A stretch of 36,631 nucleotides of DNA, taken from positions 1-36,631 of the forward strand of contig JAJRYR010000051.1 in assembly GCA_024275655.1 (NCBI GenBank), given 5' to 3'. Below, piece after piece: positions 1 to 36,631 of this stretch (the stretch's first letter is position 1; the number at the start of each line of letters is the position of its first letter). The notes under the pieces were generated by a model. That model searched no databases and had not been told where the DNA came from. It saw nothing but the letters and a program-made list of their open reading frames with translations. Position numbers and translations under genes: made by a program. Origin of the DNA: an archaeon. Its GTDB lineage: Archaea > B1Sed10-29 > WALL01 > WAMD01.

Positions 1-1080
1 AGGGCTGGGCTGCTAATAGATCAGGCGATACTCGTTTGTAATAAGGCGGTTCCGCCCAGGGCTAGGACAGGAAAGCTGATGGTCAGGAACTTCTTTGCTA
101 GCTCATGGCTCATTGGATTGAGACACTTGTACAAAAGATACCCCTCACCTCAGGCTTATTTTACAATAGGGATGGCATTTGACCCACTATCAGAAAAGGT
201 AAAGGGGAGGTACCGTATATCTGGGGTTATTGTTGGTAATACCGGTATCTCCCAAATGGTTAAGATTGTGAAGGAACTGCTGTCTGCATTTAACATATCT
301 CCCGAGATAGTGAGGGATGTAACAGGAGACACTTTGTTTGTCCCTAACTCCTTCCATTCAATATCCTCGAAGGGCATAAGGATTGGGTATGTTGCTCAAC
401 TCTCCTTCACCTCACTTGAATATGCCGGGATAGAGGAACCAGTGGTCATATTTGATTTAGACCTCTTGAATACTTATCGGGCAATGGGCAAGGAACCACT
501 GAGCGATCTATATCCTTATTTATTTGGGGAATGGTACCTGCCAGATGAGGAAATAGCAAAGCATTTAGAGATACATAAAAAACCCGCTAGCTTACTGGGT
601 AGGGAGATCCTAGTAGCCCTGAGAAAGAATGCGGAGCTGTATGCCTCTCAACCGGCCCCATGTGAATTCAAAGTGTATGAGAAGGAATTTGAGGAAAAGG
701 CCCTAGAGGTTTGGATAATTGGGTATGAGAAGAGCTTGGTAGGACCAGGATTCAACAATGAGATAATTGTCTACAAGGGAAGCATTCTAGCTTTGCCCAC
801 TACTGGGGACCACGAGGCATTATTGAATGGAGTTAGGACTGGAATAAAGCTGGGAGATGCCCTAGCTAATTACGTGGCCGCTGAGATAGAAAAGGACCCA
901 CTTAGGCCAAGAGAGTTTAAGTTTGATGTCACCAGTATTGAAAATGCAAATGTATACATACCGAAGCAGGTTCAGGAATATATCAAGCACATAGGGGCGG
1001 ACATAAATCTAGAGGCACCAGTATATTTCAAAGTGGAAGCGAGGATAAGGAAGTTGTGGGTTTACAGGAAGGGCCAGTGA
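1..1080 (+). CDS. Unrecognised protein, 5' end cut by the window edge
   Basis: I do not recognise this family. The frame is open from base 1 through the first ATG at position 79, and the roughly 26 codons before it look coding, so the gene very probably begins outside the window and the ATG at 79 is internal. The visible part is about 359 residues. It is a soluble mixed alpha/beta protein with no signal peptide, no membrane segment and no cysteine cluster. Gly-rich turns occur in the C-terminal half (LVGPGFNNE, LPTTGDHEAL). It ends convergently with the small membrane gene on the other strand, 17 bases away, with a T-rich hairpin between. It is the only + strand gene in the first 11 kb, so it belongs to a separate transcription unit. 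Confidence 0.75.
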   Translation, partial: RAGLLIDQAILVCNKAVPPRARTGKLMVRNFFASSWLIGLRHLYKRYPSPQAYFTIGMAFDPLSEKVKGRYRISGVIVGNTGISQMVKIVKELLSAFNISPEIVRDVTGDTLFVPNSFHSISSKGIRIGYVAQLSFTSLEYAGIEEPVVIFDLDLLNTYRAMGKEPLSDLYPYLFGEWYLPDEEIAKHLEIHKKPASLLGREILVALRKNAELYASQPAPCEFKVYEKEFEEKALEVWIIGYEKSLVGPGFNNEIIVYKGSILALPTTGDHEALLNGVRTGIKLGDALANYVAAEIEKDPLRPREFKFDVTSIENANVYIPKQVQEYIKHIGADINLEAPVYFKVEARIRKLWVYRKGQ

Positions 1081-1082
1081 TC

Positions 1083-1112
1083 GCATTCTTTTATTTTTTA
1101 TTTTTCGAATGC
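1083..1112. terminator. Bidirectional T-rich terminator between convergent genes
   Basis: The 6-base arms GCATTC (1083-1088) and GAATGC (1107-1112) flank an A/T run that reads as long T tracts on the + strand and A tracts on the minus strand. It sits exactly where the + gene ending at 1080 meets the minus gene ending at 1098. Archaeal termination is known to use T tracts, so a role for both genes is inferred. The minus gene's stop codon lies inside the element. Confidence 0.5.
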
Positions 1113-1391
1113 ATTTTTGCTTGCTATCCAGCTGGTTACTAGAAATGCTAGAAACCACCATATTTTTTGTGGTCCATTCAAAACACCAATAAATGGGAGA
1201 ACCAAGATCCAAAATCTAGAGGCGATCAGCAATTCTCCCCTTCCAGTATATTTTGCCCCTGCCAGCAGGATAATGCTGACGAGCAAATACACTGTACCCA
1301 ACAGCGGGTACACCCAGTACGTAGTGAGAAAACCTAGTGCTAGAACGATAACAAGTAGGATCCCCCTGGCGAGTTCATTCCTTATTTGCAT
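1098..1391 (-). CDS. Small membrane protein, unknown function
   Basis: A 97-residue hydrophobic protein with three to four predicted membrane spans: about residues 8-25, 28-46, 58-72 and 77-90, judged by eye. A short basic N-terminus (MQIRNELARG) suggests the inside-positive orientation. It has no recognisable catalytic motif. It starts four bases after the stop of the Bud32 gene and is therefore the last gene of the pyrophosphatase/ferritin-like/Bud32 run. I infer co-transcription but not a shared function. The length and composition are protein-like and the frame is uninterrupted, which is why I accept it as a gene. Confidence 0.6.
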   Translation of the reverse strand: MQIRNELARGILLVIVLALGFLTTYWVYPLLGTVYLLVSIILLAGAKYTGRGELLIASRFWILVLPFIGVLNGPQKIWWFLAFLVTSWIASKNAFEK

Positions 1392-1395
1392 GTTT

Positions 1396-1995
1396 TCACC
1401 TCATGTACTTTGCCCTCTTTTCAATCTCTTCTATCTTTTTGAGTATTTCATCTCCAGCATTATACCCTTCTAGGAAGGCATTCCAAACCTCACTGAAAAC
1501 ATCCCAATGACTGGCTTTTAACATTCTCTTAAAGACAACGAGATCTGTGGCTTTGTCCTCTAGTCTACTGCTCCTTTCTGCTAGGCCAAAGTCTATTAAC
1601 CAGAGATTTTCTCCATCCCAGAGAAAGTTGCTCGTTGTCAGATCATTGTGTATTATTTCAAGCTCGTGCAATGCTTTCACAGCTTTGCCCATTCTCCTTC
1701 CTAGATCTTTGACCATTTTGCCTTTGTAGAGGAGATTCCTTACCTTATCTCCATCCACCCATTCTAGAACAATTTCAAAATTTTTGGTATCCATGTCCAG
1801 TACATGTGGTGTTCTCACAGCTGATCTGACCTTTCTTAACATTCTTGCTTCGTTCTTCAGTCTAGTGGCCCTTATCTTTAGGTCTAATTCAGGATGCCGA
1901 TAGGTTTTTGCAATTCTTCTTTTCCTAACACAAGGTATGCCCAGCCAGACATCCTTCCAAAGTTCTGCTTCTGCTCCCAGGTATATTAGTTCCAT
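1396..1995 (-). CDS. bud32: KEOPS complex kinase/ATPase Bud32 (PRPK family)
   Basis: Bud32 is the small RIO-like kinase of the KEOPS complex. It activates Kae1 for the t6A modification of ANN-decoding tRNAs. The 199-residue protein has the Bud32 signature: a basic segment with the ATP-binding lysine (CVRKRRIAKTYRHPELD, about residues 22-38), the catalytic loop IHNDLTTSNFL near residue 115 with the HxDxxxxN pattern, and the metal-binding DFG in LIDFGLAE. The length is normal for a stand-alone archaeal Bud32. In many archaea it is fused to Kae1. Here Kae1 is a separate gene about 9 kb away. The ATG directly follows the TAG stop of the ferritin-like gene, indicating one operon. Confidence 0.93.
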   Translation of the reverse strand: MELIYLGAEAELWKDVWLGIPCVRKRRIAKTYRHPELDLKIRATRLKNEARMLRKVRSAVRTPHVLDMDTKNFEIVLEWVDGDKVRNLLYKGKMVKDLGRRMGKAVKALHELEIIHNDLTTSNFLWDGENLWLIDFGLAERSSRLEDKATDLVVFKRMLKASHWDVFSEVWNAFLEGYNAGDEILKKIEEIEKRAKYMR

Positions 1996-2403
1996 CTATT
2001 GCACCCCATGCCTGGACTTCAGTTTTTCTACTATTTCCCTCAAAATTTGCTCGTGTCTTCTCTCGTCTTCTATTATTGTTTCTAGAGCTTCCCTTTCTAT
2101 TGGCTTTATGTTGGGATCACTAAGTGCAGATTCATACAACTGCCTAGCACCGACTTCTTCTTCCATCCCACGCTCCAGTAGAACCTCTATCTCCTCCTCT
2201 GATAGATCTCTGTACAGTTTTGCACCTACCCTTCCCCTCAAAAGTTCATCAAACGTGTCTGCATGAGTCAGTGATTCTATAATTAGAGTCATTAATGACT
2301 TTCTTATATCGGGGTCCCGTATTCTCTTCATGTAGTCAATATACAAATCTATGATGTCTAACTCCTTTTCAATAAATCTCCTAAAATCTACAGCACTAAC
2401 CAT
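1996..2403 (-). CDS. Ferritin-like / rubrerythrin-type diiron protein
   Basis: A 135-residue, almost entirely helical, acidic protein with the pattern of a four-helix ferritin-like fold. Candidate metal ligands are E12/E14, E43 with H47 (spacing ExxxH), E81-E83, and the classic ExxH in EDERRHEQ (E114, H117). Rubrerythrin-type proteins carry diiron sites and act in peroxide or iron metabolism. No rubredoxin cysteine motif follows, so it is a stripped erythrin-like version. The first helix pair deviates from ExxH, so the site may be partial or non-iron. It lies between the pyrophosphatase, whose stop is 48 bases upstream, and Bud32. A TATA-like stretch (AAAAATTTAAA, about 2435-2446) could give it its own promoter. 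Confidence 0.65.
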
Positions 2404-2451
2404 TACAACCCCTATATTTTGTGGGTGTGGGGGTTTAAATTTTTCCAGCCT

Positions 2452-4461
2452 TTATAGGATATGCATGGCCAGTATCAATGGTGCAAATACTAGGGAGACC
2501 ATACTCATGAGCTTTATTAGGATGTTTAAGCTAGGACCACTTGTATCCTTGAATGGATCCCCAACTGTGTCACCAACAACTGCCGCCTTGTGGGCCTCGC
2601 TTCCCTTGCCTCCAAGGTAGCCAGACTCTATGTATTTCTTTGCATTATCCCACGCTCCTCCAGCATTGGCCATGAAGATTGCCAATAGGAAGCCAGTGGC
2701 TGTTGCTCCTATCAGTAGGCCACCCAAGGCCTCCGGACCCAGAATTATTCCCACTAGGATCGGGCTTATTATTGCCATAACACCTGGGACTATCATCTCC
2801 TTTATTGCATGTTGAGTGGATATCTCCACACATCTAGCGTAGTCTGGTTTTGCCTTCCCTTCCAGAAGGCCCTTTATCTTCTTGAACTGCCTTCTCACCT
2901 CTTCAACCATCTTTTCAGCTGTTCTTCCAACTGCCTGCATAGTCATAGCAGAGAATGCGAATGGTAGCATTGCCCCTATGAATAACCCAGATAGAACCAG
3001 TGGATTTGAGATTGCCAGTTTCTCCGGTGTTAAATGTGTTGCTTGCATGTATGCTGAAATCAGTGCCAAAGCAGTTAGGGCGGCAGAACCTATTGCGAAC
3101 CCTTTACCCACAGCCGCAGTTGTGTTTCCCAGTGCATCTAGAGCATCAGTTCTTCTTCTTGTTTGCTTTGGTAGTCTTGCCATTTCAGCTATTCCCCCAG
3201 CATTATCTGCCACAGGCCCGTATGCATCTGTGGACAAGGTTATTCCGAGTGTTGAAAGCATACCCACTGCAGCTATGGCTATTCCATATAGTCCTGCCCA
3301 ATGGTATGCAAGTAGGATCGCTATTGCGATGGTTATGACAGGAACTGCAGTGGATTTCATTCCAACAGAAATTCCAGCTATGATATTTGTGGCAGTACCT
3401 GTTTTACTAGCATCTGCTATGAATTTCGTATCTGGATAGTTCTCAGAGGTAAAGTATTCTGTTACGTATCCTATGATTATTCCAGAGACTAGTCCAGTTG
3501 CTATGGCCAGGAATAGGTTTGTTCCATTTGGTATTGTTGTGGTAACTAAGAAGGTGAGTACAATTATTAGCACTGCGGATGTCATTGTTCCTTTTCTCAG
3601 TGCCCACAAGAGATTGGACATGCTAACTTCCTCTTTTGTTTTGACGAAGAAGGTTCCAATTAAGGAGGATATTATACCTAATCCTGCTATTCCAAGAGGT
3701 AAAAGAGCACCAGTAGTTCCTAACGTGAGATAACCAAGCGCCATGGCAGCTATTATACTCCCAACATAGGACTCGAACAGGTCCGCACCCATACCAGCGA
3801 CATCACCAACGTTGTCTCCTACATTGTCTGCAATGACTGCAGGATTCCTGGGATCGTCTTCAGGTATTCCTGCCTCTACTTTCCCGACCAGGTCTGCACC
3901 AACATCTGCGCCCTTTGTGTATATCCCTCCCCCAACTCTTGCAAACAAAGCAATGGAACTAGCTCCAAACCCAAATCCAATTATTAGTTCCAAGGCGTTC
4001 TCCAGTCCAAAATTTGATTCTAGGAGTAGTAGGACTAATGCCAGTCCAAGCAAGCCAAGGCCGACAACAGTCATTCCCATTACTGATCCCGCAGAGAAAG
4101 CTATCCTCAAAGCAGAGTTTAAACTTTTTTCTGCGGCCTCGGCTGTCCTGGCGTTTGCTGTGGTTGCTATTTCCATTCCAAAGTACCCCGCACTTGCAGA
4201 CAGTAGTGCTCCAATCACGAATGCTAAGGCAGTCCACCAACTCACTGTTATGCCTAGCACCAGCGCCATTAAAACAACAAAACCTAGAAGGATTGTATAC
4301 TCACTTTTTAGATAAGCTCTGGCCCCTTCCTTTATAGCTTGGTTTATTTCGGATACCTTCCTCTTCTTTATTTCAATGGTTGAGATTTTGTATGCCGTAT
4401 AAGCAGAATATATCAGAGCAGCTACACCAGCCAATATTGCCAGAATAACTTGCCATTCCAT
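2452..4461 (-). CDS. hppA: K+-dependent membrane-bound pyrophosphatase, predicted Na+-pumping type
   Basis: An integral-membrane ion pump driven by hydrolysis of pyrophosphate, about 669 residues with about 16 membrane spans. The substrate site is intact: the DD and DNVGDNVGD acidic clusters (about residues 204-222), and near the C-terminus DNAKK and [27 protein letters not shown] carries the alanine typical of K+-dependent enzymes, where K+-independent forms have lysine. After DNVGD the helix reads [10 protein letters not shown], with the glutamate placed as in Na+-PPases (Thermotoga type) instead of one turn later as in plant H+-PPases. Na+ or mixed Na+/H+ transport is therefore predicted. 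I choose ATG 4461, preceded by GGGGGTG. A GTG two codons upstream (4467) is possible. Confidence 0.95.
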
Positions 4462-4489
4462 GTCCACACCCCCGTTGCCGATAATTATA

Positions 4490-4508
4490 CCAAGGTTATT
4501 TTTAAGGG
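4490..4508 (-). promoter_or_regulatory. Candidate TATA box for the pyrophosphatase operon
   Basis: The minus strand reads CCCTTAAAAATAACC about 40 bases upstream of the pyrophosphatase ATG at 4461. That would give a short leader including the GGGGGTG Shine-Dalgarno sequence. A second AT-rich element, GTATAATTATC, lies closer (about 4478-4488). The box overlaps the stop codon of the upstream gene. Confidence 0.4.
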
Positions 4509-5782
4509 TTAGCCTTTGTCAGTTTGTAGAGTAGGTAGAACAGTTGCCATCTTGTAAACTCTGTGTAGAATCCAAGACCTAGAATGGATAATCCTTTTTT
4601 ATTTACGACATTTATTGTTCTAGAAACCACTCCCTTGATGTCTAATTTTCCATTAACAAACTTTTGGGAGAAGTTTATAGCATCCACCACTGCCCTTAAT
4701 TGGTTTCTTTCAATTATGCTAGAGGAGTAGGAATAGGGCAGACCTAGTCTAGTTTCACCAAACAAGAGACCTTCTTGACCCAGTTTGATTTTTGGCAGTT
4801 TATTCTTCATGACTACTTCTTCATAGGATGGCTTGGTGACCAATTCCTTTCCCAACCTTCTCTTTTTTAGCTCTCCATTGTTGTACATAATCACCGTGTT
4901 TGGGTGGGAACAGCCGTCCAGAATAATTGTGTTTGGATACTCCAGATCTTCTGTTCCGAGTACTGCTCTTAAATCTCCATAACTAGCAAGCCATTCCTCT
5001 CCAGGGGATATCCATGCCAGGTCCCTTATTGTTTTTACAAACGCATACCCTTTCTCTGGTTTATAGTATGCGTATCCCCTAGACAGCATCTCAAGTAATT
5101 CTAGACTTATGTTTGATAGGGATGTTTTTCCCTCTGGAATCAGCATACCCTCAATCCTTCCAGCATTTGGTACTCTGATCCTATCTGGATTGTGAACTCG
5201 TACTTTGATACCATTTATCTCTACTCCAGATCCTATAAACGCTAGATAATTGTTCTCAGCTAGAAATCTTCTGACCTCCATTTGATCCTCAAGGTTTTGC
5301 TTGATTTCTAGAATTCTCTTGTATCTATCCTCATTTAGATTTTTCACTTCCTTAACAAGTTTTGGGAACACTCTCTCAAACGCCCTTGCTAGTGATTTTC
5401 CGTCTATATCTCTTCCCTTTTTTGGGATCCTGAAATGGAATTTTATTTTGATTTTTGTTTTTTCTTTATTGAACTCTATCCCAGATCTAGGGACCAGTGC
5501 AGATGTTGGTCTTTGGAAGTCAATCCAGCTCAATCCTTCTTTTTTTGATTTCTTGTAAAAGAATTGGAGTAAGTAGTGTTCTAGAGCGAGAGTTGTGCCC
5601 TTCCATAGTTCCTCAGGGAATGTGTTTTTGAATATGATGTACCCGACCCCATAGCTTCTTTTTCTCGTTGGGACATTCGTTATTTCTAGTATGTATTCTC
5701 TAAATCCATGAGTTCCCAGTATCTTTCTTATTTTCTCGATTGGCTTCCCATGCAAAAGATGCACTTTCATATCATCCCTCAC
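4502..5782 (-). CDS. Protein resembling a degenerate ABC-class ATPase (COG3044-like)
   Basis: A 426-residue protein without membrane segments. The order of the N-terminal half recalls the poorly characterised 'predicted ATPase of the ABC class' family (COG3044). A helical lead-in is followed by [17 protein letters not shown], a strand-rich [19 protein letters not shown], and [19 protein letters not shown], where that family has its conserved GR, RxxL and 'xxAFVA' segments. This is recall-based and only moderately certain. The expected Walker A loop is absent: the region reads [17 protein letters not shown]. The Walker B region is replaced by [10 protein letters not shown], so ATP hydrolysis is doubtful. 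The gene overlaps the reverse gyrase stop by four bases (GTGA). An ATG at 5770 preceded by GTGAGGG is a good alternative start. Its position suggests a role linked to reverse gyrase, which is inference. Confidence 0.5.
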
Positions 5783-6489
5783 AGATCTCTTATTATCTCG
5801 TTCAATGCTCTCAAAGCATTTTGATAGTTGTATCCTGTTTCTATTTTATCCATTATCTCTTCAAGTTCTCTAGTAAATTCCACACTTACGTAGTCCCTAT
5901 ATCTAGATTGTAGGAATTTATTAACCAATATGCCCTTTTTAGTGGGTATCAAAAATCCAGATTTTGCAATAATATACTTTCTATCTGAAAGAGTTTGAAT
6001 TATCTTTGCATATGTGCTTGGCCTACCAATTCCTTCCTCCTTCATCTTTGTGATTATTTCTCCAAAAGTGTATGGTTTAGCTTTTGGAACCAGTTTTGTT
6101 ACTACCTTCTCTGGTATGTATGTCCCCGGTTTTATTTTTGATTCTTTGATTGGCACATCCAGATCCCATCCATGTTCTAGGACGGTTTCAATTGCAGTTA
6201 CTTCCTTTTCAAGATTTGATAATTTGAATTTGTAATTGACAACCTTTGCTTTTACTGCTCTCATCTGGCTTCTAATGAATCTTCTGAATATCAGTTCGTA
6301 CAGCGCCAGGTGGTCCCTGCTTAAACTAGCTCCTCGCATCGCCAAGAATTGTTTTAACTGCTGAACATCCATGGCTCGGGTGGGCCTTATACACTCATGT
6401 GCCCCTTCCCCCTCTTTGCTCTTCCATCTTCTGGCATGGAAGTATTCCTCTCCAAACTTTTTGGATATATACTCTTTGGCTATTTTCAT
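5779..6489 (-). CDS. rgy: Reverse gyrase, C-terminal part of topoisomerase domain (out of frame with the N-terminal part)
   Basis: This 236-residue stretch is the end of the type IA topoisomerase half: KEYISKKFGEEYFHARRW, HECIRPTRAMD (the conserved 'HEAIRPT' element, near residue 31), and GIGRPSTYAKIIQTL near residue 154. The first in-frame ATG (6489) is not a natural gene start. The same frame reads upstream through ITYHRTDSTRVS, which contains the catalytic tyrosine (codon 6526-6528), to a TGA five codons before ITY, and no start codon lies in between. On its own this piece would lack the active-site tyrosine. It makes sense only as the continuation of the upstream reading frame after a -1 shift or one missing base. 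Joined to the N-terminal part the protein is about 1149 residues, normal for reverse gyrase. Confidence 0.85.
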   Translation of the reverse strand: MKIAKEYISKKFGEEYFHARRWKSKEGEGAHECIRPTRAMDVQQLKQFLAMRGASLSRDHLALYELIFRRFIRSQMRAVKAKVVNYKFKLSNLEKEVTAIETVLEHGWDLDVPIKESKIKPGTYIPEKVVTKLVPKAKPYTFGEIITKMKEEGIGRPSTYAKIIQTLSDRKYIIAKSGFLIPTKKGILVNKFLQSRYRDYVSVEFTRELEEIMDKIETGYNYQNALRALNEIIRDL

Positions 6490-6522
6490 TCCCAGGTTTG
6501 ATACTCTAGTTGAGTCTGTTCT

Positions 6523-6546
6523 GTGGTAGGTTATGAAACCCCCTCA
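6523..6546 (-). other. Frameshift site at a G5 run in reverse gyrase
   Basis: The minus strand reads GAG GGG GTT TCA TAA in the upstream frame and stops. One extra G in the run (plus-strand C run 6539-6543), or a -1 slip on GGG, gives GAG GGG GGT TTC ATA ACC TAC, that is E-G-G-F-I-T-Y. This joins seamlessly to the conserved active-site motif. Alternatives are a homopolymer sequencing or assembly error, a true mutation, or programmed -1 frameshifting. I see no strong downstream stem-loop. Confidence 0.85.
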
Positions 6547-9227
6547 AATAGGTCTTGTGCTAACTCCATGGTTTTTGTTGAGTCAAATCCTAATTCTTTG
6601 GATGCGTCTCTTAACATCGTGTCAGTTGTGTAAGGAGGCAAGGGATTTATATTATCTATTTTTTCTGACAATACGACCACATTAACTTCTCTAGCCTCAG
6701 AGGGTTTCCCATCGAACTCTATTCTTTCTCCAGCTACCACTATCTCGGTTACCCATTTCTTTTGTTTAGATTCAAACCATCTTTCTATTATCCAGTTTAG
6801 AACGGGGCTTTGAACTCTACCGGCAGATAAATTCCTATTCTTGAAGACCCTCTGAAGAATTTGGCTGAGCTTGAATCCAACCCACCTATCAGCTATCCTT
6901 CTAGTTATTTGGGCGTTTACTCTATTTTCATCTATGTCCCTCATCTCTTTTATTGCGTTTAGAAATGCAGATTTTGTTATCTCGTGAAACTCTATTCTCT
7001 TCGTACTTGCAAATGGTCTCACTGCTAGGGATATATCCCAGGCTATTTTTTCTCCCTCGGTGTCTGGGTCGCTTGCTATCAATACGAGGTTCACTTCCTT
7101 TGCCAGTTCTTGGATGGCTTTTATTGTTGTTTTCTTGTCTATGATATTTTTACTGCCGCATTTTGGGCAGGTTTCCCCCTCAACAAATTGGTACCCACAT
7201 GATCCGCATCTTTTTATTGTGTCGTAAATAGGAATGAACTTGCCAGATTCCTCTATAACTCCGTACAATCCAGGGCTTGTAACGAGGTCGAACACATGCC
7301 CCTGACTCGCCATTATGTTTAGTATGTATTCTCCAGTGTTTATCTCATAAACAGATATGCCATTTACCAACCGCCTCAATGGCTTACCAAAGAAGCTGGC
7401 TATTGTCCTGGCCTTGTTCGGGGATTCCACTATCACACCGGCACTCTTGATGAAAGATTTTATGCTTTTCTTTATTTTTCCTGAGAGCATTTCCGATATT
7501 TCTTTTCTTGTTCTGTCCACTTCTTCTAGTGTTTTTTCTATCAATCTCCAATCGAATGGTCTAAATTGGAAGTCATCTATGAACCAGAAGATTTGCTTTA
7601 TAAGCTTGTTGTAGGCTTTTTTATCATCCACCAGTAGTATTGATAGACCCTTGCTTATACCTCCGCCGTACATTCTTGAAGTCCTTCCACTGGCTTGTAT
7701 GTATCCTGTTACGTCTCCCACCACTAGCTTCAATTCACCATCTATTTCTTTAATTGCTAGATCATCACTGGCTTTTATCTTCTCTAAGAAATCAGGGTTA
7801 CTTAGGAAAGACTGCAGATACTCCTTGGCTTGGTTGATCAACGCAGAAACTTTTGCGAATTTTGGATCTTCCAAAGCCGAAGAGGGTAAAGATTCATACT
7901 TTCTTAACTTGGCTATGAAATAATCTGCCTTGTCGTCCAGGAGGTCTCTTAACATGATAAGTAAGGCCAGCAATTGGCCAGGGCGATTTTCAAGTTTCAG
8001 AGGGAATATGATTTTTGGCACACCAGAGAATATGGCATATCTTATGTGCTGTGGAAGGTCTATTCCTCTTGCTAGGGGGTTTCTGTAACTGGCAATACCT
8101 ACCAAAACCCAGATCTCTCTTTTTTTGAATTGTTCTATTGTTTTCTCATTTATGTGTTCATAATCTGTGGCTGGAACTCCATTTGAATTTAGATACGTCA
8201 CCATTTCATTTACTCCTTCTCTTCCAAGATCTGATGGTAGGAATACTAATCCCCCGGGACCAAGTTTTTTCACCAGATCCAATGTCTCTTTAAATATGTC
8301 CCCACACTCTTCCTTCACGTAGTCATCTATGTTTCTCAACGTGGACACTGTCTTTCCAACTTCGAAATCGAGCAATTCCCTGAAGAGCCTTACTCTCTTA
8401 GATTTTGGTTTTGCTGTTGCTGAGCTGACGATCATTATTCCTGATCTCTTTTCCTTGACCTTTTCTAATTTGCGCTTTAATTTTTCCAATTTCTTTCCCA
8501 CGTCTTTCCCTTGAGCTAGTTGTGCTTTCAACGCTATTATCTCCATGGCCAATTGAATGTCCGGTTCAGAGAAACCTAGCAACATTAGTGCTTTGTCAAT
8601 GTTCTTTGCGCTCTTCAAAAATGAGTCAACGTCATCCACGAATATCAGTGAAAATCTTTTGTCCTTTAGAACATCAAAATTCCTGTACAAGAACATTGTT
8701 GTAGTTATGAGTATGTCAAAGTTTCCACTTTTTATCTCTTCCTTTATTGATTGTTTTTCTTTTTGCTTTAAACTGCCGTGGTATGCCAGTATCCTTTTAT
8801 TGTGAGGAAATGAGCTTAGCTTTTCTAGAGCTTGCTTTACCAGTAGTGTAGTGGGGAATATTAGATATACCCTCCACTCTAAGAAGGTGGATGTAACCAG
8901 CCCAAATGTTGTTTTTCCAATTCCTGTTGGAGCGAGGATTGCAAAGTTTCTCTTTAATAGCACCCTCTTGGTCCATACCTGTTGGAGATTCCATGGGTCT
9001 GATCCCACGCATTCTTTAAACCAGGATTTGAACTCTTCCAATTTCTTGTCTAGTTCGTGTAGCTGGAGAAACTCTCCAGGTCTCTCTAGATTCTTTACTA
9101 TCGTTTCTATATCTAGTTTGCTAGGAATGCTCGGTAGACAATAACTGCAAGGTAGGCCCAGGGCTAGTCTACTATCGCTAATCGGCCCCCAGCAGTTGGG
9201 ACACATCTCTCTAAATATGGCCTTCAT
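6531..9227 (-). CDS. rgy: Reverse gyrase, helicase-like domain plus most of topoisomerase domain
   Basis: Reverse gyrase introduces positive supercoils and is found in hyperthermophiles. The 898-residue reading frame contains, in order: an N-terminal zinc finger (C9, C12, C27, C30); a Walker A motif APTGIGKTT (about 99-107); the reverse-gyrase form of the Walker B, VDDVDS, near residue 197; a latch-bearing helicase domain 2 ending in ASGRTSRMYGGG; then the Toprim domain with VESPNKARTIASFF and DPDTEGEKIAWD. Toprim is interrupted by the second zinc finger (CGSCGYQF, CPKCGS). Topoisomerase elements ADRWVGFKLS and LSAGRVQSPVL follow. The frame ends at LAQDLFEG, just before the catalytic tyrosine, because of a frameshift. 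The ATG at 9227 follows the HTH gene's stop by three bases. Confidence 0.95.
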   Translation of the reverse strand: MKAIFREMCPNCWGPISDSRLALGLPCSYCLPSIPSKLDIETIVKNLERPGEFLQLHELDKKLEEFKSWFKECVGSDPWNLQQVWTKRVLLKRNFAILAPTGIGKTTFGLVTSTFLEWRVYLIFPTTLLVKQALEKLSSFPHNKRILAYHGSLKQKEKQSIKEEIKSGNFDILITTTMFLYRNFDVLKDKRFSLIFVDDVDSFLKSAKNIDKALMLLGFSEPDIQLAMEIIALKAQLAQGKDVGKKLEKLKRKLEKVKEKRSGIMIVSSATAKPKSKRVRLFRELLDFEVGKTVSTLRNIDDYVKEECGDIFKETLDLVKKLGPGGLVFLPSDLGREGVNEMVTYLNSNGVPATDYEHINEKTIEQFKKREIWVLVGIASYRNPLARGIDLPQHIRYAIFSGVPKIIFPLKLENRPGQLLALLIMLRDLLDDKADYFIAKLRKYESLPSSALEDPKFAKVSALINQAKEYLQSFLSNPDFLEKIKASDDLAIKEIDGELKLVVGDVTGYIQASGRTSRMYGGGISKGLSILLVDDKKAYNKLIKQIFWFIDDFQFRPFDWRLIEKTLEEVDRTRKEISEMLSGKIKKSIKSFIKSAGVIVESPNKARTIASFFGKPLRRLVNGISVYEINTGEYILNIMASQGHVFDLVTSPGLYGVIEESGKFIPIYDTIKRCGSCGYQFVEGETCPKCGSKNIIDKKTTIKAIQELAKEVNLVLIASDPDTEGEKIAWDISLAVRPFASTKRIEFHEITKSAFLNAIKEMRDIDENRVNAQITRRIADRWVGFKLSQILQRVFKNRNLSAGRVQSPVLNWIIERWFESKQKKWVTEIVVAGERIEFDGKPSEAREVNVVVLSEKIDNINPLPPYTTDTMLRDASKELGFDSTKTMELAQDLFEGVS

Positions 9228-9230
9228 ATT

Positions 9231-9851
9231 CTAGTCCCCTAGAGCCTCCTTTATCTTGTGAAGCAGTTCTGCTGGATTGTTTACTGGGAAGCTTATCCTT
9301 TCTAGAATCTCCTCAATTGGCTTTCCGGATATTGAAATTCCAGAAAGTCTTCCCATCAATTCCTCTTTCTCAACTGGGAAATCCAACCCCTTTATTCTTG
9401 CCAGGACTTGCACGGCCCATGTTATACCAAGGTTTTCCGCAGCGGTTTTTGCAAATTCTGCAAACAGCGTCAATTCGTCTCTACCTGCCTTTATCTCCCT
9501 ATACGCAAGTTTTGCCAGTCCTCCGGCAGTATGGTCTTTTATCTTTGGACCTTCCGTTTCAACCTCTTGGAAAAGCTTTGCTTTTACAGCCTCTGGATCT
9601 GCCTCCAGCATTTTCTTTACTGTCTGCTTGGTTAACCCTAGTCTCGCTGCTATTTCCTCTGTTGTTTTGAAATATTCCTCTTTCAGTATTATTGCATAGC
9701 TAGCTTCCATTAAGCTAGGTAACCATGTTAGATTCCTGTACTCAATTAGTTTTCTGGGGCCACCCAGTATCTCCAGAGCTTTCAGAAATACTCTAAGAGC
9801 CTTTGTATCTAACTCCTTTTCACTATCAACTACAGGTTTTACCTCAATCAT
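9231..9851 (-). CDS. Predicted HTH regulatory protein paired with the KaiC-like ATPase
   Basis: A 206-residue helical protein. Residues about 62-80 (TEEIAARLGLTKQTVKKML) form a clear helix-turn-helix: TTEEIAARLGL, a turn, then a recognition helix. The rest is helical and acidic with no enzyme motif, and is perhaps a ligand- or partner-binding domain. Its ATG overlaps the stop of the KaiC-like gene by four bases, and reverse gyrase starts three bases after its stop. The three genes are therefore almost certainly translated from one message. By position it may be the operon's own regulator or an adaptor for the ATPase. I recall archaeal 'predicted transcriptional regulator' families of this size but cannot assign one with certainty. 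Confidence 0.75.
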   Translation of the reverse strand: MIEVKPVVDSEKELDTKALRVFLKALEILGGPRKLIEYRNLTWLPSLMEASYAIILKEEYFKTTEEIAARLGLTKQTVKKMLEADPEAVKAKLFQEVETEGPKIKDHTAGGLAKLAYREIKAGRDELTLFAEFAKTAAENLGITWAVQVLARIKGLDFPVEKEELMGRLSGISISGKPIEEILERISFPVNNPAELLHKIKEALGD

Positions 9852-10732
9852 TTCTCCCGCCCCCTTCTAATTTCTTCTAGTGTTGGGCCAACAACCACTA
9901 GGCCCGTTTCAGTAATCTCCATAACATGTGTTTTTGTATCGTGACCGCACAGCCTACATCCGTCTATCCTTATTAGCCTTATTACATCTCCAATTGGCCT
10001 GCCATAGATGTTCTCATCGAACTTTGTCATTATGAGTTTCTTTGCCAGAACAATGGAGCAGTCCACTATATGTCCAACAGCATAGCCACCAGCAGCTTCT
10101 GCAGTTAGCTCTTCGTGTCCGGATCTTTTCTGAGAGACAAACATGGAGGTCTGATACCACTTCTTTGCAAAGTTAAACAACTGCCTGACTATTCCCCTTG
10201 CCATCATTTCCTTTGCTTCGTACAACCCAGTTATTGAATCAATCACTAGAGACTTTGTATTGTATGTCTTTATTGCATATGCCATTGTATTTAGGAGTGT
10301 GGGGATGTCCTCTCTTAATCTGTCATTGGATGCAGCGTCTATTATAATTATGTTATTCTCTATTGATTCCCATTCAACGCCCATTGCATTTGCTCTCCCT
10401 CTGAGGCCCTGAGCCAGGAAGGCAGAGGGACTTTCAACTGTTACGAATAACACAGGATATCCAAGTGCTGCCTGGGTTATGGCAAATTGCTCTGCAATCA
10501 AACTTTTCCCAGTGTCTGATACTCCGGTTAGGTTTACAACCGCTAGGCTTGGTATTCCACCTAGTGGGACTTTTTTTGCTTTTCCATCTTCGATTACTGC
10601 GGTGTAGAATAAATCATCTAATCCTGGGACGCCTGTTGGAATGCCGAATAACTTTGGAGCTTTTTTTGCAGCATCTCCCAGAACTTCAATACTCTCCTTT
10701 ACTACTTTTCTTTCATTCACAGAAACCACCAA
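9848..10732 (-). CDS. KaiC-like RecA-superfamily ATPase (single KaiC domain, thermophile-type)
   Basis: A soluble 294-residue ATPase with one RecA/KaiC domain. GVPGLDDLF near residue 33 is the typical KaiC-family entry, GVSDTGKS (about 71-78) is Walker A, and SLVIDSITGLYE is Walker B. The central FVSQKRSGHEE matches the KaiC 'Q-rich' sensor strand. The C-terminus adds CRLCGHDTKTHVMEI, a small Cys/His element. Overall it resembles the single-domain thermophile family I know as 'AF_0795 family' (from memory). It lacks the helix-hairpin-helix domain of RadA, so I do not call it RadA. The start is ambiguous: TTG 10732, GTG 10729 or GTG 10720, with no clear Shine-Dalgarno sequence. It lies 31 bases after kae1 and overlaps the HTH gene. 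Confidence 0.85.
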   Translation of the reverse strand: MVVSVNERKVVKESIEVLGDAAKKAPKLFGIPTGVPGLDDLFYTAVIEDGKAKKVPLGGIPSLAVVNLTGVSDTGKSLIAEQFAITQAALGYPVLFVTVESPSAFLAQGLRGRANAMGVEWESIENNIIIIDAASNDRLREDIPTLLNTMAYAIKTYNTKSLVIDSITGLYEAKEMMARGIVRQLFNFAKKWYQTSMFVSQKRSGHEELTAEAAGGYAVGHIVDCSIVLAKKLIMTKFDENIYGRPIGDVIRLIRIDGCRLCGHDTKTHVMEITETGLVVVGPTLEEIRRGREK

Positions 10733-10763
10733 ATTATTTTTGTGTGAATTTGTCTTTAAATGA

Positions 10764-11735
10764 TTAATGCCAGGAGATTTCTATGTCATCCGTTCTCCAA
10801 CCCTGCTTTACTGCTAGGTCTTTAGGGTCGTGCTCAATTCCGGCCTCAAACATTTTCCAACCGGTCAACGCGATCATAAACCCATTGTCTCCATTGTATG
10901 CCGGTTTAGGGGATCCAAACTTTGCATCGTGTGGTTTCACCATGTTTTCAAACATTTCTCTTAATCTTTTATTTTGTGCAACCCCACCAACCAGCATTAC
11001 CTCTTTTTTCTTTGTATGTGCTAGAGCCCTTTCGCTGACTTCAACAAGCATTGCGAATATAGTTTCTTGAAATGAGTATGCCAGGTCTTCGTTTTTGACT
11101 TTTCCAACTAGTTTCTTGCTAGCTGTTAGAAGACCAGAAAATGCTAGATCCATACCTTTTACAGTGTATGGTAACTCCACCAGCCTTTTGCCATTCCTTG
11201 CTAAGGTTTCCAGCTTTGGACCAGCCGGGAATTCTAGTCCCATGGTCCTTCCCAGCACATCTATTGCGTTTCCTAATCCTATGTCGAGTGTCTCTCCAAA
11301 TATCCTGTATCTACCCCCAGCCAAGCCCAAAATTTGCGTATTGGCACCAGACACATACACCACTAGAGGATCCTTGAACCCCAGATCCCACTTTCCAACC
11401 TCTATGTGAGCTATACAGTGGTTTACACCAACTATTGGTTTTCCATATTGCTTTGCTAAAAAAACAGCAAGTGTTCCTCCTACCCTTAGACACGGCCCTA
11501 GACCTGGACCTTGAGCAAATGCAATCCCATCTACATCATCCAAGCTGAGATCCGCTTTGTCCAATGCGGATTTCAGAACTTGATGAGCATTCTTACTCAT
11601 GAATTGGCTAGCTTCCCTAGGATGTATTCCTCCCATTGTTTTGTAAATTACTTTCTCATTCGCCAATTCCACCTTCCCGTCTGTTATCCCTACGCCAAAC
11701 GTATGGGCGGTGGATTCTATCCCTAGGACAATCAT
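10764..11735 (-). CDS. kae1: tRNA N6-threonylcarbamoyladenosine synthase subunit Kae1
   Basis: Kae1 (TsaD family, ASKHA fold) transfers the threonylcarbamoyl group to A37 of ANN-decoding tRNAs within KEOPS. The 323-residue protein is full length. N-terminal IVLGIESTAHTFGVGI is the ATP-binding phosphate-1 motif. H106 and H110 in NHCIAHIE are metal ligands. YVSGANTQI, GNAIDVLGR, LVGGVAQNKRLRE and YNGDNG near residue 279 complete the signature. No Bud32 kinase domain is fused at the C-terminus, and a separate bud32 lies at 1396-1995. A palindromic TATA-like box 25-30 bases upstream suggests a leaderless or near-leaderless message. It is the first gene of the run towards reverse gyrase. Confidence 0.97.
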   Translation of the reverse strand: MIVLGIESTAHTFGVGITDGKVELANEKVIYKTMGGIHPREASQFMSKNAHQVLKSALDKADLSLDDVDGIAFAQGPGLGPCLRVGGTLAVFLAKQYGKPIVGVNHCIAHIEVGKWDLGFKDPLVVYVSGANTQILGLAGGRYRIFGETLDIGLGNAIDVLGRTMGLEFPAGPKLETLARNGKRLVELPYTVKGMDLAFSGLLTASKKLVGKVKNEDLAYSFQETIFAMLVEVSERALAHTKKKEVMLVGGVAQNKRLREMFENMVKPHDAKFGSPKPAYNGDNGFMIALTGWKMFEAGIEHDPKDLAVKQGWRTDDIEISWH

Positions 11736-11755
11736 GAGTTAACTTTTCATCAGCA

Positions 11756-11771
11756 ATCTTTTTATATCTAG
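11756..11771. promoter_or_regulatory. Shared TATA element between kae1 and the Lys-rich gene
   Basis: CTTTTTATATCTAG on the + strand reads CTAGATATAAAAAG on the minus strand, so one AT box can serve both directions. It is about 30 bases from the kae1 ATG (11735) and about 35 from the ATG at 11800. A minus transcript would be essentially leaderless. A + transcript would have a leader of about 10 bases. Confidence 0.5.
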
Positions 11772-11799
11772 CATTCCTTTTTTCACTCAGTGATGGGCC

Positions 11800-12174
11800 A
11801 TGAAGATACTGAAGCAGTTTTATTATGACATAAAGAAAAAGCTTGGATTTTCTAAAATTAGACCTGATTTTAGTAAAACCCATGCTGAAGAAAAATTGGA
11901 ATTAATGGAAGGAAGAAGGAGAGAGAGGGAAGTTGAGTTTGAGAGTAGCATGCTCACTAAAAAAACTGGGAGGAGGGTGGAAATGGCAACAAAGAAAACA
12001 ACCAAGAAAAAAACCACAAAGAAAAAGACCACTAAGAAAGCAACCAAGAAAAAGGCATGTAAGAAGAAAACAAGCACAAAGAAAACAACCAAAAAGACAA
12101 CAAAGAAAAAGGCGACCAAGAAAAAGACAGTGAAGAAGAAAACCACCAAGAAAAAGACAACTAAGAAGAAATAA
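11800..12174 (+). CDS. Lys/Thr repeat protein, histone-H1-tail-like, with possible internal start
   Basis: The frame encodes 124 residues in two parts. Residues 1-61 are an amphipathic charged segment (KQFYYDIKKKLGFSKIRP, then an acidic helix and MEGRRREREVEF). Residues 62-124 are almost only Lys and Thr in TTKKK/ATKKK repeats, like bacterial Hc1-type or eukaryotic H1 tails, which bind DNA or RNA. Before codon 62 (ATG 11983, MATKKTTKKK) the DNA reads GGGAGGAGGGTGGAA, a very strong Shine-Dalgarno sequence, so a separate 63-residue basic protein may be made alone. Whether the first ATG, the internal one, or both are used cannot be decided here. A nucleoid or nucleic-acid-binding role is inferred from composition only. 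Confidence 0.7.
   Translation: MKILKQFYYDIKKKLGFSKIRPDFSKTHAEEKLELMEGRRREREVEFESSMLTKKTGRRVEMATKKTTKKKTTKKKTTKKATKKKACKKKTSTKKTTKKTTKKKATKKKTVKKKTTKKKTTKKK
11964..11985 (+). promoter_or_regulatory. Strong internal Shine-Dalgarno before ATG 11983
   Basis: The sequence ACTGGGAGGAGGGTGGAA precedes the in-frame ATG that begins the pure Lys/Thr repeat tail. Its strength, with two overlapping GGAGG/GGGTGG matches, is unusual inside a coding frame and supports internal initiation. Confidence 0.5.
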
Positions 12175-12179
12175 ACCAT

Positions 12180-12200
12180 TTTCTCTTTCTTTTTTTATTT
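12180..12200 (+). terminator. T-rich terminator after the Lys-rich gene
   Basis: A run of Ts broken by single C or A bases (TTTTCTCTTTCTTTTTTTATTT) starts a few bases after the TAA stop. This is the pattern of archaeal intrinsic T-tract terminators. It also separates the + gene from the convergent tRNA-Ser. Confidence 0.5.
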
Positions 12201-12243
12201 GCAATTCAACGAGTAGCGCTAGCTAGTTTGTTAGGGGTGTTAG

Positions 12244-12327
12244 CGCTGGGGGCGGGATTCGAACCCGCGTGGCCTTGCGGCCACTGGCTTAGCAGGCCAG
12301 CGCCCTACCAGGCTAGGCGACCCCAGC
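12244..12327 (-). tRNA. tRNA-Ser (anticodon GCU)
   Basis: On the minus strand the acceptor arms GCTGGGG and CCCCAGC pair over 7 bp, with discriminator G (comp. of 12244), as expected for serine. The anticodon loop is CTGCTAA with anticodon GCT. A long variable arm (TGGCCGCAAGGCCA) and the T-loop TTCGAAT complete a class II tRNA. The 3' CCA is not encoded and there is no intron. It lies downstream of the RsmC-like gene and is transcribed in the same direction. Confidence 0.97.
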
Positions 12328-12373
12328 AGATAAAAACAGCGCTAGAATTTAGATAATAACTCATTTTTAAAGT

Positions 12374-12973
12374 TCACTCTTTGATGCTATGGTAAACTTG
12401 ATAACCAGACCCCCTACCTATGACCTCCACGTTTCCAAACACCCTTTCCATTTCCTCTTTAGTGCTCTTTCCTCCTTTTGATTTTCTGGCAACTAGTTCC
12501 AGCCACCCCCCAGGGACTAAGTGTTCATAGCTTTGATGGATAAACTTGAAAACAGTGTCCTTTCCAGCAGAAAATGGAGGATTTGTCACAACTGCGTTGA
12601 ATTTTTCAGTGATGCCATCTAGCCCATCATTTCTGATAACTCTAAATCTTGACCTATCTAGGTATTTCTTTGCATTCTGTTTTGTTGCATTTATTGCCAA
12701 CTTGTTTGTATCTATGAACCATACCTCTAGTGAAGGGTTTTCCAAACCAGCAACTATCCCTATAACACCGTACCCACATCCCAAATCTAGGAACCTCCCT
12801 GTATCTGGAATTATCATTGATTCCACTAGCAGTTTCGTTCCATTATCTAGCTTTTTGTAAGAGAATATGCCAGAATACGTGATGAGCTTCAGAGAGTACC
12901 CTCTCACGAATACATCTATCTCTCTTTTCTTTGGTCTGTCTGTTGGCTCTGATGTGAAGTAGTGCTTGAACAT
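12374..12973 (-). CDS. RsmC-like class I SAM-dependent methyltransferase
   Basis: A 199-residue methyltransferase. Motif I is FLDLGCGYGVIG (about residues 61-72). WFIDTNKLAI is the acidic strand-2 motif. NPPFSAGKD is motif IV, which marks N-methylation of an exocyclic amino group, as in RsmC-type guanine-N2 rRNA methyltransferases. The start HYFTSEPTD and the FSYKKLDNGTKLL segment fit the small archaeal RsmC-like (COG2813) family, which lacks the duplicated N-terminal domain of E. coli RsmC. The substrate is probably rRNA or tRNA, by family and because it is the last gene of a ribosome-biogenesis run. Its ATG follows the stop of the preceding helical gene directly. Confidence 0.85.
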   Translation of the reverse strand: MFKHYFTSEPTDRPKKREIDVFVRGYSLKLITYSGIFSYKKLDNGTKLLVESMIIPDTGRFLDLGCGYGVIGIVAGLENPSLEVWFIDTNKLAINATKQNAKKYLDRSRFRVIRNDGLDGITEKFNAVVTNPPFSAGKDTVFKFIHQSYEHLVPGGWLELVARKSKGGKSTKEEMERVFGNVEVIGRGSGYQVYHSIKE

Positions 12974-13861
12974 CTATGCTCCACCATTTTTGAGCTTATT
13001 TTCAGCCATCGCTTTCAATGCGAATAGGGGATGTGCCCAGTTCTTGATATTTTCTCGTTTTATTTGAGTTTTTATTCTATCAATCAGTTTTTCTAGGGTT
13101 TCTGCTCGATCTCTTGGATTCTTTATTATGTGACTATTTTGTATTGCAGTTTTTATCACTTCCCTATCATTAAGATCGTGCTTTTCTAATACGTGTTGGA
13201 TAATATCTCCTCTCTCTGCAGAAATCAATGTTTTTAGAGCCTCCAACCTTATTTTAGGATCATTTGAATTGTGAAATATGTCACTTATCTCATTACTGAT
13301 TAATCTTGCGAATTCTTTAGAATACACCCTTGCGCTCAGAAGGGCCTTTGGCAATATCTCTGAGTCCCTTGATTGAATTGCTTGTTTGATTAGGGGTTCT
13401 ATTTCCTTGTGCTTGTTCTTTGCCATTTCAACAAGTATTGTCCCACGGATGGTTCCTTCTTTCTCTTTGTTGAACAATCTTGCCAGGTAATCTCCCTCAC
13501 CGAGGGTTGCCAATACCTGTATGCCGTATTCCCTGGTTTCTGTTGGGTTTGTCTTATCCTCCACAACTTGGCCCTTCAGAATTTTAGAAACTAATGGTTT
13601 GTTATTGGGATTTTTTAGTGCATGTTCTTCTAGCAATTTTATCCCAATCTCCTTTTCATCCTTAGATGGCCTGTTTATAAGATCTATGGCTAACTTAATA
13701 TCCTTTTCAGCTCGCTCAATTTCCTGAAATATTGGCTCTTCTAGTGGGGGTTCCTTTTTGCCCCTAACTTTGAACAATCTAGAGATCCTATCCCGTATCC
13801 TTATTTGTCTCATGCCAAAATTTAGGTATTCCAATAATAAGTTTATTTCCCAGTTTTCCAC
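12974..13861 (-). CDS. Helical-repeat protein of unknown function
   Basis: I do not recognise this 295-residue protein. It is almost entirely charged alpha-helix, and from about residue 100 onward it looks like loosely repeated helix pairs of 30-35 residues, as in HEAT/ARM-type solenoids (for example AKNKHKEIEPLIKQAI, ALLSARVYSKEFARLI, ALKTLISAERGDIIQ). It has no cysteines and no membrane segment. The GTG at 13861 makes it overlap the end of cbf5 by 19 bases. An ATG at 13813 (MRQIRIRDR) would avoid most of the overlap and is a fair alternative. Lying between cbf5 and an rRNA-type methyltransferase, it may be a scaffold in RNP assembly, which is inference only. Confidence 0.7.
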   Translation of the reverse strand: MENWEINLLLEYLNFGMRQIRIRDRISRLFKVRGKKEPPLEEPIFQEIERAEKDIKLAIDLINRPSKDEKEIGIKLLEEHALKNPNNKPLVSKILKGQVVEDKTNPTETREYGIQVLATLGEGDYLARLFNKEKEGTIRGTILVEMAKNKHKEIEPLIKQAIQSRDSEILPKALLSARVYSKEFARLISNEISDIFHNSNDPKIRLEALKTLISAERGDIIQHVLEKHDLNDREVIKTAIQNSHIIKNPRDRAETLEKLIDRIKTQIKRENIKNWAHPLFALKAMAENKLKNGGA

Positions 13862-14739
13862 ATTTTAGGGTACTTGTCCTTTGGCATTACGATGGCCTCC
13901 ATATCTACGACGATGCCTCTTTTCGCCTTTCTGATTTCATTTGAGCTCTTGAGTGATATCCCAAGCCCTATTAACTCTCCCTTTCTAGTAAATACTGCCA
14001 CCAGTTCTCCTTTTTCTACGCCATCATCTATGCTCTCCAAACCAGGTCTTGCCAGATTTGCCCCATGGCATAAAGCAGAGACAGCGGAATCCCTAACGAT
14101 TACTTTCTTTAGATGTTTCACTCCATATTCAATTGGGAGTATGTAGTCCTCTAATTCCCTGCTAATCCCCTGCTCATAGAAAACAACAGCATCTTTCAAG
14201 TCCTGGAGTTTTACAGCAGTTTCTAGGGAAAATGGCCCTGATCTTATTCTTCTCAGCTCTATCATTTTTCCCGGATTTCCAAGAAGTTCGCCCCAGTCCT
14301 GAATTAATTTTCTTATGTACGTTCCGTGCTGGACTCTAGTCTTGAATAACACTAGATTATCCTTGAACTCTAGAAATTCAAGGTCGTAAATCTTCCTGAT
14401 CCTCAACTTTCTTCTAACTGCGGCCATCTCTGGAGGCATCTGCCAGATCTTGCCAACAAACTCCTTTGCGATGCTCTCCAATTTTTCCCTATCCACAGGA
14501 TCCCTAAACTCAGCTAAAGCCACGTATTCTTTGTCACATTTAGCTAGGGCCCTCAACAGCTTTGTGGCTTTTCCAATTGCTATTGGTAAAACCCCAGACG
14601 CATTTGGATCTAGCGTTCCAGCATGCCCGGCCTTGTTCACTCCCAGAATATTCCTTATCCAAACTACAACCTCGTGAGAACTAGGTCCCAGGGGTTTGTC
14701 GATGTTAACCCATCCGTTTAGTAATTTATCAGGAACCAA
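13843..14739 (-). CDS. cbf5: H/ACA RNP pseudouridine synthase Cbf5 (archaeal TruB/dyskerin)
   Basis: Cbf5 isomerises uridines in rRNA guided by H/ACA RNAs and can also act on tRNA U55. The 298-residue protein starts at the catalytic domain (NGWVNIDKPLGPSSHEVV). The catalytic aspartate is in GHAGTLDPNASGVLP near residue 44. The forefinger/thumb-region motif HGTYIRKLI and a C-terminal PUA domain (about residues 205-285, DSAVSALCHGANLARPG) follow. It is slightly short because the usual N-terminal extension is minimal. The start appears to be TTG at 14739, overlapping the end of the eL14 gene by 11 bases with GGAGG upstream. No ATG is available nearby. Confidence 0.95.
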   Translation of the reverse strand: MVPDKLLNGWVNIDKPLGPSSHEVVVWIRNILGVNKAGHAGTLDPNASGVLPIAIGKATKLLRALAKCDKEYVALAEFRDPVDREKLESIAKEFVGKIWQMPPEMAAVRRKLRIRKIYDLEFLEFKDNLVLFKTRVQHGTYIRKLIQDWGELLGNPGKMIELRRIRSGPFSLETAVKLQDLKDAVVFYEQGISRELEDYILPIEYGVKHLKKVIVRDSAVSALCHGANLARPGLESIDDGVEKGELVAVFTRKGELIGLGISLKSSNEIRKAKRGIVVDMEAIVMPKDKYPKMWKTGK

Positions 14740-14956
14740 GGGCCTTCACGACCTCCTCGTGACTTGCTCCCTTAGGTATGTCTATCCTCTTTTCAGTCGG
14801 TTGCAAGTGTCCTAGATTGCACCTCCTCCTCTTTATCTCTGGCCCATCCACTAGAGCATAGTTCTCGTCTATTATGTCAACTATCACTGCAATTTTTCCC
14901 TTTTCCTTTCCCTTGGTCTTTATGCAAACCCTTCCTATGTGCAGGAACTTCTTCAT
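14729..14956 (-). CDS. rpl14e: Large-subunit ribosomal protein eL14
   Basis: A 75-residue basic protein with the KOW-type SH3 barrel of archaeal eL14: HIGRVCIKTKGKEKGK at the start, then IAVIVDIIDENYALVDGP and the RRRCNLGHLQPTE segment. It binds 23S rRNA in the large subunit. Its ATG overlaps the stop of the DUF106 gene by four bases and its end overlaps cbf5 by 11 bases. The eL14-cbf5 pair is a conserved archaeal linkage. The adk, eL34 and cmk genes often found near it are absent here. Confidence 0.95.
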   Translation of the reverse strand: MKKFLHIGRVCIKTKGKEKGKIAVIVDIIDENYALVDGPEIKRRRCNLGHLQPTEKRIDIPKGASHEEVVKALGS

Positions 14957-15468
14957 TTCTGCTCCCTCCTCTTGTCAATTCTCTTAATTATTAACTGGAG
15001 TGTGAGGCTTATAACTATTGCTGATACGATGTACAGCCCGAGCCAATCTATGCCGTTTTGCACCCCCATCTCTGGGAAAGGCCTAGTAAGTATAGGCAGG
15101 CCAAACGGCAAATTTATTATTGCTCCTAGAGAGCCATACATGGAGCCAAACATCCAGATAATGAACAGGACGATTGGTGTTGTTATGAACATAGGTTTGA
15201 ACGAGTTGTACATGTTTTCTTTTACTAGCGCCATTATCTCCTCTTGTTCAGCTTCTAGTTTCTGGAGCTCCTTCTTGTCACCAGATTTTTGAGCTTCTAG
15301 GTATCTTTTCTGATGTTCTTCAATCCTTTTTCTTATTTCCTGCATCCTCTTCGGGTCTACTAGTTTCCTGTGTATTGCTATGGATATCCCTGACAGCAGC
15401 GCAGCTGTGAATACTACCACAACAAACACGTCTGGATGGATTATCTGCAATCCATATATCTCAATCAT
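14953..15468 (-). CDS. DUF106 / EMC3-like membrane insertase of the Oxa1 superfamily
   Basis: A 171-residue membrane protein with about three membrane spans: residues about 13-32, 93-112 and 143-162. A charged coiled-coil hairpin (about 40-80, KRMQEIRKRIEEHQKR and EAEQEEIM) lies between the first two spans. This is the layout of archaeal DUF106 proteins, which belong to the Oxa1/YidC/EMC3 insertase superfamily and contact the ribosome through the coiled coil. It follows secY with a TAG-GGTGA junction, so the translocon channel and a putative insertase are co-expressed. Adenylate kinase, often between them, is missing. Confidence 0.9.
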   Translation of the reverse strand: MIEIYGLQIIHPDVFVVVVFTAALLSGISIAIHRKLVDPKRMQEIRKRIEEHQKRYLEAQKSGDKKELQKLEAEQEEIMALVKENMYNSFKPMFITTPIVLFIIWMFGSMYGSLGAIINLPFGLPILTRPFPEMGVQNGIDWLGLYIVSAIVISLTLQLIIKRIDKRREQK

Positions 15469-15472
15469 GTAT

Positions 15473-16996
15473 TCACCCTAGGAAAGATTTCAAGGCAGGG
15501 TGGAGCTCTGCCAGTTGTGCAGTCATCAGCTCCTCATACAGTCTATAGAGTATTCCGACACTTAGTAGGATTCCAGTTCCAGTACCATATGCACCAGTCA
15601 AATCTGCTAGGGCAGCCAGTCCACCGACAGCTGCAGATCCAAGTATGGTTACCATAGGTATGTATCTTTCCAAGACTCTCTCTATTACTCTTGGGTCCCT
15701 TCTGAAACCAGGTATCGCTAGACCAGCAGATTGCAATTGCCTAGCTACCTGCTTTGGGCCCATTCCAGTTGTCTCGACCCAGAACATTCCAAACATTATG
15801 CATGCAGCAATCATGAATATCAAGTAGAGAATCAAATGTACAAGTGCTAGAGGTATGAATCCAAATACAGTTTGCGCTGGGTTTATGAAGTTTTGATAAA
15901 GGGCGGTCCAACCACTCAATACTCCATACGGCGCTCTGACAATCCAGGCAATAGGTATCGTGAATTGAGATGGATCCAAACTTAGCACGAGATCAGGCAA
16001 TGGTTGTCCATTTGGCCCGAATCTACCGAGCCATGGGAGACCCATCCCGTACAATACGTTTGCAAACAGCTGGATATTCGCAAATAGGGCTGCTGCAAGA
16101 ATTACGGGAATATTTGATACATAGAATAACTTGAGAGGGAACCTTCCTCCAACACCACTTATTCTTCCCAGTGTCAAGGGTATCTCTATCCTCATTCCCT
16201 CTCCATAGACCACTATTAAGAAAACTACTATTGTTGCGATTAGTGGTCCAATCAAATCAAAGGAGAGTGTACCCTCATTAATCAGCGTATTTATGAAAGC
16301 TGGAATACTACCCACAGAGGGGCTTATTGCCCTATACACTATTGTTTGAGATACCCCACCGACTATGAATAAACCTATTCCAGAGCCTATCCCCCACTTA
16401 GATACTACCTCATCTAGGAAGAGAAGTATAATAGATCCCATGGCTATCTGGAACATCACTAACAACGCATTTATGTCGAATATGTGGGATAATCCTGGAA
16501 TTGGAATGATGCTTATTCCAGTTGGTTCTATAGGCAGAAAACCGGATGCAACATACACAAACGCTTCAAAGAACGCAAACAACAACGCCCCAATCTTAGT
16601 GGCAGCCATATATCTCTTTTTGTCCATTTGAATTATCTCCGCTCCAACCAGCAACTGAAGAATTATTGATGCCATAACGATTGGTCCTATACCTAGGGTC
16701 CCAAGTGTACCCATTCTACTAGCTAGGATGGTTTGAACATTTTCTAAAAATGCTACCCTCTGGAGTATTGCAGAATACTGCTCTTTCAATATTAGGTACT
16801 TTGCAGGGTCTGTTTGTTGTATTTCTGCTAGTCTGGCAGGAGTTAGGAGACCGACAGGGGTAACAACACTCAAAACAAAGAAAATTGTTAAAGCAATTCC
16901 TACCCACATTAATCTCGTTTTAAGTGGTGGCCTTTGCACTGGTTTCTTCACATCAGGAAGAATTGCGATAATAGGATCTAGTATCTCCCAACCCAT
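15473..16996 (-). CDS. secY: Protein translocase subunit SecY
   Basis: The channel subunit of the Sec translocon, about 507 residues with ten membrane spans. Recognisable parts are the amphipathic start (WEILDPIIAILPDVKKP), the plug-containing region after TM1, TM2-TM3 with RMGTLGTLGIGPIV, the TM5/TM7 region, and the cytoplasmic loop with YGEGMRIEIPL. The ribosome-binding loop has RQLQSAGLAIPGFRRDPRVI. I choose ATG 16996 because GGTGAT lies at the standard 4-5 nt spacing. A TTG in frame at 17008 lies within that element and is unlikely. A gap of about 60 bases to the uL15 gene contains ACTTTAATTAACC, a possible internal promoter. Confidence 0.97.
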   Translation of the reverse strand: MGWEILDPIIAILPDVKKPVQRPPLKTRLMWVGIALTIFFVLSVVTPVGLLTPARLAEIQQTDPAKYLILKEQYSAILQRVAFLENVQTILASRMGTLGTLGIGPIVMASIILQLLVGAEIIQMDKKRYMAATKIGALLFAFFEAFVYVASGFLPIEPTGISIIPIPGLSHIFDINALLVMFQIAMGSIILLFLDEVVSKWGIGSGIGLFIVGGVSQTIVYRAISPSVGSIPAFINTLINEGTLSFDLIGPLIATIVVFLIVVYGEGMRIEIPLTLGRISGVGGRFPLKLFYVSNIPVILAAALFANIQLFANVLYGMGLPWLGRFGPNGQPLPDLVLSLDPSQFTIPIAWIVRAPYGVLSGWTALYQNFINPAQTVFGFIPLALVHLILYLIFMIAACIMFGMFWVETTGMGPKQVARQLQSAGLAIPGFRRDPRVIERVLERYIPMVTILGSAAVGGLAALADLTGAYGTGTGILLSVGILYRLYEELMTAQLAELHPALKSFLG

Positions 16997-17066
16997 CAGT
17001 ATCACCAATTAAGATTATCCTCCGATTAGGTGTAGATTATTTAGTGAAGTTAGGTTAATTAAAGTT

Positions 17067-17459
17067 TTAGAGGGTTATGGCTTTACCATTTGCCGCCTCT
17101 ATCTTTTCTATGGCTCTGTTTGTAAATGATCTAGCTTTTATGGTTACAGGAACAGTTAGGTTCCCTCTTCCAAGTACTCTGTCATATCCAAGGTCAGCAA
17201 CATTTATTTCCTTAAGTCCATGGTCTCTAACGTATTGATCTATCCACTCCAGAGTTACATATCTTACCTTTTCTTTTCTTCCAGGCATTCCGTGCTTACC
17301 GAAGTAACCTGGCATGTTCTTTATGAACCACATCTTTTTGTGTCTGAGTGAGCCAGCATTACCCTTTCCACCACCTTTTCTCCTTGAACCCTTCTTACCT
17401 TTACCATTTGTTCTTGTTCCTCTATGCTTCTTCCTTATCTTTCTATTTTTGAGTGCCAT
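17067..17459 (-). CDS. rpl15: Large-subunit ribosomal protein uL15
   Basis: 130 residues with the strongly basic, glycine-rich N-terminal tail (RKKHRGTRTNGKGKKGSRR, GGGKGNAG) that threads into 23S rRNA, then PGYFGKHGMPGRKEK and a globular C-terminal domain. The length is at the short end for archaea, suggesting a compact form. GAGAGGGATGAG precedes the ATG. It is the last ribosomal gene before secY, as is usual in the spc operon. Confidence 0.96.
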   Translation of the reverse strand: MALKNRKIRKKHRGTRTNGKGKKGSRRKGGGKGNAGSLRHKKMWFIKNMPGYFGKHGMPGRKEKVRYVTLEWIDQYVRDHGLKEINVADLGYDRVLGRGNLTVPVTIKARSFTNRAIEKIEAANGKAITL

Positions 17460-17471
17460 ATCTCATCCCTC

Positions 17472-17939
17472 TCAAATCATTCTTTTGATTAACTCGTTAA
17501 TCTTTTCACCTCGGTATCCTCTGTCTCCCCCCTCTTTCCAGTGTTTCTTTATTGATTTGTATCCTCCAGATGGGGGAGTTAATCTGAACACTGGTTTTAA
17601 GTTTGGAATGTCCTCAAGCTCCGCCTCAAAATTCATGAATGCATCAACAAATTCAGATATGCTACCGAACTTTGTATTCTCCTTTACATAATCATCTGTT
17701 AGCTTCTTGTCTCCGACCAATCTCCCTCTTTTTCTAAGCATAGCTTCGAAGGTATCTCTATCTATTTCTCCCCAGGTGACCCAGGGAGTGATCTTTTTGA
17801 GCATGCCGATGTAGGTTGGTCTGTCATCTATTACTACGCAGTGATTTGCTCTAGTTAGATGTAGCATTTTTAGAGTGTCCTTGATCTCCTTTGGAGTATT
17901 TATTAGTCCCCTTATCTGGATTACTGCCAACCTTTTCAT
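17472..17939 (-). CDS. rpl30: Large-subunit ribosomal protein uL30
   Basis: 155 residues beginning with the beta-strand-turn-helix of L30 ([20 protein letters not shown]), followed by [20 protein letters not shown]. The C-terminal extension is typical of archaeal and eukaryotic forms, ending in [17 protein letters not shown]. The ATG overlaps the uS5 stop by four bases (ATGA), indicating translational coupling. uL30 is lost in some reduced archaea, so its presence is worth noting for lineage placement. Confidence 0.96.
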
Positions 17940-18598
17940 TCCTCAACACCCTCCTCAGCAGGTATTTGCACGGACTCTGCGTGGATAATAACTTCGTCTG
18001 GAATCCTCGTCTTCTTCAAGTTTCTCAGAGCATCCCAAACTGCAAAGGCGAAGTTGTAAACAGTCCTGGTATCTCCCCAAGTTCTTGACCAGACATCCTT
18101 AATTCCAGCCATCTCTAGGACCTTCTTTCCAGTGTCTCCAATAACTAGTCCAGTTCCCTTTGGTGCGGGGATGAGCCTGACCCTAACTGAGCCCCATTTT
18201 CCTTCTGTAGCGTAAGGTATTGAGTGGTGACCGCCACACATACACTCCCATGAACCACAACCCATTCTTACCTTAATTATGTTTAGCTTTGCATCTCTAG
18301 TTGCTTTTTCTATTGCTGGCCTTACATTTACATCCTTGCCCATTCCAACGCCAACAAAACCATTCTTGTTTCCTACAACGACCGTGGCGACGAACCTAGA
18401 TTTTCTTCCAGAATCTGTTGTTCTTCTAACCAGGTTTATGTTTAACACTTCACTCTGAAGATTTGGGAGTAGCATATCAACTATCTCAGGCTCTCTTATT
18501 GGTAGCCTTGTCTCCAATGCTTGGTCCATGGTCTTTATTTCTCCATTGAGGACCATCTTCCCCAGTCTTGTTTTTGGAACCCAGTTTTCTCCTACCAT
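17936..18598 (-). CDS. rps5: Small-subunit ribosomal protein uS5
   Basis: 220 residues. The N-terminal archaeal extension ([26 protein letters not shown]) leads into the double-stranded RNA-binding domain with [20 protein letters not shown]. The C-terminal S5 domain carries [15 protein letters not shown] and the archaeal [12 protein letters not shown] cysteine/histidine cluster. uS5 sits at the mRNA entrance and affects decoding accuracy. GGTGAT stands four bases before the ATG. Confidence 0.97.
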
Positions 18599-18607
18599 GT
18601 AATCACC

Positions 18608-19123
18608 TTATGCTTCAAGTATCTTTTTCTTTGCCTCTTCAAACTTTTCAGGTAGGTGGGGTATGCCCCTATATTCTGCGATCAAGCTTCCATTTATTCT
18701 TTCTTCACTTGGGAGCACTTCCTCAGAGTGAGGTATGTCCATCCCAGCATCTAGTGCCCCTTTCAGAGCAGCATAAACATTTGATCCAGGAACTGGTGTA
18801 TGCAATCCTATGTCTAGTATGGCCTCAGAGTATCCTGCCTTCTTTGCCCGTACACCTAATAGTAATCCAGTTAGATAGGCGGAAGGCGCGTTTCCAGGAT
18901 GACCATCCCAACCAAATTTCTTTAGCTCATGAGATGAAGCTGAAGCTAGTACTCTATCACCCTTTGGATCAAATGCGATTAGCTGTGCAATCACTTGTCT
19001 ATTCAATACTCTAACCACTAGTCTAGGCTTGCCAGATTTCACTAGCGCTAGCCTCTTTCTATAGTTTGTTTTTCCTTCTCTCCTTCTTCTAAACTTAACT
19101 CGGTATATTGCTGAGTGTGCCAT
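18608..19123 (-). CDS. rpl18: Large-subunit ribosomal protein uL18
   Basis: 171 residues of the archaeal uL18/eukaryotic L5 type. It has an [20 protein letters not shown] basic entry, the [19 protein letters not shown] strands, and [20 protein letters not shown]. The protein binds 5S rRNA in the central protuberance. The ATG shares one base with the TAA stop of the eL19 gene. The 5S rRNA gene is not in this window. Confidence 0.97.
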
Positions 19124-19536
19124 TACTTAACACCCCTTATGTAGCTCAATAAGTGTTTCTTACTCTTGAAGTAACCACCCTTAATCATCCTATACAACTT
19201 TCTATAATTCTCAGGTCTTATCTGCTTCAAAACTCTTCTTAATGCTCTGACTTTCTCCATCCAGGCTTCCTTCTTTGGTTTCCTAGCGGTTTTCTTTCCT
19301 TTTCTACTTCCAGGACCCCTTCTTCTACCCTTCTTTCTTTTCTGTTCTAGGATCCTTGCTCTTGCTCTGGATGTTCCTCTTTTCTGAAGTATGACGATTG
19401 CTCCAGTCTTAACGAGCCTTCTAATGTCCTCTCTGGTTATTGCATCCTTGGCTTTATCAGGGTCCACTATTCTGATTCTTGAGATCCCAACATCATATGT
19501 CCTTGCTGCAAGTTCTTTAACCTTTCCAAGTTCCAT
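19123..19536 (-). CDS. rpl19e: Large-subunit ribosomal protein eL19
   Basis: 137 residues, with a helical N-terminal domain ([20 protein letters not shown]), a middle segment with [20 protein letters not shown], and a long basic tail that reaches across the subunit surface. ATG 19536 is selected over the GTG at 19545 because AGGTGA lies five bases before it. The TGA inside that AGGTGA is the stop codon of the upstream eL32 gene, so termination and re-initiation are nested. Confidence 0.96.
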
Positions 19537-19541
19537 TCCAT

Positions 19542-19883
19542 TCACCTGTTGAGTATTTTGATTCCAAGCTCATCAGCTTTTGCAATTATTTCCTCTCTCT
19601 TTTTCTTTCCTAGGGTGCTGGACAATCTAGCTGCTTGCTTCTCTGGATCTATTGCCAGCAAGTCATTCATGTTTCTTACTAGTACCTCCTCGTACCCGCT
19701 TGGGTGGAGACCCCTGATTTCCCTAGGTGCGGAGTATCCAATTCTAGGATGAGCACCCTTTGATTTCACGTGCTTTCTCTGCTTGCTATCGATACCTCTA
19801 GGTTTTCTCCAACCAGTCTTTTGCGCTCTCTTCTTCATGTGGGCATACTGTTTCTGGAATTTGGGAAGCTTTCTAGTGTTCAT
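19542..19883 (-). CDS. rpl32e: Large-subunit ribosomal protein eL32
   Basis: 113 residues of the archaeal eL32 core: [40 protein letters not shown] and [20 protein letters not shown]. There is no extra N-terminal domain of the kind seen in some halophile homologues. The ATG overlaps the uL6 stop by four bases. The protein binds 23S rRNA domain II, known from archaeal ribosome structures. Confidence 0.96.
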
Positions 19884-20431
19884 TCAGCAACACCCTTCTC
19901 AACTATGTATATACCATCAACGAATACTCTAGGATCTTTTTTCTTTACAGTTGTTGCCTGCTCAATGTTGGCCGCTGTCTGGCCAACCTTCTCTTTATCA
20001 ATACCCTCAACTATTATTGATTCTTTACCTTTGACTGTGACTTTAACACCATCTAGGATTTGAGCATATCTTGGACTCTTTTCTCCTAGGAAGTTCTTTA
20101 TTACAACCTTGTCACCCTCAACGCTAACATTCATGGGGAAGTGCCTGTAATGGATTCTTAGTTTGTAAACATACCCCTTTGTAACTCCAGTGATCATGTT
20201 CTTTATATGTGCCTTTATTGTTCCTATCATGGCTTTTGTTCTTCTTCTTGGAAATAGAGCCCATATCTTCACTTTATTGTCCTCCTTATCTAGATGTACA
20301 TCCTCCTTTGTTTTGAACTCTCTTTCCAAGCTACCCTTTGGACCCTTTACAGTCACCTTTAACCCATCTATTTCTACCTGAACGCCCTCGGGTATTTCCA
20401 GGTATTCCTCAATCTTTGCTGCAAGCACCAT
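19880..20431 (-). CDS. rpl6: Large-subunit ribosomal protein uL6
   Basis: About 183 residues with the tandem L6 repeats: [19 protein letters not shown], then the second repeat from about residue 95 ([31 protein letters not shown]). The conserved C-terminal loop [20 protein letters not shown] contacts the sarcin-ricin stem region. ATG 20431 is preferred over ATG 20437 because GAGGGG then has a proper spacer of six bases. With the earlier ATG the spacer would be zero. Confidence 0.96.
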
Positions 20432-20443
20432 TAGCATCCCCTC

Positions 20444-20833
20444 TTAGTACACATATGCTAGTAATCTACCACCAACTTTCCTCTTTTTTGCTTCTTCATG
20501 ATCTATTACGCCAATTGGTGTTGTGAGTATGAGTATTCCTATCCCTGCTGCTGGGAGGAATCTTTTCTCCCACTTTTCTAGTTCCATATATTTTGCTGGG
20601 AATCTTGGCTTAATTGCCTTACAATTGTTTATCTTCCCAAGCAATTTTACCTTGTACACACCGCCCCTACCATCATCTATGTACTCATATTCTCCTATGT
20701 ATCCTCTTTTCTGCATTACGGAGAGTATGCTTCCTAGTAATTTAGAGGCAGGTTTTAGTATGACCTCTGCCTTACCAACATTCTCTGCATCCCTTATCCT
20801 TATCATTGCATCTGCAATTGGATCGTTCAACAT
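20444..20833 (-). CDS. rps8: Small-subunit ribosomal protein uS8
   Basis: 129 residues starting [20 protein letters not shown], the usual S8 beginning, and ending in the conserved RNA-binding [21 protein letters not shown] and GGRLLAYVY. The start at 20833 is set by TGAGGTGAACAAA directly upstream, a near-perfect Shine-Dalgarno sequence with a five-base spacer. The frame is open for 23 more codons upstream, but that stretch lies inside the uS14 gene. uS8 binds helix 21 of 16S rRNA. Confidence 0.97.
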
Positions 20834-20843
20834 TTTGTTCACC

Positions 20844-20999
20844 TCAGATCCCATACTTCCTAAAACCAATCTTGTGAGCGACTTCTCTGAAGCATCTACC
20901 ACATATGTTTAGACCATACTTTCTGATGACTCTCCTGTGAGTACCACATATCTCACATGTTGGAGGTTCTCTCTTCTTTTTTGCCTCATCTTTTGCCAT
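20844..20999 (-). CDS. rps14: Small-subunit ribosomal protein uS14, zinc-binding
   Basis: A short gene of 51 codons found by translating the gap between uL5 and uS8. It carries the zinc ribbon CEIC (C15, C18) and CGRC (C33, C36) and then [15 protein letters not shown], the invariant C-terminus of zinc-type uS14. The N-terminus is a Lys-rich [13 protein letters not shown]. The TGA stop directly touches the Shine-Dalgarno sequence of uS8. Position between uL5 and uS8 is the standard archaeal order. Confidence 0.96.
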
Positions 21000-21008
21000 T
21001 TAACCACC

Positions 21009-21515
21009 TCATTCCTCCTCAGTGACTCTCACTCCCAAGTTTTCCTCAACCCACTTTATGGCTTCTTCCTTTGTGAGTTTGTGGTGTTCTGGTATCTTTC
21101 TCTTTTGCCTCTTTCTCCTTGCTATTCTGTATCCATCTTTTTCCATTGTGACACAAACATCAAACCCAAATAATCCAATATCCGGATCGTACTTTACTCC
21201 CGGTAAATCAATGTATTCATGTACACCGAAAGCAAAGTTTCCATTGTTATCAAAGTTACTTGGTCTTAGTATGTTGTCCTTTGCTTCTAGCGCCTTCTTG
21301 AGGAAGTCCAGTGCTTTCTGGCCCCTGAGTGTGACTTTGACACCAATTGGTTGTTTTTTTCTAATTCCCCAGGTTGGTATTCTATGTTTAGATATTGTTT
21401 TAACTGGTTTTTGACCAGTTAGTTTTTCCAGTAGGGCGAAGGCCTTGTCTAGTCTTTCTCCAGATTCTCCAACACCTATGTTCACAGTCACTTTTGCAAT
21501 CTTTATCTTAACCAT
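21009..21515 (-). CDS. rpl5: Large-subunit ribosomal protein uL5
   Basis: About 168 residues: KIAKVTVNIGVGESGERLDK, then KLTGQKPVKTISKHRIPTWG and the FGVHEYIDLPGVKYDPDIG loop. These are the hallmarks of archaeal uL5, which holds 5S rRNA and touches the P-site tRNA. I choose ATG 21515 because GGTGA sits five bases upstream. In-frame GTG 21524 and ATG 21521 overlap that element. The TGA within the element is the stop of eS4. Confidence 0.97.
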   Translation of the reverse strand: MVKIKIAKVTVNIGVGESGERLDKAFALLEKLTGQKPVKTISKHRIPTWGIRKKQPIGVKVTLRGQKALDFLKKALEAKDNILRPSNFDNNGNFAFGVHEYIDLPGVKYDPDIGLFGFDVCVTMEKDGYRIARRKRQKRKIPEHHKLTKEEAIKWVEENLGVRVTEEE

Positions 21516-21520
21516 CAACA

Positions 21521-22240
21521 TCACCCAATGGTTATTACTGGCTTGTCTTTACCTACAACAAACACGTACTCCTTCTTTGTTAGCAACTCTGTATCATCCT
21601 TCTTTAATAGTACCAGTGGAGGTCTAGTTATTGTTCCAGGGATAACATCAACTATCTCTGCCAGTTCGCCAGTGTGCTGACCACCTATGATATAAGCCAG
21701 GTTTCCCTTTTCGAGTTTTATTACTTCTGCTATTTCCTGGCCTGGGAGCTTTATCAATAGAGAGTCACCGGTCTTTATTGTTCTATCATCTGTGAGGATA
21801 TTCCTTCCATCGTGGAGGTTCAATTGGATCTTACCGCCTTTAACAGCGGTTTTGTTAACAACCTTCACTAGTTTTCTACCTGCCTCATTCCTGTCTATCT
21901 CCACGACGTCCAATCTTCCCAGTTTGTCATAAACGATTCTGTAATACTTATCGAGAGCAGGAATGGAGACGGTGTCCATGAATCCAACAGGGAACTTTAG
22001 TGATTTTCTAACCTTTCCATCTATCCTGACCTTTCCTCCCTTCACTATATATCTCGCTTCTTTTGCTGTCTTTGCTAGCCCTAGCATGTCTCTTAACAAG
22101 ACACCTAGTGCTATTCCATTCTCTAGTGAGTGAGGACCAGGGCTAGGTTTGATTATCCATTTGCCCTCCTTTCTTGGAACCTTCCAGGTTTTTGGGGCTG
22201 CAAGTCTTTTCAATTTTTTGTTACCACCTTTTTTTGCCAT
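21521..22240 (-). CDS. rps4e: Small-subunit ribosomal protein eS4
   Basis: 239 residues with the three expected modules: the basic N-terminal domain (KKLKRLAAPKTWKVPRK), an S4-type RNA-binding module (about residues 42-105, TAKEARYIVKGGKVRIDGK), and a C-terminal KOW segment with EKGNLAYIIGGQHTGELAEI. eS4 is a 16S rRNA-binding protein present only in archaea and eukaryotes. GAGGGTG precedes the ATG. Confidence 0.97.
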   Translation of the reverse strand: MAKKGGNKKLKRLAAPKTWKVPRKEGKWIIKPSPGPHSLENGIALGVLLRDMLGLAKTAKEARYIVKGGKVRIDGKVRKSLKFPVGFMDTVSIPALDKYYRIVYDKLGRLDVVEIDRNEAGRKLVKVVNKTAVKGGKIQLNLHDGRNILTDDRTIKTGDSLLIKLPGQEIAEVIKLEKGNLAYIIGGQHTGELAEIVDVIPGTITRPPLVLLKKDDTELLTKKEYVFVVGKDKPVITIG

Positions 22241-22250
22241 GGGAACACCC

Positions 22251-22625
22251 TCATTCCTTTATCTTTTGTTCCAACCTTTCCTTTCTTTTAACATCCTCAA
22301 GGTTCAGTTCTGTTATCATGAGATTTGATGGATGAATGGGAACAAGTACTTCCTCACCATTTGTCTTTCTCCTCTTTACCTTGTCTATGTAAACCCTATA
22401 CTTCTTTAGATCCACTTCAACGATCTTGCCCTCGACACCTGCAAAGTCTCCTCTGAGTATCTTCACTGTGTCCCCCTTTCTAACTGGGAATGATCTTCTC
22501 TTGTATTTTTCTCTCAATTCCTTGCTGAGTGTAGCCGCCATTTTCTTCTGTCTGATATGAAGAGGAGCATTAAAGTGCCTCTTTCTTTGTTTTCTAGGTT
22601 TTGAACTTACCTTTCTCCCAGCCAT
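22251..22625 (-). CDS. rpl24: Large-subunit ribosomal protein uL24
   Basis: About 124 residues. The archaeal N-terminal segment [20 protein letters not shown] is followed by the KOW motif in [20 protein letters not shown] and by [20 protein letters not shown]. uL24 is an early assembly initiator of the large subunit. The start is uncertain: ATG 22625 has GGTGA only two bases upstream, unlike the 4-5 base spacing elsewhere in the operon, and GTG 22634 or 22631 remain possible. Confidence 0.95.
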
Positions 22626-22634
22626 TTTCACCAC

Positions 22635-23033
22635 TCACAGCACGTTTTTTGCTAAGGTTGCGACCTTTGAAAATCTCTCCGCAACCTCCTTTGCAACTAT
22701 TCCTTTGATCTCAGTTCCTCTTGGATGTCCCTTATCATCAATCAATACAGCAGCATTATCAGGGAACTTTATTCTAGTGCCGTCAGGTCTTCTGTACTCC
22801 TTCCTCTGTCTAATGATTACAGCCTTCACAACCTTTTTCCTTATTTCTGGCTTACCTTTCTTTACGGAACAGACGACCACATCTCCAACTCCGGCTCTAG
22901 GCATTATTCTTCTCTTTCCCTTAAATCCAATTACTCCAATTATCTCCAACTCTTTGGCTCCTGTATTGTCATCGCAAACCAATCTTGATCCTATATGAAG
23001 AGCCTTCACGACGTGAGAGCCAACTGCCTTCAT
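22635..23033 (-). CDS. rpl14: Large-subunit ribosomal protein uL14
   Basis: 132 residues with the uL14 beta-barrel sequence LHIGSRLVCDDNTGAKELEI, the VGDVVVCSVKKGKPEIRKKV segment and EFR-like contacts near the C-terminus (GTEIKGIVAKEVAERFSKV). It forms an intersubunit bridge. ATG 23033 is selected because AGGTGA lies five bases upstream. The in-frame GTG 23042 overlaps that element and the uS17 stop. Confidence 0.97.
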   Translation of the reverse strand: MKAVGSHVVKALHIGSRLVCDDNTGAKELEIIGVIGFKGKRRIMPRAGVGDVVVCSVKKGKPEIRKKVVKAVIIRQRKEYRRPDGTRIKFPDNAAVLIDDKGHPRGTEIKGIVAKEVAERFSKVATLAKNVL

Positions 23034-23034
23034 T

Positions 23035-23382
23035 TCATTCACCTGCCCTCTTCACAACTTCTAGTATCACAAAGGATTTTGTCTTGCTTATCTTTCTAGT
23101 CTCTCCGACTTTCACTATGTCTCCAGGCTTGACATCGATGCAATCTGGTTTGTGAACAGTCATTTTACTTTTTGCTCTTGCAAGTCTCTCATACTTTTTT
23201 ATCTTCTTTATGAAGGTCCTCTCAACAACAGCAGATCTGTGCATCTTTCCAGTTGACACTACCTTTGCGGTGAATATGTTTCCTCTAACCTTTATGTTTC
23301 CATGTATTGGGCAGTTTGGATCCGTGCAAACTATCTGTGTCTCTTCCATTTGGGTAGCCCCCTTTTGATTTTTCGCCACCAT
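23035..23382 (-). CDS. rps17: Small-subunit ribosomal protein uS17
   Basis: 115 residues, an OB-fold with the archaeal N-terminal segment CTDPNCPIHGNIKVRG, then FTAKVVSTGKMHRSAVVERT and SKMTVHKPDCIDVKPGDIVK. The two cysteines and one histidine of CTDPNCPIH recur in archaeal S17. ATG 23382 has GAGGAGAGG upstream and lies within the Rpp29 gene end. ATG 23349 (MEETQIVC) is an alternative with GGGGG nine bases away. Confidence 0.95.
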   Translation of the reverse strand: MVAKNQKGATQMEETQIVCTDPNCPIHGNIKVRGNIFTAKVVSTGKMHRSAVVERTFIKKIKKYERLARAKSKMTVHKPDCIDVKPGDIVKVGETRKISKTKSFVILEVVKRAGE

Positions 23383-23660
23383 TTCTTTATCCTCTCCTCA
23401 GGTCTTTGTAACAGGTCATTACCGTTTACAATCACCTTCCCATCTGGGAAGGCAATTGAGAGGGTTACTACGTCCTTTGGGACGATTTTTCGCCCATTCT
23501 TTGTTTCAAGGGTTATTGTTTTTAGGGTTTCATCAATGATCTTTCCCTTTAGTCCCATCAGGGACCTATCCGATGCATTCACTATCTCAGCCTCAAACCC
23601 TATGAGGCCATTCTTTGCTATTATGAGCATCTCATGGGAGTTCAATTTGATCTTCTGCAT
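23331..23660 (-). CDS. rnp1: RNase P protein component 1 (Rpp29/Pop4)
   Basis: 109 residues. Archaeal Rpp29 works with Rpp21 on the specificity domain of RNase P RNA in tRNA 5' processing. The Sm-like barrel is visible as GLIGFEAEIVNASDRSLMGL, KGKIIDETLKTITLET and IVPKDVVTLSIAFPDGKVI, followed by a basic helix with WWRKIKRGLPKWKRHR. It sits between SUI1 and uS17, its classic archaeal place. The start overlaps the SUI1 gene by 29 bases. ATG 23630 would avoid the overlap but removes part of the first strand. Confidence 0.93.
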   Translation of the reverse strand: MQKIKLNSHEMLIIAKNGLIGFEAEIVNASDRSLMGLKGKIIDETLKTITLETKNGRKIVPKDVVTLSIAFPDGKVIVNGNDLLQRPEERIKKWWRKIKRGLPKWKRHR

Positions 23661-23919
23661 ATCCCATCTGTACCAACACTTTTTTTATCTTGTCCAGGTG
23701 ATTGCCCTGGAGTTCGATCCTATTGTCCTTGACGGCTCCGCCACATGCGAGCCGCTTTTTCAGGTCCTTTGCGAGTTTTTCTAGGTTTGCATTCTTATCA
23801 GATAACTCAACTATGGTCACGGTTTTTCCAAATTTTCTTCTCTCGGTTTTGATTTTTACATGGGTTGTGCTTTTGTCTAATTCTTCAAACAATTCTTCGG
23901 GCAACCCTCCTATCTTCAT
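23632..23919 (-). CDS. Translation initiation factor aIF1 (SUI1 family)
   Basis: 95 residues with the SUI1 fold: a helical lead GGLPEELFEELDKS, then VKIKTERRKFGKTVTIVELS, LEKLAKDLKKRLACGGAVKD and IELQGNHLDKIKKVLVQMG. aIF1 binds the 30S P site and controls start-codon choice, which matters in a genome that uses TTG and GTG starts. ATG 23919 is chosen because GGGAGG lies six bases upstream. The frame extends to 23943 but inside the uL29 gene. Confidence 0.95.
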   Translation of the reverse strand: MKIGGLPEELFEELDKSTTHVKIKTERRKFGKTVTIVELSDKNANLEKLAKDLKKRLACGGAVKDNRIELQGNHLDKIKKVLVQMGYAEDQIELP

Positions 23920-23920
23920 T

Positions 23921-24127
23921 CTAAACCTCCCTTTCCTTTTCATTAATTATCGTTTTTATCCTAGCGATTGTTCTCCTTATTTCCTTTATCCTACCTGGGT
24001 TCTTTGGAGCAACACCGCTAGCCACTGCACCTCTCTCTAGCCTTAGCTCTGCTTCCAACTCCTCTAGCTTTGCTTCCAATTCTGGAATGCTAAGCTCCCT
24101 GAGCTCCTTTGACCTCAGTATTGCCAC
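23921..24127 (-). CDS. rpl29: Large-subunit ribosomal protein uL29
   Basis: About 68 residues forming the two-helix hairpin of uL29: ILRSKELRELSIPELEAKLE, a loop with GVAPKNPGRIKEIRRTIARI, and a Lys/Glu-rich end. It lies at the peptide exit tunnel, where SRP docks. I choose GTG 24127 (product MAILRSKEL) because GGTGGTGA lies just upstream. An earlier GTG at 24136 is in frame. The gene start overlaps the uS3 end by 38 bases, the largest overlap in the operon. Confidence 0.94.
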   Translation of the reverse strand: MAILRSKELRELSIPELEAKLEELEAELRLERGAVASGVAPKNPGRIKEIRRTIARIKTIINEKEREV

Positions 24128-24746
24128 TTTCACCACCCATTCTCTTACTTATCTCCTCGGTAATGTCAACCTTCTCAGGTAGGACCATATCTGGAGGAGC
24201 AATCCTAACAGTTACTCCGATGACACCTGCTTTTTTCAATGCTTGAGCATGAGCCACTCTAACCTGCTCAGCTAGGTAACCTGCCTTCTTCAGGTATCCA
24301 GCCGCTGTTCTTTCTCTTCTAGCCATTCCTCCTTTTCCAACGAGTTTTCCACTGATGATGATTTCACATCCTAGAGCGCCAGCTCTCATTATCTGGTCCT
24401 TTGCCCAGAGCATAACCTTTCTGAAGTGGAGACCCTTCTCTAGGGATCTGGCGATTCTATTTGCCATAACTACTGCATCCAGCTCTGGTACGGGGATCTC
24501 CTCAACCTTTATTTGGACATTCTGCAACCCGAAGTTGTTTTCTATCTCTTGAGTTAATTCTCTTATTGATCTTCCCTTTCTTCCTATTACTAGACCAGGT
24601 CTCTCAACCCTAATGATTACTCTAGTTACCAGTGGTGTTTTCTGGATATCTACCCCTGCGTATCCTGCCCTAGCTAGTTTTTCCTTTAGGTATCTGTCCA
24701 ACATGACCTTCGTAATTCCGTCCTGGATAAACCTTCTCTCTATCAA
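24090..24746 (-). CDS. rps3: Small-subunit ribosomal protein uS3
   Basis: 218 residues with an N-terminal KH domain (PGLVIGRKGRSIRELTQEIE near residue 50) and the C-terminal S3 domain (GCEIIISGKLVGKGGMARRE, ADG-type loop region). uS3 lines the mRNA entry tunnel. The start is TTG at 24746, eight bases after GGGAGG. No ATG exists upstream in frame within the spacer, so a TTG start for a core ribosomal gene is well supported here. Confidence 0.97.
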   Translation of the reverse strand: MIERRFIQDGITKVMLDRYLKEKLARAGYAGVDIQKTPLVTRVIIRVERPGLVIGRKGRSIRELTQEIENNFGLQNVQIKVEEIPVPELDAVVMANRIARSLEKGLHFRKVMLWAKDQIMRAGALGCEIIISGKLVGKGGMARRERTAAGYLKKAGYLAEQVRVAHAQALKKAGVIGVTVRIAPPDMVLPEKVDITEEISKRMGGESGNTEVKGAQGA

Positions 24747-24749
24747 GGT

Positions 24750-25184
24750 TCAAACCTCCCTTACGATTACTTCCATATGAGCGAGAGTAATATTATTCAA
24801 TCTCCATCTACCTTTAGGGGCCCTTCTTGTTAGCACAGCACCTTTGTCTGCTTTTGCATGGACTATGATCAGCTTCTCTTTGTCTAGTCCCTTGTTCTCT
24901 GCATTGTTCTCCACGTTCTTCAACAGCTTTAGTATAATCTTGCTAGCCTTTACAGGATACTTCCCGATTATTCCTCCTCTCCTGTGACCGACACTTGTAT
25001 TGTACTTCTTGAAGGGAACTGGCCTTTTCTTTGCAATCACTTCCTCTAGGTACTTCTCTGCCTTTAACAGTGGCATTCCTCTTATAGCATCCATAACCAC
25101 TGCTGCCTGCTTGTAGGACACGTCCACGTCCTTAACGCAGGCCTTTGCGAACTTTTCACCTTCAACTTTCATGGAATATGCCAT
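24750..25184 (-). CDS. rpl22: Large-subunit ribosomal protein uL22
   Basis: 144 residues, with the archaeal form of uL22: VSYKQAAVVMDAIRGMPLLK, the tunnel loop around RRGGIIGKYPVKASKIILKL, and the C-terminal hairpin RRAPKGRWRLNNITLAHMEV that extends into the exit tunnel. GGGTGAT stands four to five bases ahead of the ATG, 12 bases after the uS19 stop. Confidence 0.97.
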   Translation of the reverse strand: MAYSMKVEGEKFAKACVKDVDVSYKQAAVVMDAIRGMPLLKAEKYLEEVIAKKRPVPFKKYNTSVGHRRGGIIGKYPVKASKIILKLLKNVENNAENKGLDKEKLIIVHAKADKGAVLTRRAPKGRWRLNNITLAHMEVIVREV

Positions 25185-25196
25185 TGTTAATCACCC

Positions 25197-25589
25197 TTAC
25201 TTGGCAGATACGAACTTGGTGGATCTTGTTGCTCCTATACCTGGACCGCTGTGCTTGACTTCCTTTCTTGTTGGTGCATACTCTCCCAGGTAGTGCCCAA
25301 TCATTTCTGGTTGGATCTTTACATATGTGAATTCCTTTCCGTTGTGAACTGCAATTGTTCTGCCGACCATGCTTGGCAAAATGATCATGTCTCTAACATG
25401 AGTTCTTATTATCTTGTCTGGCTTTTTTTTCAACTTCTTGAGGAGCGTTCTCTCTTCTCTAGTGAACCCTCTCTTAATCTTTCTTCTTTGCCTGGCTGGG
25501 AATAGCTCTGCTAGCTTTTCCAAGCTTTCTTCCTCTATCTTTTGGAGCTCCTCAAGTGTATAACCCCTGTACGTGAATATTTTTGCCAA
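25197..25589 (-). CDS. rps19: Small-subunit ribosomal protein uS19
   Basis: 130 residues, as in archaea where uS19 has an N-terminal helical extension ([20 protein letters not shown]). The conserved part includes [40 protein letters not shown] and [20 protein letters not shown]. It sits on the 30S head. The start codon is TTG at 25589 with GAGGTGAT five to six bases upstream, the second TTG-started ribosomal gene in this cluster. Confidence 0.97.
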
Positions 25590-25594
25590 CTAAA

Positions 25595-26308
25595 TCACCT
25601 CTTCCTCCTACCAGTTCTTCTAGCTGCAATATGACCAACCTTTCTACCAGGTGGTGCAGTTCTCTTTGTGGTTGTTGCCTTACCTGGGTGGTGCTCTTTA
25701 CCACCGAATGGGTGATCTACTGCGTTCATCGCGACTCCTCTGACTCTTGGCCACCAGTGGTTTCTGGCCTTGTATTTATAATGAGCATTACCTGCCTTAA
25801 CCAGTGGTTTCTCTAGCCTACCACCACCAGATGCCACACCTATTGTGGCTAGAGCATTAAGCTTTATTGCCTTTGTTTTTCCGGATGGGAGTTTTACAAG
25901 GGCGAACTTTGAGTCCTTGGATACTATGTAACTGGTTGCTCCAGAGGATCTTACTAGGGATCCTCCGTTTCCAGGAACTCCCTCTATGTTGAATATTGGG
26001 ATACCTTCTGGTATTGCCTCTAGTGGTAGAACGTTCCCTATTGCTATTCCAGCATCGGGACCTTGTCTTACTTCATCTCCTATGCCTATCCCCTCTGGAG
26101 CCAGGTATTCAGTGGTTTTTCCGTCTTCCCATTTTATCTTCATAACTATTGTGCTCTTGGATGGATCATCTATCAAGTCAGTTACTACTCCAGTGATTGT
26201 CTGATCCTTTGTGTGAATATACTTTGCTCTAGTTTTGAATCTATGGCTAGGTGCCTTGAATGATGGGCTTCCCTTACCTCTTCTTTGGTGTATCAATGGC
26301 CTACCCAT
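25595..26308 (-). CDS. rpl2: Large-subunit ribosomal protein uL2
   Basis: 237 residues. The N-terminal RPLIHQRRGKGSPSFKAPSH, the OB/SH3 core and the C-terminal peptidyl-transferase-associated tail RGVAMNAVDHPFGGKEHHPG are all present, including the functionally important histidine in HPFGG. uL2 is needed for subunit association and peptidyl transfer. GAGGG lies upstream of the ATG. Confidence 0.98.
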   Translation of the reverse strand: MGRPLIHQRRGKGSPSFKAPSHRFKTRAKYIHTKDQTITGVVTDLIDDPSKSTIVMKIKWEDGKTTEYLAPEGIGIGDEVRQGPDAGIAIGNVLPLEAIPEGIPIFNIEGVPGNGGSLVRSSGATSYIVSKDSKFALVKLPSGKTKAIKLNALATIGVASGGGRLEKPLVKAGNAHYKYKARNHWWPRVRGVAMNAVDHPFGGKEHHPGKATTTKRTAPPGRKVGHIAARRTGRRKR

Positions 26309-26318
26309 ACCACATCCC

Positions 26319-26570
26319 TCATATCATATTTAGTTTGGTTGCAAGCTCAGTTGCGGGAGTTTCCTTACTTAGTTTCACATAAGCCTTTTTCCTTCCCTTT
26401 CTATCTATCATTGTGTTTACAGACTCGACCTTCACGCCATACAGTCTCTCTACCTCGTGCTTTATTTCTGGCTTGGTTGCCTTTTTATCGACAACGAACA
26501 CTATCTTGTTTTCCCTTTCTATGAGCTGAATTGCCTTTTCTGACATCAGTGGATAGAGTATGATACCCAT
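26319..26570 (-). CDS. rpl23: Large-subunit ribosomal protein uL23
   Basis: 83 residues: [40 protein letters not shown] and the [20 protein letters not shown] extended loop. uL23 is the tunnel-exit docking site for SRP and nascent-chain factors. ATG 26570 lies five bases after AGGTGA, which overlaps the TAG stop of uL4. The in-frame GTG 26579 falls within that element and is unlikely. Confidence 0.96.
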
Positions 26571-26571
26571 G

Positions 26572-27357
26572 TTACTCACCTAGTGCCTTTATTGCGGATT
26601 CTGTCCAGATTGTGAGTCTACCTGCGTGCCCACCAGGGGCAAGTTCCTCAACGTTTAGATCCTTTACTAGGACAGCATCCACGCCAGGAATATTTTCAAC
26701 AATCTTTGCGAAGTTGACATCTGTTATAACAAACAACGCGGATTTCTTCTTCTTGTATTTTCTTCCTCTCATCTTGCCCTTTCCAGATCTTATCTTTTTC
26801 TCCTTTGCTCTCTCTAGCTCTTCCCCAAGTCCCAGCTTGCTTAGCAATTTCTCGACATCTCTTGTCTTCTTTATCTCCTGGACCGTGTCTTCTATTACAA
26901 TTGGAAGAGAGATTTTCTCTGGGATCTTGTGACCCCTCTTCTTCACCAGTTCAGGGATTGCAGTGGCAGCAATTGCAGATCTGAGTGCCAGGGCCCTTTC
27001 TTTCTTGTTTACCTTTTTGTATAGTATTTTCTCCACTTTTGGTGGGTGAGCCCTAATTCCGCCCTTTGCCTGTGGCACTCTCCTGACTTCTCCCAGTCCT
27101 CCACCACCAGGTTTTGTTCTAGGCAATCTTGCAATACCTCTGTTTATTCCAGCCCTGTAAGCGTATCTTCTTCCAACGTACTCTGCGGATGTATCCTTAC
27201 CAGCCAGGTAGTAGTTCCCCTTTGGTTGAAGTTTGTGACTCTGTAGTGCGGTGAATACCCTCGTGATTACATCAGGTCTGTATGGAGTATTGAATACACT
27301 AGGAAGAGCGATCTCGCCCTTAACCTTTCCCTCTATGTCATAAACATTTGCTTTCAT
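26572..27357 (-). CDS. rpl4: Large-subunit ribosomal protein uL4
   Basis: 261 residues with the N-terminal [20 protein letters not shown], the long tunnel-lining loop with [20 protein letters not shown], and the C-terminal Rossmann-like domain ([20 protein letters not shown]). In bacteria L4 represses its own operon through the leader RNA. Here the operon has a structured leader (28363-28438), but nothing shows that uL4 binds it. The ATG overlaps the uL3 TGA. Confidence 0.97.
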
Positions 27358-28349
27358 ATGGCTTTCACCCTAGCGCCTTGTTGTGACTTTTGTGAGATCT
27401 TAACGATCTCAGGCACAGGTATCTCCTTTGTTGGAGGCCTCAATGCTGGCCTTAACATTATCAACCTCTTCTTTGGACCTGGCACTGATCCCTTCAATAG
27501 TATGTAACCATTCTTTACTAGCCCGTAGTGTGGAATGCCACCAGCTGGATTTATCTCATCGCCATTTTCTCCTATCTTTAGAACGATCTTGTTAACCTCA
27601 GTTCTAACATGGAATCCAGTTTGACCGGCTTGTGGTATTCTCCACATTGTTTTTGCTGGGTGCCATGGACCAAGGGATCCTACGTGCCTTCTGTAACCAT
27701 GTGCTTTTCTAGTTTGTATCTTAATGCCCCATCTCTTTACTGGACCCTGCACACCCTTTCCTTTTGTAACTGCGATAACATCCACGTAATCTCCTTCCTT
27801 GAAAACCTCGTTGATTGTGATCTCCTTTCCAAGCTTCTCCTTTGCATATTCCAGAGCAGCCTTTGGATCTCCACCAATCTTTATCTCGAAGACCTCTGGG
27901 GTCTTCTTGAAAGGTGGTTTAGTGTGAACGAGAAGCCTTATCTCAGAAATCTTGTCTATTTGGGATTCTAGAACGGAGCTATCGTGTTTTGCTTTCTTGG
28001 GTGGAGTGGATATCTTTCTTTTCAAATTTTTGTCCAGTTTTTCAGCCCAGACTTCTGTTAGGACCTTTTTGCCATATGGGGTTTTTGTGTATGCTCTGAT
28101 ACCAAAGACCACCAGGGGTGGGACTTCAATGATTGTTGCAGGAATAGCAATTGTTTGGTCAAATGTTGGTGAGTTTTTGTACTTGTCCACAGCCATTATG
28201 TGTGTCATTCCAGCCTTGTAACCAGCAAAGGCTAGAGGCTTAACCTCATCTGATTCTGGCCAGGAATTTATCCTGGGATAGATCCTTCTAGCCCTAACCC
28301 TAGGGGAAAATGCCAATGATCCTGCCCTTGGTTTTGTTAATTTACTCAT
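27354..28349 (-). CDS. rpl3: Large-subunit ribosomal protein uL3
   Basis: 331 residues, first gene of the cluster. The N-terminal KPRAGSLAFSPRVRARRIYP is typical of archaeal uL3, and the W-finger region toward the peptidyl-transferase centre is HRRxxG-like (HGYRRHVGSLGPWHPAKTMW). C-terminal VPGPKKRLIMLRPALRPP closes the protein. I choose ATG 28349 because AGGTGA lies five bases upstream. An in-frame GTG three codons earlier (28358) overlaps that element. Confidence 0.97.
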   Translation of the reverse strand: MSKLTKPRAGSLAFSPRVRARRIYPRINSWPESDEVKPLAFAGYKAGMTHIMAVDKYKNSPTFDQTIAIPATIIEVPPLVVFGIRAYTKTPYGKKVLTEVWAEKLDKNLKRKISTPPKKAKHDSSVLESQIDKISEIRLLVHTKPPFKKTPEVFEIKIGGDPKAALEYAKEKLGKEITINEVFKEGDYVDVIAVTKGKGVQGPVKRWGIKIQTRKAHGYRRHVGSLGPWHPAKTMWRIPQAGQTGFHVRTEVNKIVLKIGENGDEINPAGGIPHYGLVKNGYILLKGSVPGPKKRLIMLRPALRPPTKEIPVPEIVKISQKSQQGARVKAI

Positions 28350-28362
28350 TCTCTTCACCTGC

Positions 28363-28384
28363 GGCTAGCTTTCGCTCTCTAGCC
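28363..28384 (-). promoter_or_regulatory. uL3 leader hairpin 2, next to the Shine-Dalgarno
   Basis: The RNA reads GGCT-AGAG-AGC-GAAA-GCT-AGCC: a 7-bp stem with a four-base bulge and a GAAA (GNRA) tetraloop. Only two bases separate it from the AGGTGA of uL3. An alternative pairing is GGCTAG/CTAGCC. Either would let RNA folding or a bound ribosomal protein influence initiation. The regulatory role is inferred. Confidence 0.5.
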
Positions 28385-28416
28385 TTGGGAGCAGGAACGA
28401 GAAGGGGATTTCCAGA

Positions 28417-28438
28417 ACCGTGTGGGATTTCACACGGT
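28417..28438 (-). promoter_or_regulatory. uL3 leader hairpin 1 at the predicted mRNA 5' end
   Basis: ACCGTGTG and CACACGGT form a perfect 8-bp stem around a six-base loop. From the TATA box at 28463-28472 the transcript should begin about 28441, so this hairpin would be the first structured element of the message. It could protect the 5' end or serve in autoregulation. Confidence 0.6.
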
Positions 28439-28461
28439 ATGCCTAGTTTTTACCAGTAACC

Positions 28462-28474
28462 CTTTATATATCTT
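28462..28474 (-). promoter_or_regulatory. TATA box of the ribosomal-protein supercluster
   Basis: On the minus strand AAAAGATATATAAAGG is a near-consensus archaeal box A with a purine-rich BRE-like lead (AGCAAAAG). It is the only strong candidate between tRNA-Asp and uL3, and predicts a leader of about 90 bases. Confidence 0.65.
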
Positions 28475-28484
28475 TTGCTATTAT

Positions 28485-28572
28485 CCCCTCTCGCTCCCAC
28501 TGGCGGGATGCAGAGCATTGCCCGCAAGGCTAGGGGAGCCGCTCCCATCAGGGAGCGATATCATCATGAGCG
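28485..28572 (-). ncRNA. Candidate structured RNA (tandem hairpins) upstream of the uL3 promoter
   Basis: On the minus strand a 7-bp hairpin CGCTCCC-TGAT-GGGAGCG (28540-28557) is followed by a rod-like stem-loop. That stem has an outer helix GCTCCC/GGGAGC (28534-28539 with 28493-28498), an asymmetric internal loop, an inner helix GCGGG/CCCGC (28521-28525 with 28503-28507), and a short ATGC/GCAT tip. A TATA-like ATTTATAAAC at about 28593-28603 could start transcription about 25 bases later. The internal loop recalls an H/ACA pocket, but no ACA box is placed correctly, so the class is unassigned. Confidence 0.4.
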
Positions 28573-28617
28573 CAAATATTTTGCGAGTAGGGGTTTATAA
28601 ATATTTGTGATTTAGTA

Positions 28618-28690
28618 CGCCCCGGCCGGGATTCGAACCCGGGCCGCGGGCTCGACAGGCCCGCATCCTAGACCGCTAGACTACCGGGGC
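28618..28690 (-). tRNA. tRNA-Asp (anticodon GUC)
   Basis: On the minus strand GCCCCGG pairs with CCGGGGC (7 bp), the discriminator is G, the anticodon loop is CTGTCGA, and the T-arm is CCGGG-TTCGAAT-CCCGG. All stems are intact, there is no intron and no encoded CCA. An AT-rich element CTTTTATTATAAC lies about 20-25 bases upstream and is a likely promoter. Confidence 0.97.
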
Positions 28691-28728
28691 AACTGCGAGT
28701 TAGTTATAATAAAAGGGGTTTAAAAAAG

Positions 28729-29037
28729 TTAACGGGTTTCATCAAACAACCAGTTGTAATAGTCCTCATTTACCCTAACGTTCCACCTTGCTATCACCGG
28801 AGTGGAGTAAGGGTGGTTATCCTGTATGAACTTTACTAGGGGTTCCTCCAGTTCTGGTTTTGTCTTTACCAACATGGCATACTCCTCGCTTACCTCTAGC
28901 TTCCCCTTCCACCAATACTTACTTTCAATTTGCCAAATATCCACACATCCAGCTAGTCGAGCTTCTAAAACCATATCTCTCAATTTCTCTGCATCGTTCC
29001 TTGTTGGTAGGGTTGTGTACACTAGCAGAATATCCAT
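28729..29037 (-). CDS. cutA: Divalent-cation tolerance protein CutA1
   Basis: 102 residues, the usual length of this trimeric ferredoxin-like protein. LLVYTTLPTRNDAEKLRDMV, LEARLAGCVDIWQIESKYWW, and PELEEPLVKFIQDNHPYSTP-V are the family landmarks, with the conserved W-K-G (WWKGKLEVSEEY) and the C-terminal NVRVNEDYYNWL. CutA1 proteins bind copper and are extremely thermostable in hyperthermophiles. Their physiological role is unclear. The ATG follows the RuBisCO stop with no spacer, so the two are co-transcribed from the RuBisCO promoter. Confidence 0.93.
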   Translation of the reverse strand: MDILLVYTTLPTRNDAEKLRDMVLEARLAGCVDIWQIESKYWWKGKLEVSEEYAMLVKTKPELEEPLVKFIQDNHPYSTPVIARWNVRVNEDYYNWLFDETR

Positions 29038-30453
29038 TTATATCTCCCATATGGCCCTTATACCAGCCATACCCTTTTTCTTGACTAGGTTTGTCAACAT
29101 TCTTTTGTTTTGCCTTTCAAATTTGAATTTTGTTGTTATCGTGTTTGGATCGATGTATCCCCATTTCCTCAATGCCAGTTCAAGTTCCTTGTGGTTCCTT
29201 GCATATTCTGGGGCAGGGACGCCCTCTACCACAGCATCTACTGCTTGTCTCATGGCCTTTGCTCCTGCTAGGGTTCCCTTTGGATGGCCGTGGACACCGC
29301 CTCCAGCTTGTATTATGACATTTTGTCCGTGCAATGCCACTGCTGCATCAACCTTTCCAGGATCCATCCCGCCACTTGCTATACTGAAAAACGGTTTTAT
29401 CTTTTTTATCCATGTTTGCCCTAGGCTTCCTAGGTAGAATTTTTCAGGGATTTTGTACTCCTCTGCAAGTTCATGGAATCTCTTTATTAGGAGCGCTCCA
29501 CCCTCCATCTTTCCCACGCCAGTTCCTATGTGCAGTTGATCAACTCCGATCATTCTCCAGAACCTCTCATATATCGCAAAGTTAACACCGAAGTTCCCCC
29601 TGTGGTGAGCAGCGTAACCTGCTCTATGTGCGTGGATAAACAGCTTTGCCTTCTTTGCTTCTTCTACCATCTTCATCAATGCTGGAATGCCCAGTATGTA
29701 CACATCCAGCATTACCATCTTCATTCCAGAATCCTTGATATAGTCCAATCTTTCCAGCATCCTGTCAATGCTAGAGTCCGTTATATTGGAAGAATAAAGT
29801 TTCCTCTCGCCAGTCTCCTGTTCCGCTTTATCCAGTGCCTTGGCCATCAAATCAAATCTCTTTTTCCATGGGCAGAACTTCTGGTCAATTAGGTTCTCAT
29901 CATCCTTAACTAGATCCAACCCACCGACCCAGGCTTTATAGGCTACGTCTGCGAATTCTTTTGGTGTTAGACCAACTTTTGGTTTAACAATGGTTCCCAC
30001 ATGAGGTCTCTTGGTTTTCTTGGTTCCCATGTACTTTCTAAGACCCTCTAATCCGGCCCCAGGACCTGAAAACTGCTTTTGGTACTTTTCCGGGAACTTT
30101 ACATCCAAGACATAGCATTCTTCCAATTCCTTTAGGCCGAAGAGATTGCCTAGAACACCCGCATAGAACTGCAGGACATTCTTTTGATCAAAGTGCTCCC
30201 AGGGGTAGGCCACAAACACGAATCCAGAGTTTTCAGTGACCTTCACTATTTTGTAAACTCTTGCCCGGTATTCTCTGAAGACCTTTTCATTCATTGTGTG
30301 TATTTTTGTCCAGGTTCCTACACTGGATTCGCTTGCCACCGCCTCTGCCAGTTTCTCAATCTTTGCATGGCCCTCTAACCAGAACAGGACCACGAAGTCA
30401 TCCTTTCCTGGTTTGTATTTTTTGTCCAAATAGGAATACCCACCGTATGCCAT
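29038..30453 (-). CDS. rbcL: Form III ribulose-bisphosphate carboxylase (archaeal type)
   Basis: 471 residues with a complete active site: E42 in ASESSVGTW; K157 and K159 in GTIVKPKVGL; the carbamylated K183 with D185 and E186 in LDLVKDDEN; H274/H276-R277 in FIHAHRAG; H308 in QLHIGTG; the loop-6 lysine K315 in GVGKMEG; serine in ASGGMDPG; and the phosphate-binding QAGGGVHGHP. The sequence style is archaeal form III, not photosynthetic form I. Form III enzymes usually act with AMP phosphorylase and ribose-1,5-bisphosphate isomerase in nucleotide salvage. Those partners are not in this window. A TATA box 26 bases upstream predicts a leaderless mRNA. Confidence 0.96.
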   Translation of the reverse strand: MAYGGYSYLDKKYKPGKDDFVVLFWLEGHAKIEKLAEAVASESSVGTWTKIHTMNEKVFREYRARVYKIVKVTENSGFVFVAYPWEHFDQKNVLQFYAGVLGNLFGLKELEECYVLDVKFPEKYQKQFSGPGAGLEGLRKYMGTKKTKRPHVGTIVKPKVGLTPKEFADVAYKAWVGGLDLVKDDENLIDQKFCPWKKRFDLMAKALDKAEQETGERKLYSSNITDSSIDRMLERLDYIKDSGMKMVMLDVYILGIPALMKMVEEAKKAKLFIHAHRAGYAAHHRGNFGVNFAIYERFWRMIGVDQLHIGTGVGKMEGGALLIKRFHELAEEYKIPEKFYLGSLGQTWIKKIKPFFSIASGGMDPGKVDAAVALHGQNVIIQAGGGVHGHPKGTLAGAKAMRQAVDAVVEGVPAPEYARNHKELELALRKWGYIDPNTITTKFKFERQNKRMLTNLVKKKGMAGIRAIWEI

Positions 30454-30472
30454 GATAAAATAAAAACCAGAG

Positions 30473-30486
30473 GGAATAAAAAGGTG
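30473..30486 (-). promoter_or_regulatory. TATA box of the RuBisCO-CutA1 transcript
   Basis: The minus strand reads CCTTTTTATTCCC centred about 26 bases upstream of the RuBisCO ATG, so transcription should begin at or next to the start codon. No Shine-Dalgarno sequence precedes the ATG, consistent with a leaderless message. Confidence 0.55.
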
Positions 30487-30514
30487 ATTGTTTCACGCAA
30501 GAATCTATTTTCAG

Positions 30515-33055
30515 TTAGTCCCCAACAAACTCCACACCATGTTTGGCTAGTATACGATACGTAAATACCTTTATTCCGTCTAGTATTAAGAACCAAATTA
30601 GGGCATATCCCCACACTAGAATGGCCAGAGACCAGCCAATTGGAGTTACTAGGATACCGTACACTGCAAACAGCGTGGCTAGTATTTGTGTGGCCTCCAC
30701 TGTTATGAACATTATTGGAGAGGGCCATGGCCTTGCCCAGAACGGCTTAGAATGTCGTGAGAGGTACATGGTCATATGACCAGCCACAGCCAGCTTTAGG
30801 AAAATCAATGTGGATACCACATTGCTTGACAACTTGAGATATGCCGTGGCTATGTAGTAGAGTATGAACGTGGATATAACTCCAGTTAACCCCAGCACAG
30901 TTGACATTGTCAATATTGAGTGGGTATTCCACTTCTCTGATTTTCTGGATGGACTTGCATTATCGTATGCTATTGTGAGTATGGGTATATCATTTAGCAG
31001 TGCCAGTATCACTATCATTATTGGTGTTATTGGGTAAGTGTTCAGGAACACTATAGCTAGGGTCATGAAGAACATTATTCTCATTGTTTCTGCTATTCTG
31101 TATATCACATAGGTGTTCATCCTCTTGAATATCTTTCTAGCTTCAACTACAGCATCTGAGATAACCCTTATTCCAGGAGCGGTTAGTATTATATCCGCCG
31201 CCATTCTCGCAGCATCTGTGGCTTTATCCACGGCGATACCACAGTCAGCCTTCTTCAGCGCAGGGGCATCGTTCACACCGTCTCCAGTCATAGCGACTAT
31301 ATGTGCCTTTTTCTGTAAGCTGCTGACAATTAGATACTTATGCTCAGGGTAGACTTCAGCAAACCCATCTGCCCTCTCAACTAGTTCTGCAATTTCTTCT
31401 TCGTGTTTCTTTACTATTCCCTTTGGAAGTCGCATCCCTTCAAATTCTTTCACGATTTCGTGTGCCACTTCTTCGGCAAATATTCTTGCTTCTTCCTCGC
31501 TTGCTTTCTTCTTAAGTTTCAGATAAATTTCTCTAGCTAACACTTTGGCTAGTACAATCAATTCCTGCCTGTTTTCTCCAGTCATCTCTTCTGGTGTCAA
31601 TATGTTTTCTCCCAATCCCAGTATTCTAGCAATCTCTTTTGCTATTGCCTTGTTGTCTCCAGTGACCATCTTTACTTGGACGCCCATTGATCTTAGATCG
31701 CTTATAGTCTCCTTTGCATCTTCTCTGGGTGGATCATAGAGTGGGATTAAGCCGACCAGTGTCCACTTTCCCTTGCTTCGTATTGCTACTCCAATTGTTC
31801 TATAACCTCTAGATGCTAGGGAGTAAACATCCTTTTCAACCCTTTCTCTTTCCTTTCCTTTGAGCCCTGCTAGTGCAATTACTACTTGAGGTGCACCCTT
31901 AACAACATCTATAACTTTCTGACCTATCTTTATTTTTGCCTCTGATCTCTTGATTTTTGGATCAAATGGCAAGAAGGATAAGACCTTTATTTTCTTGTAG
32001 ACATCCTTCACCCCGTACTTTTCTGCTGAATTGTATATTGCTAGTTCTAGTGGATCCTTATCTTCAAGCCTAGAAGCAAGTAGCGCATAATGTATCACAT
32101 CTTTCTTAGAGAATTTGTTGTATGTTACTGGTTCAGCAACTACCAATTGGTTCTTCGTTAATGTCCCTGTTTTATCTACACAAAGTATATCCACACTCGC
32201 TAGTTCTTGGATAGCACTCAACTTTTTTATTATGGCTTCTTTTCTGGCTAAGTTCATAGCTCCAATTGCCATTGTTACAGATAAAACAGCAGGCATTGCT
32301 ACGGGTATGGACGCCACTACAAGAACTAGTGCGAATCTCACAAATTCTAGAATTGGTTCTCCTCTGTACAACGCCACGATTAAAATGATAGCTGCAAGCA
32401 CTAAAGTTACAAGAATGAGGTAATCAGTAACTCTTATTATCATCTTGTGCAAATGACCAGTTTCGTGCATTTCGGCCTTTGCTATGAGGGCAGCATTTTT
32501 TCCAAACTTTGTGTTGTAGCCAGTTGCAATGACTACACCAACCATGCTACCTTTTTTTACTACTGTACCTGTGTATGCTAGGTCTCCCCTGTGTTTAGTT
32601 ACAGGTAATGACTCACCAGTTAGTGCGGATTGATCCACTAGCAAGTACTCTCCATCTATCAATTTCAGATCCGCTGGTATCATATCACCTAGTCTTACCT
32701 TCACGATATCCCCAGGGACTAGATCCCTAGCTGGGACAATAATCCACTTCCCATCTCTCAATACTTTTGCTTTAACCTCTAACCTCTTTTTTAGAGCCTT
32801 TATCGCAGAATCTGCTTTTCGTTCTTGCCAGAAATCTACGCCAGCATTTATAAGAAGCATTAAAATGATTATCGCGAAGTCGTCCCATTTGTGGAGTATT
32901 GCCGATAGTACAGCAGCAATTTCTATCATCCATGGAATTGGTCCCCAGAAGTGTTTTGCTAGTTTTTTCCAGGTTGGTTCCTCCTTCTCTTCAATTTCAT
33001 TTGGTCCAAATTTTTCAAGTCTTTTTCTGGCTTCTTTAGAAGACAACCCTGACAT
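30515..33055 (-). CDS. P-type (P3A) plasma-membrane H+-ATPase
   Basis: 846 residues from the first ATG, with all P-type landmarks: TGES (about 146-149), the M4 motif IPVAMPAV (about 250-257), the phosphorylated aspartate D294 in DKTGTLTKN, KGAPQ, VTGDN, and TGDGVNDAPAL. M6 reads ALLNDIPILTIAYDN, as in prokaryotic P3A proton pumps. Between VTGDN and the hinge there is an insert of about 60 charged helical residues (ILAREIYLKL-type to HEEEIAELVERA) relative to the shortest homologues. Similar inserts occur in some archaeal and bacterial P3A pumps, by recollection. The true N-terminus probably lies up to 25 codons upstream (to 33130), where no ATG/GTG/TTG exists. MscS precedes it. Confidence 0.95.
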   Translation of the reverse strand: MSGLSSKEARKRLEKFGPNEIEEKEEPTWKKLAKHFWGPIPWMIEIAAVLSAILHKWDDFAIIILMLLINAGVDFWQERKADSAIKALKKRLEVKAKVLRDGKWIIVPARDLVPGDIVKVRLGDMIPADLKLIDGEYLLVDQSALTGESLPVTKHRGDLAYTGTVVKKGSMVGVVIATGYNTKFGKNAALIAKAEMHETGHLHKMIIRVTDYLILVTLVLAAIILIVALYRGEPILEFVRFALVLVVASIPVAMPAVLSVTMAIGAMNLARKEAIIKKLSAIQELASVDILCVDKTGTLTKNQLVVAEPVTYNKFSKKDVIHYALLASRLEDKDPLELAIYNSAEKYGVKDVYKKIKVLSFLPFDPKIKRSEAKIKIGQKVIDVVKGAPQVVIALAGLKGKERERVEKDVYSLASRGYRTIGVAIRSKGKWTLVGLIPLYDPPREDAKETISDLRSMGVQVKMVTGDNKAIAKEIARILGLGENILTPEEMTGENRQELIVLAKVLAREIYLKLKKKASEEEARIFAEEVAHEIVKEFEGMRLPKGIVKKHEEEIAELVERADGFAEVYPEHKYLIVSSLQKKAHIVAMTGDGVNDAPALKKADCGIAVDKATDAARMAADIILTAPGIRVISDAVVEARKIFKRMNTYVIYRIAETMRIMFFMTLAIVFLNTYPITPIMIVILALLNDIPILTIAYDNASPSRKSEKWNTHSILTMSTVLGLTGVISTFILYYIATAYLKLSSNVVSTLIFLKLAVAGHMTMYLSRHSKPFWARPWPSPIMFITVEATQILATLFAVYGILVTPIGWSLAILVWGYALIWFLILDGIKVFTYRILAKHGVEFVGD

Positions 33056-33127
33056 GCTAGTTTCTAGTAATGAGAGAACCTCTTCACACTCTACATTTTT
33101 TAGCTCGTCAGGATCCTTAACATGGAG

Positions 33128-33143
33128 CGTAATTATCCCCTCA
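33128..33143 (-). promoter_or_regulatory. Shine-Dalgarno and putative non-canonical start of the H+-ATPase
   Basis: The minus strand reads GTGAGGGG-ATAATT-ACG, with the MscS TGA inside the GTGAGGGG. In-frame codons ATT (33133) and ACG (33130) follow at normal spacing. From there the frame runs into the P3A coding sequence through EEVLSLLETSMSGLSSKEA, a conserved family start. A rare ATT or ACG start, or a sequence error creating it, would explain this. Confidence 0.4.
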
Positions 33144-34193
33144 CTTTGCCAGTTTTATTACTGGATAGTCCACTTTGAGCAACCCCTTTTCGTAGGCCTC
33201 TGCCACGGCCTTGTTGAATATCCCCATGAACTTGTACTTGTTTGATCTGTTTGTAACTTCAACGAAGACCTTGTAGATTATGTTTGAATCCTCGAACCTA
33301 TCTATTCGAATAGTAGGCTCTGAATCTGTCAGCAGATCTGGATATTTCTTCTTTATTTTCTTTACAATGTCTGATAGAACTTTCAAAGCTTTGTCCGATT
33401 TTACCTTGTAGCTCACTGCCACCTCAAATGGCACGGTGATTGGATCCTTTGGCTTGGAGTAGTCAATGATTGTTGATTCTGCCATCTTCTTGTTTGGTAT
33501 TATCACTAGGTTCCCGTCCCAGGTCTTTATCTTTGTTGCTCTCCAGCCAATTTCTACTACGGTTCCGGCCACCAATCCCGGAATTTCTATGTAGTCCCCT
33601 ATTGTCATATCTTTGTCAGTGGAGATGTATATACCTGAGAAGTAGTTGGCCAACGTATCCTGGAATGCCAAAGCAACTGCCAGACCTCCAACACCCAGGG
33701 AGGCTATTAATGGAGTTATTTCAATTCCAAATTGTGCTAGGATTATGATGAATGCTATGATGTATATGAACGCGTTCACTAGCTTCTTCGCCACTAGGAG
33801 GTAGTTGTATTTGTAGCTCTTTCCCTTCTTTTTTTGCATGTACCATTTTACTGTTGCCGTTATGGTTTTGGTCAGCCCATACGCTACCACAGCTATTAGT
33901 AGTGCTTGGATGACCAGATCAAAGTATTGCCAGTATTTTTGCATTCCAGGATAGATTGTGAGCGAGAGCCAGATTGCAAAGAGAACCACGAATAGATGTA
34001 CAGGAGTTTCCAATTCTTTTACTAGTATGTCGTCCAGAGTTGTTTTTGTCTTGCTTGCAAATTTTTCCATTGCATTCTTTATGATCGCGTAGAATATCTT
34101 TGACACAAGTAAAGCTAGCCCCACAGTTATTATTGTATATCCTACTTCAACCCAAGGAACATCAGCCAATATTTGAGCCAACTCTATTGCCAT
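33141..34193 (-). CDS. mscS: Small-conductance mechanosensitive channel, MscS family
   Basis: 350 residues with four to five membrane helices (about 12-34, 66-83, 93-110, 135-153, 158-185). The pore helix carries LIASLGVGGLAVALAFQDTL (about 162-181), the Gly/Ala-rich MscS TM3. Then comes the beta domain IGDYIEIPGLVAGTVVEIGW with VIIPNKKM, and the C-terminal alpha/beta cage. Such channels open under membrane tension and protect against osmotic downshock. It starts the transcript that continues into the H+-ATPase, which begins in its stop-codon region. A TATA box 24 bases upstream predicts a leaderless mRNA. Confidence 0.95.
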   Translation of the reverse strand: MAIELAQILADVPWVEVGYTIITVGLALLVSKIFYAIIKNAMEKFASKTKTTLDDILVKELETPVHLFVVLFAIWLSLTIYPGMQKYWQYFDLVIQALLIAVVAYGLTKTITATVKWYMQKKKGKSYKYNYLLVAKKLVNAFIYIIAFIIILAQFGIEITPLIASLGVGGLAVALAFQDTLANYFSGIYISTDKDMTIGDYIEIPGLVAGTVVEIGWRATKIKTWDGNLVIIPNKKMAESTIIDYSKPKDPITVPFEVAVSYKVKSDKALKVLSDIVKKIKKKYPDLLTDSEPTIRIDRFEDSNIIYKVFVEVTNRSNKYKFMGIFNKAVAEAYEKGLLKVDYPVIKLAK

Positions 34194-34210
34194 GTTCTAG
34201 ATAACACCAA

Positions 34211-34225
34211 CGTTATTAAAAAGTT
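34211..34225. promoter_or_regulatory. Shared TATA element between mscS and the deacetylase gene
   Basis: TTATTAAAAAG on the + strand is CTTTTTAATAA on the minus strand. It lies about 27 bases from the + ATG at 34244 and about 24 from the minus ATG at 34193, so a single AT box can place both start sites at the start codon (leaderless in both directions). Confidence 0.55.
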
Positions 34226-34243
34226 TTCTTAAGTTAAGCTAGT

Positions 34244-35071
34244 ATGCAGTTGGTCTTTCATCCAGTTTTTCTAGAACATGAAGTGCCGGGCCACCCGGAA
34301 AATCCCGAGAGGTTTTCCATGCTTGATCTAGATTCCCTAGCATATTTGGTCCCGGACTCTGGAGAGAAGTTGCTTGGTTTAGTTCACCCACAAGAGTACG
34401 TGGAGAGGATTAAGGAGTTGTCCTTAGAATCGGGGGTTCACTGGCTGGACCCAGATACATATATTTGCGAGAAAACCTGGGAAGCGAGCGTTCATGCAGT
34501 TGGCGCTGCCGTTCTAGCCAGCGAGAAAGAGGCCTTCGCCTTGGTGAGGCCCCCAGGACATCATGCTACTAGAAATAGAGGTATGGGTTTTTGCATATTT
34601 AACAACATTGCCATCGCCAGCTTGAACCTGGTGGGCAAGGGGAAGAGAGTTGCAATCCTAGATTTAGATGCCCACCATGGAAATGGCACTCAGGACATCG
34701 TTCTAGGGAATCCAGACATAATCTATTTTTCAGTGCACCAAAGCCCAGGTTACCCAGGAACTGGTCTTGAAACCCAGGAAAACTGCTATAATTTTCCTTT
34801 GCCACCAGGATCTGGAGACGCAGAATTCTTCAAGGCTTGGCAGAGCTTTTATCCTATCCTAGAAAGATTTGATCCAGATTACATTGCTCTTTCACTGGGA
34901 TTTGATTCTTATTACAAGGATTATGGTTGGTTGACTTACCTAAGATTTTCCTTGAAACCGTTTAGGACGGTGCTAGAACTGAAAGAGAACTACAAGGTAT
35001 TTGGGGTTCTGGAAGGTGGGTACAACCCAGAGAGCATAAAAGATGGTGTAGAGCTGATTCTTAGTGTTTGA
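34244..35071 (+). CDS. Histone-deacetylase-family protein (class II / AcuC-like amidohydrolase)
   Basis: 275 residues of the arginase/deacetylase fold. The signature includes GHPENPERF near residue 16, the catalytic His pair in RPPGHHATRNRGMGFCIFNN (about 102-121), the zinc ligands in ILDLDAHHGNGTQD (Asp and His), and the third zinc ligand Asp in ALSLGFDSYYKD. LEGGYNPESI holds the conserved GGY. The protein is short for the family and lacks extra lid segments. Substrates could be acetylated proteins (for example chromatin proteins), polyamines or acyl-amines, and the sequence does not decide. The Lys-rich protein at 11800 is a conceivable but unsupported target. It is convergent with the next gene, overlapping it by 11 bases. 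Confidence 0.93.
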   Translation: MQLVFHPVFLEHEVPGHPENPERFSMLDLDSLAYLVPDSGEKLLGLVHPQEYVERIKELSLESGVHWLDPDTYICEKTWEASVHAVGAAVLASEKEAFALVRPPGHHATRNRGMGFCIFNNIAIASLNLVGKGKRVAILDLDAHHGNGTQDIVLGNPDIIYFSVHQSPGYPGTGLETQENCYNFPLPPGSGDAEFFKAWQSFYPILERFDPDYIALSLGFDSYYKDYGWLTYLRFSLKPFRTVLELKENYKVFGVLEGGYNPESIKDGVELILSV

Positions 35072-35789
35072 TTGCTAGATAGGTGACCATTTTTGGTTTA
35101 TTTGTATCATCTGCCCTTTTCAAGCAATTTCCCTCCAGAACATCTAGAACTTGGAATCCTGCTTTTTCCAGCAACCTTGTCATTTCTCTAATGGAATAGA
35201 GTCTGTGGTAGGTTTCCATTTCAGCCACAACTTCGAGCTTGTCTTTCTTGTCCACAACTATCCTTCCCCATAGCCAGTTGAGTTTCTTTCTGTTGCTTTT
35301 ATTGACCATTATTTCATAAACACCTTTTTCTATTTCTCTTATTTGAGGTTTGAAAGTGATGTGAGATGTTGCTGTGCTTATGATCAGGAGACCTTTCTTA
35401 ACTAGGTGGTTTCTCCATATCTCGAGGACATTTAATGATTCTTTGTCTGTTTTCCAATAGCCGAATGATGAAAACCAGTTTAAAATTACATCATATCTTC
35501 TAGGCTTGTAGTCTTCTGGATTCATCATATTTCCTACCCAACAGTTTTTGTTTTTCTTTTTTGCCTCCTTCACTAGTTCCTCAGATATATCAAATCCTTC
35601 AATTTCATATCCAAGTTTCTTGAGGTAAGGGTGCAATCGGCCATTTCCACAAGGGACGTCCAAGATACTTTTGTATTTCTTTCCAGTTCGAATTTCTGCT
35701 AATCCTATTAATCCATGAATTAATGAGGCCTGGATGTCTGATTTCTCTTCCTGAGTATCTATGTGCCAAGAAAATTTATCATAACCCAT
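35061..35789 (-). CDS. Class I SAM-dependent methyltransferase, substrate unknown
   Basis: 242 residues. Motif I is SILDVPCGNGRLHPYLKKLG (about 41-60), followed by YEIEGFDISEELVKEA (acidic strand 2) and YDVILNWFSSFGYW (motif IV region). C-terminal YHRLYSIREMTRLLEKAGFQ is a common end of small-molecule or polyketide-type methyltransferases. It has no RNA-binding domain. A TATA box (GAATTTAAAAATCC, about 35806-35819) lies about 24 bases upstream, so it is a leaderless single gene, with a 3' end that overlaps the deacetylase gene by 11 bases. I do not recognise a specific family. Confidence 0.85.
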   Translation of the reverse strand: MGYDKFSWHIDTQEEKSDIQASLIHGLIGLAEIRTGKKYKSILDVPCGNGRLHPYLKKLGYEIEGFDISEELVKEAKKKNKNCWVGNMMNPEDYKPRRYDVILNWFSSFGYWKTDKESLNVLEIWRNHLVKKGLLIISTATSHITFKPQIREIEKGVYEIMVNKSNRKKLNWLWGRIVVDKKDKLEVVAEMETYHRLYSIREMTRLLEKAGFQVLDVLEGNCLKRADDTNKPKMVTYLAIKH

Positions 35790-35860
35790 GCTAGAATTAC
35801 TATGCGAGGATTTTTAAATTCCTAGCTTTACCATCCTGATTTATCTCCAGAAAGAGTGAG

Positions 35861-35968
35861 TCCCGCCCCCCGGATTCGAACCGGGGACCAGTCGGTAGCT
35901 GCGGTCGGGAGGCTTAAAGCCTCTGACCCACTACAGCCGACCGCTCTACCAGGCTGAGCTAGGGCGGG
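35861..35968 (-). tRNA. tRNA-Tyr (anticodon GUA) with a 34-nt intron
   Basis: On the minus strand the acceptor CCCGCCC/GGGCGGG (discriminator A), D-stem GCTC/GAGC, anticodon stem GTCGG/CCGAC and T-arm CCCGG-TTCGAAT-CCGGG are all intact. The anticodon loop is CTGTAG followed by an intron (35897-35930) and then A, that is, inserted at the canonical 37/38 site. CTGT pairs with GCAG (one G-T wobble) as the central helix, and the flanking bulges are AGT and CTA. This is a good bulge-helix-bulge splice motif. The mature length is 74 bases. No CCA is encoded. Confidence 0.95.
35897..35930 (-). other. tRNA-Tyr intron
   Basis: The 34-base intron folds on itself through GAGGC/GCCTC and GGTC/GACC. The splice sites lie in the 3-base bulges AG^T and CT^A, separated by the CTGT/GCAG helix, as the archaeal tRNA-splicing endonuclease requires. 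Confidence 0.9.
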
Positions 35969-35982
35969 ATAATTCAAGAGAG

Positions 35983-36065
35983 CCCCGGAGGGATTCGAAA
36001 AGCTGTCACGCCAGCTTGCAGGCGATGTGACTTCAAATCCTCCGGGATGCCACACAAGGTGGCAT
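35983..36065 (-). repeat. Hairpin pair with long imperfect dyad between tRNA-Tyr and tRNA-Thr
   Basis: On the minus strand a 7-bp hairpin (ATGCCAC/GTGGCAT with a 5-base loop, 36047-36065) is followed by a larger structure closed by CCCGGAGG/CCTCCGGG (36039-36046 with 35984-35991). Inside are GTCA/TGAC, CGCC/GGCG and AAGCTG/CAGCTT as alternative inner stems. Both arms carry T-loop-like TTCGAAT or TTCAAAT sequences, in opposite orientations. No consistent tRNA cloverleaf can be drawn, so it is not a normal tRNA. It lies in the transcribed tRNA cluster. Confidence 0.55.
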
Positions 36066-36066
36066 A

Positions 36067-36140
36067 AGCCCCGGGGGGGATTCGAACCCCCGACCTGCCG
36101 CTTACAAGGCGGCCGCTCTGACCAGCTGAGCTACCGAGGC
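36067..36140 (-). tRNA. tRNA-Thr (anticodon UGU)
   Basis: On the minus strand GCCTCGG pairs with CCGGGGC (one G-T wobble) and the discriminator is T, as in archaeal tRNA-Thr. The D-stem is GCTC/GAGC, the anticodon loop is CTTGTAA, and the T-arm carries TTCGAAT. No intron and no encoded CCA. Confidence 0.96.
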
Positions 36141-36161
36141 AGCGTTTAGATTTTTGCCTAA

Positions 36162-36175
36162 CTAGTTTAAAAAGT
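36162..36175. promoter_or_regulatory. Shared TATA element between tRNA-Thr and the C/D sRNA
   Basis: CTAGTTTAAAAAG has a central TTTAAA palindrome, about 28 bases from the tRNA-Thr 5' end (minus) and about 25-30 bases from the expected start of the C/D RNA (+). On the minus strand it reads CTTTTTAAACTAG with a purine-rich lead (AGCAAA). Confidence 0.5.
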
Positions 36176-36193
36176 TTGCTTTCCATTTTATTT

Positions 36194-36254
36194 GTGCCCA
36201 TGATGAATGTTTTTGATCCTGAATGATGATGAAAGGGTCAGAGTCTGAGGCTAC
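36194..36254 (+). ncRNA. C/D-box guide sRNA (2'-O-methylation guide)
   Basis: In order on the + strand: C box ATGATGA (36200-36206), a 12-base guide, D' box CTGA (36219-36222), a 3-base spacer, C' box ATGATGA (36226-36232), a second 12-base guide, and D box CTGA (36245-36248). Exact consensus boxes with both guides 12 nt long match the archaeal C/D architecture. A short terminal stem GCC/GGC is possible (36196-36198 with 36249-36251). The D' guide ATGTTTTTGATC is complementary to ATCAAAAACAT, a near-universal stretch of 23S rRNA. The D guide is AAGGGTCAGAGT, target not identified. It touches the end of the opposite-strand ATPase gene. Confidence 0.85.
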
Positions 36255-36631
36255 ATAAAACTCTTTTTGTATTTTTTCCATATCTCCACACCAATCGCGC
36301 ACAACACAGGCGGAATCACAATCATATCCCAATCACTTAGTGATAGTGCCTTTGTCCCTAGCAGTAGTTGAAGCGGTGGTAGGTATATCACTGCTAACTG
36401 TAGTAAAAAGGACACCCCCACTGCGATCCATAATGCTTTGTTTTCAAATAAATGGTGATGCACGGGTCTATCCTCGAATCTAACAATGAATGCTATAAAC
36501 AATTCAAATATGACATCTGCGGTAAAAGTTGCAGTTCTGCTGAGGACAATGTCCCCAGTGGTGTAATAGTGATACAAGAAAACAAAAAGCGTGGTCACAT
36601 ACTGGGCCGCTGAGAGCACTATTATAAATGG
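36251..36631 (-). CDS. C-terminal part of a Ca2+-type (P2A) P-type ATPase, 5' part outside the window
   Basis: The last 127 codons of a P-type ATPase. The frame is open to the window edge, and the GTG at 36619 is not a real start. It carries the Cation_ATPase_C region: RTATFTADVIFELFIAFIVR, a helix with FENKALWIAVGVSFLLQLAV, the conserved Y-P-P-L-Q turn (IYLPPLQLLLG), ALSLSDWDMIVIPPVLCAIG, and EIWKKYKK. This is the C-terminal membrane domain of SERCA-like calcium or other P2A pumps, distinct from the H+-ATPase at 30515. No catalytic motif lies in the visible part. Confidence 0.85.
   Translation of the reverse strand, partial: PFIIVLSAAQYVTTLFVFLYHYYTTGDIVLSRTATFTADVIFELFIAFIVRFEDRPVHHHLFENKALWIAVGVSFLLQLAVIYLPPLQLLLGTKALSLSDWDMIVIPPVLCAIGVEIWKKYKKSFM

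Follow-up and report, generated by a model that had tools for sequence, protein, structure and literature searches.

The window analysed here is the entire contig C38 (36,631 nt) of a 710-kb draft archaeal genome, which comprises 73 contigs and is 88% complete. A double-guide box C/D sRNA lies on the forward strand at 36200-36248, or at 36194-36254 with its short terminal stem. On one side it is flanked by a tRNA-Thr(TGT) gene, to which it is divergent and whose 5' end faces it. The other neighbor, a cation-ATPase gene (Pfam PF00689), has its 3' end towards the sRNA, and its stop codon, on the reverse strand, falls within the 3' half of the sRNA stem. The features of the locus are as follows.

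36067-36140, reverse strand: tRNA-Thr(TGT) gene
36169-36176, forward strand: TATA-like box, in the region TTTAAAAA, approximately 25-33 nt upstream of box C
36194-36198, forward strand: 5' half of the terminal stem, GTGCC, which pairs with GGC(T)AC (from the sequence and the minimum-energy fold)
36200-36206, forward strand: box C, ATGATGA (consensus RTGATGA)
36207-36218, forward strand: D' guide, ATGTTTTTGATC, 12 nt
36219-36222, forward strand: box D', CTGA
36223-36225, forward strand: D'-C' spacer, ATG, 3 nt
36226-36232, forward strand: box C', ATGATGA
36233-36244, forward strand: D guide, AAGGGTCAGAGT, 12 nt
36245-36248, forward strand: box D, CTGA
36249-36254, forward strand: 3' half of the terminal stem, GGCTAC (from the sequence and the fold)
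36251 onward, reverse strand: cation-ATPase gene, stop codon at 36251-36253

An earlier note on this DNA had proposed a C/D-box sRNA with four exact boxes and two 12-nt guides, and each part of that description is borne out. The RUGAUGA and CUGA boxes are present in order, both guides are 12 nt, and the total length of approximately 55-61 nt, stem included, falls within the archaeal norm of 50-70 nt, for which guides of about 10-12 nt are typical (PMC4644070, PMC7994747). In the minimum-energy fold, the terminal stem GTGCC/GGC(T)AC contains one bulge and adjoins the C/D k-turn. When the full 36.6 kb was searched on both strands, 36200-36248 was the only match to either a strict or a looser C/D descriptor; the numbers expected by chance per window, estimated from 200 first-order Markov sequences, were 0.0 and 0.035, respectively.

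Comparison with Rfam supported the same assignment. The sRNA aligned end to end, on the forward strand, with the Pyrococcus families sR1 (RF01152; 34.9 bits, E = 9e-8, gathering score 45), sR47 (RF01131; 30.2 bits, E = 1e-5, gathering score 40) and sR14 (RF01145; 28.6 bits, E = 2.6e-6, gathering score 38), which share its box order and spacing but not its guides. As is to be expected with different guides, all three scores fall below the gathering thresholds; the sRNA belongs to the archaeal C/D class, outside the three named families. It also resembles the published archaeal double-guide C/D sRNAs (Dennis et al., 2015, PMC4644070; PMC7994747) in its boxes, its terminal stem, the 12-nt length of its guides, the short spacer between D' and C', a predicted target within an rRNA hotspot and a genome that encodes fibrillarin, whereas it differs from them in having an imperfect D' guide, guides that are complementary to one another and a guide pair that was not found in the relatives examined. 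As such, it is a routine further example of a well-known class, directed at a known methylation hotspot.

The position of the TATA-like box suggests that the sRNA has an independent promoter. Nearly the same upstream spacing is seen for the motif gtttttatc at a second C/D sRNA of the host (C20:51380, described below) and for gtttttaac at the ortholog of that sRNA in G001, a genome of the same family, and similar boxes precede most of the host tRNA genes. Because TTTAAA is palindromic, or nearly so, the promoter is perhaps shared with the divergent tRNA-Thr gene. A scan for sigma-70 promoters and terminators, which is not suited to archaea, returned nothing.

The D guide was assessed against the host's own rRNA genes, for which full-length matches to the archaeal LSU and SSU models were obtained. 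Its target, ACTCTGACCCTC, is 23S positions 2009-2020 in helix 69 (H69), with 11 consecutive Watson-Crick pairs at 2010-2020 and a duplex energy of -20.1 kcal/mol. All ten core positions (2-11) are paired, +5 included, and no other site in the host 16S and 23S rRNAs has a 10/10 core. The site score was matched by none of 400 shuffled guides; in a stricter test, one of 600 shuffled D guides gave an 11-pair run. The earlier note had left this guide without an assigned target, proposing an rRNA or a tRNA site; the rRNA alternative stands, and the tRNA alternative does not, as neither guide has a target within the host tRNAs and the apparent matches sat in the flanks of tRNA loci. By the D+5 rule, and by alignment with E. 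coli K-12 rrlB, the nucleotide predicted to be methylated is 23S U2013 (E. coli U1917). This predicted pairing with helix 69 is the actual anchor of the target assignment, and it yields an exact methylation prediction at an intersubunit bridge in a poorly studied archaeon with a small genome.

Dennis et al. (2015, PMC4644070) report helices 68, 69 and 71 as hotspots of predicted archaeal C/D-guided methylation, the sites predicted in hyperthermophiles being especially dense near A1912, and the sRNA would extend the helix 69 hotspot to the host lineage. In Haloarcula, a comparable C/D-guided 2'-O-methylation in helix 69, Gm1950 (E. coli 1909), is attributed to fibrillarin and an sRNA (PMC2584109); it falls on a different nucleotide from the one predicted here. 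Since the nucleotide equivalent to U1917 is pseudouridine in both E. coli and Haloarcula (PMC2584109), two guide systems could meet on a single nucleotide if the U1917 ribose is methylated in this host.

The D' guide, on which the earlier note had placed its emphasis, is only partly supported by its match to rRNA. That note had described the guide as complementary to a segment that it linked to the universal 16Sar primer site, at approximately 1770-1780 in E. coli numbering. The best rRNA site of the guide is indeed in that segment, at 23S 1890-1901 (TACCAAAAACAC), 119 nt upstream of the H69 target, but the complementarity is inexact: the segment reads ACCAAAAACAC in the host, where GATCAAAAACAT had been expected, and the 23S carries TTTACCAAAAACAC where the guide would need GATCAAAAACAT. 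Eight consecutive pairs form (+4 to +11), together with a pair at +2, while an A opposes a C at +3. This gives a 9/10 core, and it is the only site in the host 16S and 23S with at least nine of the ten core positions paired. The +5 nucleotide is paired and is indeed the A that the earlier note had named; by alignment this base, 23S A1894, is E. coli A1783, slightly past the range that the note gave. Fewer than nine bases of complementarity to 23S had been named there as grounds for rejecting the proposal and, taken formally, eight consecutive pairs with a mismatch at +3 fall below that number. An alternative D' site at 23S 2646 was ruled out, as it depends on G-U pairs.

Our preferred reading, to which we assign a probability of roughly 0.85, is a canonical archaeal C/D sRNA that probably has its own promoter and whose D guide directs 2'-O-methylation of U1917, with a D' guide that is weak, a docking aid or an orphan. 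The sRNA would be transcribed from its promoter divergently to tRNA-Thr(TGT) and would assemble with L7Ae, Nop5 and fibrillarin into an RNP; the D guide would then place a 2'-O-methyl group on U1917 in the universally important loop of H69, where the two subunits meet. The D' guide, pairing with the 16Sar segment 119 nt upstream despite one mismatch, may permit weak methylation of A1783 or help to dock the RNP, or it may have no such role. These steps, from transcription to any D' activity, are predictions drawn from the sequence. Fibrillarin itself is encoded in the host genome (contig C39, positions 70-720; E = 1.3e-84), and its best PDB matches are archaeal fibrillarins (E approximately 1e-72); the gene that follows it gave no Pfam match.

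The fate of the D' guide divides the more credible alternatives. There is close to an even chance that the sRNA is a single-guide RNA with an orphan D' guide, that is, one with no RNA target, with a target that is neither rRNA nor tRNA, or with a sequence that has drifted. Such orphans are frequent (PMC7994747). In a set of 489 sRNAs, a third carried no guide with a significant match to 16S or 23S, and an empty or weak second guide is compatible with membership of the class (PMC4644070). The D' guide has no good match in the host tRNAs, its better-scoring places at tRNA loci lying outside the tRNAs themselves. What counts against an orphan is the proximity of the best D' site to the D target: an equal core within 150 nt of that target was reached by one of 600 shuffled D' guides, a limit that was set afterwards.

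A full double guide, with U1917 and A1783 both methylated, is possible but rather less probable. It is favored by the same proximity, by the paired +5 position and by the uniqueness of the D' site. Published practice requires at least nine consecutive pairs, a length that the D guide exceeds with +5 included, but is less strict with some double guides, those whose two targets are no more than approximately 100 nt apart (PMC4644070). The D' run of eight falls short of the general rule, however, and the 119-nt spacing exceeds that of the relaxed one. The D' duplex is also far weaker than that of the D guide (-7.5 versus -20.1 kcal/mol), and an equal core arose somewhere in the rRNA for 21 of 600 shuffled guides. 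In nine relatives the corresponding part of the 16Sar segment reads ACC, AGC or ACT, and ATC is found in none of them. The short pairing, the spacing and the lack of ATC in relatives leave the 16Sar segment as only a possible target of the D' guide.

The two guides are also complementary to each other, with ten consecutive pairs when G-U is allowed (-11.9 kcal/mol). Pairing as strong was found in 56 of 5000 double shuffles, and guide-guide runs in seven other sRNAs of the class are 2-5 pairs long. The guide-guide helix is part of the minimum-energy fold of the sRNA, and it could compete with target binding; it is stronger than the D'-23S duplex. The D' guide might thus act intramolecularly, mimicking H69 and holding the D guide in an inactive hairpin until L7Ae and Nop5, or heat, open it. 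We consider such a role unlikely: the observation was made post hoc on a single sequence, the pairing is weaker than that between the D guide and H69, and the fold z-score is -1.9. The complementarity may be due to chance, or it may leave the free RNA folded shut before protein binding. Finally, a chance, untranscribed sequence is barely credible, even though no ortholog was found in relatives, in view of the low descriptor expectation, the 11-bp match to an rRNA hotspot, the promoter-like box and the matching stem.

A pattern search identified two further C/D sRNAs in the host genome, at C20:51380 and C20:39469, and a reversed-pattern control gave zero matches in all 19 genomes. Both have near-identical orthologs in G001, and the terminal stems TGGC/GCCA and CCAG/CTGG of sister sRNAs sit in the same place as that of the sRNA at 36194-36254. 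The D guide of the first (C20:51380-51428), and of its G001 ortholog, also fits H69, three nucleotides further on, with a 10/10 core and its +5 nucleotide at 23S C2016 (C1920), a position that TlyA methylates in some bacteria. Its D' guide and +5 nucleotide differ from those of the sRNA at 36200-36248, and it is conserved between two genera, whereas no counterpart of the latter was found in the relatives examined. The D' guide of the second fits 23S G2333 (G2251) with one G-U pair; G2251 carries a methyl group in E. coli and is a predicted site in three archaea (PMC4644070, PMC2584109). The U1917 and C1920 guides cover 23S 2009-2020 and 2012-2023, respectively, and these overlapping footprints mean that the two cannot bind the rRNA together. 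A more elaborate scheme, in which the overlapping guides methylate the riboses of both U1917 and C1920, with 2'-O-methylpseudouridine as the result at U1917, and in which the RNA that guides this step inactivates itself by pairing of its two guides, is a long shot.

Searches with the guide patterns and with strict and relaxed boxes gave no match to the sRNA in any of the 18 further genomes examined from the class and phylum, a result to be read in light of the incompleteness of these drafts. A DNA-similarity search within the genus, which consists of the host genome alone, was likewise negative, and the tRNA-Thr locus of G001 has a TATA-like box and no C/D sRNA. Helix 69 is near-identical in the eight loci of relatives that show it. 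Archaeal C/D guides turn over rapidly (PMC7994747), so the missing orthologs lower confidence in our preferred reading, a U1917 guide RNA, only a little. In two relatives (G008 and G007), the match to 23S is interrupted near H69-H71 by stretches of several hundred bases, and these are probable 23S rRNA introns.

Several other observations were made nearby in the window. A tRNA-Tyr(GTA) gene with an anticodon-loop intron, overlooked by ARAGORN, lies at 35861-35968 on the reverse strand. Its intron contains GGGTCAGAG, nine bases identical to part of the sRNA D guide, and could therefore also pair with helix 69; the identity is probably a coincidence. Directly downstream of tRNA-Thr is a strong hairpin (35981-36055). 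Read on the reverse strand, its 3' arm, TTCGAATCCCTCCGGGGCT, agrees with the 3' end of tRNA-Thr in 18 of 20 aligned positions, much as if an insertion or duplication had long ago taken place at the tRNA 3' end. The segment 35982-36050 was considered as an H/ACA sRNA on account of a downstream ACA and rejected, as none of the rRNA uridines suits its pocket and a comparison with Rfam gave no matching family. Further away are a gene for a histone-deacetylase-family protein (34244-35071, forward strand) and one for a P-type ATPase (30515-33055, reverse strand), the relatives of which, in one scan, were bacterial, mostly proteobacterial, at 50-55% identity. Gene transfer is a possible source of these two genes in a small archaeal genome.
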